A stretch of 64,000 nt of DNA, taken from assembly GCF_024753565.1 (NCBI RefSeq), contig NZ_JANTPT010000001.1:1753336-1817335 (forward strand). Direction: 5' to 3'. A model generated the notes under the pieces. That model saw only the letters and a list, made by a program, of their open reading frames with translations, had not been told where the DNA came from and ran no database searches. The stretch comes from Mechercharimyces sp. CAU 1602. GTDB taxonomy: Bacteria; Bacillota; Bacilli; Thermoactinomycetales; JANTPT01. The translations under genes and the position numbers were made by a program. Positions 1 to 64,000 of the stretch are shown here, in pieces (the stretch's first letter is position 1; each line of letters begins with the position of its first letter).

Positions 1-774
1 ACTTTTGCCGTGATAGCCACCTCCTACGATCAATGTAATCCCTCGAGGGATTAACATCCCAGAAATCACTTCACCATGGGGAACGTTAATTTCTACACAC
101 ATCGTTTCCGGCGACACAAATGGTACCACATTTCCCTCTGACAAAGGACGGTCGCTAATTCCACTCGCTCGTGGTAATATCGCACCATCTTGCACAAAGG
201 CAACTGCATGATGTTTTTTAAGATAGTGACGAATCGCTCGCTGATTATCTATTAATCTCATTCTTTTCTCTATTGCGTTCAATCCTACTTTCTCCATCGG
301 TAACGCTTCTGCCACCAACTGCGGGAGATCCTGACACAACATTTGTGCCGCTTTTCTGCCCAATACCCGACGGCCTTGTGCAGGTAAGCCAACCGACATC
401 CGCACCTCTACATACTCGGATGTTACTACAACAGCCGTTCGAGGGAGGATCTCCTGCCCTGGTGTATCTACCATCATCATGCCACTTTTACCTGTTCCAT
501 GAACACGGAAAGCATAATGCTTGATTTTATCCACCCATTTTCGTAATATCAAATCTTCTAATGCGACTCTGCGATAGTCATCTTTAAACCATTCTAACTG
601 ATATCGTGCTTTCTTTTGTTCCATCCGCACGCGGATTCGTGATGGTGAGGCAAAAGGATCCCCTTGTACATAATCAATATACAAAGTGTAATCAGGAAAA
701 GCATACTCCCCTTGAATATCTTTGTATGCCTTATACCCTTTCCCATCGATTCGTATTAACGATTGTTCTAACAT
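1..774 (-). CDS. ABC-class predicted ATPase (COG3044 type), C-terminal part beyond the window
   Basis: The frame is open from an ATG at 774 to the window edge (258 codons), preceded by AAGGAGGAAACAG. The N-terminal half resembles the predicted ABC-class ATPases of the PF09818/COG3044 family, which are usually about 560-580 residues, so roughly half is missing. The visible part holds the long N-terminal domain and ends in GGGYHGKS (residues 251-258), the family's variant Walker A loop. The protein looks cytoplasmic, with no signal peptide or membrane segment. Its cellular role is not established. It diverges from the B3/B4 gene. The family call rests on pattern recognition of the N-terminal domain and the P-loop. 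Confidence 0.8.
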   Translation of the reverse strand, partial: MLEQSLIRIDGKGYKAYKDIQGEYAFPDYTLYIDYVQGDPFASPSRIRVRMEQKKARYQLEWFKDDYRRVALEDLILRKWVDKIKHYAFRVHGTGKSGMMMVDTPGQEILPRTAVVVTSEYVEVRMSVGLPAQGRRVLGRKAAQMLCQDLPQLVAEALPMEKVGLNAIEKRMRLIDNQRAIRHYLKKHHAVAFVQDGAILPRASGISDRPLSEGNVVPFVSPETMCVEINVPHGEVISGMLIPRGITLIVGGGYHGKS

Positions 775-814
775 AACAGCTGTTTCCTCCTTGTTATGTA
801 GCCCCAATTTCTCA

Positions 815-823
815 TGTTATACT
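815..823 (+). promoter_or_regulatory. Extended -10 promoter candidate for the B3/B4 gene
   Basis: TG-T-TATACT is an extended -10 element with no good -35 at 17 bases. It lies about 70 bases before the start of the B3/B4 gene in the divergent intergenic space. Confidence 0.4.
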
Positions 824-888
824 GGCTAAAGTAGAGAAGAAACGAGTACTACTTACACTATACTTCTCTATGTTATATCGAAGGGAAG

Positions 889-1572
889 GTGAATCGCAAA
901 TTGATCTCACTCACGTTAGACAACAAGCTAAAGGAACGAGTACCCGATCTTCAATTAGCGCTCCTTCATTATGTAGGGTGTGAAATTAACGACTCTTCAC
1001 ACATGTTCCAAGATCGTACCCAGCTATTTACGGAGCATTTACGCTTGGAATATGAGACGACCACTATAACCGAGTTGCCCCCTATTCAACTCTTCCGACA
1101 TGCATTCAAACAAGTGGGCAGTTCTCCATCCCGTTATCGCCCGTCTGCGGAAGCCCTGCTACGACGCATCTTAAAAGGAGATCCTTTTTATTTTGTCAAT
1201 AGCGCTGTTGACGCCAATAACTTCTTTTCCCTTCGCTATCTTCTCCCCTTTGGCATCTACAACGCTTCTGCACTTACCTCGCCCATTACCTGTACAATCG
1301 GGAACACAGAAGATCACTATCTCGGTCTCAATGGACGTGAAATCTCCCTAGCAAATAAGATTGTATTACAAGATGTGAATCGCCCCTTCGGCAGCCCTTA
1401 TGTCGATTCACAAATAAGTCAAGTAACGAAGGAAACAACGAATTGCCTGCAAGTGATCTTCTCTTTTAAAGGAGCAACAGCGTCCTCTCTTCACTCCATC
1501 GCTCATGAGGTAAGTACTTTATTTACTCAAGTAAATGGTGGCGAAGTGCGTCAAACGACGATTGTAGAATGA
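889..1572 (+). CDS. B3/B4 (tRNA-editing-like) domain protein
   Basis: This 227-residue cytoplasmic protein matches free-standing B3/B4 domain proteins (PF03483, COG3382), related to the B3/B4 editing module of phenylalanyl-tRNA synthetase beta. The segments SRYRPSAEALLRR and VDANNFFSLRYLLPFG (about residues 77-125) are typical. The domain probably binds an aminoacyl-tRNA or free amino acid, but no activity has been shown for the family. The start is uncertain: the GTG at 889 has its purine-rich site only about 3 bases away, while an in-frame TTG at 901 is spaced better behind AAGGTGA. It is monocistronic and ends in a hairpin. Confidence 0.85.
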   Translation: MNRKLISLTLDNKLKERVPDLQLALLHYVGCEINDSSHMFQDRTQLFTEHLRLEYETTTITELPPIQLFRHAFKQVGSSPSRYRPSAEALLRRILKGDPFYFVNSAVDANNFFSLRYLLPFGIYNASALTSPITCTIGNTEDHYLGLNGREISLANKIVLQDVNRPFGSPYVDSQISQVTKETTNCLQVIFSFKGATASSLHSIAHEVSTLFTQVNGGEVRQTTIVE

Positions 1573-1609
1573 TAGGCTGTCTAGATCTTCTAGACAGCCT
1601 ATCATTTCT
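1571..1609. terminator. Terminator between convergent genes
   Basis: A perfect 15-bp stem (1571-1585 with 1589-1603) and 3-base loop overlap the stop codon of the B3/B4 gene. The T tract (ATTTCTC) is short. It may also serve the converging SBBP gene. Confidence 0.7.
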
Positions 1610-1716
1610 CACACTATTCATCATAAAAATCTCCCGCCTCATAGATTGAGCGTAGATGACGAGATTTATCAATCACCTGCAAATGTGATCCGAACAACAT
1701 CTCACACTTATCTACC

Positions 1717-3699
1717 TTAAGCCTGCTCCGTGCCTCCCATTCCCCGCGGACCTCGTGCTCCCCGAGGCCCCCGAGGTCCGCGGGGGCCTGTAGGGCCGGT
1801 AGCGCCAGTAACCCCTTGTACTGCCGACAAACCAACTTTACTTACAAACACGTCGCATCCGCCTGCCAACATTCGTTGGAAAGCTCCCGGAGTAGTAGGG
1901 AAATTGACCGACTCTGTTTGCCCTGCTACATACGCATTTCCTCTCCCATCCACAGCCACTCCTGAACCAATATCTAAGTTTGATCCCCCCAAGTAAGAGG
2001 AATAGATTAAATTTGCACCAGTCAAACTTAGCTGTGAAATAAAGGCATCTTCTGAGCCTCCATTAAAGCGAGGTGAAAATGCATCTTCTGTAGTAGGAAA
2101 CTGAAGAGATGAGACACTACCTGTAATCCATGTATTCCCAATCGAATCCACGGCCAACGCTAATCCTATCGTATCATTGGCAAGATAGGTGGAATAAACA
2201 AGTGAAGTCCCCGTATCATTTACTTTGGTCACAAATGCCGATCCCCCTGATGCCATCGTTAGAAAGGCACCTGCAGTAACGGGGAAATCGGTTGATGCCG
2301 TAATACCTATTACATAAGCATCCCGATCTTGATCCACCGCTATTCCCCTACCTACATCGCCACCACTACCCCCAAGAAAGCTTGAGTAAACCAGAGAAGA
2401 GCCTGCAGAATTAAACTTGGTAACAAACGCATCTGAGCTTCCTGCCAATTGGGTTTGGAAGGCACCACTTGTGACGGGAAAGTCAAAAGAGAAGGTGGAG
2501 CCGGTCACATATGCTGAGCTTGCTCCATCTACTGCAATTCCAAAACCGCCATCTTCCATTCCCCCACCTAAATACGTGGAATACAAAAATGAAGTTCCTG
2601 TATCATTCAAGTGTGTAACAAAAGCTGCAGTCGTCCCTTTTAGCTCTTGTTGAAACGCCCCTCGTGTCACTGGGAAATCCCTTGAAAGAGTTGTACCCGT
2701 TATAAATGCCTCTCCATTATTATTAATCGCAATCGCATTCCCTTCATCATCATTGCGACCACCAATAAAAGTAGAGTAGAGCAGGGAGGCTCCACTTGCA
2801 TTTAATTTACTAGCAAAAACCGAGCTTTCGTCTCCAACAAATACGGTTTGTGCCGCACCTGAAGTAATGGGGAAGTCCTTCGACAGGGTGGAGCCGGTCA
2901 CATACGCACTTCCCTCTTCATCAACGGCAATACCACAACCGAAGTCTCCCATATTCCCTCCCAAGTAAGTAGAGTAGATAAGTGATGTTCCGTTTACGTT
3001 CAGCTGTGTAATAAAAGCACTATTAATTCCCGGCTTTATACTTTGAAATGCACCTGTGGTGATGGGGTAATCGTCGGAAAATGTCGTTCCTGTAACATAT
3101 GCATGACCACTCGTACTCACCGCAATCGCATTCCCCACGTCATCCCCTCTTCCTCCCACGTACGTTGAATAAAGAAGGAGGGGATCGATGACCAAAGGCA
3201 AATCAGGATAAGGCCATGTATCACACGCAAAACCAAACCATCCCTCCCCAAGAAGTTTAAATTGAATCGGAACCTCGATACTCTCTCCCCCTATACATTG
3301 ACTACCGCTAGGTTTCTGTTCTATCAACTCTCCATATGGGGTGTCCACACATAAGTTACCATCCTTATCTATAGATAAGCCGGTTGCACCCAAGTACCTT
3401 AATCGAACATCTGTCACCTTTGCACCCGGAGAAAGATACACATCATATTTTAAAGACCCCTCGAATTCCGTAAAACAGAGGTCCACTCCTGACCATACCG
3501 AAGAATACCAAGACGATTTCACACAACTTTCGCTCTCTTCGCTATATATTTTTTCCTCATACCATCGCCCTGTACCTGTATGTTCAAATGTCAGCATCAA
3601 TTCGTAAGAGTCTTGTAAGGTAAGGACTACTCCATGAGGACAATAAGCATAGTCAATTCCTGCATCACTTAAATTGCGAAGAACATGGCTTTGTATCAT
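1717..3699 (-). CDS. SBBP beta-propeller protein with collagen-like C-terminal tail
   Basis: The protein has 660 residues in three parts. Residues 1-170 form the N-terminal domain usually found before SBBP repeats. Residues 171-625 hold seven repeats of about 58 residues with the core YST[YF]LGG...D.G.GIAVD...AYVTG.T.S.DFP.T.GAFQ; repeat 6 has lost its GG. Residues 629-655 are nine Gly-X-Y triplets rich in GPR. Seven repeats fit a seven-bladed propeller. There is no signal peptide, sortase motif or transmembrane segment, so a spore-surface location is an attractive inference, since Bacillales exosporium proteins carry collagen-like tracts. The ATG at 3699 follows GGAGGAGGGAG. A CATANNNTA box at 3729-3737 hints at mother-cell expression. 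Confidence 0.85.
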   Translation of the reverse strand: MIQSHVLRNLSDAGIDYAYCPHGVVLTLQDSYELMLTFEHTGTGRWYEEKIYSEESESCVKSSWYSSVWSGVDLCFTEFEGSLKYDVYLSPGAKVTDVRLRYLGATGLSIDKDGNLCVDTPYGELIEQKPSGSQCIGGESIEVPIQFKLLGEGWFGFACDTWPYPDLPLVIDPLLLYSTYVGGRGDDVGNAIAVSTSGHAYVTGTTFSDDYPITTGAFQSIKPGINSAFITQLNVNGTSLIYSTYLGGNMGDFGCGIAVDEEGSAYVTGSTLSKDFPITSGAAQTVFVGDESSVFASKLNASGASLLYSTFIGGRNDDEGNAIAINNNGEAFITGTTLSRDFPVTRGAFQQELKGTTAAFVTHLNDTGTSFLYSTYLGGGMEDGGFGIAVDGASSAYVTGSTFSFDFPVTSGAFQTQLAGSSDAFVTKFNSAGSSLVYSSFLGGSGGDVGRGIAVDQDRDAYVIGITASTDFPVTAGAFLTMASGGSAFVTKVNDTGTSLVYSTYLANDTIGLALAVDSIGNTWITGSVSSLQFPTTEDAFSPRFNGGSEDAFISQLSLTGANLIYSSYLGGSNLDIGSGVAVDGRGNAYVAGQTESVNFPTTPGAFQRMLAGGCDVFVSKVGLSAVQGVTGATGPTGPRGPRGPRGARGPRGMGGTEQA

Positions 3700-3728
3700 T
3701 CCTCTCCCTCCTCCTCAATACGCTACTG

Positions 3729-3737
3729 TAGACTATG
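3729..3737 (-). promoter_or_regulatory. Sigma-E/K-like -10 box upstream of the SBBP gene
   Basis: Read on the minus strand the box is CATAGTCTA, an exact match to CATANNNTA, the -10 pattern of mother-cell sigma factors. It would give a leader of about 23 bases. No convincing -35 was found at the expected spacing, so this is only suggestive. Confidence 0.3.
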
Positions 3738-3872
3738 CTATAACACCTAATTTAAGAATGAGTCAAAAAAAGAACGACCTACTATGTATACTTGGGATTA
3801 CCTTTTATCTATTCACGGTGTTTCTTTCATCCACAGTCACGATATACGTTTGCGATTCGCCTACACTCTGTG

Positions 3873-3908
3873 AAAAAAATAAAAAAGACAAGTCCTCAAA
3901 GACTTGTC
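3873..3908 (-). terminator. Terminator of tRNA-Pro
   Basis: An 8-bp stem (3901-3908 with 3887-3894) and 6-base loop are followed on the minus strand by TTTTTTATTTTTTT. Confidence 0.85.
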
Positions 3909-3913
3909 CTGTG

Positions 3914-3990
3914 TGGTCGGGACGACAGGATTCGAACCTGCGACCCCCTGGTCCCAAACCAGGTGCTCTACCAAGCTGAGCCACGTCCCG
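3914..3990 (-). tRNA. tRNA-Pro (anticodon TGG)
   Basis: This is a 77-base tRNA with encoded CCA. The acceptor stem pairs CGGGACG with CGTCCCG, discriminator A. The T loop reads GGTTCGAATCC. The anticodon arm CCTGG-TTTGGGA-CCAGG places TGG at positions 34-36, which reads proline codons. It has its own sigma-A promoter and terminator. Confidence 0.97.
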
Positions 3991-4045
3991 TTATGTTGTT
4001 TTATCTGACCCGAATGTTTGTTTGTTGCTCTCTCTTACAAGATTT

Positions 4046-4075
4046 ATTATACGTTATACAGAGCTTTAAAGTCAA
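4046..4075 (-). promoter_or_regulatory. Sigma-A promoter for tRNA-Pro
   Basis: TTGACT (4070-4075) and TATAAT (4046-4051) are separated by 18 bases on the minus strand, about 55 bases before the tRNA 5' end. The stretch from 4076 to 4284 is AT-rich and shows no gene. Confidence 0.75.
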
Positions 4076-4286
4076 CGGTTTTTTTCATTTTAGATATAAA
4101 AAGTTTCATATAGTGGTAAAACCCTGTCATTCCAACGACTATAGCCGTTTGTTTACCTATATATTTAGTTAGTTGGTACCATTTTTCTTCATCTCTATCT
4201 TTTTTAAATATAAGTTAAAATATTCTTATATCTATCCGCCCAACTCAGACCCACAACATCCTCAGTAGATATTAGTATGCTTACCT

Positions 4287-4331
4287 AAAAAAAGAGAGCA
4301 AAGCCCGTATGATACGAACTCTGCTCTCTTG
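4287..4331 (-). terminator. Terminator of tRNA-Leu
   Basis: A long hairpin (outer stem AGAGAGCA with TGCTCTCT, inner stem CGTAT with ATACG) is followed by TTTTTTTA on the minus strand. Confidence 0.8.
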
Positions 4332-4334
4332 GTA

Positions 4335-4419
4335 TGGTACCGAAGGTCGGGGTCGAACCGACACTCCCGAAGGAACACGATTTTGAGTCGTGCGCGTCTG
4401 CCAATTCCGCCACTTCGGC
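4335..4419 (-). tRNA. tRNA-Leu (anticodon CAA)
   Basis: This is an 85-base class II tRNA with encoded CCA. Acceptor strands are GCCGAAG and CTTCGGT, the D arm carries AATTGGCAGACGC, the long variable arm is GTTCCTTCGGGAGT, and the T loop is GGTTCGACCCC. The anticodon arm CACGA-CTCAAAA-TCGTG gives CAA, reading UUG. Confidence 0.96.
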
Positions 4420-4468
4420 TTGGTGTAAAAAGGCAAATGATATTGCTGATATCTCGCTGACAAGTAAT

Positions 4469-4498
4469 ACTATACTATGCATTCCACTCCTTCGTCAA
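4469..4498 (-). promoter_or_regulatory. Sigma-A promoter for tRNA-Leu
   Basis: TTGACG (4493-4498) and TATAGT (4469-4474) lie 18 bases apart on the minus strand, about 50 bases before the tRNA. Confidence 0.7.
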
Positions 4499-4546
4499 GT
4501 GAATAGGAAAAGACATAATTTTTATTTTTTGTTTTCAACAAAGCAG

Positions 4547-4607
4547 AAAAAAGAGAATCGCTTTCCACAAAGGTTTTATCTTCATACCCCTTTTGTGGTC
4601 GATTCTC
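4547..4607 (-). terminator. Terminator overlapping the end of the LacI-family gene
   Basis: The stem pairs GAGAATCG plus CCACAAAAGG with CCTTTGTGG plus CGATTCTC. A run of six T follows on the minus strand. The 5' arm encodes the last codons of the regulator. Confidence 0.8.
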
Positions 4608-5574
4608 TAATCATGAGCTTACCCTCTAATTCATATGTATCCGAACGAGCAAAATCTCTTCCTTCTATCTTTTGAATCAAAATCGTTACAGCTACCTCTC
4701 CCATTTCATCTATTGGTTGCGCCACCGTCGTTAATGGAGGGTCGATCATCTCCCCTAGTTCAATGCCATCAAAGCCGCATACTGCAATATCTTCGGGAAT
4801 CCGCTTCCCTAGATGCTTTAGCATCTTTACAGCTCCTATCGCCATCCAATCATTGGCGACGAAGATTCCATCTACCTCAGGTTCAAGTTCTAGTAAGGAT
4901 TGGATTGCTTGCATACCTCCATCCAATGTTAAGTCCCCAGTAACGATACGATGAGGATATATCATTTCACAGTATGCTTGCCTTCGTTCCTTCGCTGGTA
5001 AGATCGCTTCTGGTCCTGCAATATGAGCAATTTTAGCACATCCGATCTCGATCAGATGCTGAACCGCTTTTTTTGCCCCCTTACGATTATTAGAAAGAAC
5101 GGTACATAGATCGTGATCACGCACATGGTCCATACGGTCTAATACAACCAAAGGGATGGCGTTAATCTTCATTTCATATAGATCTTCAGGTCCCAAAGTA
5201 TTGGAGGCTAAGATGATCCCATCGATCAAATTCTTTTTTAATGTATCAATATATATTTTTTCGCGATCAGCACGATCGTCAGATACACAAATAAAAACCG
5301 TATACCCTCTCTGTCTCGCAGCTGTCTCTACCGCTCGTGCTAATTTTGAAAAGAAAGGGTTTTCTAAATCGGGGATGATGAGCGCAATCGTAACCACTTG
5401 TTGCGTTTGTTTACGCTGAAGAAACAAATTGGGTCTAAATTTCAATTCTTCTATCGCTTGCTGTACTCGATGCTGAACGTCTGGTTCCACGTTTTTGCTC
5501 TGATGGATGACTCGTGCAACTATGGAGACAGAAACACCGGCACGCACAGCGACATCATATAAGGTCGCTGTCAT
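4582..5574 (-). CDS. LacI/GalR-family transcriptional regulator
   Basis: At 330 residues it is full length for the family. An N-terminal helix-turn-helix (about residues 3-48, starting TLYDVAVRAGVS) and hinge are followed by a periplasmic-binding-protein-like effector domain (about 60-330). The usual TVSRVLN recognition segment reads IVARVIH here, so its operator may differ from the common LacI class. It is expected to be a sugar- or metabolite-responsive repressor. No transporter, glycosidase or kinase lies beside it, so neither effector nor targets can be named. It forms a single-gene unit between tRNA-Leu and a divergent small gene. Confidence 0.93.
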   Translation of the reverse strand: MTATLYDVAVRAGVSVSIVARVIHQSKNVEPDVQHRVQQAIEELKFRPNLFLQRKQTQQVVTIALIIPDLENPFFSKLARAVETAARQRGYTVFICVSDDRADREKIYIDTLKKNLIDGIILASNTLGPEDLYEMKINAIPLVVLDRMDHVRDHDLCTVLSNNRKGAKKAVQHLIEIGCAKIAHIAGPEAILPAKERRQAYCEMIYPHRIVTGDLTLDGGMQAIQSLLELEPEVDGIFVANDWMAIGAVKMLKHLGKRIPEDIAVCGFDGIELGEMIDPPLTTVAQPIDEMGEVAVTILIQKIEGRDFARSDTYELEGKLMIRESTTKGV

Positions 5575-5778
5575 GTCTCTCCCCTTCTTCTATAAAGTCT
5601 TTGTTTTAACAAACTCACTTCCTCTACACCTCTAATACCACAACCCTATTATCAGTAACCCTTAAAGTCAAGATTAGAATGTATGGAAAAAGACGGTTAG
5701 GTGAAGATATAAGCAAGTATTTATCACACCAGCCTTACCTATTCTTTTGTAAAACGATCAATAAAGAAAGGTGACATC

Positions 5779-6111
5779 ATGGATAAAAAAATATATTACG
5801 TCGCGTTTCACTCTGGAGAATCCCCAGCTGAAATTCGCGAAACCAAAGATGAGAACGATGCATTTTATGATTTTGAGATTGAAGCTACAACAGATGAACG
5901 AAATGAACTAGAAATTCTCTTTGAAAGAACTGCCAAAGAAGACTTCGACGGTCTAATCAAAACCCACGTTCCCTTCTTAGTCGCCGACTCTGCCTCACAA
6001 GAAGACAAAGAATATGATTACGCTCTGCAGGATTTATATCAAAAGATCTATGATCTCGGAACGACAACAACAAAAAAGAAATTGAAAGAATTAGGGATTC
6101 CAAAGCAGTAA
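5779..6111 (+). CDS. Conserved-looking hypothetical protein, 110 residues
   Basis: I do not recognise the family. It is an acidic soluble protein without signal peptide or membrane segments. It opens with a strand-rich segment (KKIYYVAFHSGE) and continues into helical, Glu/Asp/Lys-rich sequence. GAAAGGTGA lies 4 bases before the ATG and a strong terminator follows, so it is very probably expressed as a single-gene unit. The gene diverges from the LacI-family regulator across about 200 bases and so is a possible target of it, but no palindromic operator was identified. Confidence 0.8.
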   Translation: MDKKIYYVAFHSGESPAEIRETKDENDAFYDFEIEATTDERNELEILFERTAKEDFDGLIKTHVPFLVADSASQEDKEYDYALQDLYQKIYDLGTTTTKKKLKELGIPKQ

Positions 6112-6145
6112 TTATAATTATTGCATCTCCCCCCAATATGATAAC

Positions 6146-6183
6146 AAAGCCAGTTAGAGCAACCGGCCCTAACTGGCTTTTTC
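6146..6183 (+). terminator. Terminator after the 110-residue gene
   Basis: A 12-bp stem (6146-6157 with 6169-6180) is followed by TTTTTCT on the plus strand. It also lies just past the end of the paa operon on the minus strand, where the T tract is weaker. Confidence 0.85.
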
Positions 6184-6575
6184 TAATTCATTTCCTGAAT
6201 TCGTACCTTGATTTCTTCTTTAGGTAAGATTGCTTGCGTAAAATGAGCTGACCCCACCACTGCACGATCATGATGAGCTTCTATTCGACATATCACTTGA
6301 CGCTTTTTTACCTCTACCGCTTCTGCGACAAACGTAACTTCTTTTCCTATTGGAGCTGGGGCATGGTGTACAACTTGGATTTTAGCTCCGATCCCTTCCT
6401 CATGCTCTTCTAAATAAGGGAGAATAATTTCCCGCCCCACCCACTCCATATAGTAGACCATTGTCACAGTGGAAAGAGCTGGGTGCACTTTCACCCCTCC
6501 AAAAGAGGCCACCATCTCTTCCTTGACGGTAATGGTTTTCTCTTTCCGTATACCGGGAATCAAACCTGGTTTCAA
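6183..6575 (-). CDS. Hotdog-fold acyl-CoA thioesterase, FlK-like
   Basis: This 130-residue protein resembles the fluoroacetyl-CoA thioesterase-like (FlK) branch of the hotdog superfamily. The region ASFGGVKVHPALST (about residues 23-36) matches the substrate-side segment of that group, and VVHHAPAPIGKEVTF (about 69-83) the central strand. It is the last gene of the paa operon, 15 bases after the aldehyde dehydrogenase. It could release free CoA from dead-end acyl-CoA intermediates, the job done by PaaI in Proteobacteria, but that is inferred from position. The substrate is unknown. Confidence 0.8.
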   Translation of the reverse strand: MKPGLIPGIRKEKTITVKEEMVASFGGVKVHPALSTVTMVYYMEWVGREIILPYLEEHEEGIGAKIQVVHHAPAPIGKEVTFVAEAVEVKKRQVICRIEAHHDRAVVGSAHFTQAILPKEEIKVRIQEMN

Positions 6576-6590
6576 CCCGTTCCCTCCTTT

Positions 6591-8084
6591 TTACACACCA
6601 AACGGATTAAGCGGTTTTGGCCCAATAAAAGAGAGAACACTTTTCGTTTCTGAATAAAGGTCCAGGGACTCAATCGCCAGTTCACGCCCGAAGCCTGACT
6701 GTTTATACCCACCAAAAGGCAATCCTGGCATAGCAGAGAAAGGCGTATTGATCATTACTACCCCTGCTTTCAGCTTCTCTGTCACCCGATGTGCACGGGA
6801 GAAATCTTGCGTCCACACCGCCGCTGCTAACCCAAATTCTGTTTCATTGGCTAATTGGATCGCTTCTTGTTCCTCTTTAAACTTCATGATCATCACAACC
6901 GGTCCGAATATCTCTTCTTGGGCTGCCTTCATCTGATTATGACAGTCTACGATGACCGTCGGCTCATACCAATGCCCCTCTTGAAAATCCGTACCCTCAG
7001 GGCGCTTACCCCCACACAACACACGTGCTCCTTCCGCTATCGCAGATTGGACATAGGAATCAATCGTATCGCACTGTGCCGCGGAAATTATAGCGCCAAT
7101 CTGGGTCGTTTTCTGTAATGGGTTACCCAGCCTCAATTTTTTCGTCTTCTCCACAAACCGCTCAATAAATGAATCATAAATAGACTCGTGCACAAATAGC
7201 CGAGAACGTGCTTCGCACGATTGTCCAGTATTATAAAAGATCCCAAAAAGAGAACCATCGACTGCTCCTTCTAAATCCGCATCAGCGAACACAAGATTAG
7301 GAGATTTTCCACCCAATTCTAACGTAATCCGCTTTAAAGTAGCAGAAGCATTTTTCATAATATCTTTACCTGTGTTGGTCTCACCTGTGAAAGCAACTTT
7401 ATCTACACCTGGATGTTCTGTCAGATAAGCCCCGATATCAGCGCCGCTTCCTGTTACCACATTTATCACACCACTAGGCACCCCCGCCTCGTGGCAAATA
7501 TCAGCTAATACATAAGCTGTAATAGGAGTAAGACTAGCTGGTTTCAAAACGATAGTACATCCCGCTGCTAATGCAGGGGCTACTTTCCACGCCGCCATCA
7601 TCAATGGATAGTTCCATGGAATAATTTGAGCACACACCCCTACTGGTTCTTTCTTTGTGTAGTGGAAGAATCCATTAGGAACTGGCTTTGTCTGACCTGA
7701 CAAAGTGGTACATGCACCCGCATACAGCTCAAAATCTTCTATTGCTTGATGTACTTGCCCCTGCGCCGCCGATAATGACTTGCCGCTATTTAATACCTCT
7801 AGCTCACATAATTCCTCAAAGCGCTCCCTCATGATACCCGCGATTCGATTTAAAATCTGAGCTCTGCGCGAGGCTGGCCACTTTGCCCACTTTCCCTTTT
7901 CCAACGCCAACCTTGCAGCTTTCACAGCTTGGTCTACATCTTCACGATTTGCTTTTGCAATTTGTGCCAACGGCTTCCCTGTGGCGGGATTATAGGTTGG
8001 GAAAGTCTCCTCTGAGGAACTTTGTACATATTCACCATTAATAAACAATGGGTACATCTCTTTTACAATAGAGCTTTTTAACAT
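6591..8084 (-). CDS. NAD(P)-dependent aldehyde dehydrogenase of the paa operon
   Basis: At 497 residues it is a complete member of the aldehyde dehydrogenase superfamily. Visible catalytic residues are Asn158 (PWNYP), Glu256 (ELGGK) and nucleophile Cys290 (NTGQSCEA). It lacks the C-terminal hydratase domain of PaaZ, so it cannot do both PaaZ steps. It might oxidise phenylacetaldehyde to phenylacetate, or the ring-opened semialdehyde-CoA if a separate oxepin-CoA hydrolase exists elsewhere; the sequence does not decide. It lies 48 bases after paaJ in the same operon. Confidence 0.93.
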   Translation of the reverse strand: MLKSSIVKEMYPLFINGEYVQSSSEETFPTYNPATGKPLAQIAKANREDVDQAVKAARLALEKGKWAKWPASRRAQILNRIAGIMRERFEELCELEVLNSGKSLSAAQGQVHQAIEDFELYAGACTTLSGQTKPVPNGFFHYTKKEPVGVCAQIIPWNYPLMMAAWKVAPALAAGCTIVLKPASLTPITAYVLADICHEAGVPSGVINVVTGSGADIGAYLTEHPGVDKVAFTGETNTGKDIMKNASATLKRITLELGGKSPNLVFADADLEGAVDGSLFGIFYNTGQSCEARSRLFVHESIYDSFIERFVEKTKKLRLGNPLQKTTQIGAIISAAQCDTIDSYVQSAIAEGARVLCGGKRPEGTDFQEGHWYEPTVIVDCHNQMKAAQEEIFGPVVMIMKFKEEQEAIQLANETEFGLAAAVWTQDFSRAHRVTEKLKAGVVMINTPFSAMPGLPFGGYKQSGFGRELAIESLDLYSETKSVLSFIGPKPLNPFGV

Positions 8085-8132
8085 CTTATACCTCTCCTTT
8101 TCCCTTTAGAAATTTATCACTTATCCCCACAT

Positions 8133-9347
8133 CTACTCTATTCGCTCAATCAGAGTAGCAATCCCTTGACCAACACCAATACACATCGTAACTAAGCCAT
8201 AACGACCCTGTCGACGTTCCAACTCATGTACGAGCGTTGTTACCAACCGTGCTCCACTAGCCCCTAAAGGATGCCCCAATGCGATGGCCCCGCCATTCAC
8301 ATTTACCTTGTTCGGATCCCATTCCATCACTTTCATCACTGCCAGCGTCTGTGCCGCAAATGCTTCATTACATTCAATTAAATCAATCTGCTCACTAGAA
8401 ATCCCAGTTCGGTGCAAAAGTTTTTTGGTCGCATAAACGGGTCCCATCCCCATATAATCGGGATCAGTCCCCGCGACAGCAAAAGAGACAATTCGTGCTC
8501 GTGCTCTGAGCCCTAATGAATCTGCTCGCTTTCGTTCCATTATGATAAGAGCGGCTGCCCCATCGTTAATTCCTGAAGAGTTACCTGCGGTCACGGTTCC
8601 AGTGCTAGTAAAGGCCGGTTTTAGTTTCGCCAATGCCTCCCTATCTGTGTACGGACGTATATGCTCATCTTTTTGAAATAAAACGTGATCTTTGTTTTTG
8701 CCGATAACAGTGATCGGAGCAACCTCAGTAGAAAAACGCCCCTCTTCCCACGCCTCGGTTGCACGCTTCTGGCTCTGAAGAGCAAATTCATCTTGTTCTT
8801 CTCTCGTAATATCAAATTTTTTGGCTACATTTTCGGCCGTCTCCCCCATAGCGAGTGGAGGATACATTGCTGCCAATCTTCGGTTAACAAAACGCCAACC
8901 TAAGGTCGTATCTACCATCATCTGTTCTCCACGCACAAACGGTTCTTCCGGCTTAAGCATCACCAAGGGCGCGCGCGTCATGCTTTCCACTCCCCCTGCA
9001 ACAAATGCGTCGCCACACCCCATATGCAAAGTCGATACAGCCTGATTTACTGCTTCCAAACCAGAACCACAAAGGCGATTAACGGTTACTCCCGCTACTT
9101 CTTGAGGAAAACCTGCCAATAATAATGACATACGTGCCACATTACGATTATCCTCACCTGCCTGATTGGTGCAACCAAAAAACACATCTTCCACTTGCTC
9201 CAGGGGCAGTGTAGGATTTCGTTCGATTAAAGCCCGCAGTACATGGGCAGCCATATCATCTGGACGCACCTCTCGCAGACTCCCACGAAAACGTCCAATC
9301 GGTGTCCGAACAGCATCCACAATGACCGCTTCACGCATGTGCATCAC
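8133..9347 (-). CDS. paaJ: 3-oxoadipyl-CoA / 3-oxo-5,6-dehydrosuberyl-CoA thiolase
   Basis: At 404 residues this is a standard thiolase with nucleophile Cys93 (NRLCGSG), His359 (GHPLGASG) and Cys389 (MCIGVGQG). The segment FGCTNQAGEDNRNVAR is characteristic of the PaaJ/PcaF branch, which cleaves 3-oxoadipyl-CoA to succinyl-CoA and acetyl-CoA. The start overlaps the preceding dehydrogenase by 17 bases, pointing to translational coupling. ATG codons at residues 1, 2 and 4 leave the exact start open. Confidence 0.92.
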   Translation of the reverse strand: MMHMREAVIVDAVRTPIGRFRGSLREVRPDDMAAHVLRALIERNPTLPLEQVEDVFFGCTNQAGEDNRNVARMSLLLAGFPQEVAGVTVNRLCGSGLEAVNQAVSTLHMGCGDAFVAGGVESMTRAPLVMLKPEEPFVRGEQMMVDTTLGWRFVNRRLAAMYPPLAMGETAENVAKKFDITREEQDEFALQSQKRATEAWEEGRFSTEVAPITVIGKNKDHVLFQKDEHIRPYTDREALAKLKPAFTSTGTVTAGNSSGINDGAAALIIMERKRADSLGLRARARIVSFAVAGTDPDYMGMGPVYATKKLLHRTGISSEQIDLIECNEAFAAQTLAVMKVMEWDPNKVNVNGGAIALGHPLGASGARLVTTLVHELERRQGRYGLVTMCIGVGQGIATLIERIE

Positions 9348-10068
9348 TCTCTTCGTAAGTATAAAACCCTCTTCCTACTGCTACCCCCGTCCGTCCAGCA
9401 TAAACCATTCTCCGCAAGAGCGGGGTGGGCCGGTACCGATCATCTCCCAGCTCTTCTACTAAGCCAGTCAACACCCAAATTACTTGATCAATTCCCACCC
9501 GATCAGCCCAGGATAAGGGACCCGTTGGGAGATTCATTCCTAAACAGAGCGCGCGGTCAATATCTTCCCTCGATGCAATCCCTTCATTGAGAACGAGGGC
9601 AGCCTCATTAACCAGTAAAGCCAGTGTACGCGGAAATACTAATCCCGGTTCATCACCCACTACTTCCACATGCATGCCCATTCGTTCCCAGAATACTCTT
9701 CCTTTCTCCCATCCTTCTTCTTCAGCCTGCATAGGTCGGCTTACTTCCATTATCTTTTTTTCCGCCATCAACAGAGGGGAAAAACCATAGATCCGTTGAG
9801 GATGTTTCAACCATGACGCAATCCGCGTAGCTGAAACATGCAAAGCAGAAGAGAAAATAGGAACCGAAGGATCAATCCACTCTTCAACACGCCGTAATAC
9901 GGTTTCCTTCTCTTCTATTGCTCCACTGCGCACATCAACAACTGCTGAGAATCTCCTCTCCCGCAGTGGTTCCCCTTCTATCACTACCTGCCAATCCCTC
10001 TCATTTAAGAAAGCATACATTTCTTCTAAAAGTGGACCTTCTCCGATCAGCCATACTCTATCCCTCAT
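9331..10068 (-). CDS. 3-hydroxyacyl-CoA dehydrogenase paralogue with degenerate NAD site
   Basis: The 245-residue protein has the C-terminal domain of 3-hydroxyacyl-CoA dehydrogenases (about residues 145-245: LVFPRTLALLVNEA, EGIASREDID, LGMNLPTGPLSWAD, GRGFYTY). Its N-terminal half is shorter than usual. The GxGxxG dinucleotide loop reads GEGPLLEE and the HFFNPAP catalytic block is replaced by GFSPLL. It probably has no NAD-dependent activity itself and could be a partner subunit of the intact PaaH encoded directly upstream, with which it overlaps by 11 bases. This inference rests on the missing motifs. Confidence 0.8.
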   Translation of the reverse strand: MRDRVWLIGEGPLLEEMYAFLNERDWQVVIEGEPLRERRFSAVVDVRSGAIEEKETVLRRVEEWIDPSVPIFSSALHVSATRIASWLKHPQRIYGFSPLLMAEKKIMEVSRPMQAEEEGWEKGRVFWERMGMHVEVVGDEPGLVFPRTLALLVNEAALVLNEGIASREDIDRALCLGMNLPTGPLSWADRVGIDQVIWVLTGLVEELGDDRYRPTPLLRRMVYAGRTGVAVGRGFYTYEESDAHA

Positions 10069-10912
10069 ACGAATAATGCCCCCTTCCGCTCTTCCTTCCT
10101 AACTGTCCACCTTCAACCAGCAACCGCTGAGAATAGTGAGGACGATAGCGGGCATCATAGTAAAATTGTTCAAAGATAGAGAGTGAAGCGGCATAATTTA
10201 CATCTATGCCTATCAAATCTTGCAATGCAAACGGACCCATCGCAAAACCATTATCTGTAAGCAGTTGATCCACTTGTTCTTTACTAGCGATACGCTCACC
10301 GACCAAACGGTACGCTTCTGTATGAAACGAACGTGCCAGCCGGTTCACCAAAAATCCAGGTGAGTCTTCAACAATAACTGGCTCTTTTCCAATCAACTTC
10401 ACCCACGACAATACCTGCTCTACTTCCTTTTGACCACTCTTCATTCCACGAATAACCTCTACTAAAGGCAAAACGGGAGCTGGATTAAAGAAGTGTAACC
10501 CTAATACACGATGTGAAAAGGTTGTCATCCCCGCTATCTCCGTGATGGAAAAGGAGGATGTATTTGTTGCCAGGATCGTATTATCACCCACATACGACTC
10601 TAAGACTGCGAATAACTCTCGTTTTACATCCAAATCTTCGATAACGGCCTCAATCACCAACTCAATCTCCTTCAATTGGGACAATTGAGGAATCAGTTGA
10701 ATTCGGGTAAGCCATTCATCCCGTTCACTATCACTCATCTTTCCTTTCTCCACTCGCTTAGCAAACCGCTGTGAGAGCTGCTCCAATGCCCTCTTTCCTT
10801 TTTCTTCATCCACATCGTATAGTTGAACCGTGCAACCTGCGCGCACGAAACACTCCACAATACCTGCTCCCATAGTACCTGCACCGATTACCGCTATGCG
10901 AGGAAAAATCAC
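10058..10912 (-). CDS. paaH: 3-hydroxyadipyl-CoA / 3-hydroxybutyryl-CoA dehydrogenase
   Basis: The protein has 284 residues, full length for single-domain enzymes of this family. Its Rossmann loop is GAGTMGAG (residues 10-17). The catalytic region has Ser119, His140 (LHFFNPAP) and Glu152, and the helical C-terminal domain opens with DSPGFLVNR. In this operon it should oxidise 3-hydroxyadipyl-CoA, as PaaH does. It overlaps the EthD gene by 4 bases upstream and the degenerate paralogue by 11 bases downstream. Confidence 0.92.
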   Translation of the reverse strand: MIFPRIAVIGAGTMGAGIVECFVRAGCTVQLYDVDEEKGKRALEQLSQRFAKRVEKGKMSDSERDEWLTRIQLIPQLSQLKEIELVIEAVIEDLDVKRELFAVLESYVGDNTILATNTSSFSITEIAGMTTFSHRVLGLHFFNPAPVLPLVEVIRGMKSGQKEVEQVLSWVKLIGKEPVIVEDSPGFLVNRLARSFHTEAYRLVGERIASKEQVDQLLTDNGFAMGPFALQDLIGIDVNYAASLSIFEQFYYDARYRPHYSQRLLVEGGQLGRKSGRGHYSYEG

Positions 10913-11229
10913 ACTAGATCCTCTTCGGTCACTACTTCTCCCACCATCATCGTAACCAGTTTCCCTGCAAATCCCATCACGTCCTTCGCCGCACTTCTCC
11001 CTTCTTTAGAGCCCATAGCAGCATCCAAGCTACTTCGATCAGAAAAATATAAATCTGCCTGCAAATAGTAAGGAGCATTATCTCCCATCGGCGTGCCCGT
11101 AAAACGTGTCACTTCAATCTTCTTTAAGCCTGGCATTTTTTTTGCTAGTGGGGCATGAACATGAAAATAATGCTCATCAAACGTAGAGGTATCTTCCGGT
11201 TGCTTGTAAATAGCTACGAGCTTATGCAT
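10909..11229 (-). CDS. EthD-domain protein
   Basis: This 106-residue protein is a small alpha/beta barrel of the EthD/dimeric ferredoxin-like group (PF07110). The N-terminal segment KLVAIYKQPED and the FHVHAPLAKKMPGLKK block (about residues 22-38) are typical. EthD-like proteins often accompany oxidative degradation genes, but a reaction is seldom known. Its place between paaD and paaH suggests a helper role in phenylacetate breakdown. It follows a 102-base gap after paaD and overlaps paaH by 4 bases. GGAGAATGATCA precedes the ATG. Confidence 0.85.
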   Translation of the reverse strand: MHKLVAIYKQPEDTSTFDEHYFHVHAPLAKKMPGLKKIEVTRFTGTPMGDNAPYYLQADLYFSDRSSLDAAMGSKEGRSAAKDVMGFAGKLVTMMVGEVVTEEDLV

Positions 11230-11331
11230 TGATCATTCTCCTTTAAACATTGGTTTTTACGAACTTCTTTCTTGATTCTCACCCTGCTTTCCATACATAT
11301 GAAAGCGCATACATTTTTTCGCACCATGATT

Positions 11332-11811
11332 CTATACTGGTTTCATCGCTTCAAATGGTTGTCTGCAATTTTTACAGTAATACAGAGAGCGGCAAGCGGC
11401 TGAACCAAATAGATTTTCTACCTCACCTTCTTCCTTTCCACAGTACGGACATGCTGGAATGGAAGGAGGAGCATGCTCTTTCAGTGTGCTTTGTGCGGGT
11501 GCAATTCCAAAGCTTTTTAATTTTTCTTTCCCGACAGGTAAAATACGATCATTTGTCCAAATCGGTGTGCGCAAAAAAGTGACGACTACTTCCTCTACAT
11601 TCGCTAAAGCCAGGAGACGTTCCTTCACATTTTTCTTGATCATTTCAATTGCAGGACATCCGACGAAAGTAGGGATGAGGAATACATTAACCCGACAACC
11701 GTCAACTTCCACCTCCTGCACCATCCCCAGTTCCACAACGCTTACAGTTGGAATTTCGGGATCTTTCACTTCTTGTAGCTCCAACCATATCTCCTGCTCA
11801 CTCACTATCAC
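11332..11811 (-). CDS. paaD: Phenylacetyl-CoA epoxidase subunit PaaD
   Basis: The protein has a MIP18/DUF59-type domain (WLELQEVKDPEIPTVSVVELG) and a C-terminal zinc ribbon (CPYCG...C...CKNCRQPF), the two-part layout of PaaD, which is thought to mature or repair the diiron epoxidase. The chosen GTG at 11811 has AGGAG 8 bases upstream and gives 159 residues, matching where PaaD homologues begin. An ATG at 11862, inside paaC, also follows a GGAGGTG at 10 bases and would add 17 residues, so the start is not settled. Confidence 0.9.
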   Translation of the reverse strand: MIVSEQEIWLELQEVKDPEIPTVSVVELGMVQEVEVDGCRVNVFLIPTFVGCPAIEMIKKNVKERLLALANVEEVVVTFLRTPIWTNDRILPVGKEKLKSFGIAPAQSTLKEHAPPSIPACPYCGKEEGEVENLFGSAACRSLYYCKNCRQPFEAMKPV

Positions 11812-11842
11812 TTTTATCACTCCTAGCTCAGTGCTCTTCGTC

Positions 11843-12634
11843 TTACCAGAGAGCAGTAGCATCTACACGCAGCACCTCCGTCATCGTAGCTAACAAACTT
11901 GTTAATGCAGGTGTATGTTGTCCCACTCGTCCCGCTATCGCCTGTTGTGGAAGTTCCCCTGGCCAGGGTAGCTGTACTTCTGCAAAAAGTGCACGCATCT
12001 TCATTTCCCACTTCTCTTGTATGTGCACAGAAGATAACGGCATAATTCCCCAATCACATAATTGCTCTTCTTTCTCCCCTAAGGAAAACAAGCCACTTAC
12101 ATCGGGCCAGATGTCAGAGATTGCTCTTTCCATCCGTTGTCGTGCTTCCCCTCCCGCTTGCAACAGTCGAGTAAACCAAAGTGTGAAGTGAAGCAGGTGA
12201 TAATGCTCCTCCCTACGAATTTTCTCCACCGCTTGTGCCAACGGAGCATAACTACTTCGTTCCAGCGCCTCGAGTCGAATGTCATCAAACATATCGTAGA
12301 AAAAATGACGTACAATCGTATGTGCCCAATCCCCATTATCTCGCTCTACCAACACTGCATTTCGCCATGCGTTTGGTGTTCTCATAAATGCGAGGGCATC
12401 TGGTTCTGGTTCTCCCCACTCATGAAGTAGCTCATAGTAACATAACGCATGTCCCACTTCATCTTGCGAAATCGAAGCAAACGCGACATCTCCCTCCAGA
12501 TCAGGTGCTTTCCCCAGCCACTCTGAAGCGCGATGTCCGATACACAGCTCATCATCTGCCAGTTGATAGAGAAGATCCCGTACCGCCGAGCGATAGACGG
12601 GGTGTTCGGATCTCTGTTCATCTATCATTATCAA
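11843..12634 (-). CDS. paaC: Phenylacetyl-CoA epoxidase structural subunit PaaC
   Basis: At 263 residues this is the ferritin-like, non-catalytic subunit that pairs with PaaA in the PaaABC epoxidase. Recognisable segments are LYQLADDELCIGHRASEWLG (about residues 22-41) and REEHYHLLHFTLWFTRL (about 134-150). It overlaps paaB by 4 bases (ATGA-type coupling). Confidence 0.93.
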   Translation of the reverse strand: MIMIDEQRSEHPVYRSAVRDLLYQLADDELCIGHRASEWLGKAPDLEGDVAFASISQDEVGHALCYYELLHEWGEPEPDALAFMRTPNAWRNAVLVERDNGDWAHTIVRHFFYDMFDDIRLEALERSSYAPLAQAVEKIRREEHYHLLHFTLWFTRLLQAGGEARQRMERAISDIWPDVSGLFSLGEKEEQLCDWGIMPLSSVHIQEKWEMKMRALFAEVQLPWPGELPQQAIAGRVGQHTPALTSLLATMTEVLRVDATALW

Positions 12635-12999
12635 ACGGATCCCTCCTCTACCGCTTCGCTTTTAGTCACCCTCTGCTCTTCCTTCTCTACGGGTAACGGA
12701 TGTTCACGATAGGTACGCCATAAACGACCATTTTCCGTATAACCCTTCACTTCCCGATAACTCCGATCCATCGAACGTGTAAAAAATCGCTCCCCTGGGG
12801 CATGATGAATTACCGCTTGTCGCACCACCCATAAGCTGATTGCCTCATCCCGACGTAAAAAGTTTTCGCGTGCAACCTGGAGTGCAAACTCCGCTGAAGG
12901 CGCTTTTACACTCCCCACATGCATGTGCATATCCTTATGTGTTTTCTGAACAAAAACTTCATAGATTTCATATTCCCCTTGCTGTCCTTGTTGACTCAC
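12631..12999 (-). CDS. paaB: Phenylacetyl-CoA epoxidase subunit PaaB
   Basis: This 122-residue PaaB-family subunit bridges PaaAC dimers in the complex. The N-terminal YEVFVQKTHKDMHMHVGSVK (residues 12-31) and FLRRDEAISLWVV (about 48-60) are conserved family segments. The C-terminal 30 residues are variable and charged. It lies 18 bases after paaA with the SD AAGGAGGGGAG. Confidence 0.94.
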   Translation of the reverse strand: MSQQGQQGEYEIYEVFVQKTHKDMHMHVGSVKAPSAEFALQVARENFLRRDEAISLWVVRQAVIHHAPGERFFTRSMDRSYREVKGYTENGRLWRTYREHPLPVEKEEQRVTKSEAVEEGSV

Positions 13000-13017
13000 T
13001 TTACTCCCCTCCTTACC

Positions 13018-13965
13018 TTATCCGCTTCGATGTGCAGATGCGTACATCATCGCTTCACGTACCCACCGCTGCCCTTCATGCGCTTCTTTTCGTAAAACAA
13101 TTCGTTCTGACGACATGGGCCCCTTATTTTTTACTACCATCTCTTGGTGCCACTTCCAATCCGGATCCGTGTACATCCAACACTGTTTCTCCTCATCATA
13201 ATGGAGGTGTGGATCTGGAATTCTAAGTCCGATAGACTTCATTCGAGGCACATATTTATCAAAAAATTGCTGTCGTAATTCTTCATTCGTCTTCGTACGG
13301 ATACGGTAATCTATCATTCTCTGCGCTGCTTGTGTTACCTCGCGCGGACCGAAAAAAAACAGCAATGGTTCCCACCATCGATCAACGGCTTCCTGTAACA
13401 TTTTGCGCTGCTCTTTTGTCCCTCCTGCTAGCGCTAACACAATATTTTCACCGTGCTGCATATGAAAGCTCTCTTCTGCACAAATTCGCTTTAATACACG
13501 TGCATATGGGGCATACGAGGTATCTAGTAGAGCGGTCTGGTTAATAATAGCTGCACCATCGACCAGCCATCCAATTACACCCACATCTGCCCACGAGTAC
13601 GTTTTCATATGGAAAACATTATGAAACTTCACTTTTCCCAGATATATATCCGCTATTAACTGTTCCCGTGACACACCCAAGGGAGCCGCTAAATCCTCCA
13701 CTACTCGTAAAAGCAATTGACCATGTCCCATCTCATCCTGCACCTTGGCCATCAATGCTAGTTTTCTCCTTAACGTAGGTGCTTTTGGCACCCACTCTTT
13801 CTCGGGATACACACCCATAATCTCACTTACACCATGCATATGAATCAACTTGATGAGCAATTTACGGTACTCTTCTGGCATCCAATCTGTCGCCTCTATC
13901 TTGTCACCACTTTGCAGCCGCTCCATAAAACGAACCGTATGTTCACCCTCCTGTCTTTCACTCAC
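13018..13965 (-). CDS. paaA: Phenylacetyl-CoA epoxidase catalytic subunit PaaA
   Basis: At 315 residues this is the diiron subunit that inserts oxygen into the ring of phenylacetyl-CoA. ExxH iron-binding motifs are visible at Glu78/His81 (QDEMGHG) and Glu165/His168 (AEESFHMQHGE). The GTG start at 13965 is 2 bases after the stop of the TetR gene, and its SD (AAAGGGGGGA) lies inside the end of that gene, so regulator and enzyme are translated in tandem. The reductase PaaE that normally feeds electrons is not encoded nearby. Confidence 0.95.
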   Translation of the reverse strand: MSERQEGEHTVRFMERLQSGDKIEATDWMPEEYRKLLIKLIHMHGVSEIMGVYPEKEWVPKAPTLRRKLALMAKVQDEMGHGQLLLRVVEDLAAPLGVSREQLIADIYLGKVKFHNVFHMKTYSWADVGVIGWLVDGAAIINQTALLDTSYAPYARVLKRICAEESFHMQHGENIVLALAGGTKEQRKMLQEAVDRWWEPLLFFFGPREVTQAAQRMIDYRIRTKTNEELRQQFFDKYVPRMKSIGLRIPDPHLHYDEEKQCWMYTDPDWKWHQEMVVKNKGPMSSERIVLRKEAHEGQRWVREAMMYASAHRSG

Positions 13966-13967
13966 GT

Positions 13968-14555
13968 CTATCCCCCCTTTTTCTTTGTTGCTAGACCCTC
14001 CAGCAAAATGTCCGCATATCGGTCGGCAATTTTTCTCGGCGGCAATTCCCCATCAGGGCGATACCACTCATACATCCAGTTAGCCACTGAGAGAAGTAAA
14101 AGCCGAATAAATTTTTCGTCTTCTTGTCGAAACTCCCCGGTCTCCATCCCTGACACAATAATCTGTGACCAACAAACTTCATACTCATCTCTCTTCGCTT
14201 GAATTTTTTCTCTCCGCTCAAACGAAAGCGCTTTCCATTCATGAAAAAATACGGTCGCCGCTTCTAAATGATCGGCTACCACTTGTGCATGCGCAGCTAA
14301 GGCACGACGCAATTTCTCCTCTGCTGTACCCGCTTCTGTCACAATGGGGGTAATTGCTGTTAAAAAAGCATCTGCACCACGACAACTAATCTCATATAAT
14401 AAATCTTCTTTTGATTGGATATGAGCATATAAGCTTCCTGACAACAACCCTGCTTGTTCGGCAATATCTCGGATCGTTGTGGCTGCATATCCTTGTGAAT
14501 GAAATAAGCGGCTCGCCACTTCAATAATCTCTTCACGCCTTTGACTTCGTCCCAT
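13968..14555 (-). CDS. TetR-family regulator, first gene of the paa operon
   Basis: The protein has a TetR helix-turn-helix near the N-terminus (EIIEVASRLFHSQGYAATTI continuing to RDIAEQAGLLSGSLYAHI) and a helical ligand domain. The ATG at 14555 is preferred over one 57 bases upstream because GTGGAG lies 8 bases before it, giving 195 residues. It is cotranscribed with paaA and so is likely an autorepressor relieved by an aryl- or acyl-CoA, as PaaR regulators are. Candidate operators overlap its promoter. Confidence 0.92.
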   Translation of the reverse strand: MGRSQRREEIIEVASRLFHSQGYAATTIRDIAEQAGLLSGSLYAHIQSKEDLLYEISCRGADAFLTAITPIVTEAGTAEEKLRRALAAHAQVVADHLEAATVFFHEWKALSFERREKIQAKRDEYEVCWSQIIVSGMETGEFRQEDEKFIRLLLLSVANWMYEWYRPDGELPPRKIADRYADILLEGLATKKKGG

Positions 14556-14581
14556 CAGATTTTCTCCACTTCTTCTCAATA

Positions 14582-14629
14582 CAAGCGCTTGCTTGTTTTT
14601 AGAATATAACAATTAGTTCGTATTGTCAA
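14582..14629 (-). promoter_or_regulatory. paa operon promoter with two inverted-repeat operator candidates
   Basis: TTGACA (14624-14629) and TATTCT (14601-14606) are separated by 17 bases on the minus strand. One inverted repeat, ACAAT-N8-ATTGT (14609-14626), fills the spacer and touches the -35. A second, CAAGCGCTTG (14582-14591), lies just past the predicted start of transcription. Either could bind the TetR protein. Confidence 0.75.
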
Positions 14630-14792
14630 TCATCATTAGGTACCTCCACCTTATTCATTTTCATAAATATGACTTTTACTATTTTCCTTCTATGCTCTCT
14701 TCAGTACAATAGTAAAGGTATGTATGAAAAAGGAACCTATCACCTGACATTCAGCTTTAAACACCACTACTCTAACAAACGGAGGCTCTTAC

Positions 14793-15527
14793 ATGATTGG
14801 ATTAAACCGCCGCTCTCTTTCACTAAAACCACACCCCACCTCTTCAAATCCATTGTTTAATTATGCCTCCAAACTTTTATCTGATGGGCTCATCCTTGCA
14901 GGAATCACAGGACTAGGTTACTTCTCCGCCTATCTTAGTGACCTTGCCTACAAGAGTTATTTTGGAATTCCCTCTATGTTTATTGACATCGGAATAAATA
15001 CCGTTATCCTCTCGATCTCCATTCTCGTCATTTGTTTTCTCATTCTCATCATTGCGATCGACAGTCCATTTATGCAAAAGTATGGACGCCATCTCTTTCC
15101 CTTCCTGCTTATCACTGCGATCGGCATCCTATTGGCTACCAAAATGAATTTTACTTTCTCTTGGGCTAAGTTTCCATTCATCCTAGGGGTTTATCTCACT
15201 TACTTATTCGCAGCATGGTTCCTTTTCATGCTCGTCTATTCTCGTCGCCTCAAAGCAGCCATGATCACATTCGCACTTATCGTGGTTTCTATCTCATATT
15301 CCAGCGGCTCAATCATCGCACAAAATCAACAGGAGTATTTAGTTACTCTCTCTCCATCTCCCCATGTGGTAATCGCTTACTATGGAGATTCACTCATCCT
15401 AGCCCCGATCAACTTAGATAGTGGTGAAATCTCCAACTCCTATAAATTTATCGATCAGAAAGCTGCCTTTGATGAAGCATTATCATTTACATCGATGGAA
15501 GTGGGCCCACTCACAATTGAAAGATAA
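14793..15527 (+). CDS. Membrane protein of unknown function, 244 residues
   Basis: No family is recognised. Hydropathy by eye gives about five transmembrane segments: residues 31-50, 62-90, 98-116, 123-150 and 154-171. A C-terminal soluble domain of about 70 residues follows. The start is secure, with GGAGG 7 bases before the ATG. The gene stands alone and ends in a bidirectional terminator. It could be a transporter-like or sensor protein; nothing in the soluble tail identifies it. Confidence 0.8.
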   Translation: MIGLNRRSLSLKPHPTSSNPLFNYASKLLSDGLILAGITGLGYFSAYLSDLAYKSYFGIPSMFIDIGINTVILSISILVICFLILIIAIDSPFMQKYGRHLFPFLLITAIGILLATKMNFTFSWAKFPFILGVYLTYLFAAWFLFMLVYSRRLKAAMITFALIVVSISYSSGSIIAQNQQEYLVTLSPSPHVVIAYYGDSLILAPINLDSGEISNSYKFIDQKAAFDEALSFTSMEVGPLTIER

Positions 15528-15540
15528 AGTAGTACAACAA

Positions 15541-15572
15541 TAAGCCACCTCGTCATCAGACCAGGTGGCTTA
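15541..15572. terminator. Bidirectional terminator
   Basis: A 10-bp stem (15541-15550 with 15563-15572) separates the unknown membrane protein gene from the converging DUF4870 gene. Confidence 0.7.
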
Positions 15573-15584
15573 TCAACAAGCTGT

Positions 15585-15941
15585 CTATCCAATAAAGCGA
15601 ATCGTGAGTGGATAGCGGTACTCTTTACCCTCGTTTGCTTTAATCGAGGCTATAATCATAAATACCAACGCCCCCACGTAAAGAACAGCAGCCAGTACAA
15701 ACCCAATCAAAATCACCATCAAGATAATGGATACGATCATATATACCGTGATAGTGATTTGAAAATTAAGCGACTCTTTTCCCTGCTGATCAATGAAATT
15801 AGAATCATCTTTTTTGATGAGCCAGATTATAAGAGGTCCTAATACATTGCCAAAAGGAATAAGAAAATATCCAATCAAGGCACTCAAATGACACCACATC
15901 GCCCAAGCGCGCTCCTCTTTTTCAGAGAGAGTTTGACTCAA
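15585..15941 (-). CDS. DUF4870 membrane protein, copy A
   Basis: At 118 residues it matches DUF4870 (Tic20-like fold). It has a short N-terminal EERAWAMWCHLSALIGY block, a first membrane segment, the charged motif KKDDSNFIDQQGKESLNFQ (about residues 43-61), and two further hydrophobic segments ending in YRYPLTIRFIG. The function is unknown. It is a paralogue of the protein encoded at 16661-17011, with YdcF between them. Confidence 0.9.
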   Translation of the reverse strand: MSQTLSEKEERAWAMWCHLSALIGYFLIPFGNVLGPLIIWLIKKDDSNFIDQQGKESLNFQITITVYMIVSIILMVILIGFVLAAVLYVGALVFMIIASIKANEGKEYRYPLTIRFIG

Positions 15942-16051
15942 TTTCCACTCCTCCTCGCTCCACCAACTAACTTTAGCTGGTTGATCCCCTTATCTTTACG
16001 CTCAATCTCGATCATTCATACACGCTTTTACTCCGTTTTATTACTTTTTCC

Positions 16052-16633
16052 TTACCAATCAAACAAACTGCCTTTCATTACAGCAAGTGATTCCCTCGTC
16101 TTATGAAAGCCCATCCATAACACTTCTGAATGAACCGCCGCCGGCTTCGCCGTAACATCCGCTTTATGAGCATACTTGAGTGCACGATAAATATGATAAT
16201 CATGGGTGACCAGATAAGCTGTGTGATGTCCTTTCTCCTTCATCAAAGTACGGGCATGACGTAAGTTTTCTTCTGTGCTTCTTGCCTGTTCCTCAAGTAG
16301 AAGTGCCCCTACCGGAACCCCCTCTTCGACCAAATATTGCTTCATTCCTTCCGCCTCCGAGATGCCATCATCTCCTACTCCTCCCGAGAGAAGTAACACA
16401 TCCACGCGCTTCTCTTTATAAAGTTGAAGCGCCATCTGAAGCCGCTCTTCCAATGCAGGACTTGGCTTTCCCTCCCACAATGCCGCCCCTAGAACAATGG
16501 CTACATCTCTTTTTTCTGTCGGCATCGCTGTCTCATCATGGGCAGAGACTAAATTCCACACATACACAAAGCCACCTAAACCGATTAGTAGGGGAATCCC
16601 CAATACCACAGCCCATCTTTTTTTCTTCACCAT
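16052..16633 (-). CDS. YdcF/SanA-family (DUF218) protein
   Basis: The 193-residue protein has one N-terminal transmembrane anchor (about residues 7-28) and an extracytoplasmic DUF218 domain. Family motifs are AIVLGAAL (about 45-52), LLLSGGVGDDGISEAEGM and ARSTEENLRHA, with the late YLVTHDYHIYRA block. DUF218 proteins are linked to envelope and lipid-carrier metabolism, but the reaction is not established. It lies 27 bases after the upstream DUF4870 gene, so those two are probably cotranscribed. Confidence 0.88.
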   Translation of the reverse strand: MVKKKRWAVVLGIPLLIGLGGFVYVWNLVSAHDETAMPTEKRDVAIVLGAALWEGKPSPALEERLQMALQLYKEKRVDVLLLSGGVGDDGISEAEGMKQYLVEEGVPVGALLLEEQARSTEENLRHARTLMKEKGHHTAYLVTHDYHIYRALKYAHKADVTAKPAAVHSEVLWMGFHKTRESLAVMKGSLFDW

Positions 16634-16660
16634 ATCCCCTTTCCTTTCTCCCCTCTTTTT

Positions 16661-17011
16661 CTATCGTAGGAAACGAATAGTCAGCGGATAACGATACTCC
16701 TCGCCTTTTTTTGCTTGCACAGTGGCTAAAACTGTACAGATTATTCCCCACACATATAAGATAGGCAAAATAATAAAACCTATGAGAATAAAACATAATA
16801 GAGAAGCAACTAACACGTAGATTAAAAAGCTAATCTGAAAGTTTATGGATTCCTTTCCGTTGTAGTCAATAAATGAAGACTCCTCTTTCTTCCACAGCCA
16901 AACCACCAATGGCGCAATAATCGTCCCTAGAGGGACTACTGTCAAATAGGCTATGAGTGCACTAAGATGACAAATCATCCCCCATGTGCGTTCCTCTTTT
17001 GTTGTCGTCAT
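16661..17011 (-). CDS. DUF4870 membrane protein, copy B
   Basis: This 116-residue protein is a paralogue of copy A, with the same layout: EERTWGMICHLSALIAY, then KKEESSFIDYNGKESINFQ, then hydrophobic segments ending in YRYPLTIRFLR. It is the first gene of the minus-strand group DUF4870-YdcF-DUF4870. Function unknown. Confidence 0.9.
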   Translation of the reverse strand: MTTTKEERTWGMICHLSALIAYLTVVPLGTIIAPLVVWLWKKEESSFIDYNGKESINFQISFLIYVLVASLLCFILIGFIILPILYVWGIICTVLATVQAKKGEEYRYPLTIRFLR

Positions 17012-17163
17012 TCTACTCTCCCCCTCTTTTTTTCTTCACAATCCTCTATATTGCTAGGCGTTTTATTCATTCTATACGGTAATACTATTATTGACCAGGC
17101 GCAATCCCCTTTTCATTGTAAATATGTATGATAAACCACCTTAGGTTGGTCTTGTTGAAAGAG

Positions 17164-17192
17164 TAGTCATCCCGTCGCTACTATGATATAAT
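17164..17192 (+). promoter_or_regulatory. typA promoter
   Basis: TAGTCA (17164-17169) and TATAAT (17187-17192) are separated by 17 bases, with a TGA extension before the -10. This predicts a leader of about 105 bases. Confidence 0.65.
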
Positions 17193-17227
17193 TTCCCTTT
17201 GGATGCAAATGATTTCGGGATACAACG

Positions 17228-17295
17228 ATCTCTTCACACGGTGAAGAGATGTGATTAATGATAAAAGGGAGGTGGGTGCGCCACAGGTGCGTACC
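17228..17295 (+). promoter_or_regulatory. Structured typA leader: perfect hairpin, then hairpin between SD and start
   Basis: A 10-bp perfect hairpin with a 3-base loop lies at 17228-17250. The strong SD AAAGGGAGGTG ends at 17274, 29 bases from the ATG at 17304, too far for normal initiation. GGTGCG (17275-17280) can pair with CGTACC (17290-17295), one G-U pair. Folding would bring the SD to an effective 8 bases from the ATG. No other in-frame start lies between. Confidence 0.55.
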
Positions 17296-17303
17296 TACAT
17301 TAC

Positions 17304-19130
17304 ATGAAACCAACTGATATCCGTAACATAGCTATTATCGCTCACGTTGACCACGGTAAAACCACTCTCGTTGATGCGATGCTCAAACAGAGCCGAATTT
17401 TTCGTGATAACCAACATGTAGATGATCGCGTCATGGATTCCAACGACTTGGAACGTGAACGTGGGATCACCATTTTGTCAAAAAACACAGCTATCACCTA
17501 TCAAGATATTAAGATCAATATTATTGATACCCCAGGACACGCTGATTTCGGTGGTGAAGTAGAGCGCGTCATGAATATGGTAGACGGTGTACTTCTTCTG
17601 GTCGACTCAGTAGAAGGCCCCATGCCACAAACCAAGTTTGTGCTTCGACAAGCTCTTTCACGTGGTCACAAAGTAATCGTGGTCGTCAATAAAATCGATC
17701 GCGCCAACGCACGTCCAGATTATGTGATCAATACCACTTTTGACCTATTTGTCGATTTGGGAGCAACAGAGGAACAAGCTGAATTCCCAGTCATCTATAC
17801 AAGTGCACTTGCTGGTATTGCTGGAAAAGAACCCGAAGAGCTCACAGAAAACCTGGAGCCTCTTTTTGAAGAAATCGTTGAGTACTTGCCTCACCCTAAT
17901 GTTTCATTAGATGAGCCAACACAGATGCAAGCCACTCTGATGGGCTTTGATGACTATAAAGGTAAAATCGTCATTGGTCGTCTAAACAGCGGACGCATTC
18001 AAAAAAATCAACCCCTGATTCATATTACAGAAGATGGTTCTCATCTACCTGTAAAAGCAGCACAGGTGTTTACTCATCAAGGGCTGAACCGTGTGGAAGT
18101 AGAGGAAGCCACTTGCGGAGATATTATCGCATTGACAGGATTAGGCGATGTAGGCATTGGGGATACCATCGCAGATGCAGACAACCCACGTGCGTTGCCT
18201 CGTATTAAAGTGGAAGAACCTACTTTGCGTGTCACTTTTGGTATTAACACCAGTCCTTTCGCTGGACGTGAAGGTAAATTTGTCACCTCCCGTAAACTGC
18301 GCGAACGCCTCTACTTGGAATCTGAACGCGATGTGGCTCTAAAGGTGGCAGAAACGGATTCCGCGGAAACATTTTATGTCTCCGGTCGTGGTGAACTTCA
18401 TCTCGGTATCTTAATTGAAAACATGCGCCGAGAAGGCTTCGAATTTGAAGTGAGCAAGCCTGAAGTGATTCTGAAAAAGATCGAAGACAAGTGGCATGAA
18501 CCCTTCGAAAGTGTTGAGGTAGAGGTGAGTGAAGCTTACCAAGGCGCCGTAGTTGAATTGCTCGGACAACGTAAAGGGCAGATGCAAGATATGCAACTGC
18601 GCGATAATGGTCTCATTCACTACACTTTCCTCGTCCCAACTCGTGGATTGATCGGGTTCCGGCAACAATTCCTCACTGCTACCCGTGGTGAAGGATTAAT
18701 CAATACTCTATTTGCTGGTTACCAACCCTTTACAGGGGATATCCAAACCCGTAGCCATGGGTCACTCGTAGCTTGGGAGCCTGGTGAAACAAACAACTAT
18801 GGTTTACATGCCGCTCAAGAGCGAGGGCAGCTTTTCATCCCTTCTGGAACACCCGTCTACGAAGGCATGGTGGTCGGACAACATATTCGCGAGGGCGACT
18901 TGGAGGTTAACGTTTGTAAGAAAAAGCAATTAACCAACTTCCGTGCCTCCGGCTCCGATGACTCCCTTCGTTTGGAACCACCAAAAGACTTATCACTAGA
19001 TGATGCACTCGAATACCTAGCCGAAGACGAATTATTGGAAGTTACTCCGGAATCTTTCCGTATTCGTAAACGCGTCCTGGCTAAAAACGAACGCCGTCGT
19101 TTAGCTAAACAAGGCGGTCGCCGAGAATAA
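17304..19130 (+). CDS. typA: Ribosome-associated translational GTPase TypA/BipA
   Basis: At 608 residues it is a full-length TypA/BipA. The G domain begins at once with [15 protein letters not shown] (P loop, residues 8-22), RGITI (switch I, about 53-57), [11 protein letters not shown] (G3) and NKID (G4). The EF-G-like domains and the TypA-specific C-terminal domain follow (about 400-608; [23 protein letters not shown]). It binds the ribosome and is needed for 50S assembly and growth at low temperature in several bacteria. The leader is unusually structured. Confidence 0.98.
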
Positions 19131-19144
19131 AACCTCTTTTATAA

Positions 19145-19187
19145 AAACACCCTTGAAACCAGATGGTTTCAAGGGTGTTTATTTTTT
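19145..19187. terminator. Bidirectional terminator after typA
   Basis: A 16-bp stem (19145-19160 with 19165-19180) is followed by ATTTTTTT on the plus strand and TTTTTATAAAA on the minus strand. Confidence 0.9.
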
Positions 19188-19715
19188 TGGTTTCTCTTTT
19201 TTCACCATGCGATAATCGGCTACTTCATACCCACAGGTACGGTATAATTTAACAGCTGCTAGATTATTACTCGTAACAAACACTTGGCGGTGAGATATCC
19301 CTTGTTCATCAAACCACGCCTCACCATACTGAAGAATGGAACGCGCCAATCCCTGTCGTCGATAGTCTGGATGAACATGAATCTCACTAATAACCCCACT
19401 TTGAGAAAAGGTAAGATGGTCTTGCCTTATTTCCACATACAAAAACCCTAAAATCTCTTCATTCTCCCTGTGAGTAAACACCCAAACTCGGCAATTATCA
19501 TCGCTTACACTACTGCGCAATTCTTGTGCCCACTTTGCCCGTTCATCATGTTCTACTATACGTCGCTCACCGTCGTTGACATCATACTCCTCATCCAATA
19601 TCTGCGCCCAAAGACGATAATGCTCTAGTAAAAGATCGATATGAAGTTGAACAACTTCTTCCTCATCTAGTGCTGGGTCATATAAACGAACATTCCATAT
19701 CTGCTCTTTTAACAA
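19179..19715 (-). CDS. GNAT-family N-acetyltransferase
   Basis: The 178-residue protein has the acetyl-CoA binding motif A, ISEIHVHPDYRRQGLARSIL (about residues 106-125), and the C-terminal LYRTCGYEVADYRMVKKE strand. The acceptor substrate is unknown. It is a single-gene unit, with its 3' end inside the terminator shared with typA. Confidence 0.92.
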   Translation of the reverse strand: MLKEQIWNVRLYDPALDEEEVVQLHIDLLLEHYRLWAQILDEEYDVNDGERRIVEHDERAKWAQELRSSVSDDNCRVWVFTHRENEEILGFLYVEIRQDHLTFSQSGVISEIHVHPDYRRQGLARSILQYGEAWFDEQGISHRQVFVTSNNLAAVKLYRTCGYEVADYRMVKKEKPKK

Positions 19716-19859
19716 ACGTAAGCCTCCTCTCGTGTCCCGTTACTGACGTTTGGTGTTTCCCAAAATTCTCTTTTTCATTGACGCATTTTCGCTTCCCCCT
19801 ATTCCTCCTCCTCATTATTCGCTAAGATAGAGAGAGAAGAAAAAGAGGAGGTTTTGATC

Positions 19860-20417
19860 GTGAAGCGCTATATGTCATTATTCTTATCTACTGTTGTCAT
19901 CTTATTTGTTCTTAGCGCATGTAGCAGCAATGACAAACAACAAGAATCAGCCCCTACAGGTAATCCTCCTACAGATCAAACAGCCACTTTTGACAACCAT
20001 GAGCAGATAATAGCAGGGCTCGATTTAAACCAATACATTGTGGATCATATTGGTATTCAAAGCGAGGAGGGAATCGTTTTCGCCGCACACGAAGTGTTAG
20101 GTACCGAAGTAAAAGAGAACAAACTGCGTGTCTATGTTTGGGCAAAGGCGATCGAATACAATAAAAAAGGAGGAGAATTACAAGAAGGCTCTGCTATTCA
20201 ACTCCCCTTAGCTCTCTTTATAGAGCAACTACAAGATGGAAGTTATCAAATCACACAACATTACCTTCCACAAGAAGGTGTCAATTATATGGATGAAATC
20301 AAAAATATATTCCCTTCCACTGTCATAGAGGAGATCAAAAATTCTTCTGGTAGAAGTGAACGTTTAACTAAAGAAATTCTAACCCAAGCGAAGCAGCACT
20401 ACTCTAGTAAGAATTAG
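19860..20417 (+). CDS. Lipoprotein of unknown function
   Basis: The protein starts MKRYMSLFLSTVVILFVLSAC, a classical lipoprotein signal with lipobox LSAC at about residue 20. The mature part is soluble, about 165 residues, with no recognised domain. The GTG at 19860 is chosen because GAGGAGG lies 8 bases upstream; a TTG 6 bases earlier is too close. It would sit on the outer face of the cytoplasmic membrane. It ends 6 bases before the converging MFS gene, with no room for a dedicated terminator. Confidence 0.85.
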   Translation: MKRYMSLFLSTVVILFVLSACSSNDKQQESAPTGNPPTDQTATFDNHEQIIAGLDLNQYIVDHIGIQSEEGIVFAAHEVLGTEVKENKLRVYVWAKAIEYNKKGGELQEGSAIQLPLALFIEQLQDGSYQITQHYLPQEGVNYMDEIKNIFPSTVIEEIKNSSGRSERLTKEILTQAKQHYSSKN

Positions 20418-20422
20418 AAAAA

Positions 20423-21613
20423 TCACGCAGCTGGATACTCCATCTCCGCATGTATGGGACGTAATTGATCAATCACAATCATCACGATAAAAACAGCAAA
20501 CAGCAACGCCAAAAAGTAAAATAAACTTCCTCCACCGATAGTCTGTAATAAGACCCCGCCAATAAGCGGTCCCATCATGCTACCTATAGCAAATTGTGCA
20601 GATGCTAGAGCATTGGCTTCTGGCATCTGTTCCTTCGGTACCCTATCTGCTAGGAAAACTAATCCTAGTGAGTAGAGTGAACCTACAAATGCCCCCATCA
20701 GAGCAAACAGCAATATAACCATGTATGCCGATGTTGTATGTGCCCAAGGTAGTAGAGCCATCCCTACCATCCCAATCATCGCTATGAAAAGCAAAATTCG
20801 TCTTCGTCCATAACGATCACTAAGTATCCCCAACGGCAGTTGTAACAGTAAGCTCCCACAAATAAAAGCGGTTATTACGATGGAGATCATTCCAGAACTA
20901 AGACCTGCTCGCAAACCATATACAGGATACATTCCCGCGATCGATGCCTCCAAAAATCCATAAATCAGTGTTGCTATTAAGCCGACGAAACCAAGTCTAT
21001 ATACCATGAGCATGCTTTTTTTCCAGCTATATTTCCTCTCTTTGTTCTGTTGCGGAGGGAAAGCTTGATCTAAACGTACCGCTAACAATATGGCTAACAT
21101 AAGGAGCACCGCCATAACTGCAAAGGGTACCCACTCACCAAATACCAATAAATTTACCCCTAGAGGTCCCAGACCAAATCCCAAACCAAATGCAACCCCA
21201 TACTGTGAGATCAATTTTCCACGTTGCTCTTTTGGGCTCGCTATTGCAACCCATAATTGTGTCGCATAGTGGATCATGCTATCGCCTGCACCAACGAGCA
21301 AGCGTAATACGATCCAAATCGTCAAATGAGAGAAAAGAGGAAATAAAAGAACACTAACTAACGTCATTGCCCCTCCTATCAAAATCACGCCCCGATATCC
21401 GAAGCGCCGCACCGCACCCCCACAAAAAGGGAGCACAACAAGTACCCCTAGGTAGAGTGCCATCGTGTTCAATCCATTTAGACTGGAACTTATCCCTTGT
21501 TGTTCTAAAATCGTTGCCTGCAATGGGAGCAGTAGTCCTTGAACAAACCCTGATGTTAGTACGATAAAAATAAGCAAGGAAAATCGCCCTTGCGTCCAGC
21601 CTTTTACCATCAT
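20423..21613 (-). CDS. MFS transporter
   Basis: A 12-segment major facilitator of about 396 residues. The motif-A-like GILSDRYGRRRILL block sits between TM8 and TM9 (about residues 260-275). Its closest look is to drug/metabolite efflux MFS proteins. Start: ATG at 21613 (or the adjacent 21610) is preferred to 21628 because GGGAG lies 8 bases before it. The substrate is not predictable. A single-gene unit. Confidence 0.88.
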   Translation of the reverse strand: MMVKGWTQGRFSLLIFIVLTSGFVQGLLLPLQATILEQQGISSSLNGLNTMALYLGVLVVLPFCGGAVRRFGYRGVILIGGAMTLVSVLLFPLFSHLTIWIVLRLLVGAGDSMIHYATQLWVAIASPKEQRGKLISQYGVAFGLGFGLGPLGVNLLVFGEWVPFAVMAVLLMLAILLAVRLDQAFPPQQNKERKYSWKKSMLMVYRLGFVGLIATLIYGFLEASIAGMYPVYGLRAGLSSGMISIVITAFICGSLLLQLPLGILSDRYGRRRILLFIAMIGMVGMALLPWAHTTSAYMVILLFALMGAFVGSLYSLGLVFLADRVPKEQMPEANALASAQFAIGSMMGPLIGGVLLQTIGGGSLFYFLALLFAVFIVMIVIDQLRPIHAEMEYPAA

Positions 21614-21743
21614 CCATCTATCTCCCATTCTTCAGTAGCTGTAACGTTTTCCATCGCTTGATTATACCATGGAAGCATTTTTACAGTCCAAATACACCAG
21701 CATTGCTTCCCTCATTGCAAGGGACAAATCTCCTTTCCAACCC

Positions 21744-23048
21744 CTATTCTGGAAGAAAAATAAGCTGAAGTAAAAACAATACCATAAACAAATACAGCAG
21801 TGGATGCACTTCACGAAAACGCCCCTGAATGATTTTTAATAAAGGATAAGTAATAAATCCAAAGGCGATGCCGGTTGCAATGCTAAAAGTAAGTGGCATA
21901 CTGATCATTACAATAAAGGCGGGAAATGCTTCATCAAACCTCCCCCACTCTACCCTTGCTAGTCCCCCCATCATAAAGCACCCTACAATAATAAGCGCTG
22001 GAGCGGTTATCGCAGGTACTCCTGCAACCGCCTCTACCACCGGAGCAAAAAAGAGCATACACAGAAATAATAAGCTTACGACCACACTTGTTAAGCCAGT
22101 CCGCCCCCCTGATGCCACTCCCGTCGATGATTCAATGTAGGCACTGGTGGGGCTCGTACCCATCAAGGCACCGGCCGTCATCCCAATAGAGTCTGCTAAC
22201 AAAGCTGAGCGCATCCGTGGAAAAGAACCATCTTTACCCATCAGACCTGCCTGCTCCGCTACCCCGATCATCGTTCCTGTAGTATCGAAAAGAGTCACCA
22301 GCAAGAAGGCAAAAATCACGGCATACAACCCCTGAGAAAACACTTCTGGCAGTGAGATGACTGCTGCCCCTAATGTAGGCATTAAACTAGGAGGTGCAGT
22401 CACCCACGTTGTTGGACTGACAAACAACCCACTCATTCCTCCGATCAATGCCGTTAACGCCATCCCTATAAACAAAGAACCTGGTATACGGAAAGTGAAT
22501 AATACCAACGTGAGAAAAAGCCCTACCAGGCTTAATATCGTCATTGGTGCATGAAAATCTCCTAAACCTACCAAATTCACTTCATCTCCAACAATAATTC
22601 CTGCCGATTTTAGTCCGATAAAAGCAATAAACAATCCTATCCCTGCCGTAATTCCATACTTTAAACTATCCGGGATTGCTTTTATCAGTTGCTCACGAAA
22701 AGAAGTAACACTGAGGAGCACAAACAAAACCCCTGCTACCAATACGGCACCCAATGCCACTTCCCATCGAATCCCACTCTGTCCTACAACACTATAAGCA
22801 AAATAAGCATTTAATCCCATCCCTGGAGCGATTGCAATTGGGTAGTTTGCAAATAAACCCATAATTAGTGTCGCAATCACTGTAGCGAGAATAGTAGCGA
22901 CAAAGACTGCTCCAAAATCCATTCCTGCTTGTTGTAAAATCGCCGGATTGACCACCACGATATATACCATCGTCATAAAGGTAGTCAATCCAGCTACCAC
23001 CTCAGTGCGAACGTTCGTTTTTTTATCTTCTAATGAAAATAAATTCAA
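21744..23048 (-). CDS. NCS2-family purine permease (AzgA/PbuG type)
   Basis: The 434-residue multi-spanning protein belongs to the AzgA/PbuG/PbuO branch of nucleobase transporters. Diagnostic segments are AGLTTFMTMVYIVVVNP, ANYPIAIAPGMGLNAYFAYS (about 65-84) and GTSPTSAYIESSTGVASGGR (about 298-317). It should import hypoxanthine, guanine or adenine by proton symport. The TTG start at 23048 lies 8 bases after AGGAGG. Two PurBox-like elements at its promoter suggest PurR control; no purine riboswitch is present. Confidence 0.92.
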   Translation of the reverse strand: MNLFSLEDKKTNVRTEVVAGLTTFMTMVYIVVVNPAILQQAGMDFGAVFVATILATVIATLIMGLFANYPIAIAPGMGLNAYFAYSVVGQSGIRWEVALGAVLVAGVLFVLLSVTSFREQLIKAIPDSLKYGITAGIGLFIAFIGLKSAGIIVGDEVNLVGLGDFHAPMTILSLVGLFLTLVLFTFRIPGSLFIGMALTALIGGMSGLFVSPTTWVTAPPSLMPTLGAAVISLPEVFSQGLYAVIFAFLLVTLFDTTGTMIGVAEQAGLMGKDGSFPRMRSALLADSIGMTAGALMGTSPTSAYIESSTGVASGGRTGLTSVVVSLLFLCMLFFAPVVEAVAGVPAITAPALIIVGCFMMGGLARVEWGRFDEAFPAFIVMISMPLTFSIATGIAFGFITYPLLKIIQGRFREVHPLLYLFMVLFLLQLIFLPE

Positions 23049-23072
23049 TACTATTACCTCCTAAATCAACTA

Positions 23073-23130
23073 AATAACGAACATTAATTTAACCAACCAC
23101 CATAATAATCGTTTTTAATAAAAAAATCAA
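23073..23130 (-). promoter_or_regulatory. Purine permease promoter with PurBox pair
   Basis: TTGATT (23125-23130) and TATTAT (23102-23107) are 17 bases apart on the minus strand. On the plus strand AATAACGAACATT (23073-23085) matches the PurBox AWWWCCGAACWWT at 12 of 13, and an inverted copy at 23104-23116 matches at 10 of 13. The gap is 18 bases, close to the 16-17 of B. subtilis PurR sites. One box overlaps the -10. Confidence 0.6.
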
Positions 23131-23249
23131 TCCACCATGATCTTCGAGTTACCGATTTCTTATCGACCAGGAAATATTTCAAGATGGGTGCGTATAATGA
23201 ACAACAGGTGTCCTTTTATCCCAATTATTATGGAAAGGAGTGATCCTTC

Positions 23250-24089
23250 ATGAACTTGTCCAGCATTATCATCCCATACATTCAATTCACCCTCATCTCA
23301 ATCACCTTACTCCTTATGTATGTTTTGACTCAGAAGTATCTCAAACGATCGATACGAAAAAACCTTCTCTATAAGGAGACCTCTCCTGCAGGGCAACAAT
23401 ATATCTCTACACTAAGTACTTCCATCGTTCGTTTCGTCTTTCTCTATCTTATCGCTTTCTCCCTCCTCTCATTATGGGGTATGGATATATGGGCTAGTTT
23501 ACTTAGTTTAGCTATTATTGCAAGCATGTGTACCCTCATAGTAGGATTAGGTACCCGTGGACTTCTTACTGACCTTATAATGGGCTACTTCATCACTCAA
23601 GAGGATCAAATACGTGTAGGTGACTATGTAAGCGTTGGTACCTATTCTGGTATCGTAGAAAACATCGGGCGCAGAATAGTAAAAATCCGCGGATTTAGTG
23701 GAGACATTCACCTTATCCCTTATCGGAAGTTAGACACCGTCACCAATCATTCGCGTGGGAACATGAGAGCACTCATCGACATCAGTATCGCCCCAACATC
23801 TGATATAAACCATGTTATCCACATTCTCCAAAGTACCTGCGATAAAGCTAAAACAGATACCCCTCAAATAATCGAGGGACCGGATGTTTTAGGTGTACAA
23901 AAATTATCCTCATCTGAGATGGTGATTCGAATCCTGGCTCGTACACAAAACATGGCCCAGTGGACGGTAGAAAGAGAGCTTCGTAAATGCCTCAAAGAAG
24001 CATTGGACGAAGCTGGTATTCCTATCGGATGCCAATCTCCCTCTGCCATGTATCCCAACGATCAACAGCAACAACCTCCTGCTCACTAA
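23250..24089 (+). CDS. MscS-family small-conductance mechanosensitive channel
   Basis: The 279-residue protein has three N-terminal membrane segments (about residues 6-25, 58-80 and 85-112) and the conserved pore-to-beta junction QIRVGDYVSVGTYSGIVENIG (about 124-144). The cytoplasmic alpha/beta domain follows. It should open on hypo-osmotic shock. GGAG lies before the ATG. The tail QQQQPPAH is low complexity. Confidence 0.93.
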   Translation: MNLSSIIIPYIQFTLISITLLLMYVLTQKYLKRSIRKNLLYKETSPAGQQYISTLSTSIVRFVFLYLIAFSLLSLWGMDIWASLLSLAIIASMCTLIVGLGTRGLLTDLIMGYFITQEDQIRVGDYVSVGTYSGIVENIGRRIVKIRGFSGDIHLIPYRKLDTVTNHSRGNMRALIDISIAPTSDINHVIHILQSTCDKAKTDTPQIIEGPDVLGVQKLSSSEMVIRILARTQNMAQWTVERELRKCLKEALDEAGIPIGCQSPSAMYPNDQQQQPPAH

Positions 24090-24159
24090 TTTTCCTTTTA
24101 CGAAAGTCGAGGAAATCCCCTCCCATTTGCTATAATAAAGAAGAAGGAGGGGAAGTGCG

Positions 24160-24390
24160 ATGTACCACATTACCGTATACGATCAAGATGCAAGCACTCT
24201 ACACGACGAACCACTCGAAGCCAAGACGGATGATGAAGCGATTCAAAAGGGATTAAAGTGGCTTCATGAGCAGAACTATTTGGAGAAAGCATATCGAATC
24301 TTCCATTCTTCTGGCTATCTGGTTCGATTTAATGCTCATAAATACAAAAAAGCATTTGTGCTGCAACAAAAACAAGCCAACGAAGAATAG
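24160..24390 (+). CDS. Small hypothetical protein, 76 residues
   Basis: No recognised family. The alpha/beta composition (MYHITVYDQDA, then helices DDEAIQKGLKWLHEQN and a strand GYLVRFNAHKYKKAFVL) suggests a compact soluble fold. The start is secure (GAAGGAGGGGAAGTGCG-ATG) and a strong terminator follows. The AT-rich gap after the MscS gene holds a TATAAT-like element (24132-24137), so it probably has its own promoter. Confidence 0.75.
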   Translation: MYHITVYDQDASTLHDEPLEAKTDDEAIQKGLKWLHEQNYLEKAYRIFHSSGYLVRFNAHKYKKAFVLQQKQANEE

Positions 24391-24437
24391 AAAAAAGAGC
24401 ATCTTCTTCCCTACAGGAAAGAGGATGCCCTTTTTTA
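24391..24437. terminator. Bidirectional terminator
   Basis: A stem pairing GAGCATCTTCTTCC (24397-24410) with GGAAAGAGGATGCCC (24416-24430) has T runs on both strands. Confidence 0.85.
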
Positions 24438-24443
24438 TTTCAT

Positions 24444-26507
24444 CTACTTGCCTAACTCCAATTCCAACTCTTCCACGGTTGCCAATGGTGCTTGGCAAGT
24501 ATGGTTTTTACATATATAAACTCTGGCTTCTCCTGCTGGTGCATGCTGCTCAGCTGTAAAGGGCGCAAATTGAGCAAGCTTATCCTGATTTTGACCATCG
24601 CGAAACAGGATAACGGCGTCCGGCAGATATGTTGAGTAAATGATGCGCTTCATCTCCTTCACTACTGGCAGGTTTGAATCCCCCACTATCACAATCTCAG
24701 TAGTTGCCCCTAGATGCAGCTGCAAGCCCACTAAATAAGCTGTATATGCCATCGACCCTTGCTCAACATTACGAGCAAACGCACTTAGCTGTCTTTTGGC
24801 TAGATGATGTAGATGCTCATTACCGCTCATTTTTGCCAAGCGTACTAAATTCCAGCCAGCAATCGAGTTCCCTGAAGGAAGAGCGCCATCATATATTTCC
24901 TTCTGTCGTGTCAACAATTGCTCTGCATCATGTCCATAAAAGAAAAGACCACCATATTCCTCATCATTAAACAAATCCATCATCCGCTCAGTTTCCTGTA
25001 ACGCATGTTCTAAATAGTGTACATTCCCTGTCGCTTCGTATAGCTCAATCAAACCCCATGAATAAAAAGCATAATCATCTACATAGCCAGGAAATGCGGC
25101 TTCTCCATCACGGAAACGTGCCAGTAGTCTTCCATCAGCACGGCGCACATGTTGATCGATGAATTGAACAGCTCGAGCAGCTGATTCTGCATAATGCGGC
25201 TTGCCCAATACCTGCGCCCCCTTTGCTAACGCGGCGATCATCAGTCCATTCCAGGAGGTGAGAATTTTATCATCCTTATGAGGGTGAATTCGCTGCTCGC
25301 GGGCAGATAATAATTGTGCACGAGCTTTCTGTAAACGCTCCTCTATCTCTTCTTCACTCATCCCCTCACGTGCAGCTACAGCATGCAATGGATCGTGAAT
25401 CCGATTAAGTATACTCAAACCATCTTCAAAATTGCCGTCTGGAGTTACATCGTAAACCTCACAAAAGAGTTGCCCCTCTTCTTCACCTAGAACCTGTTCG
25501 ATTTCTACCGGGGACCATACATAAAACCTTCCTTCTCTCCCCTCCGAGTCGGCATCTTCAGCTGAATAAAACCCTCCTTCCGGTGAGGTCATATCACGTA
25601 ACACATAAGTGAAAATTTCTTCCGCTATACGTGCGTACTTCTCTTTTTTCGTTGCTTGATACGTTTCCAAATACGCATACGCCAGCAGGGCGTTATCATA
25701 TAACATCTTTTCAAAATGAGGAACAAGCCATTCTCGATCGACAGAATAGCGAGCAAAACCGAATCCCAAGTGATCGTAGATTCCACCTTGATGCATGGCT
25801 GTCAAAGTCTTTTCAACCATCGTGAGTGCTTCAGACACATTGCTTTGCTTCCAATAACGTAGTAAAAACAGAAAGTCGTGTGGACGTGGAAATTTCGGCT
25901 CTTGCCCAAAGCCACCATAAGCAGAGTCAAACTGCTGTGCCACCTGTTCATAAGCAGAGTCTGTTATGACTAGCGACAAGTCACCTGACTGATCCGCTTT
26001 GGCATACGCTCGAATAGCAGCAGTCACTTTCTCCCCTGACTCAAGTAATTTATCGCGTTCATTTTGCCATACGTCCGAAATACGATTTAGCAATTCGATC
26101 ATCCCTGGCATCCCACGCTGACTTCGTTTGGGGAAATAGGTTCCCGCAAAAAACGGCTTTTTCTCTGGTGTCATCATCACTGTGAGCGGCCATCCTCCTT
26201 GTCCAGTCAGAGCTTGACACACTGTCATATAGATATGGTCAATATCGGGGCGCTCCTCTCGATCCACTTTAATTGAGATATAGTCACGATTGAGTAGTTC
26301 GGCCACCTCTTCATCTTCAAATGATTCCTTTTCCATTACATGGCACCAATGACAAGTTGAATATCCTATAGATAGAAATATCGGCTTATCTTCTTTTTTT
26401 GCTTGTGCAAAGGCTTCCTCTCCCCAGGGATACCAATCAACGGGGTTGCTTGCATGTTGCAAGAGATAAGGTGACTTCTCTTCACCTAAGCGATTCTTAT
26501 AAACCAT
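24444..26507 (-). CDS. yyaL: YyaL/SPATA20-type thioredoxin-fold and (alpha/alpha)6-barrel protein
   Basis: At 687 residues it has the full YyaL/DUF255 layout: an N-terminal thioredoxin-like domain (1-165) with the diagnostic [18 protein letters not shown] and TCHWCHVME (Cys52, Cys55), then a long glycosidase-like helical barrel. The family is widespread from bacteria to mammals, and its biochemical role is unknown. A single-gene unit with ATG after GGAGACGGTAATA. Confidence 0.95.
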
Positions 26508-26742
26508 TATTACCGTCTCCTTTATGTATGTAAGTTTATCCTATAGCTCTAGTGTAACAAAAAAACAATACGTTACTAAGATTTTACTTACTTTTCGTGA
26601 GAGTGACTACGATGACCCACAGACGTAAATCGTGTTAGAATATGGAGGAAAGAAGAAATAGTGAAATCAATCAGCCTTTTCTTAGCGTCAATGTATAACA
26701 AATGATACCCTCACTTATCCAGCACTGAAAGGGGCACTTATC

Positions 26743-27888
26743 ATGCAAGCATCATATATAAAAGAAGAGCACCAAATTTTACGGGAATCACTACGCAAAT
26801 TTTTGGATAAAGAGGCGCGTCCTTATTTTGAACAGTGGGAAAAAGAGCGGATGGTTCCGCGCTCCTTCTGGCTTAAGATGGGTGAACAAGGATATCTATC
26901 GCCTTGCTTAGATGAGAAATACGGAGGACTAAATGCCGACTTTATCTACTCTGTTATTATTGCGGAAGAATTAGAGAAAGTGGGCACAGGGCTAATGGGC
27001 TTCAGCCTCCATAGTGATGTTGTCGTTCCCTACATCTCCACCTACGGTTCAGAGATACAAAAGAAGAAATGGTTGCCTGGTTGTATCTCAGGTGAACTGA
27101 TCACCGCTATTGCCATGACCGAGCCAGGTACTGGATCTGATCTTGCGAACATCCGCACTACTGCCATCTCTGACGGGGATCATTATGTTCTTAATGGACA
27201 AAAAACATTTATCTCAAACGGGATTCTTGGTGATCTCATCGTTGTCGTCTGCAAAACAGACCCTCATGCCACTCCTGCACATAAAGGGATTAGCCTCCTG
27301 GTCGTCGAAGCAGATACCCCAGGATTTTCACGTGGTCGTAAATTAGACAAAGTAGGATTACACAGTCAAGATACCGCTGAACTCATCTTTGAAGAGTGCC
27401 GCGTTCCCAAGGACAATTTATTAGGAAAAGAGGGTGCTGGCTTTCACTACTTGATGCATAAACTGCAACCAGAACGTCTACTTGCTGCTCTGCTCGCACA
27501 AGTTTCAGCAGAAGAGATGGTTCGAATGACCATTGAATATGTTAAAGCTAGGGAAGCGTTCGGGAAACCATTGAGCAAAATGCAGCATATCCAGTTCACC
27601 ATTGCTGATCTCGCTACAGAAGTTTCCTTTGGCCGTACTTATCTAGATGACCTCATCGTTAAACATATGGCTGGACACGATGTAGTTACACAAGTATCTA
27701 TGGCAAAGTCCTGGGTTACCGATATGGCAAAGCGGGTGTCTGGACAGTGTATGCAACTTCACGGCGGCTATGGTTATATGGAAGAATATCCAATCGCTCG
27801 TCGCTACCGTGATATTCCAGTAGCTGCCATTTACGCAGGCACTAACGAAATCATGAAAATGATCGTGGCCAAAAACCTCGGACTTTAA
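26743..27888 (+). CDS. Acyl-CoA dehydrogenase
   Basis: At 381 residues it is full length for an FAD acyl-CoA dehydrogenase. The FAD/acyl signature AMTEPGTGSDLANIRTT (about residues 124-140) and the C-terminal QLHGGYGYMEEYPIAR and IYAGTNEIMK blocks are present. The YEGT glutamate that is the base in short/medium-chain enzymes is Ala here. Glu244 (QPERLL) sits where isovaleryl- and long-chain-type enzymes carry the base, so a branched- or long-chain substrate is more likely. It is first in a three-gene operon. Confidence 0.94.
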   Translation: MQASYIKEEHQILRESLRKFLDKEARPYFEQWEKERMVPRSFWLKMGEQGYLSPCLDEKYGGLNADFIYSVIIAEELEKVGTGLMGFSLHSDVVVPYISTYGSEIQKKKWLPGCISGELITAIAMTEPGTGSDLANIRTTAISDGDHYVLNGQKTFISNGILGDLIVVVCKTDPHATPAHKGISLLVVEADTPGFSRGRKLDKVGLHSQDTAELIFEECRVPKDNLLGKEGAGFHYLMHKLQPERLLAALLAQVSAEEMVRMTIEYVKAREAFGKPLSKMQHIQFTIADLATEVSFGRTYLDDLIVKHMAGHDVVTQVSMAKSWVTDMAKRVSGQCMQLHGGYGYMEEYPIARRYRDIPVAAIYAGTNEIMKMIVAKNLGL

Positions 27889-27906
27889 TTGAAGGGGGCA
27901 GTTACC

Positions 27907-28761
27907 ATGAAGATCGAACGAATCGCAGTCCTCGGTGGAGGATTGATGGGTGCTGGTATTGCACAAGCCATCGTTCAAGGGGGCGCCGATGTAATCTTGT
28001 ATGATATTTCACAACATGCGATCGAGCGCGCACAAGTCGGTATTGAAAAAAGCTTATACCGTTTTGCTAAGGCAGGACATTTCACGCAAGAAGAGGCTGG
28101 AAAAGCACTAAAACGCCTCTCTGTCACCATGGATTTAGCAGAAGCTAGTCGTGAAGTCCAACTTGCGATCGAGGCAATCCCAGAAAATCTGGACTTAAAA
28201 AAAGAATTGTTCGCCGAGTTGGACCGTCTAACTCCACGCCACTCTATTTTGGCAACCAATACTTCCGAGTTAAGTGTGACTGCTATTGCTAGCGCCACCT
28301 CACGCCCACATCAAGTGATCGGTATGCACTGGTTTAACCCTGCTCCCGTCATGCGCTTGATTGAAATTGTGCGTGCCGTCGATACGGATGAATCCACCAT
28401 TGCCACCATTGAATCATTTTCCCAACAGATCGGAAAAGAGACTGTCATCGTAAAGGATGGACAAGGATTCGTTACCTCACGCGCACTCTCTGCCCTTTTA
28501 GCTGAAAGCTTTCGTATTTATGAAGAAGGAATTGCTTCGTGCGCAGATATTGACAAAGCTATACGACTCGGTTTAAACCATCCCATGGGTCCCTTTGAAT
28601 TAGCCGATCTCGTTGGATTAGACACCCTTCTTTACGCCACAGAGGGGATGGTAGAAGCATATGGAGACCGTTTTCGTCCTACACAAACGTTGAAAAAGTT
28701 AGTCGAAGCAGGTCATTATGGTAAAAAGACAGGAAAAGGCTTTTACCATTACGATTCATAA
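27907..28761 (+). CDS. 3-hydroxyacyl-CoA dehydrogenase
   Basis: The 284-residue enzyme has the intact NAD loop GGGLMGAG (residues 10-17), the catalytic block MHWFNPAPVMRLIEIVR, and the helical C-terminal domain (GQGFVTSRALSALLAE; LGLNHPMGPFELADLVGLD). The ATG at 27907 has GAAGGGGG upstream; a TTG 18 bases earlier is less likely. It follows the acyl-CoA dehydrogenase by 18 bases. It is a paralogue of PaaH encoded at 10058-10912. Confidence 0.94.
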   Translation: MKIERIAVLGGGLMGAGIAQAIVQGGADVILYDISQHAIERAQVGIEKSLYRFAKAGHFTQEEAGKALKRLSVTMDLAEASREVQLAIEAIPENLDLKKELFAELDRLTPRHSILATNTSELSVTAIASATSRPHQVIGMHWFNPAPVMRLIEIVRAVDTDESTIATIESFSQQIGKETVIVKDGQGFVTSRALSALLAESFRIYEEGIASCADIDKAIRLGLNHPMGPFELADLVGLDTLLYATEGMVEAYGDRFRPTQTLKKLVEAGHYGKKTGKGFYHYDS

Positions 28762-28835
28762 TAAGAAGGAGGAAATAGCAGCCCCTTCTTCCTCCTGCGC
28801 TCGTGAATCACTTACAAGAATGCGAGGTCATCATT

Positions 28836-29990
28836 ATGTTAAGAGAAGTTGTCATTACTGAAGCTGTTCGTTCACCTGTCGGTAAACGTAACGGCGCATT
28901 ACGCCATATCCATCCAGTTGAACTAGCTGCTCATTCCTTAAGAGCACTTATCAGCCGATCGCAATTAGACCCTGCATCCATTGAAGATATTGTAATGGGT
29001 TGCGTCTCCCCCATAGATGAACAAGGGTATAATATTGGACGGTTAGCCTCACTAGAAGCAGGCTTTCCGACCACCGTCCCCGCAGTCTCCATCAACCGCA
29101 TGTGCGGATCGGGTCAACAAGCCACCCATTTTGCTGTTCAAGCGATCGCTTCTGGCGACATGGAGATCGCCATCGGAGCTGGTGTCGAAAGCATGACCCG
29201 TGTTCCTATCGGATCCGATGGCAATGAGCGCACAATTCCCACATCTCTTCATAAAAAATACCCCTTCGTGCACCAAGGGGTATCGGCAGAAATGATTGCC
29301 GAAAAATGGGGCTTTAACCGTCAAGATGTAGACGCATATGCTTATCAAAGTCACCAGCGTGCTCTCGCCGCTATAGAAGCTGGTCATTTTGAACGTGAGA
29401 TCGCTCCTCTGTATGGTCAAGACTCAAACGAAAACAAATTTCTGTTTACAACTGATGAAGGACCCCGCGCAGACACCTCTCTTCAAAAACTGTCTACTCT
29501 ACGAACTGTTTTTAAAGAGGATGGGGTAATTACTGCAGGTAACGCCAGTCAAATCAGCGATGGTTCAGCTGCTGTTCTCTTTATGAGCCGTGAAAAAGCT
29601 ACACAACTTGGCTGTCGTCCACGTGCTCGCATCATCAGTCAAGCAGTCGTCGGTTCCGATCCCACTATGATGTTGGATGGGGTCATCCCTTCCACCCGCA
29701 AAGCACTTCAAAAAGCTGGTCTCACACTAGCTGATATGGATCGAATTGAAATTAATGAAGCTTTCGCCCCCGTTGTGCTGGCTTGGCAGAAAGAGTTGCA
29801 AGCAGATATGAGCAAAGTAAATGTAAATGGTGGAGCCATCGCTCTTGGCCATCCTCTCGGGGCAACAGGAGCAAAACTGATCACTACTTTGCTACACGAA
29901 CTAGAAAGAATCCAGGGTCGCTACGGTCTACTTACGATCTGTATTGGACATGGCATGTCCACTGCTTCTATTATTGAAAGACTAGATTAA
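28836..29990 (+). CDS. Acetyl-CoA acyltransferase (thiolase)
   Basis: The 384-residue thiolase has Cys90 (NRMCGSGQQ), His339 (GHPLGATG) and Cys369 (ICIGHGMS). The last differs from the CxGxGxG of PaaJ, fitting a FadA-like degradative thiolase. The ATG at 28836 is preferred over a GTG 33 bases earlier because GCGAGGTC lies before it. With the two preceding genes it forms a beta-oxidation set that lacks an enoyl-CoA hydratase. Confidence 0.92.
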   Translation: MLREVVITEAVRSPVGKRNGALRHIHPVELAAHSLRALISRSQLDPASIEDIVMGCVSPIDEQGYNIGRLASLEAGFPTTVPAVSINRMCGSGQQATHFAVQAIASGDMEIAIGAGVESMTRVPIGSDGNERTIPTSLHKKYPFVHQGVSAEMIAEKWGFNRQDVDAYAYQSHQRALAAIEAGHFEREIAPLYGQDSNENKFLFTTDEGPRADTSLQKLSTLRTVFKEDGVITAGNASQISDGSAAVLFMSREKATQLGCRPRARIISQAVVGSDPTMMLDGVIPSTRKALQKAGLTLADMDRIEINEAFAPVVLAWQKELQADMSKVNVNGGAIALGHPLGATGAKLITTLLHELERIQGRYGLLTICIGHGMSTASIIERLD

Positions 29991-30011
29991 TTCACCTAAC
30001 TTTATTTATAT

Positions 30012-30052
30012 CCAAATAAGTTCTGTTCCTTTAAGGAACAGAACTTATTTGG
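30012..30052 (+). terminator. 18-bp perfect hairpin after the beta-oxidation operon
   Basis: An 18-bp stem (30012-30029 with 30035-30052) with a 5-base loop. The T content after the stem is poor (TTATTTGGG), so termination may be incomplete. Confidence 0.6.
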
Positions 30053-30152
30053 GTGGAGAGATCATCGGCCATCCTAGCAACCAAAGTGTTCCAAGAAATA
30101 ATTTTCATACCCACTCCCGCTTTTCCATACGCTGTAGCAGAGGTGAGCATAC

Positions 30153-31691
30153 ATGCAGCTAGAAAAATATAGGGACGCTTTGCCTATCCCACCGTTAGCC
30201 CGTCCCATCGGTACGTATAACCACTTACCTTACTACGAGATGAAGATGACGCAATTTCGCCAATCCCTGCACTCACAACTCCCTTCCACCATGGTATGGG
30301 GGTTTAACGGTCACTACCCTGGCCCCACTTTTGATGTTTGTTCTGGTCAACCCCTCTACGTCTCCTGGTGCAATCAACTACCTAGTAATCATCTACTTCC
30401 CATAGATCACTCAATCCAAGGGGCAAATTCTTGCCTTCCCGATGTACGTACCGTTACACACCTACATGGTGGTATAAATCCTACTTATTATGATGGGTAT
30501 CCTGAAGCCTGGTTTACACGAGATTTCCGAGAGCGTGGTCCATATTTTGTTTCCCCCCTATATTTTTATCGCAATGAACAGCCCTCCGCCACCCTCTGGT
30601 ACCATGACCATGCTCTCGCAATTACACGTCTCAACAATTATGCCGGCTTATCTGGATTATATATTATTCGTGATCCAGAAGAGCACCGATTTCACCTTCC
30701 GCAATCCCCTTATGAGATTCCACTCATCATCCAAGATCGCTCTTTTCAAGCGGATGGTTCATTATACTACCCTAATCAACCGGAATACACCCAGTCCGAT
30801 TGGCCTTATCCGTCTGTTGTTCGTTATTTTTTTGGCGATACCATGCTCGTAAACGGAAAAGTGTGGCCTTATTTATCAGTAGAACCACGTAAATATCGCT
30901 TTCGCATCCTCAATGGCTGTAATTCTCGCTTTTTACGCCTACAACTAAGCTCTAATCAGCTCTTCGTTCAAATCGGCACAGACCAAGGATTCTTACCTCA
31001 TCCGATCACCATTCGACAGCTCCTTCTCGGCCCCGCTGAAAGAGCCGACATCATTATTGATTTCCATACCCAAGCTGGAGAGAGCCTACTTCTCAAAAAC
31101 AACGCTCCCACCCCTTATCCCCATGGGAAACCAATAGAGGGAGACAGCACAGAACATGTGATGCAGTTTCGCGTCCAAGAAACCTTAGAAGAAGAGGACA
31201 TCAGCCAAATCCCCCCTTCACTCGTGCCCATAAAGAGACTTCAACCTACTCCAACCACACCCATACGACTTCTGTCCCTTGACGAGAGCAAAGACCACTA
31301 CGGGCGCCCACTTATGCTTCTTCACCACGAGCGCTGGAATGACCCTGTTTCCATATGTCCCCAACTTGGAACCCAAGAGGTGTGGAACCTTATCAACACA
31401 ACAGAGTTATCTCACCCTATTCACCTTCATCTAGTCAAATTTCTCATTCTTTGTCGTCGTTCCTTCGATGTTGAGCGTTATCAAGCGACAGGGCGCATTC
31501 ATTTCACACAACAATCACGCCCTCCGTCTCCTTCGGAGGCAGGATGGAAAGATACAGTCATATCTCCCCCAGGAGAGGTGACTAGCATTATCTCTTGCTT
31601 CAGCCCTTATACCGGTAGATATGTTTGGCATTGTCATATGCTAGAGCATGAGGATTACGAGATGATGCGCCCTTTCCTTGTCATTAGATAA
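30153..31691 (+). CDS. cotA: CotA-like multicopper oxidase (spore coat laccase)
   Basis: At 512 residues it has nearly the length of B. subtilis CotA (513) and no signal peptide, as CotA lacks one. All four copper motifs are present: THLHGG (His103, His105), WYHDHA (His151, His153), HPIHLHLV (His421, His424, His426) and HCHMLEHEDYEMM (His493, Cys494, His495, His499, axial Met504 or Met505). It should oxidise phenolics and bilirubin-like compounds and make coat pigment. AGAGGTGAG lies 6 bases before the ATG. Confidence 0.93.
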   Translation: MQLEKYRDALPIPPLARPIGTYNHLPYYEMKMTQFRQSLHSQLPSTMVWGFNGHYPGPTFDVCSGQPLYVSWCNQLPSNHLLPIDHSIQGANSCLPDVRTVTHLHGGINPTYYDGYPEAWFTRDFRERGPYFVSPLYFYRNEQPSATLWYHDHALAITRLNNYAGLSGLYIIRDPEEHRFHLPQSPYEIPLIIQDRSFQADGSLYYPNQPEYTQSDWPYPSVVRYFFGDTMLVNGKVWPYLSVEPRKYRFRILNGCNSRFLRLQLSSNQLFVQIGTDQGFLPHPITIRQLLLGPAERADIIIDFHTQAGESLLLKNNAPTPYPHGKPIEGDSTEHVMQFRVQETLEEEDISQIPPSLVPIKRLQPTPTTPIRLLSLDESKDHYGRPLMLLHHERWNDPVSICPQLGTQEVWNLINTTELSHPIHLHLVKFLILCRRSFDVERYQATGRIHFTQQSRPPSPSEAGWKDTVISPPGEVTSIISCFSPYTGRYVWHCHMLEHEDYEMMRPFLVIR

Positions 31692-31710
31692 ACAGAAAAA
31701 CTTAAATCCC

Positions 31711-31750
31711 AAAAGGGAACAGCGAAGAGATCTCTTCGCTGTTCCCTTTT
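31711..31750. terminator. Bidirectional terminator (20-bp palindrome)
   Basis: A perfect 40-base palindrome (31711-31730 with 31731-31750) lies between cotA and the converging membrane gene, with T-rich ends on both strands. Confidence 0.85.
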
Positions 31751-31766
31751 AACAATATATACAATC

Positions 31767-32438
31767 TTATCGACTACTTATTAATCCGGAGATCGGTATG
31801 AGAATCGATACCCCTATTAAGAGTGTACGCAGTAACTCATGATCCACCACTGTTACAGGGATAATAAATTGTGCCGCTATTAATATAGCCATAAGGAAGA
31901 ATAGAATCATCGTAAAATCAAACCCCGCCTTTTCTTTTGGGGCTAACTTTTCAATTGAGCGACAATCCATATAATATCGATGAGGGTTTTGTTCCTTTAT
32001 GTACACTTCAATCTGCGATTCCAAATATGGCGATGGATCATGCCACAAATAGCCACTTGTAAATATATAATCTTGCTTTGTGACGGGATCTACCCAATGA
32101 GCTTCAATCACATAAGGGGATTGTCCCGAACTGGTATTCCATACACCCATCCCTTTACGTTTTAGACGATAATCAATATACACCCTCGTAATTTCAGCCT
32201 CTACTCTTTTTCCATATAAGCGTAAATACCTCTGGTTCCATCTTCTTATCATTTTGACGAGCGGGAATCCTATCAAGCAGAGAAAAGCGAGCACAAAAAA
32301 GATTGGACCCATATAGGAAAAAAAACTTCCTGAGAAAACATGTTCGAATTTATAATATTGATATGTGAAGAGCCCTCCGAGGAGTAAAAACATGATCCCC
32401 ATAAACCTGATTATACTGTTCAAACCCCATCTCTCCAA
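31767..32438 (-). CDS. DUF3592-like membrane protein
   Basis: The 223-residue protein has two N-terminal membrane segments (about residues 11-27 and 41-63). A soluble beta-rich domain (about 75-170) with the pattern EITRVYIDY, YVIEAHWVDP and IEVYIKEQNPHRYYMD is typical of DUF3592-type proteins. Two C-terminal segments follow (about 177-198 and 203-220). Function unknown. Confidence 0.75.
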   Translation of the reverse strand: MERWGLNSIIRFMGIMFLLLGGLFTYQYYKFEHVFSGSFFSYMGPIFFVLAFLCLIGFPLVKMIRRWNQRYLRLYGKRVEAEITRVYIDYRLKRKGMGVWNTSSGQSPYVIEAHWVDPVTKQDYIFTSGYLWHDPSPYLESQIEVYIKEQNPHRYYMDCRSIEKLAPKEKAGFDFTMILFFLMAILIAAQFIIPVTVVDHELLRTLLIGVSILIPISGLISSR

Positions 32439-32511
32439 TCCTTACACTATGTATGTTTCGGCTAGATATCGCACATATTAGTAGTTGATATAATCTTGTA
32501 GGAGGCCGCCC

Positions 32512-33306
32512 ATGAGAGTTACCCTAACCTTTTCCATTCTACTAGCGCTTATCTTAGGAGCGAATCAGTCTGTCACGTACGCTTCCCTTTCCTCTCACCA
32601 TCCCTCTCCAAAAGTGGCTATCATTATTGATGATTTGGGCAATGGTGTTGAAGGAACCGAAGAAATGTTTACCATTGATGCCCCACTCACCGTAGCCATT
32701 ATGCCCTGCCTTCCTCAGACAAAACAGGAAGCATATCGTGCTCATCGGCACGGATTTGAAGTAATTTTGCACCTTCCTTTAGAGGCGACAACCGGTCCGG
32801 CTCATTGGCTCGGTCCAGGAGCGATCACAACGAAGATGAGTAATGAAGAAATTAAGAATCAACTCCATAATGATCTAGCGCATATCCCCTTCGTTGTCGG
32901 TCTCAACAATCACATGGGCTCGCGTGCAACAGCCGATCCACGTGTAGTGAAAAATATCTTGGAAGTGGCGAAAGAAAAGGAATTGTTCGTCGTAGATAGC
33001 CGCACCAGTGAAGAAACGAAGATCCCCACCCTCTCTAGAGAGTTAGGTGTTCCTTATATTCGGCGTACCGTATTCTTAGATAATGAAAATAACCCAACTC
33101 ATATTCAAAAACAATTACATGTTTTGGCCCAGCAAGCACAGACGCGTGGCTGGGCAATTGGGATCGGCCATGTTGGGATACCAGGGAAAAATACCGCTCG
33201 TGCCATACAATCCATGCTCCCGTTCTTTCGTGAAGCTGGCATCGAAATCGTCCCCGTTTCTGAGTTGATTCGTATCCATGAGACTGAAGGATTTTTTGAT
33301 TTATAG
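32512..33306 (+). CDS. Divergent polysaccharide deacetylase (YibQ/DUF610 family), exported
   Basis: The 264-residue protein has a signal peptide (residues 1-24, cleavage after TYA). The PF04748 domain follows: VAIIIDDLGNG (about 36-46), TVAIMPCLPQTKQEA, GFEVILHLPLEA, GLNNHMGSRAT (about 137-147) and a final GWAIGIGHVG. The fold belongs to the glycoside hydrolase/deacetylase group. The family may act on the cell wall or an envelope glycan, but no activity is established. SD AGGAGG. Confidence 0.9.
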   Translation: MRVTLTFSILLALILGANQSVTYASLSSHHPSPKVAIIIDDLGNGVEGTEEMFTIDAPLTVAIMPCLPQTKQEAYRAHRHGFEVILHLPLEATTGPAHWLGPGAITTKMSNEEIKNQLHNDLAHIPFVVGLNNHMGSRATADPRVVKNILEVAKEKELFVVDSRTSEETKIPTLSRELGVPYIRRTVFLDNENNPTHIQKQLHVLAQQAQTRGWAIGIGHVGIPGKNTARAIQSMLPFFREAGIEIVPVSELIRIHETEGFFDL

Positions 33307-33311
33307 GTCTA

Positions 33312-34520
33312 CTACTTCGCCTCTACTTTATACATCTCCTCTTCTTGCTTTACGCTCTTAGCAGTGGACATCCGAATATAATAAAGTAGCACGCCGATAA
33401 GCAAAACCAATGAGCACCCCATAAACATGGCAGTATATCCTGTAAACTTTGCTAACACTCCTAATAGATAGGAACCCGAAGCAATGCCCACATCGGCCAC
33501 AATCATATAAGTAGCGGTAGCCGCACCCCTACGTTCGGGCGAGATCTCACGATACACTAATGCTGTCAAGCACGGTTGTACCGCACCAAAGCCAACACCG
33601 AAGAAAACAGCCGCCAATGCGATCCATAATAGATTATCCGCCCAACTTAACAGCACAATCCCCACAATGGAAAAGAGAAACCCAGGATAAACCACAACAC
33701 TAAATCCACGTTTATCTGCTAACTTTCCTGCAAAAGGACGTACAAACATCATGGCAGTCGCATAAATTCCGAAAAACAAACCCGCAGCCTCTACCAACCC
33801 AACTTTACTCACATGTAATGGCAAAAAAGAGACTAGCCCACCATATACAAAGAAAAGTATACCTGCGATTACTGCTGTCGGAATCACACTTTTCTCTATA
33901 ATTTGTTTCCACTGAAACCGCTTAGGCTCAGTTTTAACACTACTTTCTACTTTATTCACCTCAATCCAGCCGGCAAAAATAATACTCAGTAATGCTATTA
34001 CCGAACAAACAGAAAACAACACCTGATAACTCCATACTCCCATCACCCACAAACCGAAGAATGGACCTATAGCAAGCGCAACACTAACAAAGCTATGTAT
34101 AATTCCAAGCCCTTCTGCCCTTCGACTTTCTGGGATAATATCTGCCGCGATCGTACCCGACGCTGTTGTCGAGAGCCCAAAACCAAAGCCATGAAATAAT
34201 CGTAACAACAATAGCATAAATAACCCAACTACACCGAGATAACAAAGGGTCGCTAATAAAAATAAAATCCTCCCAAGAAGAAAAACCTTCTTACGATCCC
34301 AACGATCTAACCATACCCCTGCTAGAGGGCGCGAAATAAGCTGCGCAGTAGTAAATAGCGCGATAATCAAACCAACTTGTGCTTCTGTTCCGCTTAACTC
34401 TTCCACCACGAAGACAGGTAACGTAGGAAGTAGCATATAAAAACTAGCAAACATGAGAAAGTTACTAAGGGAAAGTATTACAAAGTTTTTCGTCCACAAC
34501 GCTTGTCCTTGTTTACCCAC
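33312..34520 (-). CDS. MFS transporter
   Basis: A 12-segment major facilitator of about 402 residues, with the motif-A segment RPLAGVWLDRWDRKKVFLLG between TM2 and TM3 and the repeat RPFAGKLADKRGFS between TM8 and TM9. It resembles arabinose-efflux-type exporters (AraJ-like). The GTG at 34520 is preferred because GGAGG lies 7 bases upstream; the longer frame to 34559 includes that SD. The 3' end is 5 bases from the converging deacetylase gene. The gene diverges from the micropeptide unit. Confidence 0.88.
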   Translation of the reverse strand: MGKQGQALWTKNFVILSLSNFLMFASFYMLLPTLPVFVVEELSGTEAQVGLIIALFTTAQLISRPLAGVWLDRWDRKKVFLLGRILFLLATLCYLGVVGLFMLLLLRLFHGFGFGLSTTASGTIAADIIPESRRAEGLGIIHSFVSVALAIGPFFGLWVMGVWSYQVLFSVCSVIALLSIIFAGWIEVNKVESSVKTEPKRFQWKQIIEKSVIPTAVIAGILFFVYGGLVSFLPLHVSKVGLVEAAGLFFGIYATAMMFVRPFAGKLADKRGFSVVVYPGFLFSIVGIVLLSWADNLLWIALAAVFFGVGFGAVQPCLTALVYREISPERRGAATATYMIVADVGIASGSYLLGVLAKFTGYTAMFMGCSLVLLIGVLLYYIRMSTAKSVKQEEEMYKVEAK

Positions 34521-34660
34521 TTCACATCCTCCTTCATTCCTATTAAAGTGACCATACACACCCTATCACCTTTATTTTACCACATCAAAAGTGTGAATAA
34601 GTAATTTTTTTATTCATTTTCTATTTTTAAGATGATTGGTATAATTTATTAAAAAAATAA

Positions 34661-34688
34661 TTGAAAATTTCTAAACTTAGTGTATAAT
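34661..34688 (+). promoter_or_regulatory. Strong promoter of the micropeptide unit
   Basis: TTGAAA (34661-34666) and TATAAT (34683-34688) with a 16-base spacer and a TG just before the -10. The transcript would start near 34695 and end at the hairpin at 34798-34827, about 135 bases. Confidence 0.75.
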
Positions 34689-34720
34689 AAAGTCAGTATT
34701 ATAGAAAGGAGGCATGCCAC

Positions 34721-34774
34721 ATGAAATTCGAAAGCAAAAACGTAAAATCCTTGTCCGCATTGTTCCCTGCTTAA
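34721..34774 (+). CDS. 17-residue micropeptide MKFESKNVKSLSALFPA
   Basis: This is a complete 18-codon reading frame with AAAGGAGG placed 8 bases before the ATG, a strong promoter and its own terminator. It has a polar, lysine-rich N-terminal half and a hydrophobic C-terminal SALFPA. There is no signal peptide. A second frame (ATG 34714, 22 residues, basic then hydrophobic) overlaps it, but its ATG is only 1 base from the SD. It precedes a TPR protein whose own promoter is not obvious. It may be a regulatory or signalling peptide, a RiPP-like precursor, a leader peptide, or the accidental reading frame of a small RNA. Confidence 0.5.
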   Translation: MKFESKNVKSLSALFPA

Positions 34775-34797
34775 TCTAAATTTTTTAATCATCTCAA

Positions 34798-34832
34798 AAA
34801 AGTGAATCCCCATGGGGATTCACTTTTCATTC
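34798..34832 (+). terminator. Terminator between micropeptide and TPR gene
   Basis: A 13-bp stem (34798-34810 with 34815-34827) closed by CATG, ending in CTTTTCATT. It lies 23 bases after the micropeptide stop and 60 bases before the TPR gene, so it could act as an attenuator. Confidence 0.75.
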
Positions 34833-34887
34833 ATAAAGAGAAACTAGGCTCATTTGAATAACAATACTCTTATAGAGAGGTGAAACC

Positions 34888-36144
34888 ATGCAATCATCTT
34901 TTTTATCAGCTATCCTGCACCTAAAAGAGGAAACTAATGATACGAGTATTTGGTGCAAAAATATTTGCCGCGCGCTCCCAGAGTATAACTTTTCTTTTGA
35001 CTTTACACGGGTACCTTATCATCTAAATCAAGTAATGGAGCCAACCACGCTCTTTGAAGTTGCTCAAGTCGCCAATCTATCATTGGAACAAGTTAGTCGG
35101 TTGGAATATCCTTTAGATGGCCCAATTGAAACCCTCCAAAAAAATTGGGAGAACCGCTCTCACTTCTCCCCTTTAGAACAGCTCAACATTGCTTTCCATC
35201 TCACTGCAATCTCCCGCTTTGAACAAGCATGGAGTATACTTACAAGCATGGATCGCTATCAACTAACCCCTTGCGCACAATTATATTTCTACTTACTCAC
35301 CTTTGTCATTAAGAACAGACTAGGTGTTATCGCTGTTGATGAAGAGTTCACATCCATCAAACACATCATCACAGAAAACACAATTCCAGCAAGCATTCAA
35401 CTTAATATGTCCTCACAAGCGATTGTCTGGTATATTAAGCAAAAAAGCGTAAAATCATCTTTATATCAATGGTTTGTACAGTGTGGATTGCAAGCAAAAG
35501 AAAAATTGAGTCACAGCGTCGACTTTCAAGATTACATTTCGCTCTCCACCTTTCATCGGGCCTATGCCATGATTCCAGCTGAAGAGAAAAAAGTAGAAGA
35601 GACAAGAGAAATCATGAAACTAGCTTTGCACTATGCTATGATCGCCACTCCCCGCACTCCCTTAGAAGAAGTAAAACGAGCCGATGCGATGAAAACAGCC
35701 TACGAATCAGAAGTGAAAGAGCACCTCTATCTATCCCGTCAATTTTCCCTCGCCGAACAAGCGGGACGTAATTTGATTGAGCTAGATCCACACTGGAGCA
35801 TATCGTATCAAGAATTAGCTGAAGTATATAGCCACTTCAAGCGCTTCGATGAAGCATTAGACATGTACCATAAAGCAGCTACGATTGGACTCCCTCGACT
35901 CACATTCTCCCATTTTATGAGTGGCTATACACTTTCACAACTACAGCGTGACGATGAGGCTATTGCAGCCTATCAAAAAACATTAGACCTAGATCCAGAA
36001 AATATATCAGCCGGAGTAAACGCCCTTCAATTAGCCCGAAAAACGAACCACCCAGATTCTAGTAAATTAGAACTATTACTGCAAAAGTGGGATGAGGAAG
36101 GGATTTTAACAGATGCACACCGGTCATTTTTAGCACGTGTATGA
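34888..36144 (+). CDS. TPR protein with helical N-terminal domain
   Basis: The 418-residue soluble protein is all-helical by appearance. The C-terminal part (about residues 295-385) has clear TPR units: WSISYQELAEVYSHFKRFDE, then LDMYHKAATIGLPR, then SGYTLSQLQRDDEAIAAYQK with the canonical LDLDPEN. Residues 1-90 form a separate domain, and 90-290 are weaker helical repeats. Length and architecture recall Rap/NprR-type peptide receptors, but no DNA-binding or phosphatase signature is visible, so function is unassigned. SD GAGAGGTGAAACC. Confidence 0.8.
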   Translation: MQSSFLSAILHLKEETNDTSIWCKNICRALPEYNFSFDFTRVPYHLNQVMEPTTLFEVAQVANLSLEQVSRLEYPLDGPIETLQKNWENRSHFSPLEQLNIAFHLTAISRFEQAWSILTSMDRYQLTPCAQLYFYLLTFVIKNRLGVIAVDEEFTSIKHIITENTIPASIQLNMSSQAIVWYIKQKSVKSSLYQWFVQCGLQAKEKLSHSVDFQDYISLSTFHRAYAMIPAEEKKVEETREIMKLALHYAMIATPRTPLEEVKRADAMKTAYESEVKEHLYLSRQFSLAEQAGRNLIELDPHWSISYQELAEVYSHFKRFDEALDMYHKAATIGLPRLTFSHFMSGYTLSQLQRDDEAIAAYQKTLDLDPENISAGVNALQLARKTNHPDSSKLELLLQKWDEEGILTDAHRSFLARV

Positions 36145-36189
36145 ATAAAGAGAGCACCGGCATTTCCAGCCGATGCTCTCTTTATTCAT
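36141..36189. terminator. Bidirectional terminator after the TPR gene
   Basis: A 16-bp stem (36141-36156 with 36174-36189) with an inner CCGGC/GCCG extension overlaps the stop of the TPR gene. It also serves the converging terC gene. Confidence 0.85.
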
Positions 36190-36196
36190 ACTCACA

Positions 36197-36886
36197 CTAA
36201 ATTACTTCCCTCTTTCCTTTCTCCCCCTCTTCAGCATTTTTGTTCTTCCACCAACCAAGCAATAATACCCCTACCACTATCGCTACGATCACAATCCATT
36301 GCATCCATGGATTTTGGTTGAAGAATGGTTGCACAAACCCTTCTCCTACCATCATCTTAGCGGCTGTAAAAGCAAGAACCGCTGCTCCAAAGTATATAAT
36401 CATTGGATAGCGTTCCATTAAGCGAAGAATAATGGCACTGCCCCAAATCATAATGGGTACACTGATCAGTAGCCCCAAAATAACCAGTACATAATCCCCA
36501 TGCGCAGCACCTGCAATCGCAATCACGTTATCCAGTCCCATCACTGCATCCGCAATCACTATCGTACGGATGGCAGCAAATAAATTGTTGCCCGCTTCAA
36601 TATCATGCTCTCCATCGTCTACCAACAGTTTGTATGAGATCCATACCAGCAGAAGTCCACCCACAAGCAGCAAACCCGGGATTTTCAACAACCAGACAAC
36701 CGCTAATGTAGCCAGGATGCGAATCCCAATCGCACCTACGGTTCCCCAGACAATCGCTTTTTTCTGTTGCTCTTTCGGAAGCCTTCTGGCAGCGAGTCCA
36801 ATTACAATCGCGTTATCCCCTGCTAAAAGTAGATCGATAATAATAATTGTAATTAATGCTCCGATAAATTCTGAACCCAGTTCCAA
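36197..36886 (-). CDS. TerC-family membrane protein (probable manganese exporter)
   Basis: The 229-residue integral membrane protein is of the TerC/YjbE/YkoY group. Family acids in membrane segments are visible: DLLLAGDNAIVIGLAARRLP (about residues 18-37) and ADAVMGLDNVIAIAGAAHG (about 112-130). Members of this group export Mn2+ and load exported metalloproteins. The leader carries a yybP-ykoY manganese riboswitch, which fits a role in manganese relief. The ATG at 36886 is only weakly served by an SD (GGAGTCGAGATCC). The C-terminus is charged. Confidence 0.93.
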   Translation of the reverse strand: MELGSEFIGALITIIIIDLLLAGDNAIVIGLAARRLPKEQQKKAIVWGTVGAIGIRILATLAVVWLLKIPGLLLVGGLLLVWISYKLLVDDGEHDIEAGNNLFAAIRTIVIADAVMGLDNVIAIAGAAHGDYVLVILGLLISVPIMIWGSAIILRLMERYPMIIYFGAAVLAFTAAKMMVGEGFVQPFFNQNPWMQWIVIVAIVVGVLLLGWWKNKNAEEGEKGKREVI

Positions 36887-36910
36887 TGGATCTCGACTCC
36901 TTTTATTTAA

Positions 36911-36944
36911 ATAAAAAGACCCTTACCGTGATTAGGTAAAAGTC
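36911..36944 (-). terminator. Second (proximal) terminator in the terC leader
   Basis: A 10-bp stem including two G-U pairs (36935-36944 with 36918-36927) is followed by TTTTTAT on the minus strand, 25 bases before the terC start. Its sequence resembles the first terminator. Confidence 0.7.
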
Positions 36945-36956
36945 TCATAAAAATCC

Positions 36957-36994
36957 ATAAAAATAGACCATTTACCTATCATCGGTAAAGGTCT
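36957..36994 (-). terminator. First terminator of the riboswitch expression platform
   Basis: AGACCTTTACC (36984-36994) pairs with GGTAAATGGTCT (36965-36976), one bulged A, followed by ATTTTTAT. Its 5' arm overlaps the 3' end of the aptamer, so ligand binding and termination are exclusive. Confidence 0.8.
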
Positions 36995-37072
36995 CGCTAA
37001 CAACGTTTCGTTGCCACTAAAGCCGGGGACGAACCCGTAATGACGACTTTAATGTGCAGCTACTCCCCTTCA
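36990..37072 (-). ncRNA. yybP-ykoY manganese riboswitch aptamer
   Basis: Read on the minus strand, the leader begins AAGGGGAGTAGC, the family's conserved 5' consensus. GTCGTCA and GGGTTCGTCCCC hairpin segments follow, and it closes at TAGCGAGACC, the conserved 3' consensus. This family (RF00080) binds Mn2+ and usually turns on efflux genes such as terC-type membrane proteins. A sigma-A promoter precedes it directly. Confidence 0.9.
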
Positions 37073-37077
37073 CCGTT

Positions 37078-37107
37078 ATTATATCGAATCCCTGGGCTAT
37101 TCGTCAA
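37078..37107 (-). promoter_or_regulatory. Promoter of the terC riboswitch transcript
   Basis: TTGACG (37102-37107) and TATAAT (37078-37083) are 18 bases apart on the minus strand. Transcription would start right at the aptamer. Confidence 0.8.
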
Positions 37108-37481
37108 TCCGAAAATAATGGATTTCCCACTCATACACATATTTCTCACTCTTTTTTTTACACTAAAGGAAACCGATTTATCTTCCCCATCGTGTAGGAA
37201 TAGAGGAAGATGAGATCACTCCTGTATTCTCTGTTGACTCATTATATTTTATGCGAGTAACTAGAAATATTGCTTAGCTCCTCTTATAACATAGCTGAAC
37301 TTACACCTTTCCTACCTACCAAGGTCTTACTTCCTTGACCCCGATGTAGATTTCTTTCTTCTCTATATGTACATTTTGATGTACATTTTGAGCGATTTAA
37401 GACGAGCCGCAATCCTGCTTATGTTAAAATTAAGGTGTAGAATGAAATAAGCGCAGGGATAACGCTAGAAAGGATGAACTT
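37108..37481. other. Intergenic region between terC leader and yuiD
   Basis: No gene of useful length with an SD is seen. It holds a 7-bp imperfect hairpin (37180-37213), the tandem 12-base repeat at 37367-37390, and a probable extended -10 (TGTTAAAAT, 37422-37430) for yuiD. Confidence 0.5.
37367..37390 (+). repeat. Tandem 12-base direct repeat
   Basis: ATGTACATTTTG occurs twice head to tail (37367-37378 and 37379-37390). Each copy contains the palindrome TGTACA. It lies about 35 bases upstream of the putative yuiD -10 element. Confidence 0.85.
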
Positions 37482-37964
37482 ATGCTAAGGGACCTACTTA
37501 CTAATTATCCATTATGGACAGCTGCAATCGCAATTTTGTCCGCGCAAGTGATAAAACTACCCTGGCACTACTTTATGAATCGAGAATGGGATTGGAATTG
37601 GTTGGTCAACCCTGGGGGAATGCCGAGCTCCCACACATCAGCTGTTACTTCTTTAGCCACTGCTGTCGGCTTACAAGAAGGAATGGACTCACCTATTTTC
37701 GCCTTATCTGCTGTCTTTGCTGTTATCGTCATGTATGACGCTACCGGTGTGCGAAGACAAGCTGGCATGCATGCTCAAGTGCTCAATCAACTACGTAATG
37801 ACTTTGCCAGTCTCATGGACGAATTGCGACAGATGAAAGAGAAGAGCCCAGATGAAACCCGCGTCAACCTCAAAGAAATATTAGGGCATCAACCGATCGA
37901 AGTGTTTACAGGTGCCTGGTTTGGGTTTGCGGTTGCGCTACTTGTTTCCTTCTTCTGGCATTAG
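37482..37964 (+). CDS. yuiD: Divergent PAP2-family membrane protein YuiD
   Basis: The 160-residue protein of the YuiD/DUF212 family is a short divergent PAP2 phosphatase fold. Segments YPLWTAAIAILSAQVIKLP, WLVNPGGMPSSHTSAVTSLA (about residues 38-57) and YDATGVRRQAGMHAQVLNQL (about 86-105) are diagnostic. It has three to four membrane segments. The SSHT block suggests an acid-phosphatase-like site, but activity is unproven. SD AAAGGATGAACTT. Confidence 0.93.
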   Translation: MLRDLLTNYPLWTAAIAILSAQVIKLPWHYFMNREWDWNWLVNPGGMPSSHTSAVTSLATAVGLQEGMDSPIFALSAVFAVIVMYDATGVRRQAGMHAQVLNQLRNDFASLMDELRQMKEKSPDETRVNLKEILGHQPIEVFTGAWFGFAVALLVSFFWH

Positions 37965-38000
37965 AAAAGATGGGGAAGAGAACATAAGGAGGAATAGCTT

Positions 38001-38828
38001 ATGAAACGGATAGTATCCATCTGTCCTAGCAATACCGAAGTGCTCGCTTCACTAGGACTTACGGATCGATTGGTGGGGATCGACGACTATTCTGATTGGC
38101 CAAATTCTATCTCACATCTCCCCCGTTGTGGGCCCGATCTTCACATCGATATCGACAAAGTGCAGCGCCTACAGCCAGATCTGGTACTCGCTTCACTCAG
38201 TGTCCCTGGAATGGAACGAAATATCGAGCGACTAGAAAAGGAAAATATCAATACCCTTATCCTTAACCCTAAGTCGATTTCAGACATTCTTTCAGATATA
38301 AGAACCGTGGGTCAACACTGTGGGCAAGAAAGAAAAGCTGAGAAGGTGGTTTCCCAAATAACAAATCAACTCTCCACCCTACGTGCCCATATCCCTCAAC
38401 TAACACCCCCGCCCCGCCTCTATTGGGAGTGGTGGCCCAAACCTGTTTTTACTCCTGGAGGTGGAAACTGGCTAAGTGAAGTCAGTAAACTTGTAGGTGC
38501 AGTTAATATCTTTGCGGACCAACCTGAAGAAAATGTGAAGAGCACTTGGGAGGAGGTTGCTGACCGAAACCCGGATCGAGCGCTGATCGTATGGACAGGT
38601 GTGCCGATTGAACGAGTGAAGAAAGAGCCTATCTTGCAACGTCCAGCTTGGCAGAATACCCCTATCGCCCACCCAGAACGAGTCACGATCTTAGAAGAAG
38701 GCTGGTACTGTAGACCATCCTACCGCTTACTAACCGGAATTCAATATTTAGCCCATCTGCTCTATCCTAATCATATTCTCGCCCCTGACCCAAACCACCC
38801 ACTCACCTCTAACATCCCCGTTACATAA
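38001..38828 (+). CDS. Helical-backbone metal receptor/BtuF-like protein without signal peptide
   Basis: The 275-residue protein is of the PBP2 (BtuF/FhuD) class: RIVSICPSNTEVLASLGLTDRLVGIDDYSDWP at the start, LQPDLVLASLSVP (about residues 54-66), and a late WTGVP block. Such proteins bind cobalamin or iron-siderophores. This copy begins at once with the domain, with no signal peptide or lipobox, so it would be cytoplasmic. No ABC permease or ATPase is adjacent. SD AAGGAGGAATAGCTT. Ligand unknown. Confidence 0.88.
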   Translation: MKRIVSICPSNTEVLASLGLTDRLVGIDDYSDWPNSISHLPRCGPDLHIDIDKVQRLQPDLVLASLSVPGMERNIERLEKENINTLILNPKSISDILSDIRTVGQHCGQERKAEKVVSQITNQLSTLRAHIPQLTPPPRLYWEWWPKPVFTPGGGNWLSEVSKLVGAVNIFADQPEENVKSTWEEVADRNPDRALIVWTGVPIERVKKEPILQRPAWQNTPIAHPERVTILEEGWYCRPSYRLLTGIQYLAHLLYPNHILAPDPNHPLTSNIPVT

Positions 38829-38862
38829 AAAAAGTGTCCTCCATAAAAGAGGACACTTAGAA
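38828..38862. terminator. Bidirectional terminator
   Basis: A 10-bp stem (38832-38841 with 38849-38858) separates the BtuF-like gene from yuiB, with T/A runs on the left side favouring the minus strand. Confidence 0.75.
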
Positions 38863-39132
38863 CATCTGAAAGCCTTTATCTCTTAAAGTTTTAATTACCC
38901 ATCCACTTAGGAATGCACCGATCAATCCGCTTACCAATACGATAAGATCGCCACCTAGGGCTTGACGACCTTCGCTGAAGAGGTCAAACATCAACCACGC
39001 TACCAATGCTACGTATATTATAATCGGAAGCCATGTCGTCTTTAAAATCATATTAAAGATAAAACCAACTCCGAAAGCTAATGCCATAAAAAGCAGGATA
39101 GAGATTATTAATTGGGGTATACTCATCATCAT
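38857..39132 (-). CDS. yuiB: YuiB-family membrane protein
   Basis: The 91-residue protein has three hydrophobic segments (about residues 5-28, 33-51 and 62-83) and the family pattern MALAFGVGFIFNMILKTTWLP. Function unknown. It diverges from hemQ. Several ATG codons lie at the start (residues 1-3). Confidence 0.85.
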   Translation of the reverse strand: MMMSIPQLIISILLFMALAFGVGFIFNMILKTTWLPIIIYVALVAWLMFDLFSEGRQALGGDLIVLVSGLIGAFLSGWVIKTLRDKGFQMF

Positions 39133-39263
39133 CGCTCATCGCCTCCTCCCACTTGCGATTCCTATCTACATGTAGTTCCTGTATAGTCTACAAAAAATCG
39201 ATAGAGGGGTCAATGTCAGCACGATTTAATCTGTGTCATGTAAGCGACAATTCCATTATCAAT

Positions 39264-39293
39264 TTGCGCATGCTATTCCAAGTTGGGTACAAT
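39264..39293 (+). promoter_or_regulatory. hemQ promoter
   Basis: TTGCGC (39264-39269) and TACAAT (39288-39293) with an 18-base spacer, about 33 bases before the start codon. Confidence 0.6.
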
Positions 39294-39326
39294 CGTAAGT
39301 GTATGAATCAAAGGAGGAATCATTTT

Positions 39327-40076
39327 ATGAGACCACGTTCAGCTCGTCCTGGATCAACTGGGACTGAAACGACAGGAGAGAAACCAACTCTACCTACCCA
39401 ATACATTAATTTCTCTTTCTTTAAGCTAGACCCTGCTTTCCGTCGATTAAGTGAAGAAGAACAACAACGCGGAAAAGAAGAATTCGCCGCTGTCGTGAAA
39501 GAGTACCATGCTCGCAATGACATGATGGTGCTTAGTTACTCCACTATCGGTATTCGAGCCGATGTCGACCTTGTGCTCTGGCGCATTGCCAAAGATGTAG
39601 AATCATTTCAAGAAATGACTCATCGCCTTTTGCATACTGGTCTAGGAAAGTATATGGAACTTAGCTATTCTTATCTTTCCATAAGTAAACGTAGTATATA
39701 TGTGGATAAACTGGATCCTTCTCATCAGAATCCGCGCACTTATATTATTCCTGGACAGAGTAAGTACCTCTTTGTCTATCCGTTCATTAAGACAAGAGAT
39801 TGGTATCAACTTTCATTCCCTGCCCGCCAAGGAATGATGGATGAACATATCCAAGTAGGAGGAAAATATCCCTCTGTAAAATTAAATACCACTTACTCCT
39901 TCGGAATCGATGACCAAGAGTTTGTCGTCGCCTTTGAAACAGACGAAATCAAAGACTTTCTTCACTTAGTTCAGGAACTACGTGAGACAGAAGCAAGTCG
40001 GTATACCTTAGTAGACACACCGATGTTTACTTGTGTCAGCCACAAGGATATCATCGACGCTCTCCACACTCTATAA
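39327..40076 (+). CDS. hemQ: Coproheme decarboxylase HemQ (ChdC)
   Basis: The ATG at 39327 follows AAAGGAGGAATC and gives 249 residues, the usual size. The chlorite-dismutase fold is clear: TQYINFSFFKLDPAFRRL, then MVLSYSTIGIRADVDLVLWR (about 69-88), then YVDKLDPSHQNPRTYIIPG, then YPFIKTRDWYQLSF, then GMMDEHIQVGGKYP. The His in MMDEHIQVG is the probable proximal haem ligand. It catalyses the last step of the coproporphyrin-dependent haem pathway of Gram-positive bacteria. Confidence 0.95.
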   Translation: MRPRSARPGSTGTETTGEKPTLPTQYINFSFFKLDPAFRRLSEEEQQRGKEEFAAVVKEYHARNDMMVLSYSTIGIRADVDLVLWRIAKDVESFQEMTHRLLHTGLGKYMELSYSYLSISKRSIYVDKLDPSHQNPRTYIIPGQSKYLFVYPFIKTRDWYQLSFPARQGMMDEHIQVGGKYPSVKLNTTYSFGIDDQEFVVAFETDEIKDFLHLVQELRETEASRYTLVDTPMFTCVSHKDIIDALHTL

Positions 40077-40091
40077 GGTACGAACCAAACA

Positions 40092-40133
40092 AAGAAGGAG
40101 CCATACCCGCATGGGAAGGCTCCTTCTTATATA
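40092..40133 (+). terminator. Terminator after hemQ
   Basis: An 11-bp stem (40092-40102 with 40118-40128) followed by TTCTTATATA. Confidence 0.75.
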
Positions 40134-40159
40134 GTAAGACAGCTAGCCTCTTCACTTCT

Positions 40160-40315
40160 CTACTTTTCCCCCTTTTCTGCTTCTTTTTCACGTATTCCTG
40201 ATCCTTTGCATGCATGACAGGTTTCAGATCCGCCGAGCAGGAGTTGCACGTAACCATCCCCTTTACACATTGAACATACTTCTAGATGAATCTCTGCGAT
40301 CGTTATACCCATCAT
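40160..40315 (-). CDS. yuiA: YuiA-family small zinc-finger protein
   Basis: The 51-residue protein has paired zinc-knuckle motifs CSMCKGDGYVQLLLGGSETC and CHACKGSG, as in DnaJ-type CxxCxGxG repeats and B. subtilis YuiA. The ATG at 40315 is chosen because GGGAG lies 6 bases before it; the frame is open further upstream to 40360 without support. Its partner is unknown. Tandem cre-like sites lie upstream of its promoter. Confidence 0.85.
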   Translation of the reverse strand: MMGITIAEIHLEVCSMCKGDGYVQLLLGGSETCHACKGSGIREKEAEKGEK

Positions 40316-40351
40316 GTTCAGCTCCCTCTTCTTAATTCTAATTTTCTGTTT

Positions 40352-40380
40352 ATAGTACAATACTTTTAATCATTTGAAAA
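40352..40380 (-). promoter_or_regulatory. yuiA promoter
   Basis: TTTTCA (40375-40380) and TACTAT (40352-40357) with a 17-base spacer on the minus strand; start of transcription near 40345. Confidence 0.5.
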
Positions 40381-40397
40381 GGGGGGATTGGTGGAAA

Positions 40398-40432
40398 TGA
40401 GAGCGTTTACCTGTTATTTGAAAGCGTTTACA
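40398..40432. promoter_or_regulatory. Pair of cre-like CcpA sites
   Basis: TGAGAGCGTTTACC (40398-40411) and TGAAAGCGTTTACA (40419-40432) match the CcpA operator consensus; the second is perfect. The 21-base offset places both on the same helix face. Relative to the yuiA start of transcription the centres are near -60 and -81, where CcpA can activate. Confidence 0.6.
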
Positions 40433-40535
40433 TCACTATTAATTCTAGCATCTTCTCCTATTTTAAAATAATTTGTTAACATTTTGTGTAGAGAATCATA
40501 TGATTGCTTCTTTTGCAATTCACAGTACAAAAAAA

Positions 40536-40571
40536 GCAAAAACACCGATTGCAGATAATCAGTGTTTTTGC
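40536..40571 (-). terminator. Terminator of the NDH-2 gene
   Basis: A 15-bp stem (40557-40571 with 40536-40550) followed by TTTTTTTG on the minus strand. Confidence 0.9.
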
Positions 40572-40587
40572 CTTCTTCATCGTCTAC

Positions 40588-41784
40588 TTACAGTTTCCCT
40601 TTACGCAATACCATGGAGATTCCACCTAATTTATAGAACCAGCGTAAGTCGTTAGCACGCTTGAGGAAAGCAGGGGTCGAACCAAACATCTTTTTCGTTC
40701 CCACCATTCCAATCGCTTCATTGCGACCCAATGAGGCCAACGTACCCTTCATGTCAAACTCATATGGCTTCACATCTCCACCGCGCATGAGGAGGGGTAA
40801 GTTTCTACCTAACCATTCTCCTTGCTGTGTGGCCATCTGAGCAGTTGGTGGGTAGGGGCGGTCTATCTCTTCATTGATGATTAAAGAGCTGTCCCCAATT
40901 ACAAAGATATCCTCATGACCTGGTGCGCGCAAGAATTCATCTACTTTCACGCGCCCACGCATGGTTTCTACACCTGATTCTTCAACCACTTTGTTACCAC
41001 GAACACCACCAGTCCATACTACGGTAGCCGCTTTAACTTCCTCTCCACCCTTGAGTACAACACCTTCAGGGGAACACGATTCAATCGGAATACCAATTTT
41101 AAACTCTACTCCACGGCTTTCTAAATAGTTGGTTGCATACTCAACCAGATCTTTATCAAACCCTGGTAGGGCCGTTGGAGCCGCTTCCACATTAACTAAA
41201 CGCACTTTGTTCTGAGGAATATCGTAGTCACGGCACAATTGAGGAATACGATCTACCAACTCACCCACAAACTCAATGCCTGTAAAGCCAGCTCCACCAA
41301 CTACGATGGTAACAAGATCTTGGCGCTCGCCTTTCAGATGATATTGAGAGAACTGGTACTCAATATGCTCACGAATCATTCGTACACTGTTGATATTCCG
41401 AATGAAGTATGCATTTTCCAACAACCCTTGAATGCCAAATGTTTCTGGCGCGCTCCCCATTGCCATCACGAGATAATCATACGCTAAACCTTCATTGGAA
41501 TTCTCCAAGGTTACTACTTTTTTCTCACGATCGACCGCTGTAACACGATCTTGTACAAACCGTACTTTACGCTCATCCAGCACACTGCTGATCGGTACAC
41601 GTGTATAATCATGATGAAGCGTTCCAGCCGCAGGTTCATGCAACTTTGTCGTCACATAATGATAGGGATTCTGGTTTACCAAGGTTACTTCCGCTTCGTT
41701 ATAGGAAAGCCCTTTCTGTAAACCCTTAGCTGTCATGAGACCGCCATAACCAGCCCCAAGGATTAATATCTTTGGCTTACTCAT
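40588..41784 (-). CDS. Type II NADH dehydrogenase (YumB/YutJ-like)
   Basis: The protein is a two-dinucleotide-fold flavoprotein of 398 residues. The FAD loop GAGYGGLMTAKGLQ is at residues 10-23. The NADH loop is VVGGAGFTGIEFVGEL (about 161-176). The late FAD block is DIFVIGDSS, followed by PPTAQMATQQGEWLG, a quinone-side segment of NDH-2. It should pass electrons from NADH to menaquinone at the membrane without proton pumping. The ATG at 41784 is preferred over 41802 because GGGTGAG lies just before it. Confidence 0.93.
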   Translation of the reverse strand: MSKPKILILGAGYGGLMTAKGLQKGLSYNEAEVTLVNQNPYHYVTTKLHEPAAGTLHHDYTRVPISSVLDERKVRFVQDRVTAVDREKKVVTLENSNEGLAYDYLVMAMGSAPETFGIQGLLENAYFIRNINSVRMIREHIEYQFSQYHLKGERQDLVTIVVGGAGFTGIEFVGELVDRIPQLCRDYDIPQNKVRLVNVEAAPTALPGFDKDLVEYATNYLESRGVEFKIGIPIESCSPEGVVLKGGEEVKAATVVWTGGVRGNKVVEESGVETMRGRVKVDEFLRAPGHEDIFVIGDSSLIINEEIDRPYPPTAQMATQQGEWLGRNLPLLMRGGDVKPYEFDMKGTLASLGRNEAIGMVGTKKMFGSTPAFLKRANDLRWFYKLGGISMVLRKGKL

Positions 41785-41952
41785 ATTTCTCACCCATTCC
41801 ATCGATAATACTATCGGTTAATAAATTCGGTAATAAGGACGTATCCATCATTTCCGTACAAACCCCACTTACACTATGATAATTATTTCACGAACTTTTG
41901 ACAAGGGGAAATGAATAATCATATTGTGCCCATCACATATTGTAGTATCCTC

Positions 41953-41981
41953 TTCTCAACCCACTGACAGACCAGTATAAT
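41953..41981 (+). promoter_or_regulatory. yumC promoter candidate
   Basis: TTCTCA (41953-41958) and TATAAT (41976-41981), spacer 17. A second candidate (TTGACA 41898-41903, TATTGT 41922-41927, spacer 18) lies further upstream. Confidence 0.5.
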
Positions 41982-42058
41982 GGAAAAAGAGGACAAAGGT
42001 AGATCAACCAGTCAATATAGAATACTAAGAACTACCAAAATCATCCGGAGGTGCACCC

Positions 42059-43048
42059 ATGGAAAAAACAGACATACATGATATTATCGTCATCGGCGGG
42101 GGACCCGCGGGACTATTTACTTCCTTTTATGCTGGAATGCGTAAAGCAACTGTAAAAGTGATCGAAAGTATGCCCCAATTAGGTGGACAACTTTCTGCAT
42201 TATATCCAGAGAAATATATTTATGATGTAGCAGGCTTCCCTAAAATTCGCGCCCAAGAATTAGTCGATAATCTCATCACACAGTCAACAAAGTTTGATCC
42301 CACTTTTTGTGTGGATGAAAAAGTAGAAAATGTTGAAAAAAATGAAGATGGCTCGTTTCATGTAACTACCAATAAAACCACCCACCATGGACGTGCAGTC
42401 ATTATTACCGCGGGCGTTGGCGCTTTCGAGCCCCGCAAGCTTCAACTAGAGGGAGCGGAAAAATACGAACAGACCAACCTCCATTATTTTGTCAAAGACT
42501 TAAGTCGCTTTACTGGTCAAGACGTATTAATCGCAGGTGGAGGCGACTCTGCAGTCGATTGGGCCCTTATGCTTGAGCCAATTGCAAAAAGTGTAACTGT
42601 GGTTCATCGACGTGATAAATTTAGAGCTCATGAGCACAGTGTAGAGCAAATGCATGCTTCCAAGGTTCGAGTGATTACGCCGCGCGATATCACTTCGTTG
42701 TATGGTAACGAACGGATTGAGCGCGTCACTATATCCGATAAAAAATCAGGTCAACACGAACAACTTTCTGTTGATGCTGTAATAGTTAGCTACGGTTTTG
42801 TTTCTACATTGGGTCCGATTAAGGAGTGGGGATTAGAGATTGAGAAGGGAAATGTTATTGTGAACTCCCGCATGGAAACAAATATCCCTGGCATTTATGC
42901 CGCCGGCGATATAAATACGTATCCTGGCAAAGTAAAGCTGATTGCTGTTGGCTTTGGCGAAGCTCCAACAGCTGTAAATAATGCCATGCAATATATTAAT
43001 CCAGACGCTCGCCTACAACCTGGGCATAGTTCCAACATGAAATTTTAG
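42059..43048 (+). CDS. yumC: Ferredoxin/flavodoxin-NADP reductase (thioredoxin-reductase-like)
   Basis: At 329 residues it matches YumC-type ferredoxin-NADP reductases, which look like thioredoxin reductase but lack the CxxC. FAD loop [18 protein letters not shown] (residues 10-27), [27 protein letters not shown] loop [13 protein letters not shown] (about 157-169), [11 protein letters not shown], and C-terminal [21 protein letters not shown]. It supplies reduced ferredoxin or flavodoxin. SD CCGGAGGTGCACCC. Confidence 0.95.
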
Positions 43049-43150
43049 AGTATGAAGAAGGGCGTATGAGACAAGCTAAGGCTATTCTACGGATAAAAGC
43101 GAGGTGAGTGTCAGCTATCGCAGCTTTTATAGAGATAGGCTGACCGGATC

Positions 43151-43351
43151 GTGTACAGACGGCGTATTCTAGGAACCATTTATTACATCGGACTGATCGT
43201 TATTTCCCTCTTCATCCCTCTTGCTATCATTGGGAGTGTACTTACTCGTGGTGATGAAGTTACCTCAGGCTGGGTCGGGGGGATATTAGCTTTCATCGTG
43301 TTAATGGCATATCTGATCATTCCCAATATACTAGGGAGGCGCGACGAATAA
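43151..43351 (+). CDS. Small membrane protein, 66 residues
   Basis: Two transmembrane segments (about residues 7-29 and 39-60) with a basic N-terminus (MYRRR) and a basic tail; no recognised family. The GTG start has only a weak SD (TAGGCTGACC), and an in-frame stop lies just upstream. It ends one base before the next gene, so the pair is probably cotranslated. Confidence 0.6.
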   Translation: MYRRRILGTIYYIGLIVISLFIPLAIIGSVLTRGDEVTSGWVGGILAFIVLMAYLIIPNILGRRDE

Positions 43352-43352
43352 A

Positions 43353-43598
43353 ATGGAGTGGCTATGCCCCGTCTGCAATGGATATGAGTCCCTCGATGCT
43401 TTCTGCCCTCAATGTGCCAGCCCGTTAGAAGATCATGGTCGCTATATGGATCTCTTTGGCGACTACAGTCCATACGAACCGATAGATGGTGGGAAATTGA
43501 GCGACAATCTACTCGATCTCCACACTCACCAGTGTCCACATACTACCTTTTGCCGTCAATGTTATTACTCCGACATTGCGATGGTAAACGAACAGTAA
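43353..43598 (+). CDS. Zinc-ribbon-like protein, 81 residues
   Basis: The cysteine pairs CPVC and CPQC (residues 5-8 and 18-21) make an N-terminal zinc ribbon. A second cluster, CPHTTFCRQCYYS (about 61-73), lies near the C-terminus. The middle is acidic. No family assigned. Begins 1 base after the small membrane protein gene and ends in a strong terminator. Confidence 0.7.
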   Translation: MEWLCPVCNGYESLDAFCPQCASPLEDHGRYMDLFGDYSPYEPIDGGKLSDNLLDLHTHQCPHTTFCRQCYYSDIAMVNEQ

Positions 43599-43632
43599 AA
43601 GCGTCCCTTTACAAAGGGACGCTTTTCTTACC
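43597..43632. terminator. Bidirectional terminator
   Basis: A 14-bp stem (43597-43610 with 43613-43626) with T-rich flanks on both strands. Confidence 0.85.
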
Positions 43633-43642
43633 CCTACGCCTC

Positions 43643-44161
43643 TTACTGTGTACGACGAACCCAGAATCCACCTACAAATGTTTTGGGCTCCATCGAAACA
43701 ATAAAGGCATGAGGATCTATGCCATGAACATGCTCAACCAACTCTTTCTGTCTATTTCGCTTCGTCAACACCGATAGCACCAACCGCTGTCCAGTGAGAC
43801 CTTCTCCATACCACGAAGTAACACCAAAGCCAGCGTCACGCAACTGGTTAGGCATATCAGAAGTTTCCTGACGCGTAATTACTTGCACGGTTACATATCC
43901 CATCGCCAACTTCTCTTCTACCAAAGAGCCTGTATATACACCAATCGCAAAACCAAGACAGTATACGATAACATTAAGTATGCTGTCCATGTGGTCTAAC
44001 ACAACGGATAGCCCTGATATATAGACGAACACCTCTGCAAAACTCACGGCAGATGCAACTGTACGATACCCTTTCATCATCAGAATAAGGCGCACTGTGG
44101 AGATCGTCACATAGGCGATATTAATAACAAATATAAATAAAAGGATCATCAAAAAGTTCAT
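43643..44161 (-). CDS. UPF0316/DUF2179 membrane protein (YebE-like)
   Basis: The 172-residue protein has three N-terminal membrane segments, with the family pattern YVTISTVRLILMMKGYR (about residues 17-33), LGFAIGVYTGSLVEEKLAMG (about 69-88), and a C-terminal DUF2179 domain (LRDAGFGVTSWYGEGLTGQR, DPHAFIVSMEPKTFVGGFW). Function unknown. A terminator separates it from the previous gene. Confidence 0.9.
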   Translation of the reverse strand: MNFLMILLFIFVINIAYVTISTVRLILMMKGYRTVASAVSFAEVFVYISGLSVVLDHMDSILNVIVYCLGFAIGVYTGSLVEEKLAMGYVTVQVITRQETSDMPNQLRDAGFGVTSWYGEGLTGQRLVLSVLTKRNRQKELVEHVHGIDPHAFIVSMEPKTFVGGFWVRRTQ

Positions 44162-44250
44162 TGGGACAACCCATCCTTCAATTAAAGAAAAGTTTACGTT
44201 CGCCCTATTCTATCGGATAGAAGGGGTATGATGCAATCACTTCAGGCAAA

Positions 44251-44278
44251 ATAAAACACACCCCAGGAGCTCCCGGGA
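44251..44278 (-). terminator. Terminator of the GNAT gene at 44304
   Basis: Stem CCC(G)GGAG with CTCC(T)GGG (44271-44278 with 44263-44270), then TGTTTTATTTT on the minus strand. Confidence 0.6.
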
Positions 44279-44303
44279 TGTGAGCGTTTACAAGGTGGTG
44301 GTC

Positions 44304-44855
44304 TTAAGATTGCACGGCTGGTTCCTTCAGTTCCAACACTTCGTCTGGATCTGCAAGCACACGTCCGTAATACTTCTTCGTACGGAAGTTATGAATTTCC
44401 TCACATGCTTTCGCCATCTTATCCATCACTTCTTCTTGTGTTAATTCCACAGGCGTCCAGTAGTAAATAATCATATCAAATTGGTTGCCATCATCATCTT
44501 CCCGTTGGTACTTAATGCGGTCTGCTTTAACAAAACCATTTCGCTCATAAAATTGAATTCGCTTTTTGGTATCCTCATCTTGTTTATCAATGGGTTCCAC
44601 CTCTAACAAGATGGTCTTCCCTTTATTTTTAAGTTTTTCAATAACCTTAGAGCCTACCCCTTTACCACGCGCACGTTCATCCACGAGTATATAATCTACA
44701 AATAGAAAAGAGGAAAATTCCGCATACATGAGTACATAATCCTCTGTTTCATCCTTAAAGTAGAAATCTTTTTCCTTAATCAAATCACTAAGCTGATCAC
44801 GGTCCTTCATCTCTTGTTCAGGAAAGTAATCGTTCAAACGATCGTAATAATTCAC
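44304..44855 (-). CDS. GNAT-family N-acetyltransferase
   Basis: The GTG at 44855 lies 6 bases after AAGGAGGAG, giving 183 residues. Acetyl-CoA motif RARGKGVGSKVIEKLKNKG (about residues 86-104) and the FYERNGFVKADRIKY strand place it in the GNAT superfamily. The C-terminal 40 residues are acidic and variable. Acceptor unknown. Confidence 0.9.
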   Translation of the reverse strand: MNYYDRLNDYFPEQEMKDRDQLSDLIKEKDFYFKDETEDYVLMYAEFSSFLFVDYILVDERARGKGVGSKVIEKLKNKGKTILLEVEPIDKQDEDTKKRIQFYERNGFVKADRIKYQREDDDGNQFDMIIYYWTPVELTQEEVMDKMAKACEEIHNFRTKKYYGRVLADPDEVLELKEPAVQS

Positions 44856-45001
44856 TTGTTCTCCTCCTTTAGATCTTCCACACATTATATACCCTCCCTC
44901 TGGAAAAACAAAACGCGCTTGATTAAAAAAGATAAAAAAATTGATCACATCCTTTCTCATCTCTAAAAGAAACGAATGTGATCATACCCAACCCATCACA
45001 G

Positions 45002-45304
45002 TCATTTATCATGCTTAGGCTTTTCTTCTGGCTTTAAGTCGTCGCCTTCGTCAACCCCCGTGTAAGCACTCACAATCCCGCCTGCCATACCCTCATTCAT
45101 CATGCGATCTACATCTAAAAAATAACGATCCCGTCCTTCGTGCTCGTGATCACAACACTCCTCTTTCTGATCTTGCTTTGTGCGATACGCTTCATCTGTT
45201 TCTATACTCGTGTAAGAGGTAACCTCACCACCTGCCAACCCCTCACCAACCATTCTTTCTTCTTGACGCTCTTTATCTTCGGGTTTGTGTTTATTGGATC
45301 CCAT
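45002..45304 (-). CDS. Hydrophilic protein with a duplicated EG[LM]AGG motif
   Basis: The 100-residue protein is highly charged and probably disordered. It carries two copies of a motif: RMVGEGLAGGEVTSYTSIET (about residues 17-36) and RMMNEGMAGGIVSAYTGVDE (about 67-86), split by a cysteine pair in EECCDHEHEG. ATG after GGTGGAATTAAG. No family assigned. The duplication is coded by diverged DNA, so it is old. Confidence 0.7.
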   Translation of the reverse strand: MGSNKHKPEDKERQEERMVGEGLAGGEVTSYTSIETDEAYRTKQDQKEECCDHEHEGRDRYFLDVDRMMNEGMAGGIVSAYTGVDEGDDLKPEEKPKHDK

Positions 45305-45463
45305 CTTAATTCCACCTCTTCGACAGTTGTTCTTATATGCTTACATTAGTCGTTCCCCCTCCGCGTTCTCCGTAAACAATCAAATCATTCCAATCCCTCA
45401 CCTCTCTTTTAAATCACATCACAAAACCACACCTAATTTTTTCTTCTTTATGTAACTGCCGCT

Positions 45464-45490
45464 ACAAAATCTATTTAATTTCATATCATA
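45464..45490 (+). promoter_or_regulatory. Sigma-K-type promoter
   Basis: AC (45464-45465), a 16-base spacer and CATATCATA (45482-45490) match the sigma-K consensus AC-N16/17-CATANNNTA. It predicts a leader of about 20 bases carrying the SD AAAGGAG. Confidence 0.6.
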
Positions 45491-45516
45491 GTAATAGAAT
45501 GAAAGGAGATTAATTT

Positions 45517-45942
45517 ATGGCATTACTTTATACAACGGGACCCATAGTCGCTAATGACCTTTCTGAAGTTCCAGTAGAAGGTCCAGCTATACTTTTTAAA
45601 GTGATGAATAGTAGTCCAAAAGATAGCAATATTGCTAGAGTACGTGTCCGCTTGCTACGGTTACAATCAAATCAAAGTAAAACACTGCTATTCCGCGACG
45701 ATGTAACCATCGCTGCCGGTCGAACTGCTGTTTGTGAAACCACTGCCCCCCCAGAATTGTTCCCCCTGGCTATCTCCGACAATCCCATATTTGAAGCCGA
45801 AGTTCGGATTGATATTGACGGTATGGAAGACTTCTTAGCTGTTAACTTCGCACAACTATCCATCACGGGGACTAAGGGAGTATTTGATCGTATTTTGCAG
45901 TCGGAATTAATATTAAAACGTCCTCTAAATTTAATGAGATAG
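45517..45942 (+). CDS. Unknown 141-residue protein, probable late sporulation gene
   Basis: A soluble beta-rich protein without signal peptide: ALLYTTGPIVANDLSEVPVE, then VRVRLLRLQSNQSKTLLFRD (about residues 43-62), then EVRIDIDGMEDFLAVNFAQ. Nothing matches a family I know. The sigma-K-like promoter, SD AAAGGAG 8 bases before the ATG, and strong terminator argue for a real single-gene unit expressed in the mother cell. A coat or crust role is a guess. Confidence 0.75.
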   Translation: MALLYTTGPIVANDLSEVPVEGPAILFKVMNSSPKDSNIARVRVRLLRLQSNQSKTLLFRDDVTIAAGRTAVCETTAPPELFPLAISDNPIFEAEVRIDIDGMEDFLAVNFAQLSITGTKGVFDRILQSELILKRPLNLMR

Positions 45943-45955
45943 CCAAAATCCAAAC

Positions 45956-45998
45956 AATAAAGAAGAAGAGGGCATCTACCCTCTTCTTCTTTATTACT
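45956..45998. terminator. Bidirectional terminator
   Basis: A 17-bp stem (45956-45972 with 45979-45995) with T/A-rich arms, between the unknown gene and the converging HesB gene. Confidence 0.85.
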
Positions 45999-46002
45999 AT
46001 GA

Positions 46003-46353
46003 TTAACAATCGCCTGGTTTTCCTGCCTGCGTAGCTGTCCGAAAAGAAGATCCACAACCACAAGTTGCTGTCGCATTTGGATTGTGGATCGTGAAACCGC
46101 CACCCATCATCGACTCTTTATAATCGATCTGCAATCCTCGAATCAAATCGAGACTAGCTTTATCTATCAGAATCGGAATCCCTTCTTGTACGAAGGACTC
46201 ATCTTTATCCGTCTTTTCTTCATCAAATCCCATTCCATAAGAGAATCCGCTACACCCACCGGCAGTAACACCAATGCGCAAATAAGTCGGCCCCTCTTCA
46301 TCTTTCATCATATCCTTAATTTTATAAATCGCTTGCTCGCTTAAGGTAATCAT
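46003..46353 (-). CDS. yutM: A-type (HesB/IscA/ErpA) iron-sulfur carrier
   Basis: The 116-residue protein has the three conserved cysteines Cys34 (AGGCSGF), Cys98 and Cys100 (ATCGCG) that bind Fe-S clusters in A-type carriers. The tail adds 15 residues ending in a fourth Cys. It is probably B. subtilis YutM-like and delivers clusters to target proteins. YutI (NifU-like) is encoded about 5 kb away. Confidence 0.92.
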   Translation of the reverse strand: MITLSEQAIYKIKDMMKDEEGPTYLRIGVTAGGCSGFSYGMGFDEEKTDKDESFVQEGIPILIDKASLDLIRGLQIDYKESMMGGGFTIHNPNATATCGCGSSFRTATQAGKPGDC

Positions 46354-46448
46354 GTACCGATTCCCTCCAAACTCATATCAACATTATCATCTAACTTTAG
46401 TATACAGGGAAGTTTGCAGCGAAACAACCAGGCACACCCCTACCTTCT

Positions 46449-46667
46449 TTAATAAGGAAGCACATGAGCTTCACGAATGCGCGAATCAAACCGCCTAATC
46501 AAATATCCCTTTTCACGCTCCAAACGAATTAGCTGGTTATGAAGCTCATCCAAACGGCAGCTTAATTGATACACGGTAGGGTGATGAAAGCCCAGTTTGT
46601 CCCCTGCTTCTACCATTTGACGCCTGATTTCTTCAATTAACATCTCCAATGCCTGCCGTTCAATCAC
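46449..46667 (-). CDS. Spo0E-family aspartyl-phosphate phosphatase
   Basis: The 72-residue protein is a two-helix hairpin typical of Spo0E/YnzD phosphatases. The signature SCRLDELHNQLI (about residues 36-47) matches S-x-x-L-D-x-L. Family members dephosphorylate Spo0A~P and delay sporulation. GTG/ATG region preceded by AAGGGGGAG. Single-gene unit. Confidence 0.88.
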   Translation of the reverse strand: MIERQALEMLIEEIRRQMVEAGDKLGFHHPTVYQLSCRLDELHNQLIRLEREKGYLIRRFDSRIREAHVLPY

Positions 46668-46780
46668 CCAAACTCCCCCTTAATCATCATACGATAGGCA
46701 ATATTGGTTCATAAATAGGGTTTTAAAGCTGATCATCAGCTAATTTTTCTATACCCGCTTCATCCATTGATGAACCAGAC

Positions 46781-46809
46781 TTTACAAATTGTATTATAAA
46801 CAGTATATT
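46781..46809 (+). promoter_or_regulatory. Promoter of the M29 aminopeptidase gene
   Basis: TTTACA (46781-46786) and TATATT (46804-46809) with a 17-base spacer, in a very AT-rich leader. Confidence 0.6.
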
Positions 46810-46921
46810 ATATAATATTGAATAATAAGTAAAGCTATCCATGAAAAAATATTTGTGAATTTTATTTCTTAGTATATCGGATATATGAAATCATTATTAT
46901 GCTTGGAAGGATGTATACCAT

Positions 46922-47992
46922 ATGCCTGATCCTCGTATTAATCAACTTGCTCGCGTCATTGTCAATGCATTGAAAATACAAGAACATGAACAAATCCTCA
47001 TTCCATCGTCCTCCTTATCGGAACCGCTCACCATGGCTCTATACACTCTGGTCCTAAAGCGCGGGGCGCATCCCCTTCTATTTACCGAATCAGACGAACG
47101 ACAACGTATCTTTTTCACTGAGGCAATGGATCATCATCTCGATTCCATTCCTTCCATTCTACGCTATGCATATGAACATGCTGATGCATCCATTCAATTG
47201 TATGCTCCGCAAAACACTCGTGAGCTAGCTACTATCGACCCTAGACGCATCCAACGATATAAAAAAGCGATCAAACCTTTTACTGAACGACTCTTACGCG
47301 GAGAAGCGAGGTGGGTGGTCTCAGCATTCCCGACACCTGCACTGGCACAAGAAGCAGATATGAGTCTTTCAGATTATGAAGATTTTCTCTATTCAGCTGT
47401 TGATATTGATATTGAGGCCATGCACACCTCTATGGAAACAGCTGTTGTCCACTTTGACCAGGCGCGTGAGGTGCGCATTAAGGCAAGTGGCACAGATATT
47501 ACACTCAATATTGAAGGACGCAAGGGCGTATTAGATACGAGTGAAATACACAATATCCCTTGCGGAGAATTCTTCTACGCCCCATTGGAACATAAGACAG
47601 AAGGAACCATTACATACGATTGGCCTGCAGTCTTCTCTGGTCGAGAAGTAGCCGGCATACAACTCACCTTCAATCAAGGGAAAGTCGTCAATGCCACTGC
47701 AGATAAAGGCGAAGATTTCTTGTTAGAAGCTCTTAATACAGACGATGGAGCCCGTTATCTCGGAGAATTAGGCATTGGTTGTAACCATGGGATCACCCGG
47801 CAAAGTAAAAGTATTCTTTTTGATGAAAAGATCGGAGGAACTGTCCATCTAGCCCTCGGCGCAGCTTATGATAGCTGTGGTGGAACAAATAAGTCTACCA
47901 TCCATTGGGACATGGTAAAGGATTTACGACCCGGTGGAGAAATCTATTTAGATGGGAGATTAGTACAAAAAAATGGGGAGTGGGTATTTTAA
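46922..47992 (+). CDS. M29-family metallo-aminopeptidase
   Basis: The 356-residue protein belongs to the thermophilic aminopeptidase family M29 (AmpS/PepS). Clear segments are the metal-site NIPCGEFFYAP (Glu) about residues 214-224, ELGIGCNHGITRQSKSILFDEKIGGTVHLALG (read in two blocks) near 285-316, and SIHWDMVKDL-like TIHWDMVKDLRPGG near 332. It should cleave N-terminal residues from peptides in the cytoplasm. It is about 50 residues shorter than the usual 405-413. Confidence 0.88.
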   Translation: MPDPRINQLARVIVNALKIQEHEQILIPSSSLSEPLTMALYTLVLKRGAHPLLFTESDERQRIFFTEAMDHHLDSIPSILRYAYEHADASIQLYAPQNTRELATIDPRRIQRYKKAIKPFTERLLRGEARWVVSAFPTPALAQEADMSLSDYEDFLYSAVDIDIEAMHTSMETAVVHFDQAREVRIKASGTDITLNIEGRKGVLDTSEIHNIPCGEFFYAPLEHKTEGTITYDWPAVFSGREVAGIQLTFNQGKVVNATADKGEDFLLEALNTDDGARYLGELGIGCNHGITRQSKSILFDEKIGGTVHLALGAAYDSCGGTNKSTIHWDMVKDLRPGGEIYLDGRLVQKNGEWVF

Positions 47993-48010
47993 TAAAAGAA
48001 AGAGAACAGA

Positions 48011-48048
48011 ACAGCCCGTGATCGCTACTCCCACGGGCTGTGTTTCTA
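48011..48048 (+). terminator. Terminator after the M29 gene
   Basis: A 10-bp stem (48011-48020 with 48032-48041) followed by GTTTCT. Confidence 0.7.
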
Positions 48049-48315
48049 TGGCAAGCGGTCAAGATCAAAATCCACATCATATGGATCTACACTCTCTGCC
48101 CGCGCTTTCTTTATTTTTTCTCGCAATGCTACTGCATTATCTGCTTCTATCGATTCACCATCGACGAAGACAAAACAGCGCTCTGCACATACTCCACAAT
48201 TACCTAGACAGCCGTACTCGACGACATCCAAGGTGGGATCTTGCTCCAACTCATCCTTCAACATCTTCATTTCATCCGACAAATTATTAACGCAAAACTC
48301 CACAAGAGGACGCAC
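48046..48315 (-). CDS. yuzB: YuzB-family (DUF1450/UPF0349) protein
   Basis: The 89-residue protein has the thioredoxin-like ferredoxin-type motif EYGCLGNCGVCAERCFVFVDG (in blocks, about residues 33-53) with four cysteines, and FCVNNLS at the start, matching YuzB. It may bind an Fe-S cluster. GTG start at 48315 with GGAG 9 bases upstream. Confidence 0.9.
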   Translation of the reverse strand: MRPLVEFCVNNLSDEMKMLKDELEQDPTLDVVEYGCLGNCGVCAERCFVFVDGESIEADNAVALREKIKKARAESVDPYDVDFDLDRLP

Positions 48316-48385
48316 AATCCTTCACTCCATCTACTCCTTATAACGTCCATTATAACCATGGCTAATAAATGATTTGCAAGCCCTA

Positions 48386-48709
48386 TTATTTTACTTTTAC
48401 TCCTAATGATTCTAATTTCTGATATAGAAGTGGCAAACGTGGATTGCCTTCACTTACTACCATATCAGCGAGCACGATCACAGGGTACCATAATTCTTCC
48501 TCTATAATCTGTGTAGCTAGCTTACTCTGTACCTCATCTTGAGGTTCTTCAAAATCTACATAATGCACTTGAACTTGTTTGCCATACCTACGTTCCAATA
48601 CAGCTGCCAACCAGACAGCTGTCTCCTTAGATGAAGGCAGGTTAACACAGCTTGCACACAATTCTTCTGTCCCGTACACCCATAAATCGACTTGCTCCCC
48701 ATCTTTCAT
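48386..48709 (-). CDS. yuzD: YuzD-family (DUF1462) thioredoxin-like protein
   Basis: ATG at 48709 follows AGGAGG by 8 bases, giving 107 residues. The motif VYGTEELCASCVNLPSSKET (about residues 9-28) carries a CxxC, followed by YVDFEEPQ and EELWYPVIVLADMVVSEG, as in YuzD. Probably a redox or Fe-S related protein. The SD overlaps nothing, and mccB ends just upstream, so it may be transcribed by read-through from mccAB. Confidence 0.9.
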   Translation of the reverse strand: MKDGEQVDLWVYGTEELCASCVNLPSSKETAVWLAAVLERRYGKQVQVHYVDFEEPQDEVQSKLATQIIEEELWYPVIVLADMVVSEGNPRLPLLYQKLESLGVKVK

Positions 48710-48746
48710 CGAACTCGCCTCCTCTCCTTGTATCCAAGCTCCAACA

Positions 48747-49889
48747 TTACTTCGCATCTAATGCTTGTTGTAAATCTGCCTGCAAGTCATCAATATCTTC
48801 AATTCCTACTGAGATTCGCACAAGACCATCTGTGATTCCTAACTCCAAGCGCCGATGTGGAGGAATAGAAGCATGAGTCATTCGACTCGGGATCGAGATT
48901 AAACTTTCTACTGCCCCTAAACTTTCAGCCAGTGTAAAGTACTGAACTTTCTTCAAGATGCGATCTGCTCGCTCTGCACTACCCACATCAAAAGAGATCA
49001 TACCTCCATATCCACGTGCCTGTGTACTGGCAAGTTCATGTCCAGCATGAGACTTAAGTCCTGGATAAAAGACTCTCTCAACATCTGTTCTTGTCTCTAA
49101 CCACTCCGCTAATCGGCGTGCCGATTGCTCATGCTGCTTCATTCGTAAACCTAGTGTTTTAATGCCCCTCATTAACAACCATGAATCTTGTGGTCCTAGT
49201 ACACCACCGATCGAGTTCTGGACAAAGAACAGTTTCTCTCCCCATTCCTCATCTTTAACCGCAACCAAACCTGCCACCACATCACTATGACCACCTAAAT
49301 ACTTGGTAGCACTGTGAACAACCATATCGGCCCCCAAATCTAATGGGTTTTGCCAGTATGGCGTCATAAATGTATTATCTACAATCAGGAGCAAATCACT
49401 TTCTTTGCTCATGTCTGCAATCGCACTAATATCAGATACCTTCAAGAGAGGGTTAGTTGGTGTCTCTAGAAAAATAGCCCGCGTATTCTCTTGAATCGCT
49501 TTCTTAACTTCGTTCACATCACTCGTATCTACCAAGCTCATCTCAATACCGAAGCGCGAAAATACATGATGTAGGACGCGATACGTTCCACCATATACAT
49601 CATCTCCGATAATGATATGATCCCCCTTATTAAATAAAGAGACAATAGTGGAGATAGCTGCCATTCCGGAAGCAAAAGCAAAGCCACGCACACCGTTTTC
49701 CAAATCTGCAATCAGTGCTTCCAGAGCTGCTCGTGTCGGATTCCCCGAACGAGAGTACTCATAGCCTGCAACTAATTCTCCCACCCCATCCTGCTTATAC
49801 GTAGAAACCTGATAGATCGGAACACTAACCGCTCCAGTATACTTGTCACCAACTATTCCACCATGTATCATTTTCGTATCTAGTTTCAT
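48747..49889 (-). CDS. mccB: Cystathionine gamma-lyase MccB
   Basis: The 380-residue PLP enzyme is of the Cys/Met metabolism family. PLP-lysine is Lys196 (SATKYLGGH); EYSRSGNPTR (about residues 44-53) and ASGMAAIS (73-80) are conserved. With MccA adjacent, the reverse-transsulfuration role (cystathionine to cysteine, 2-oxobutyrate and ammonia) is the best call over cystathionine gamma-synthase. Its ATG immediately follows the stop of mccA. Confidence 0.9.
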   Translation of the reverse strand: MKLDTKMIHGGIVGDKYTGAVSVPIYQVSTYKQDGVGELVAGYEYSRSGNPTRAALEALIADLENGVRGFAFASGMAAISTIVSLFNKGDHIIIGDDVYGGTYRVLHHVFSRFGIEMSLVDTSDVNEVKKAIQENTRAIFLETPTNPLLKVSDISAIADMSKESDLLLIVDNTFMTPYWQNPLDLGADMVVHSATKYLGGHSDVVAGLVAVKDEEWGEKLFFVQNSIGGVLGPQDSWLLMRGIKTLGLRMKQHEQSARRLAEWLETRTDVERVFYPGLKSHAGHELASTQARGYGGMISFDVGSAERADRILKKVQYFTLAESLGAVESLISIPSRMTHASIPPHRRLELGITDGLVRISVGIEDIDDLQADLQQALDAK

Positions 49890-50825
49890 CTATTTTCTAC
49901 CCCTTTCTGCGTATACCCCTTGACTCAAATATCGTTCACTACTATCTGGGAAGACAACGAGAATATTCGTACCCGCCTTTGCTAATTTTGCCTCCCGCAA
50001 GGCGGCTACAAAAGCAGCACCTGAAGAACTGGCTACCAACAACCCTTCCTGCTCAGATAATACTCTCACGTAATGGAATGCCTCTTCGTCCGAGACAATA
50101 TGAATAGCATCAAAATAGGAACGATCCATATATGCAGGTAAAAACTCCATGCCAATCCCTTCAGTATCATGAGGGGCCCCCGGATTATCACTCAAATGTC
50201 CACCTTCCGGTTCCACGATAACTGCTTTCACAGATGGATTCTGCTCTTTTAAGTACTTGGCGGCACCCATAAAAGTTCCACCTGAACCAGCTCCGGCCAC
50301 AAAAATATCTATTTTACCATCCATTTGATCCCATATTTCAGGCCCTGTCGTCCGATAATGGACCTCTGGATTTGCTGGATTTTGAAACTGCAAGGGCAAG
50401 TAAGAATTTTCTTCCATCATCGTTAACTGTTTAGCCCGTTCTATCGCACCTTTCATTCCATCCTTGGTTGGGGTGTTGATCACTTCTGCACCGAGTGCAC
50501 GCATTAATGCCTGTTTCTCATGTGAAAACTTCTCTGGGACTATACACTTCACTTTATAGCCTGTACGAACTGCCGCCAATGCCAAACCAATCCCCGTATT
50601 CCCGGCCGTTGGTTCAATAATTGTTCCTCCCGGCTTTAATTCCCCCGAACGTTCCCCTGCTTCGATCAAAGCCATACCAAGGCGGTCTTTTACACTACCT
50701 CCAGGATTGAAGTACTCAAGCTTAGCATAGAGGGTTACATCATCTGGTACTTCATGATGATTAATACGTACAATCGGGGTCTGACCAATCAATTCTTTTA
50801 TATCATCATATACATGCTTCATCAC
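49890..50825 (-). CDS. mccA: O-acetylserine-dependent cystathionine beta-synthase MccA
   Basis: The 311-residue PLP enzyme is of the cysteine synthase group. PLP-lysine is Lys46 (PGGSVKDR), the substrate loop EPTAGNTGIG is at about residues 70-79, and the phosphate loop GSGGTFMG is at about 176-183. Pairing with mccB supports MccA over plain CysK. It condenses O-acetylserine with homocysteine. The start is GTG 50825 or ATG 50822. The SD lies beyond a hairpin. Confidence 0.9.
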   Translation of the reverse strand: MMKHVYDDIKELIGQTPIVRINHHEVPDDVTLYAKLEYFNPGGSVKDRLGMALIEAGERSGELKPGGTIIEPTAGNTGIGLALAAVRTGYKVKCIVPEKFSHEKQALMRALGAEVINTPTKDGMKGAIERAKQLTMMEENSYLPLQFQNPANPEVHYRTTGPEIWDQMDGKIDIFVAGAGSGGTFMGAAKYLKEQNPSVKAVIVEPEGGHLSDNPGAPHDTEGIGMEFLPAYMDRSYFDAIHIVSDEEAFHYVRVLSEQEGLLVASSSGAAFVAALREAKLAKAGTNILVVFPDSSERYLSQGVYAERGRK

Positions 50826-50875
50826 ATATTCGTTGGTCTACTCACTTAAGACCAACTCCCCCCTTCAATATTATA
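50820..50875 (-). promoter_or_regulatory. mccA leader: -10 box, SD and hairpin before the start
   Basis: On the minus strand TATAAT (50870-50875) is followed by SD AAGGGGGGAG (about 50856-50865), an 8-bp perfect hairpin (50849-50856 with 50832-50839, 9-base loop), and the start at 50825/50822. The SD is over 30 bases from the start in linear distance but only 6-9 bases when the hairpin is folded. The same palindrome could instead be a DNA operator. Confidence 0.55.
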
Positions 50876-51078
50876 TCCTCGTTCCTCATCATTAGCAGTT
50901 AATCAAGTAAAACCTCATCGGATTTATCGGAAATAAACCCATCCTACTTTTATCTTATCACTTTCCATCACATCATGGAAATTAGTTTTTGCCCTCTTCC
51001 TCTCCTTTCTATCTCCATATGCTCATGGATTTTTTTCAACTGAGCGATTATAATGGTGAGGAAAGGAGTGTACGCGAT

Positions 51079-51300
51079 ATGGAAGAACAAGTGCAAGTTG
51101 TTTTGGATAAATTGCGCCCCTTCATCCAACAAGATGGCGGCGACGTGGAACTCGTAGAGATCGAAGATGGCATTGTTCGTGTACGTTTACTAGGTGCATG
51201 TGGCAGCTGTCCTAGCTCCACCATCACTTTAAAAGCAGGTATCGAACGTGCATTGGTTGAGGAAGTTCCCGGTGTAAAAGAGGTTGAGCAAGTTCTCTAA
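51079..51300 (+). CDS. yutI: NifU-like iron-sulfur scaffold/carrier
   Basis: The ATG at 51079 follows AAAGGAG and gives 73 residues, the size of a NifU C-terminal domain. Cluster-binding Cys41 and Cys44 lie in [11 protein letters not shown], after [11 protein letters not shown]. It is shorter than B. subtilis YutI (111). It likely hands clusters to apo-proteins. Confidence 0.93.
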
Positions 51301-51326
51301 ACTCTCTTTACTACGTATATACGCTA

Positions 51327-51367
51327 AAAACCCCGCTTTGGAGTGATCCAAAGCGGGGTTTTTATTT
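51327..51367. terminator. Bidirectional terminator
   Basis: A GC-rich 16-bp stem (51327-51342 with 51347-51362) followed by TTTATTTT on the plus strand and AAAA-rich on the other. Confidence 0.92.
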
Positions 51368-52383
51368 TAAGTTGCATCAGCGGAATGAACAGGTCTTCCT
51401 TCTTTTTTCATTGACTCTTCTTGATATAGATGGCAAGCAACCCAATGTTTCGGACGAGCTTCTAGCCATTCCGGAACTTCTTTTGCACAAATATCCATCG
51501 CTTGTGGGCAGCGAGTACGGAACCGGCATCCACTCGGTGGATCAATTGGACTTGGTACATCTCCTTCAAGAATGATACGCTCACGCTCATGCTTCGTATT
51601 TGGATCTGGAATTGGCACCGCAGAGAGTAACGCCTGTGTATATGGATGAAGTGTATGCTCATATAGCTCATCACTATCTGACAACTCTACCATGCTACCC
51701 AAATACATGACACCAATGCGATCACTAATATATTTTACCATCGATAAGTCATGGGCGATGAAAAGGTAGGTAAGACCTTCTTTGCGTTGTAAATCTTTCA
51801 TCAAGTTAACCACTTGAGCCTGGATTGATACATCCAACGCTGAAATAGGCTCATCTGCAATAATAAACTTTGGATTAAGCGCCAAAGCACGAGCAATCCC
51901 AATCCGTTGCCGTTGGCCACCACTAAACTCATGTGGGAAACGAGAAGCATGATCTTCTTTCAGTCCCACAATCCTTAATAGTTCATGCACACGTTTGCGA
52001 CGCTCTTCACCACTCAACAATCCATGAATATCAATTCCTTCTGCAATGATATCCATAACCGTCATCCGCGGATTTAATGATGCATAAGGGTCCTGAAAAA
52101 TCATTTGCATCTCTTGATTAAACTTTTTTAGCTTTTTCCCTTTTAGTTTATAAATATCTTCTCCATCAAAAATAGCTTCCCCATCAGTCGCATTATACAG
52201 ACGAATTAATGTACGACCAACTGTAGATTTACCGCACCCCGATTCGCCCACAAGGCCAAATGTTTCTCCTTGATATATATCAAATGTTACACCATCAACA
52301 GCCTTTACTTTTTTTCCTTGACCCATATTAAAGTGCTTCGTTAAGTTTTTCACTTCGAGAATTTTCTCTGCTGTTTTTGCCAT
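51367..52383 (-). CDS. oppF: Oligopeptide ABC transporter ATPase OppF
   Basis: The 338-residue ATPase has Walker [10 protein letters not shown] (residues 46-54), signature FSGGQRQR, Walker B KFIIADEP, and the C-terminal oligopeptide-ABC region [15 protein letters not shown] with spaced cysteines. It should pair with OppD, whose gene lies 2.2 kb upstream beyond a second binding-protein gene. Transcribed from its own promoter at 52562-52590. Confidence 0.94.
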
Positions 52384-52684
52384 GATGTCACCCTCCGATC
52401 ACATAGTATCCACTAATTCGTAGCTTAATAAAAATGATAAATTAAAAATAATATCTTCTATCACTTTATACATCATTAAAAATAAGCATCCATCCATAAG
52501 TTAGGCTAATCTCAGTCTGATATCTCATACTTCACAGAGTCACCGATACACGTATTCTTTGATTATACTTAGAAATCACTCATACTTCAATGAGATTTAA
52601 TCCCTGTACCAATAATTGAGCACCTAAAATGCCTATCCATCTGGACTGATTCACCCTAAGGCAGTCTGATTCCATTCGCAAGGA
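52384..52684. other. Intergenic region upstream of oppF
   Basis: No gene is seen. It is AT-rich and contains the oppF promoter and a leader of about 170 bases, in which I saw no clear riboswitch or terminator. Confidence 0.5.
52562..52590 (-). promoter_or_regulatory. oppF promoter
   Basis: TTGAAG (52585-52590) and TATAAT (52562-52567) with a 17-base spacer on the minus strand. Confidence 0.75.
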
Positions 52685-52720
52685 AGAATCGCTCGCGGGT
52701 ACCGCCACGAGCGATTCTTC
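52685..52720 (-). terminator. Terminator of the second oppA gene
   Basis: A 12-bp stem (52709-52720 with 52685-52696), GC-rich, with a 12-base loop. The T tract is short (TTCTTCC), so some read-through is possible. Confidence 0.7.
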
Positions 52721-52735
52721 TTCCCCAAACCAGCT

Positions 52736-54364
52736 TTACTCATCTTCGCTTCGATCAATATACGCCCACTTCAGAGAAAAATCTGAGCCAAATGCATATC
52801 TGGCGATATCTTTTACGTAAGATTTCTCTACATACGCTTCCTTACCGTAATCCAGTGTTGCGATTGCGGCTTCTTCTAACAAGATTCTTTCCGCTTCACG
52901 CAAATCATTTGCCCTCTTTTCATAATCAGTGGTACTCTTCGACTCTTCCACCAGGTTATGATACCTTTCATTCATCCACTTTCCATAATTCAATTCATTG
53001 TCCATTTGAAATAATTCTAAGAAGGTCATCGGGTCGTTATAATCTCCGATCCAACCCATAAGCGATACATCAAACGCCCCTTCTCCTTCCAATTTATAGC
53101 GCACTTTAGACGGCACCGCTTTCACGTTTACGGTGATACCTAGATACTTTTCCCATTGTTCCCTCAAAAAAACAGCTTTCTTACGGGTAGTATCATCATC
53201 AGAAACAAGAAGCGTAAACGTTGGTTTTTCCGAAGTATTCAGCTCACGTAACCCTTCCTTTAAAGATGATTTCGCTTCAACAGGCTCAAAGATTTGAATG
53301 GGATAATCACGAAAAGGTTGTCCACTAATAAAAATCGTAGGCGGGATAAGTCCGCCTGCAGGTTCAGATCCATCCTTTAGGACTTTTTCTGACCATGCTT
53401 CTCGATCAATAGCTGCACTTAACGCTTTCCTTACATTTTGATTTTGGAGATATTTATTTTTCGTATTAAAGTTTAGATATGAGGTCGTCGCCTTCGTGAC
53501 GGTGATATATTCTTTCGTCTGATTAAACGCACTAGTGAAAGATTGGCTCAATTGTGCTACATCTGCTTTATCAGACATATACTGCTTGACTCCATCAGAT
53601 GTCTTTTTTAGTACGTTTACTCTCGCTTCTTCTATTGATACTACATTACGATCCCAATACGTATCATTTTTCTTCATCCTATAAAACTCATTTTTATTCC
53701 ATTCCGACAGAACAAACGGACCGTTATACGCTACCGACTCTGCCGATTGCCCATATTCTTCACCATACTTTTCTACAAATTCTTTTCTCTGTGGATAAAA
53801 AGAAGGGAAGGCCATGAGATCTAAAAAGTATGGAATGGGTTCATTTAACTGTACTTGTAACGTTTTATCATCGATCGATACAATTCCCACATCTTCTTTA
53901 TTCGCTTCCTCAGTCCGATACTCTTTCGCATTTAAAATCGAATCAAAGATATAGGAATACTCGCCACCTGTTTTCGGGTCTAGCGTCCGTTCCCAAGAAT
54001 ATTCAAAATCTTGTGCTGTTATTTCCTCACCATCATGCCATTTAGCATCTCGCAAATGAAAGGTGTATTTCTTCTTATCCTCGCTAATTTCAACACTCTC
54101 CGCAATCGCTTTTACAGGCTTCCCATCCTGATTAATTCTCATTAGCCCTTCCATCGTATTATCGAGCGCGTTAAAAGTAGAAGTGTCAATTGCCTTTGAT
54201 ACATCCAACGTCACAATATCTTGTGTAGTCGTTAAAGTAAGTTTCTGCTCTCCCTCTACTTTTTTAGCACTATCGCTCTCCACATCGAGTCCACTACATC
54301 CGGACAGTACGACTGCACTCGATATCACTGCAACCAATGTCGACCTGACCCACTTCTGCATCAT
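52736..54364 (-). CDS. Oligopeptide-binding lipoprotein (second OppA)
   Basis: The 542-residue SBP_bac_5 protein has a lipobox signal (VVLSGCSG, Cys about residue 23). Family blocks: FHLRDAKWHDGEEITAQDFEYSWERTL (in parts, about residues 101-127) and YNGPFVLSEW. It shares layout with the other OppA of this locus but is clearly diverged and may give the transporter a different peptide range. It stands as its own unit between oppD and oppF. Confidence 0.93.
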   Translation of the reverse strand: MMQKWVRSTLVAVISSAVVLSGCSGLDVESDSAKKVEGEQKLTLTTTQDIVTLDVSKAIDTSTFNALDNTMEGLMRINQDGKPVKAIAESVEISEDKKKYTFHLRDAKWHDGEEITAQDFEYSWERTLDPKTGGEYSYIFDSILNAKEYRTEEANKEDVGIVSIDDKTLQVQLNEPIPYFLDLMAFPSFYPQRKEFVEKYGEEYGQSAESVAYNGPFVLSEWNKNEFYRMKKNDTYWDRNVVSIEEARVNVLKKTSDGVKQYMSDKADVAQLSQSFTSAFNQTKEYITVTKATTSYLNFNTKNKYLQNQNVRKALSAAIDREAWSEKVLKDGSEPAGGLIPPTIFISGQPFRDYPIQIFEPVEAKSSLKEGLRELNTSEKPTFTLLVSDDDTTRKKAVFLREQWEKYLGITVNVKAVPSKVRYKLEGEGAFDVSLMGWIGDYNDPMTFLELFQMDNELNYGKWMNERYHNLVEESKSTTDYEKRANDLREAERILLEEAAIATLDYGKEAYVEKSYVKDIARYAFGSDFSLKWAYIDRSEDE

Positions 54365-54481
54365 ATATCCCCCTTAGCCTTCAAGTATACACTTCCTAAA
54401 CTGCACAATCCCCATACTATATAATCTGATTCTATCTATAGTATAAATAAAGATTGCAATTTAGAAAAGTCTACACGCACA

Positions 54482-54515
54482 TTATTCAGGATGAAAGCGA
54501 TTTCATCCTGAATAA
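54482..54515 (-). terminator. 15-bp perfect hairpin between oppD and second oppA
   Basis: Stem 54482-54496 with 54501-54515, 4-base loop. No T tract follows on the minus strand, so it may protect RNA ends rather than terminate. The same bases include ATGAAAGCGATTTCA, a full match to the cre consensus. Confidence 0.5.
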
Positions 54516-54521
54516 CGGATG

Positions 54522-54554
54522 AATCGAAGGCCTACATTGTCATGGCCTCCGATT
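54522..54554 (-). terminator. 11-bp hairpin just after oppD
   Basis: AATCGGAGGCC pairs with GGCCTTCGATT (one G-U), directly after the oppD stop. No T tract, so a weak terminator or a stabilising 3' hairpin. Confidence 0.45.
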
Positions 54555-54561
54555 ATCAATG

Positions 54562-55593
54562 TTATTTTGAACCAATTTCTTCTAGTATTTTTTCGCGATC
54601 TACTGGTGGAGCATCTGGATGCTCTAACCAACAAAATGTTTTGTGCGTATCGGAAATCACAGATTCCTCCGGCCATTCCTCTTTACAAATCTTCATAGCA
54701 TGAGGACAACGATCAGCAAACGGACATCCCTGTGGTGGTTGCAAAAGGTCAGGTGGCGATCCTGGAATCGGCTTCAGATCATTATCTTTTTGCCAATCTA
54801 AAGAAGGCATCGAACCCATCAAGCCCCATGTATAAGGATGGCGTGGATTATTAAAGATTTCTTCCACGGTGCCCGTTTCTACCACTTTTCCTCCATACAT
54901 CACAGCTACACGTTGCGCCGTTTCAGCAACAACACCCAAATCATGGGTGATAAGAATAATAGCAGTATTGGTTTTTTCTTGTAAATCTTTCATTAAATCA
55001 AGGATTTGAGCCTGAATCGTAACGTCTAGAGCGGTTGTCGGCTCATCCGCTATTAACACCTTAGGATTACATGCAAGTGCAATCGCAATCATCGCACGTT
55101 GTCGCATTCCTCCACTAAATTGATGAGGGTACGATTTAATGCGGCTTTCCGGATGAGGAATCCCTACCAAACGTAACATTTCCTCTGCGCGCTTCCACGC
55201 TTCCCCTTTAGATATATCTTGGTGCCAGAGCAGACCTTCAACAATTTGTTGTCCTATGGTCATAGTCGGGTTAAGTGAGGTCATCGGGTCTTGAAAGATC
55301 ATCGCAATTTCTGACCCGCGCATTTTATACATTTCTTTTTCAGGTAGCTCGGTTAGCCCTTTGCCCTCAAATTGAATACTGCCCTCTTTAATCTCACCTG
55401 GAGGCATAGGGATCAGACGCATTATCGACTGCGCAGTCACGCTCTTCCCACTCCCTGATTCCCCTACAATCGCGAGAGCTTCGCCTTTATTTAATGTAAG
55501 ATTTACTCCACGCACAGCATAAACTTCCCCTGCAAATGTGTGGAAAGAGACATGTAAGTCTTTTACTTCCAATAAATGATCCACTGTTTCCAA
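54562..55593 (-). CDS. oppD: Oligopeptide ABC transporter ATPase OppD
   Basis: The 343-residue ATPase has Walker A GESGSGKS (residues 44-51), signature FSGGMRQR, Walker B KVLIADEP, and C-terminal GCPFADRCPHAMKIC cysteines. It lies 6 bases after oppC. In most genomes oppF follows directly; here a binding-protein gene intervenes. Confidence 0.95.
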   Translation of the reverse strand: METVDHLLEVKDLHVSFHTFAGEVYAVRGVNLTLNKGEALAIVGESGSGKSVTAQSIMRLIPMPPGEIKEGSIQFEGKGLTELPEKEMYKMRGSEIAMIFQDPMTSLNPTMTIGQQIVEGLLWHQDISKGEAWKRAEEMLRLVGIPHPESRIKSYPHQFSGGMRQRAMIAIALACNPKVLIADEPTTALDVTIQAQILDLMKDLQEKTNTAIILITHDLGVVAETAQRVAVMYGGKVVETGTVEEIFNNPRHPYTWGLMGSMPSLDWQKDNDLKPIPGSPPDLLQPPQGCPFADRCPHAMKICKEEWPEESVISDTHKTFCWLEHPDAPPVDREKILEEIGSK

Positions 55594-55599
55594 CCTCCT

Positions 55600-56544
55600 T
55601 TACTTCCGCATTTTTGGATCAAGTGCATCGCGCAACCCATCGCCTAATGCATTAAATGCTAATAGCACTAAACTCAAGAAAAAGGCGGGGAAGAACAAAC
55701 GCCACCATGAATCAATATAAGGAGAAATAACAATCAAACTATCATTAATCATCGTACCCCAACTAGCAAAGGGTGCTTGAATACCTAAGCCTAAGAAACT
55801 CAAAAATGCTTCTGCAAAGATGGCATTAGGAACCGTAAACGTAACCAAAACTAAGATAGGTCCCATCGAATTTGGAATCAAGTGTTTAGATAACAATCTC
55901 CAGGTACTTGCTCCCATTGTGGTCGCACACAATACATATTCTTGTTCTTTTAACTGGAGTACTTGTCCACGTACCAAACGCGCCATATTTAACCACCCGG
56001 TAATGGATAGAGCAATAATAATCGTTACTAGGCCTGGTTCCATAATCACCAGGAGTAAAATAACAACCAACAGATAAGGCAGTCCCCACAGAACGTCCAC
56101 AATCCTCATCATAAACTCGTCTGTTCGCCCACCTCGAAAACCTGAAATACCACCATAAATAACACCCACAATAAGGTCAATCAAAGCAGCAGCAATCCCT
56201 ACCGTTAGAGAAACCCCTGCACCATACCAAGTACGTGTAAACACGTCTCTTCCAAGGTCATCCGTACCAAACCAATGCTCACCTGATAAAGGCGCATCCC
56301 GATTTAAAAGGTCCTGTTCTTCATAAGAGATATCACTAAATACGGGTACAGCAATCGCCATCAATATCAGTGCCATAATAATAATAAGACCAGTAAGGGC
56401 TAACTTGTTCTGTTTTAGCCTTCTCCATGAATCTTTCCAATAACCTACACTAGGTCGCTTAATATCTTCTGCATTATTGTCATTTTGAGTTAGCCGCTCA
56501 AACTTTTCTGCTGGAATTGCCATCTTATTTTGCCTCCTTTCCAC
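55600..56544 (-). CDS. oppC: Oligopeptide ABC transporter permease OppC
   Basis: The 314-residue permease has an N-terminal OppC-type extension and first segment (about residues 40-62), the LNRDAPLSGEHWFGTDDLGRD-type OppC block, and six membrane segments with the EAA loop (EYVLCATTMGAS, then RLLSKHLIPN). It overlaps oppB by 20 bases. Confidence 0.95.
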   Translation of the reverse strand: MERRQNKMAIPAEKFERLTQNDNNAEDIKRPSVGYWKDSWRRLKQNKLALTGLIIIMALILMAIAVPVFSDISYEEQDLLNRDAPLSGEHWFGTDDLGRDVFTRTWYGAGVSLTVGIAAALIDLIVGVIYGGISGFRGGRTDEFMMRIVDVLWGLPYLLVVILLLVIMEPGLVTIIIALSITGWLNMARLVRGQVLQLKEQEYVLCATTMGASTWRLLSKHLIPNSMGPILVLVTFTVPNAIFAEAFLSFLGLGIQAPFASWGTMINDSLIVISPYIDSWWRLFFPAFFLSLVLLAFNALGDGLRDALDPKMRK

Positions 56545-57460
56545 CTAACTTAATGCGAGGATCAATCCAGGAATAAGCAATATCAACCAAGAAGTTTACC
56601 ATGATTAATAGTGCAGAGTAGAAGATAGTCATACCCATAATTACAGGATAATCCCGGTTACTGATGCTCTCAACGAAATGCTTCCCTATTCCTGGGATAG
56701 CAAAAATCTTTTCAATAACAAAACTTCCCGTTAATATTCCAATAGCTAATGGACCGATAATGGTTACAACAGGCAAAATAGCATTACGTACCGTATGCCG
56801 GCTTACAACAAAATAAGGTGATAGTCCCTTTGCTCTGGCTGTCCGAATATAATCTTGTCCCAGCACTTCTAACATATTGGAACGCATTAGGCGTGTCACC
56901 AAAGCGAGTGGTAATGAAGAGAGCGCTATTGCAGGTAGTATCGTGTACTCAAACCCGTTCCACCCTGCCAAAGGGAGCAACTCCCATTCTACGCCAAAGT
57001 ACTTTTGGAATAAAGGTGCGATAACAAAGCTGGGCACAGATAATCCAATTACTGCTAGAAACATTGCTAGGTAGTCTAATGGCTTATTTTGCTGTAAGGA
57101 TGCAATAATTCCTAGAAAGAGACCAATAATAACCGCAATGATCATCGCTTCAATCCCTAAAACAGCGGACACTGGGAACCCTTCAGCGATAAGATCGTTC
57201 ACTCCACGGCTTGCTTGTTTAATAGAAGGTCCTAGATCAAACTGAGCCAGATCTTTGAGATAGAGCACATATTGCGTAGGTAGTGGCTCGTTCAAGTTAT
57301 ATTCGGCTCTTAGGTTATTAAGAATTTCCTCCGAGTATTTTTTCTCGCTCGTAAATGGATCACCTGGAATCAAGTTCATTAATACAAACGTCAAGGTTGC
57401 AATTACCCATAATGTAATTGCCATCATGATAAATCGCTTCCCTATATAACGAATCATCAT
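56525..57460 (-). CDS. oppB: Oligopeptide ABC transporter permease OppB
   Basis: The permease has about 311 residues, MIRYIGKRFIMMAITLWVI at the start, then LIPGDPF, six membrane segments and the EAA loop DYIRTARAKGLSPYFVVSRH (about residues 205-224). The ATG at 57460 (or 57457) is set by AGGAGGTG 6-9 bases upstream; the frame is open further to 57493. It follows oppA after a hairpin. Confidence 0.94.
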   Translation of the reverse strand: MMIRYIGKRFIMMAITLWVIATLTFVLMNLIPGDPFTSEKKYSEEILNNLRAEYNLNEPLPTQYVLYLKDLAQFDLGPSIKQASRGVNDLIAEGFPVSAVLGIEAMIIAVIIGLFLGIIASLQQNKPLDYLAMFLAVIGLSVPSFVIAPLFQKYFGVEWELLPLAGWNGFEYTILPAIALSSLPLALVTRLMRSNMLEVLGQDYIRTARAKGLSPYFVVSRHTVRNAILPVVTIIGPLAIGILTGSFVIEKIFAIPGIGKHFVESISNRDYPVIMGMTIFYSALLIMVNFLVDIAYSWIDPRIKLGGKEAK

Positions 57461-57498
57461 TCGCCACCTCCTTGAAATTAAACTGAAGGACACAGGAA

Positions 57499-57520
57499 AG
57501 TCACCCTTATGAGGGTGACT
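57499..57520 (-). terminator. Hairpin between oppA and oppB
   Basis: A 9-bp perfect stem (57499-57507 with 57512-57520), loop of 4. Hairpins here commonly lower permease expression relative to the binding protein; the T tract is only TTTCC. Confidence 0.55.
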
Positions 57521-57549
57521 CCCCGCAACCCTTCTCTAAAAATTATGCT

Positions 57550-59214
57550 CTAGTGCTTGGTGATGTATGCTTCGCTAAAGTCTACTTGTCCATCTACAGT
57601 ATACACTACATCTTTAACATAGTCTTTCGACATGTGGCTCTCAGTGTAGAAGTATACTGGTGCTACAGGCATTTCATCCATTAGCACTTGCTCAGCCTTA
57701 CGCATAGCTTCCATACGAACTTCTTGATCGATCGTTGATTTCGCTTCTTTGATCAACTTATCGTATTCCTTGTTGCTAAAGCTTGGGTCGTTTTGCCCAG
57801 AATCAGTTTCATACATGTCCATAAAGGTCATTGGATCAATATAATCAGGCAGCCAACCAAAGCGTGCCATTTGGAAATCGCCATTCCCTTTTTCTTCAAG
57901 GAAGACTTTCCACTCCGAATTTTTCAGTTTCACATCAACACCCAAGTTCTTTTTCAACATTTGTTGAACAGCTTCAGCGATTTTTTTGTGACCATCGCTG
58001 GTGTTGTAAGACAAAGTAACGTCTGGAAGCTCTTTATATCCTTCTTCTTTCATTCCTTCTTCTAACAACTTTTTCGCATCTTCAGCTTGAGCAGTTTCGC
58101 TGATGAACGGTTTGTAGTCGCCACTTTCAAGCCATGGCTTTTCCGCATGAACATCTGGCATTTCCCAAGGAATCCAGCCTGTAGCGGGCTTCTCGCCACT
58201 AAGACTTACATTTTCAACGATGGACTTACGGTCAATCGCCATCGAGAAAGCTTTACGAATCTTGCTGTTGGTAAATGGCTCTTTTTCTACGTTGAATTCA
58301 TATGCATAGGTTCCAATAATTGGACTTGCAACTGCTTTTTCTTCTTTAATTAACTTATCAGCTAGATCTGCTGGAATGATGGTTTTATCGCCTTCATCAA
58401 ACTCACCTGTATCAAACTGCTGTAAACCAGTTTGTTCGTCTGGAACTACTGGCATATTAATTTGATCTAATTTAACACGGTCTTTACCGTAATAGTTATC
58501 ATTCTTTTTAAGTACAACTTTTTTATCATGCTCCCACGTATCTAGTACGAAAGGACCATTAGATACATAGCTATCTGCTTCCGTTCCCCATTTTGCGTTT
58601 TCTTCAACTACTTTTTTATTTACAGGCATCAATGTATAAAAAGCAGTTAAACTAACAAAGTACGGTGCTGGTTTTTCCAGCTCAACTTCCAAGGTTTTAT
58701 CGTCTACAGCTTTTACACCTACATCTTCAGCTTTACCTTTTCCTTCATTGTAGGCTTTACCATTTTTCAAGTAATGAAGTTGGTAAGCATATGGTGCTGC
58801 TGTTTTAGGATCGAGCACGCGCTTCCAAGCATATTCAAAGTCCCCTGCAGTAACTGCATCTCCATTGGACCATTTTGTATCACGCAAGTGGAACGTAATT
58901 TTCTTTCCATCTTCACTAATTTCCCACTTTTCAGCAACCCCTGGTTCGGGAATACCATTCTCATCTACTCTAGCTAAACCTTCCATTACGGATCTTACAA
59001 TCGTACCGGAAGAAGAATCTTCTGCTTTAGCTGGATCCAATGCCGGTGGTTCACTTTTTAAACGAGCGGTAGTTAAGACCTGCTCTTCAGCCATCTCTTC
59101 GCTACCAGATTTTTTCTTACTTTCTTCTCCACCACCGGTACATGCCGCAGTAAAAATCATACTGGACGCAATACCAATGGCTAAAGATCTCTTCAACCAT
59201 TTCGACTTGCTCAT
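57550..59214 (-). CDS. oppA: Oligopeptide-binding lipoprotein OppA
   Basis: ATG at 59214 follows GGGGG by 7 bases, giving 554 residues. Signal MSKSKWLKRSLAIGIASSM with lipobox TAAC (Cys about residue 25). SBP_bac_5 blocks include FHLRDTKWSNGDAVTAGDFEYAW (in parts), YVSNGPFVLDTWEHD and a late YEKWNN-type YDKLIKEAKS. It captures peptides for the OppBCDF complex. First gene of the operon. Confidence 0.94.
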   Translation of the reverse strand: MSKSKWLKRSLAIGIASSMIFTAACTGGGEESKKKSGSEEMAEEQVLTTARLKSEPPALDPAKAEDSSSGTIVRSVMEGLARVDENGIPEPGVAEKWEISEDGKKITFHLRDTKWSNGDAVTAGDFEYAWKRVLDPKTAAPYAYQLHYLKNGKAYNEGKGKAEDVGVKAVDDKTLEVELEKPAPYFVSLTAFYTLMPVNKKVVEENAKWGTEADSYVSNGPFVLDTWEHDKKVVLKKNDNYYGKDRVKLDQINMPVVPDEQTGLQQFDTGEFDEGDKTIIPADLADKLIKEEKAVASPIIGTYAYEFNVEKEPFTNSKIRKAFSMAIDRKSIVENVSLSGEKPATGWIPWEMPDVHAEKPWLESGDYKPFISETAQAEDAKKLLEEGMKEEGYKELPDVTLSYNTSDGHKKIAEAVQQMLKKNLGVDVKLKNSEWKVFLEEKGNGDFQMARFGWLPDYIDPMTFMDMYETDSGQNDPSFSNKEYDKLIKEAKSTIDQEVRMEAMRKAEQVLMDEMPVAPVYFYTESHMSKDYVKDVVYTVDGQVDFSEAYITKH

Positions 59215-59377
59215 TCCATTACCCCCTGAGAAATTATGATGTTTATATAGCAATAGCATAGAGCTAGAGCTCACTTCATTAGGTAATTAATCTGTCTCTT
59301 CTGCTTCATGAATTATCGGAATACGAGCAGAAAATAAAAGACCGCCACAACACTTGCTTACTACTATATTAATTGTA

Positions 59378-59406
59378 TTATACCCTATATTCAACTTCAA
59401 TGCGAA
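59378..59406 (-). promoter_or_regulatory. opp operon promoter
   Basis: TTCGCA (59401-59406) and TATAAT (59378-59383), spacer 17, minus strand; leader of about 155 bases. Confidence 0.6.
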
Positions 59407-59467
59407 TTACCCTTTTTCACAAAGTGATATGTGGTATATTCTAAATTGAGTTGTTTCTAGTCACAGC

Positions 59468-59476
59468 TGATATAAT
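59468..59476 (+). promoter_or_regulatory. Extended -10 promoter of the 124-residue membrane gene
   Basis: TGATATAAT (59468-59476) is an extended -10; the -35 region (GAGTTG at 17 bases) is poor. Confidence 0.5.
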
Positions 59477-59567
59477 AGCATTAAATAAGTGTTATAAGTG
59501 ATTAAAAAATCGTAAGTAATCTGACCAGTCTGTTTACATTCTACATTAGAAAGGAGTGCTTGAATAG

Positions 59568-59942
59568 TTGAAAAAAAAGGGAGCATTTCCGTTCGTACTA
59601 TGCACATTACTTATTTCCCAATATGTTTTACTCATTCTAATAACTGATAATATGACACAGCTTCTAAATGTTCTTTTTCTAACAGGGTTATGTTGCCTTA
59701 TGATTGCTGGGATCTATTATGTCATTGTTGGTGGGTTCTTTAGTGTCATGGGGAAAGGGTTTAAACTCGTTCGCGATCTTTTCCCACGACAGAGCAGTCG
59801 CTTAGAAGGTTTTCAAGAAGCACCTGATCACCTCCAGAATGAAAGTTCGTCTCATAAACACCGACTCCTTTCACAGTTAATTATTAGTATCACTATCATT
59901 GGAACGATTGATATCCTCCTCTCCTTCTTGCTGATAAAGTAA
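59568..59942 (+). CDS. Membrane protein, possibly DUF3899 family
   Basis: The 124-residue protein has three membrane segments (about residues 7-26, 33-58 and 101-122). The segment YYVIVGGFFSVMGKGFKLVRD is reminiscent of DUF3899 proteins. The TTG start at 59568 lies 11 bases after AAGGAG. Function unknown. Confidence 0.7.
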   Translation: MKKKGAFPFVLCTLLISQYVLLILITDNMTQLLNVLFLTGLCCLMIAGIYYVIVGGFFSVMGKGFKLVRDLFPRQSSRLEGFQEAPDHLQNESSSHKHRLLSQLIISITIIGTIDILLSFLLIK

Positions 59943-59953
59943 CTACAAAAATA

Positions 59954-60006
59954 AAGCCTATATTTCTCTTTGTGCCCTGTGTCACAAAGAGAAATATAGG
60001 CTTATC
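59954..60006. terminator. Bidirectional terminator (21-bp perfect stem)
   Basis: Stem 59954-59974 with 59983-60003 between the membrane gene and the converging yutH. Confidence 0.85.
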
Positions 60007-60037
60007 CCCTCTTTAGGATTTCGTCCTCTCTTTCTTT

Positions 60038-61117
60038 CTACGAGAGCCACTCCAGCCTTGGAATCTTCACACCAAAAGCCTCTTCCACCTGAGTCGGATA
60101 GGTACGCAACCACTGCTCCTTGATCTCCTCTTTATTTAACTCTCTGCGAAAGCGAATCTCTGCCTGCTCCAGTGGGACAGTTTGACCTCCATAAATCTGA
60201 TTGAGAATTCGAATCGACCGATCCGGCAGAATGGACCGGGCATAGATCAGTGCATACTCCGCTTCAGTTAAGGAGGATACATCTTGGTATGCCGCTAAAA
60301 TGACAGGGATCGTTTCCGCATTCCGCGTCTTGCCATAAGCATATTGCAAAAAAGACGCCAATTCACGACTTCTTACATCCACCTCTAACCGATCCCAATC
60401 TACTAGCTGTAAGTACCCTTGTTCATCAACAAGGAAGTTGCGCGCATATACACTTCCATGACAGAGCTGACTATAGCGAAGCGTATCACGACAAACCTCA
60501 TCCCCACCGATTCGCTCTAAATAAGAAAGAGCAGCATCAATCATTCCTTCTATATATGGAGAGTGGCGGAGCCATAATTGATCCATGTCATGTGTTTTGG
60601 TTGCCCATGAAGCAGCAGTATGATATAGGTGCATCTGCTTTTTCATTTTATCCCAATCCTTACTCCATGCAATCGCCTTTGGGATGTTCACCTGTTCGCT
60701 GCTTTCCATGATCGAACGCGAAGCACGATGAATTTCTGCCAATAAACGGGCTGCCAATCCCCAATCCCGCTTTGAACGAATGAGGAATGGCTCTCCTTCA
60801 ATCCAATCGAGTAATACATACCGTGAGTGAAACCCATTTATTGTTAATAAATTGCGTTTCGTTCTAACTGGTCTTGGTATATAAAGTAAGTCGGTTTCAT
60901 CCGTATAAGAACCCAATTCCTCTATCAACAGCCACCGATCTTCCGCACGCGGGCGCACTCGCTTCAGGGCATATCGCCCTTGATCGGTTTCTAAGCGAAT
61001 TATCCCACCGATCGTCTCCGATGACTCAATCGTGAGTCCATAATGATGTTGGATCAACTCAGCCAACCGCGGCTCATCTATATCGGTTCTCTTGACCGAT
61101 CTCGCCGTTGATCCCAT
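60038..61117 (-). CDS. yutH: YutH/CotS-family spore coat kinase-like protein
   Basis: The 359-residue protein is of the APH/CotS kinase-like fold: glycine/strand region IGGIIRLETDQGRYALKRVRP (in blocks, about residues 37-56), hinge LLDWIEGEP, catalytic-loop equivalent LCHGSVYARNFLVD (about 218-231) and QLVDWDRL (about 237-244). The HGD Asp is Ser222 here, while Asn227 and Asp240 remain, so phosphotransfer is doubtful. Related coat proteins are deposited on the spore. Confidence 0.88.
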   Translation of the reverse strand: MGSTARSVKRTDIDEPRLAELIQHHYGLTIESSETIGGIIRLETDQGRYALKRVRPRAEDRWLLIEELGSYTDETDLLYIPRPVRTKRNLLTINGFHSRYVLLDWIEGEPFLIRSKRDWGLAARLLAEIHRASRSIMESSEQVNIPKAIAWSKDWDKMKKQMHLYHTAASWATKTHDMDQLWLRHSPYIEGMIDAALSYLERIGGDEVCRDTLRYSQLCHGSVYARNFLVDEQGYLQLVDWDRLEVDVRSRELASFLQYAYGKTRNAETIPVILAAYQDVSSLTEAEYALIYARSILPDRSIRILNQIYGGQTVPLEQAEIRFRRELNKEEIKEQWLRTYPTQVEEAFGVKIPRLEWLS

Positions 61118-61142
61118 ATCGCAGTCCTCCTCTCATTTCACT

Positions 61143-62033
61143 CTAATGTATGCCATCAGAAGGAGGTGTATGCCGAGAAGGAGACACCGTCTCTGTCGCT
61201 TTAGATGTGGGATGGATCATATCTAGTCCCCCAGAAACAGTAATTTGATTCCCCGTAATAAAATCCGATTTTTCTTCACACAAAAAGCGAACCACACGTG
61301 CCACATCCTCTCCTGCACCAGGACGGCCTCGTGGTACTTCCGCGTCATAAATGTCTTTTACTTGCTCAATCGTCTTCTCCTTGTTTTCACCAACAATGTC
61401 TGCCGGGGCAACCATATTCACGGTTATTCCGTACGGAGCTTCTTCCACCGCCACACTTTTAACAAAGGAAACAAGGCCTGCCTTTGCTGCAGCATAAGTC
61501 GCACGATCGGGCCATGCTGGAGCTTCCTGTACACGCGCAAAGCCAAATAACACAATACGTCCAAAGTGATGCTCACGCATATAGGGAAGAGCCGTATGCG
61601 CCGCTAGCATAGCACTATGTAAATTGCTATAAACAAGTTCTTCAATCTCTGCCTGTGAGTAGTCTACAAAATGTCGTCGTTTACGTTCAAACGGACCTAC
61701 AGCATGCACCAAACCATCTAAACGACCAAAATACGTACTCACTTGCTCTACAAGGCGCTTACTTTCTCCACCTTTACTCAAATCGGCTTGAAAAGGAGCC
61801 GACTCACATCCAAACTGATCACGCAAAGTATGGACTAATTGAACGGCTGCCGACCTAGATGAGTGGTAATGTACAGCCACATTCCAACCTGCTTGAGCAA
61901 GCGAGATCGCCACACTTTTTCCTAACCCTTTGCTACTCCCTGTAACTAGCACAACCCGTCGAAGCTTCACATCGTAGGATTCCTGTAAGTCTTTAAGCCT
62001 TATTCCTGCATCTAATCCTTTTTGATTATTCAT
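61143..62033 (-). CDS. Short-chain dehydrogenase/reductase with N-terminal extension
   Basis: The 296-residue SDR has TGSSKGLG at residues 31-38 and the YxxxK pair Tyr180/Lys184. The Ser expected about 13 residues before the Tyr is absent (VLFGFARVQE). A 25-residue N-terminal extension is real, since GGGAGGCGGCG lies right before the ATG. A 20-residue Ser/Thr/Pro-rich tail follows the fold. Closest to FabG-like oxidoreductases; substrate unknown. Confidence 0.88.
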   Translation of the reverse strand: MNNQKGLDAGIRLKDLQESYDVKLRRVVLVTGSSKGLGKSVAISLAQAGWNVAVHYHSSRSAAVQLVHTLRDQFGCESAPFQADLSKGGESKRLVEQVSTYFGRLDGLVHAVGPFERKRRHFVDYSQAEIEELVYSNLHSAMLAAHTALPYMREHHFGRIVLFGFARVQEAPAWPDRATYAAAKAGLVSFVKSVAVEEAPYGITVNMVAPADIVGENKEKTIEQVKDIYDAEVPRGRPGAGEDVARVVRFLCEEKSDFITGNQITVSGGLDMIHPTSKATETVSPSRHTPPSDGIH

Positions 62034-62068
62034 TCGCCGCCTCCCCCTTCCCTAACTTGACCACGCCT

Positions 62069-63034
62069 TTATGCCAAATAAACGTAGTGATCATCGATCC
62101 ACTTACGACTTATCTCATCAGCCAATCGTAAATACTCTAAGTGAGCTAGTGTTTCCGATAAGGCAAAGCGCAAGTTATGAATGGAGAGTCGGTCACCAAA
62201 GTGTTGAAAGCAACATTCTACCGCTGTCATGCCCCCCTTTGATTGAGACAAAATCCCCTTCATATGGTCAAGTCGTTCACGATGATGTCGTTCTAGCTCC
62301 TCTATTCGTTCGCGATAAGAATGAAACACAGTGCCGTGAGCAGGAAAAACCGTTTGCACCGGAAGTTCCTTCATCTTATTTAATGACTCCATAAATAATC
62401 GAAGTGGGTTTGGATGCCCGCCCGGCCACATACTAATATTAGGCGTAATTTTAGGTAACAAAAAATCCCCCGCCAATAACCACTCCCGTTCACGATCATA
62501 AAAACAGAGATGACCATCCGCATGGCCAGGTGTATGCATAATCTCATACTGGCGATCTCCTAAACGGATCATCTCCCCTGCGGCAATAAAACTAGGTGTG
62601 GGATGCGGCTCTACCCACGGACGAAAATGTTCAATATGCCCTGGAATCTGCTCCACCCATTGTGACGACAAGCCATTTTCTCCATACGACTTTACCAAAC
62701 CCTGAGCAAAAGTGCTGCCTGCGCCGACAAAATTATGAGCTTGTTCATAATCGATGCGTGACAAATAGACTGGAGCCCCAGATTGAGCCTGCATCCACCC
62801 TGCCAAGCCATAATGATCAGGGTGATAGTGTGTAAGTACAATCTTCTCTACATCATCCCACCCCCATCCCATTTTCCGTTGCGCTTCCTCCCAAACATGA
62901 ATACTATCAGCTGTATGAAGACCCGTATCCAGCACCGTATAACCATATTCGCCACGAAGCAAATACGCATTAATTATTTTTAAAGGAAAGGGTAACGGCA
63001 ATCGAATCTTCGTAATTTCACTCCAACTATTCAT
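62069..63034 (-). CDS. MBL-fold metallo-hydrolase
   Basis: ATG at 63034 follows AAGGAGAG by 7 bases, giving 321 residues. Zinc motif HYHPDHYG (His69, His71, Asp73, His74), then HTPGHADGHLCFYDRE (about 169-184), AGDFLLPKITPNI and the late PAHGTVF. A C-terminal helical domain (HHRERLDHMKG onward) is like glyoxalase-II-related hydrolases. Substrate unknown. Confidence 0.92.
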   Translation of the reverse strand: MNSWSEITKIRLPLPFPLKIINAYLLRGEYGYTVLDTGLHTADSIHVWEEAQRKMGWGWDDVEKIVLTHYHPDHYGLAGWMQAQSGAPVYLSRIDYEQAHNFVGAGSTFAQGLVKSYGENGLSSQWVEQIPGHIEHFRPWVEPHPTPSFIAAGEMIRLGDRQYEIMHTPGHADGHLCFYDREREWLLAGDFLLPKITPNISMWPGGHPNPLRLFMESLNKMKELPVQTVFPAHGTVFHSYRERIEELERHHRERLDHMKGILSQSKGGMTAVECCFQHFGDRLSIHNLRFALSETLAHLEYLRLADEISRKWIDDHYVYLA

Positions 63035-63067
63035 AATGAATCTCTCCTTCAAATAAATGCGTTATGA

Positions 63068-63796
63068 CTAGCGAGCAGTACCCACAAAAATCATGCGTGC
63101 ACTCTCTTCTTTATACATCTTCCCTTCATAATCACCATACACTGCATCAATCGCTAATCCAGCTTGTCCCATCATCTGCACCATCTCATCTCTCGTGTAC
63201 ATCTTCACCCGTTCTTGATAGGTACGCGTCCCTTCATTATCAGTAACTGTTATTTTCTTATGTACAAATGGGCCCTCAATTTTGCGTTCCTCTACAATTA
63301 GAGTATCCTCTTCCTGCCTACGGCTCTCCGGAATTAAGTGCTTCTCAACCGAGTAGCGATTAAGAAAATCGATCACAAATTTCCCACCCGGTTTTAATAC
63401 CCGCTTAATTTCGGTCAAGACTTTGCTATTTTCATGATCTTCTATAAAGTAGCCAAACGAAGTAAATAAGTTCATAACTGCATCAAAAGAGTGATCAGCA
63501 AATGGAACTTTCCTCATATCTCCCTGCACATAATGTACATTTTCATGTTGATTACACCTGCGCCCATGTCGCAACAGGGTAGTCGACAGGTCCATCCCCG
63601 TTACATGTAAACCTTTATGCGCCAGTTCAATTGAATGACGTCCCGTTCCACAGCAGAGATCCAGTACAGTCTCCCCTCCACCTAATTCCATCCATGTACA
63701 GATCGCATCAATTTCCTTAGATGCATGAACCTGATCACGATGCCGATATACAAGTAAGTAATCTTCTCCAAAACTTTTTTCATACCATGGTGACAT
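63068..63796 (-). CDS. Class I SAM-dependent methyltransferase
   Basis: ATG at 63796 lies 8 bases after AAGGAG, giving 242 residues. SAM motif I VLDLCCGTGRHSIELA (about residues 43-58), acidic GMDLS (about 66-70), motif VQGDMRKVPF (about 88-97), and LKPGGKFVIDFLNRYSVEKH (about 132-151). Methyl acceptor unknown. Upstream of the MBL gene by 33 bases, same strand. Confidence 0.93.
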   Translation of the reverse strand: MSPWYEKSFGEDYLLVYRHRDQVHASKEIDAICTWMELGGGETVLDLCCGTGRHSIELAHKGLHVTGMDLSTTLLRHGRRCNQHENVHYVQGDMRKVPFADHSFDAVMNLFTSFGYFIEDHENSKVLTEIKRVLKPGGKFVIDFLNRYSVEKHLIPESRRQEEDTLIVEERKIEGPFVHKKITVTDNEGTRTYQERVKMYTRDEMVQMMGQAGLAIDAVYGDYEGKMYKEESARMIFVGTAR

Positions 63797-63843
63797 CGAG
63801 CTTACTCCTTCCATTTCAATACCTATTTTATCATACTATTCGC

Positions 63844-64000
63844 TTAAAGCGCCTCTTTCTCCAATTCTTTAGCAAGATAGCTTTGTATCCACCCTCGATA
63901 CGAAGAAAGTACATCCGTGCGGTTCAACCACTCCCATACTTCATCGGCCTTCATTTCATGATAGTAACGAACCAATCGTTCACGAAAATAAACCAATGCC
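63844..64000 (-). CDS. yutE: DUF86/HepT-like protein YutE, C-terminal part only
   Basis: The frame is open from the window edge to TAA at 63844 (52 codons). The sequence YFRERLVRYYHEMKADEVWE then WLNRTDVLSSYRGWIQSYLA matches the C-terminal region of DUF86 proteins, most like B. subtilis YutE, whose genome neighbourhood (yutH, yutI) is also here. DUF86 (HepT) proteins can be RNases of toxin-antitoxin pairs, but the typical R-x4-6-H motif reads RLVRYYH here. Partial. Confidence 0.7.
   Translation of the reverse strand, partial: ALVYFRERLVRYYHEMKADEVWEWLNRTDVLSSYRGWIQSYLAKELEKEAL

Follow-up and report, generated by a model that had tools for sequence, protein, structure and literature searches.

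A 17-codon gene and the gene of a TPR protein recur as a pair in a few unrelated bacteria, which suggests that the TPR protein binds the peptide, for maturation or sensing. We describe the pair from the window, a stretch of 64,000 nucleotides of Mechercharimyces sp. CAU 1602, where the first-pass annotation had proposed a peptide-receptor pair. As genetics, the peptide-TPR pairing is well supported by sequence comparison; the pair is rare, spans two phyla and lies on plasmids in two of the species. The reading we favour, without putting it beyond an even chance, is that of a precursor or carrier peptide with a TPR binding partner serving a small exported product, in preference to a regulator formed by receptor and ligand.

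All parts of the locus named at the outset were found, namely the promoter-like site, Shine-Dalgarno sequence, 17-aa ORF, hairpin and TPR gene (Table 1). The promoter-like site is the best plus-strand match within positions 34500-36250, but the two strands together had 11 such sites where shuffled sequences averaged 4.4, so that single matches mean little. The hairpin has two perfect 15-nt arms (dG -18.1 kcal/mol, z -4.4). It had been described as a terminator, and while the structure is present, a simple consensus terminator scan did not call it; we read its short U-run as probably belonging to the stem. A fold as stable occurs at 28 of 205 stops of small ORFs in its 10-kb region, its own included, and the same comparison in the relatives gave 5/265 stops in Macrococcus, 6/295 in Rhizobium and 10/214 in Marininema. 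Given the missing call and the unexceptional energy in the window, transcription termination at this hairpin is likely rather than proven. No plus-strand promoter-like site was found in the interval from hairpin to TPR gene, in agreement with the earlier remark that this gene has no obvious promoter of its own, although a weak site (9/12) lies inside the peptide gene at 34721-34748. For the TPR gene of the window, read-through past the hairpin is a likely route, in line with the earlier suggestion. By eye, the short peptide has no signal sequence, as previously stated, and no transmembrane stretch. Rfam at gathering scores returned only two tRNAs in the window.

Table 1. Features of the peptide-TPR locus in the window and of the peptide array in the distant relative G181 (positions are those of the window unless a locus is named)
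Feature	Position	Strand	Remarks
MFS transporter, divergent, possible exporter	33312..34559	-	linked to the pair in window and Marininema; not exclusive
Promoter-like TTGAAA-16-TATAAT	34661..34688	+	5' of micropeptide gene; 11/12 consensus positions
Shine-Dalgarno AAAGGAGG	34705..34712	+	8 nt 5' of ATG
Micropeptide gene MKFESKNVKSLSALFPA	34721..34774	+	17 aa and stop; related peptides in three further species
Hairpin, probable partial terminator between peptide and TPR genes	34798..34827	+	two 15-nt arms; not called by the terminator scan
TPR protein, 418 aa, proposed micropeptide binder	34888..36144	+	starts 60 bases past the hairpin
G181 peptide array, four identical tandem 30-aa copies METNNIVATEQELNAEFGIVMGMDEGQYCD	L040 4328-4828	-	each copy with its own Shine-Dalgarno

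Whether the peptide is conserved next to the TPR gene had been proposed as a check, and a relative of the peptide indeed adjoins the close TPR homologues in 6/6 opened loci and 4/4 species. In Marininema halotolerans (G009), the peptide MIKFSSENMVILTAAFPA is encoded between the TPR gene and a divergent MFS gene; its promoter hexamers and their spacing are those of the window, its Shine-Dalgarno site is strong, and a hairpin is present. The Rhizobium rhizogenes plasmids pC5.7d and pC6.5c encode MVEFTSTKMEILSSLFII 3' of the TPR and VOC genes, and on the Macrococcus armenti plasmids pJEK46-1 and pJEK12-1 the gene for MKSFSTGKVRAALFPSPTT comes first, followed by an unknown 241-aa gene and then by the TPR gene. 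The four homologous peptides are 17-19 aa long, and the peptide gene has its own Shine-Dalgarno and a hairpin past the stop codon in all four species and a promoter-like site ahead of it in three of them. The frame is conserved together with the hairpin that follows it, rather than the RNA structure alone, and in the genomes and records searched every clear instance of the peptide came with the TPR gene; both results leave the proposed pairing standing. Identity to the window's peptide is 59% in Marininema, 41% in Rhizobium and 40% in Macrococcus, compared with 44%, 32% and 27% (TPR part) for the TPR protein, and by this measure the peptide is more conserved than its partner. Residues M1, F3 and F15 (numbered as in the window) are the same in all four, and the hydrophobic positions appear to be spaced like one face of a helix.

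Small ORFs (12-30 aa) were scored for likeness to the window peptide, or to the window and Marininema peptides. The homologue ranked first of 1145 in a 45-kb Rhizobium stretch, of 768 in a 32.6-kb Macrococcus stretch and of 334 in an 11-kb Marininema stretch, and its score was reached by 0, 9 and 0 of 2000 shuffled peptides, respectively. A profile of the four peptides (A5) was searched over 398 sampled genomes of the class and matched 40 at E < 0.5. Only Marininema (2.7e-8) and the window's genome (1.1e-6) fell below 0.005, and both bear this TPR gene. Eighteen weaker matches were opened as loci: 13 overlie an ORF of >100 aa in another frame, one lies within its own 199-aa frame and L053, L055, L056 and L062 do neither, and none of the 18 has a Shine-Dalgarno-led start giving <34 aa. 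A DNA pattern (Shine-Dalgarno-led ORF ending in FPA) occurred in 4/42 genomes of the order, two of the four being unlike sequences by reading. A chance ORF is ruled out by the profile, the ranks and shuffles, and the inspection of the weaker loci.

The order of short ORF, hairpin and gene resembles that of a transcription attenuator, in which the ORF would be a leader peptide and ribosome stalling would control the downstream gene. Codon use points slightly the same way, as codons at identical amino acids are themselves identical at 7/9 positions in the peptide versus 73/173 in the TPR gene (P 0.034, a weak excess). We nevertheless regard attenuation as very improbable. No alternative partner for the 5' arm of the hairpin is listed within the transcript (arms of at least 8 nt), the next downstream gene varies (TPR gene, unknown 241-aa gene or cytidylyltransferase), and the amino acids are conserved across phyla.

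The description of the 418-residue product as a TPR protein holds: TPR_2, TPR_1 and TPR_8 are the only Pfam families above cut-off, with matches within residues 280-380, and the AlphaFold model is all-helical (pLDDT 69.9, two-row alignment). Confidence is below 50 for residues 1-55 and fair to good from about residue 170. The N-terminal helical domain comprises about 95 residues and carries an HTH-like motif, L-x-E-[VA]-x4-[GN]-[LI]-[SD] (window residues 55-65), which visual inspection shows in each of the four homologues; helices 52-61 and 66-70 are predicted there at a pLDDT of about 72, and a sub-threshold Sigma70_r4 match (E 0.028) was obtained with the window protein only. These features would suit a regulator whose N-terminal domain binds DNA and whose ligand, intracellular or re-imported, is the micropeptide, with the peptide promoter, the divergent MFS gene and the Rhizobium and Macrococcus clusters under its control. 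However, the N-domain model reaches only 53.5 overall, and domain and family searches gave no HTH_3, Rap, NprR or other RRNPP row, which is not exclusion. The PDB structure matches listed for the model are generic TPR proteins, none of them RRNPP, and are silent on binding; those listed from a viral structure library are generic repeat proteins. In both Macrococcus armenti records (L043 7992-9245; L095) an in-frame stop parts the N-domain from the TPR part, and this may mean either that they are made there as separate chains or that the gene is defective.

RRNPPA receptors recognise their peptides through a C-terminal TPR domain, and leaderless communication peptides (LCPs) are encoded near their receptors and near biosynthetic clusters; the tested LCPs have 8-9 aa, and longer precursor forms have been suggested (PMC10518010). 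The window pair resembles RopB and its LCP in having a leaderless short ORF near a TPR protein, with biosynthetic genes often close by, and differs in the length of the peptide, 17-19 aa against 8-9 aa, a difference that the suggested longer precursors qualify (PMC10518010). It differs further from RRNPP and LCP systems in that no receptor family row was found, the HTH-like motif is only putative, and the cassette also occurs in an alphaproteobacterium. Peptide signals tend to diverge fast, and a peptide more conserved than its protein is the reverse of this. Of the peptide-receptor proposal, the conserved peptide beside the TPR gene stood; the switching of the TPR protein by the peptide is a putative role. 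Three points keep regulation a real possibility, though on the improbable side: the HTH-like motif, a window pair with no enzymes close by, and the longer precursors suggested for LCPs.

Among the 42 genomes of the order, a full-length homologue of the TPR protein beyond the window's own occurs only in Marininema, and three other genomes gave weak matches, in repeats. A first protein scan of genome contigs found no relatives, a two-row TPR profile found only Marininema, and tblastn against 72,556 plasmid records gave four records from two species, all of which were opened. The TPR profile A3 matched 1/398 genomes in the phylum sample, the own genome, and 0/108 in the family of G129 (inferred to be Staphylococcaceae), the latter search having no positive control. 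The whole window protein matched 88/398 class genomes at E 0.001, and profile A8, built with G000, G009 and G181, matched 17/398 at 1e-8; matches beyond these three genomes were not counted since, among the matches listed, they hit TPR repeats. A phage origin was rejected, as viral contigs and phage records yielded no relatives, and so was a defence system, for which PADLOC gave a generic TPR model only.

The window site and an 11.2-kb Marininema stretch have the divergent MFS gene, the peptide and the TPR gene in common and nothing else there, the only other matches being at 24-25% with ORFs at 51-55 kb of the window. The MFS subfamily is present in 18/42 genomes of the order (E 1e-60 or better, own included), and the closest copy, that of G008 (68% identical to Marininema's), has neither peptide nor TPR gene adjoining; its exporter status is consequently a guess, and the case for a dedicated MFS exporter is weakened. 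Nine neighbours at 30-40 kb of the window were tested, eight with Pfam hits and one without. No peptide-modifying family was recognised among them, no ThiF/MccB adenylyltransferase was found among the window neighbours, and no modifying enzyme is shared between the window and Marininema sites. A multicopper oxidase gene (30153-31691) lies 3 kb from the pair and is absent from the Marininema locus.

On the Rhizobium plasmids, the TPR gene is located between two VOC genes, and the peptide gene within a run of enzyme genes, ahead of cytidylyltransferase, PhyH and LicD and opposite a phosphonate pathway with PEP mutase. On the Macrococcus plasmids, VOC, MATE exporter and beta-propeller genes come after the pair. 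The smaller Rhizobium VOC is 58% identical to that of Macrococcus, and at E 1e-20 this VOC occurs in the same four plasmid records as the TPR protein. It was discarded as a part of the window cassette, having only distant matches elsewhere in the genomes, of which the G000 one holds a stop. Other observations concern the plasmids themselves. The phosphonate cluster of pC5.7d in which the micropeptide is embedded (L042/L045) has PEP mutase, decarboxylase, transaminase, cytidylyltransferase and LicD genes, and also a TetM-like GTPase and an MFS gene. In Macrococcus, a ThiF gene is located about 6 kb from the pair, past a recombinase gene; on pJEK46-1 (L043 1-4101), ThiF, arginase, isochorismatase and M50-peptidase-like genes follow one another, a 25-aa ORF (1108-1185) separating ThiF from arginase, and this is possibly a second peptide-product cluster on the plasmid.

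Exporter genes nearby and the plasmid location in two species, together with a promoter-like site and hairpin specific to the peptide, may also be expected of a peptide that is bioactive without modification, as a bacteriocin, a toxin or a small-protein regulator; the TPR protein would then be its chaperone or target or confer immunity to it. This is unlikely, as the peptide is short and without recognisable signal or membrane segments, the conservation of its N-terminal half across phyla would fit recognition rather than a diversifying toxin, and the TPR protein matches no known toxin or immunity family.

Distant TPR homologues occur in G181, Kitasatospora purpeofusca and two Streptomyces plasmids. 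At nominal database size, BLAST E values against the window protein are 3.7e-13 for G181, where the similarity leaves out the N-terminal domain, and 3e-12 for Streptomyces, and the Kitasatospora protein matches that of Marininema at 3e-05. The gene order in G181 is HExxH hydroxylase, four 30-aa peptides, hairpin, TPR and MFS; the hydroxylase is an aKG-HExxH peptide beta-hydroxylase (TIGR04267, E 9e-26), and the cluster is likely a RiPP cluster. No ORF like the window peptide was found in the G181 stretch, the highest score of its 261 small ORFs being 9.5. In Kitasatospora, the order is 28-aa ORF, hairpin, TPR gene, two further genes and MFS. In Streptomyces NBC_00015, a 22-aa candidate, chosen after the fact among four small ORFs with a Shine-Dalgarno-like motif, is followed some 85 nt on by a hairpin, before the TPR gene; the candidate of NBC_00723 is the same, and the opened Streptomyces stretches contain no annotated exporter. 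Across close and distant homologues, each of the 10 opened loci pairs the TPR gene with a short ORF, two of them tentatively, and a hairpin was seen in 7/7 loci checked for one. Several members of the wider family are located in clusters that look biosynthetic.

In microcin C, a terminator after the very short mccA gives an excess of peptide mRNA, mccB comes next, and MccC is the exporter (PMC6495379). The pair is similar in its very short peptide gene, the hairpin after it and an exporter gene (PMC6495379), but has no adjoining ThiF-type MccB, the TPR protein being in the enzyme's place, and its peptide has 17-19 codons against seven in microcin C. Precursor, TPR protein and transporter also occur together in the RiPP clusters of ammosamide (AmmC2) and biphenomycin (BipC/PbsE) (PMC12424672, PMC12257519, PMC12707348), and the biphenomycin clusters combine an HExxH enzyme and a TPR-annotated arginase with precursor and MFS genes (PMC12707348). 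This likeness is one of described gene content: BipC/PbsE is an arginase, AmmC2 is uncharacterised, BipA has 41 aa, and the window pair has no known modifying enzyme nearby. In the available parts of the open-licence literature, no description of this peptide-TPR pair was recognised.

A peptide-product system is favoured on account of the multi-copy peptides, hydroxylase and transporters of the wider family and the conservation of the peptide. It would be a compact cassette in which a dedicated TPR protein binds a short peptide made by the ribosome. By analogy with microcin C, the hairpin may hold the peptide mRNA in excess over the TPR mRNA. The micropeptide would be the precursor or carrier, gripped along the concave face of the TPR protein, which may act as escort or maturation scaffold, and the product would leave via a nearby exporter, MFS in the window and MATE in Macrococcus. 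Richer clusters may add enzymes, such as VOC and phosphonate genes in Rhizobium or the aKG-HExxH hydroxylase in the distant relative, whereas the window peptide could stay bare or be modified by the TPR protein itself or by enzymes encoded elsewhere. Against the product system, there is no known modifying enzyme near the window pair and the MFS gene is not exclusive to it, and the HTH-like motif of the N-domain would fit a regulator better. The window has a conserved short peptide gene, as a RiPP cluster does, with a putative precursor role, and no modifying enzyme; it has the C-terminal TPR domain of RRNPP proteins, and where these carry an N-terminal XRE-type HTH or a response-regulator-binding domain, the window protein shows the HTH-like motif with its sub-threshold match and low-confidence model. 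The locus is not assigned to RiPP, RRNPP, LCP or microcin C systems. A new class is a speculative and doubtful extension: the TPR protein would by itself recognise a ribosomal peptide of 17-30 residues and either mature it or escort it for export, plasmids would have carried the system among Bacillota, Pseudomonadota and Actinomycetota, and richer clusters would hold optional tailoring enzymes.

Genes of 17 codons escape annotation, as the Rhizobium and Macrococcus plasmid tables (PLSDB, incomplete) list no feature covering the peptide, and a TPR protein that marks such genes offers a way to find them. Should the pair make a product, the cassette would be a very small one for a peptide product; should it be a receptor with its ligand, it would be a peptide switch common to Gram-positive and Gram-negative bacteria.
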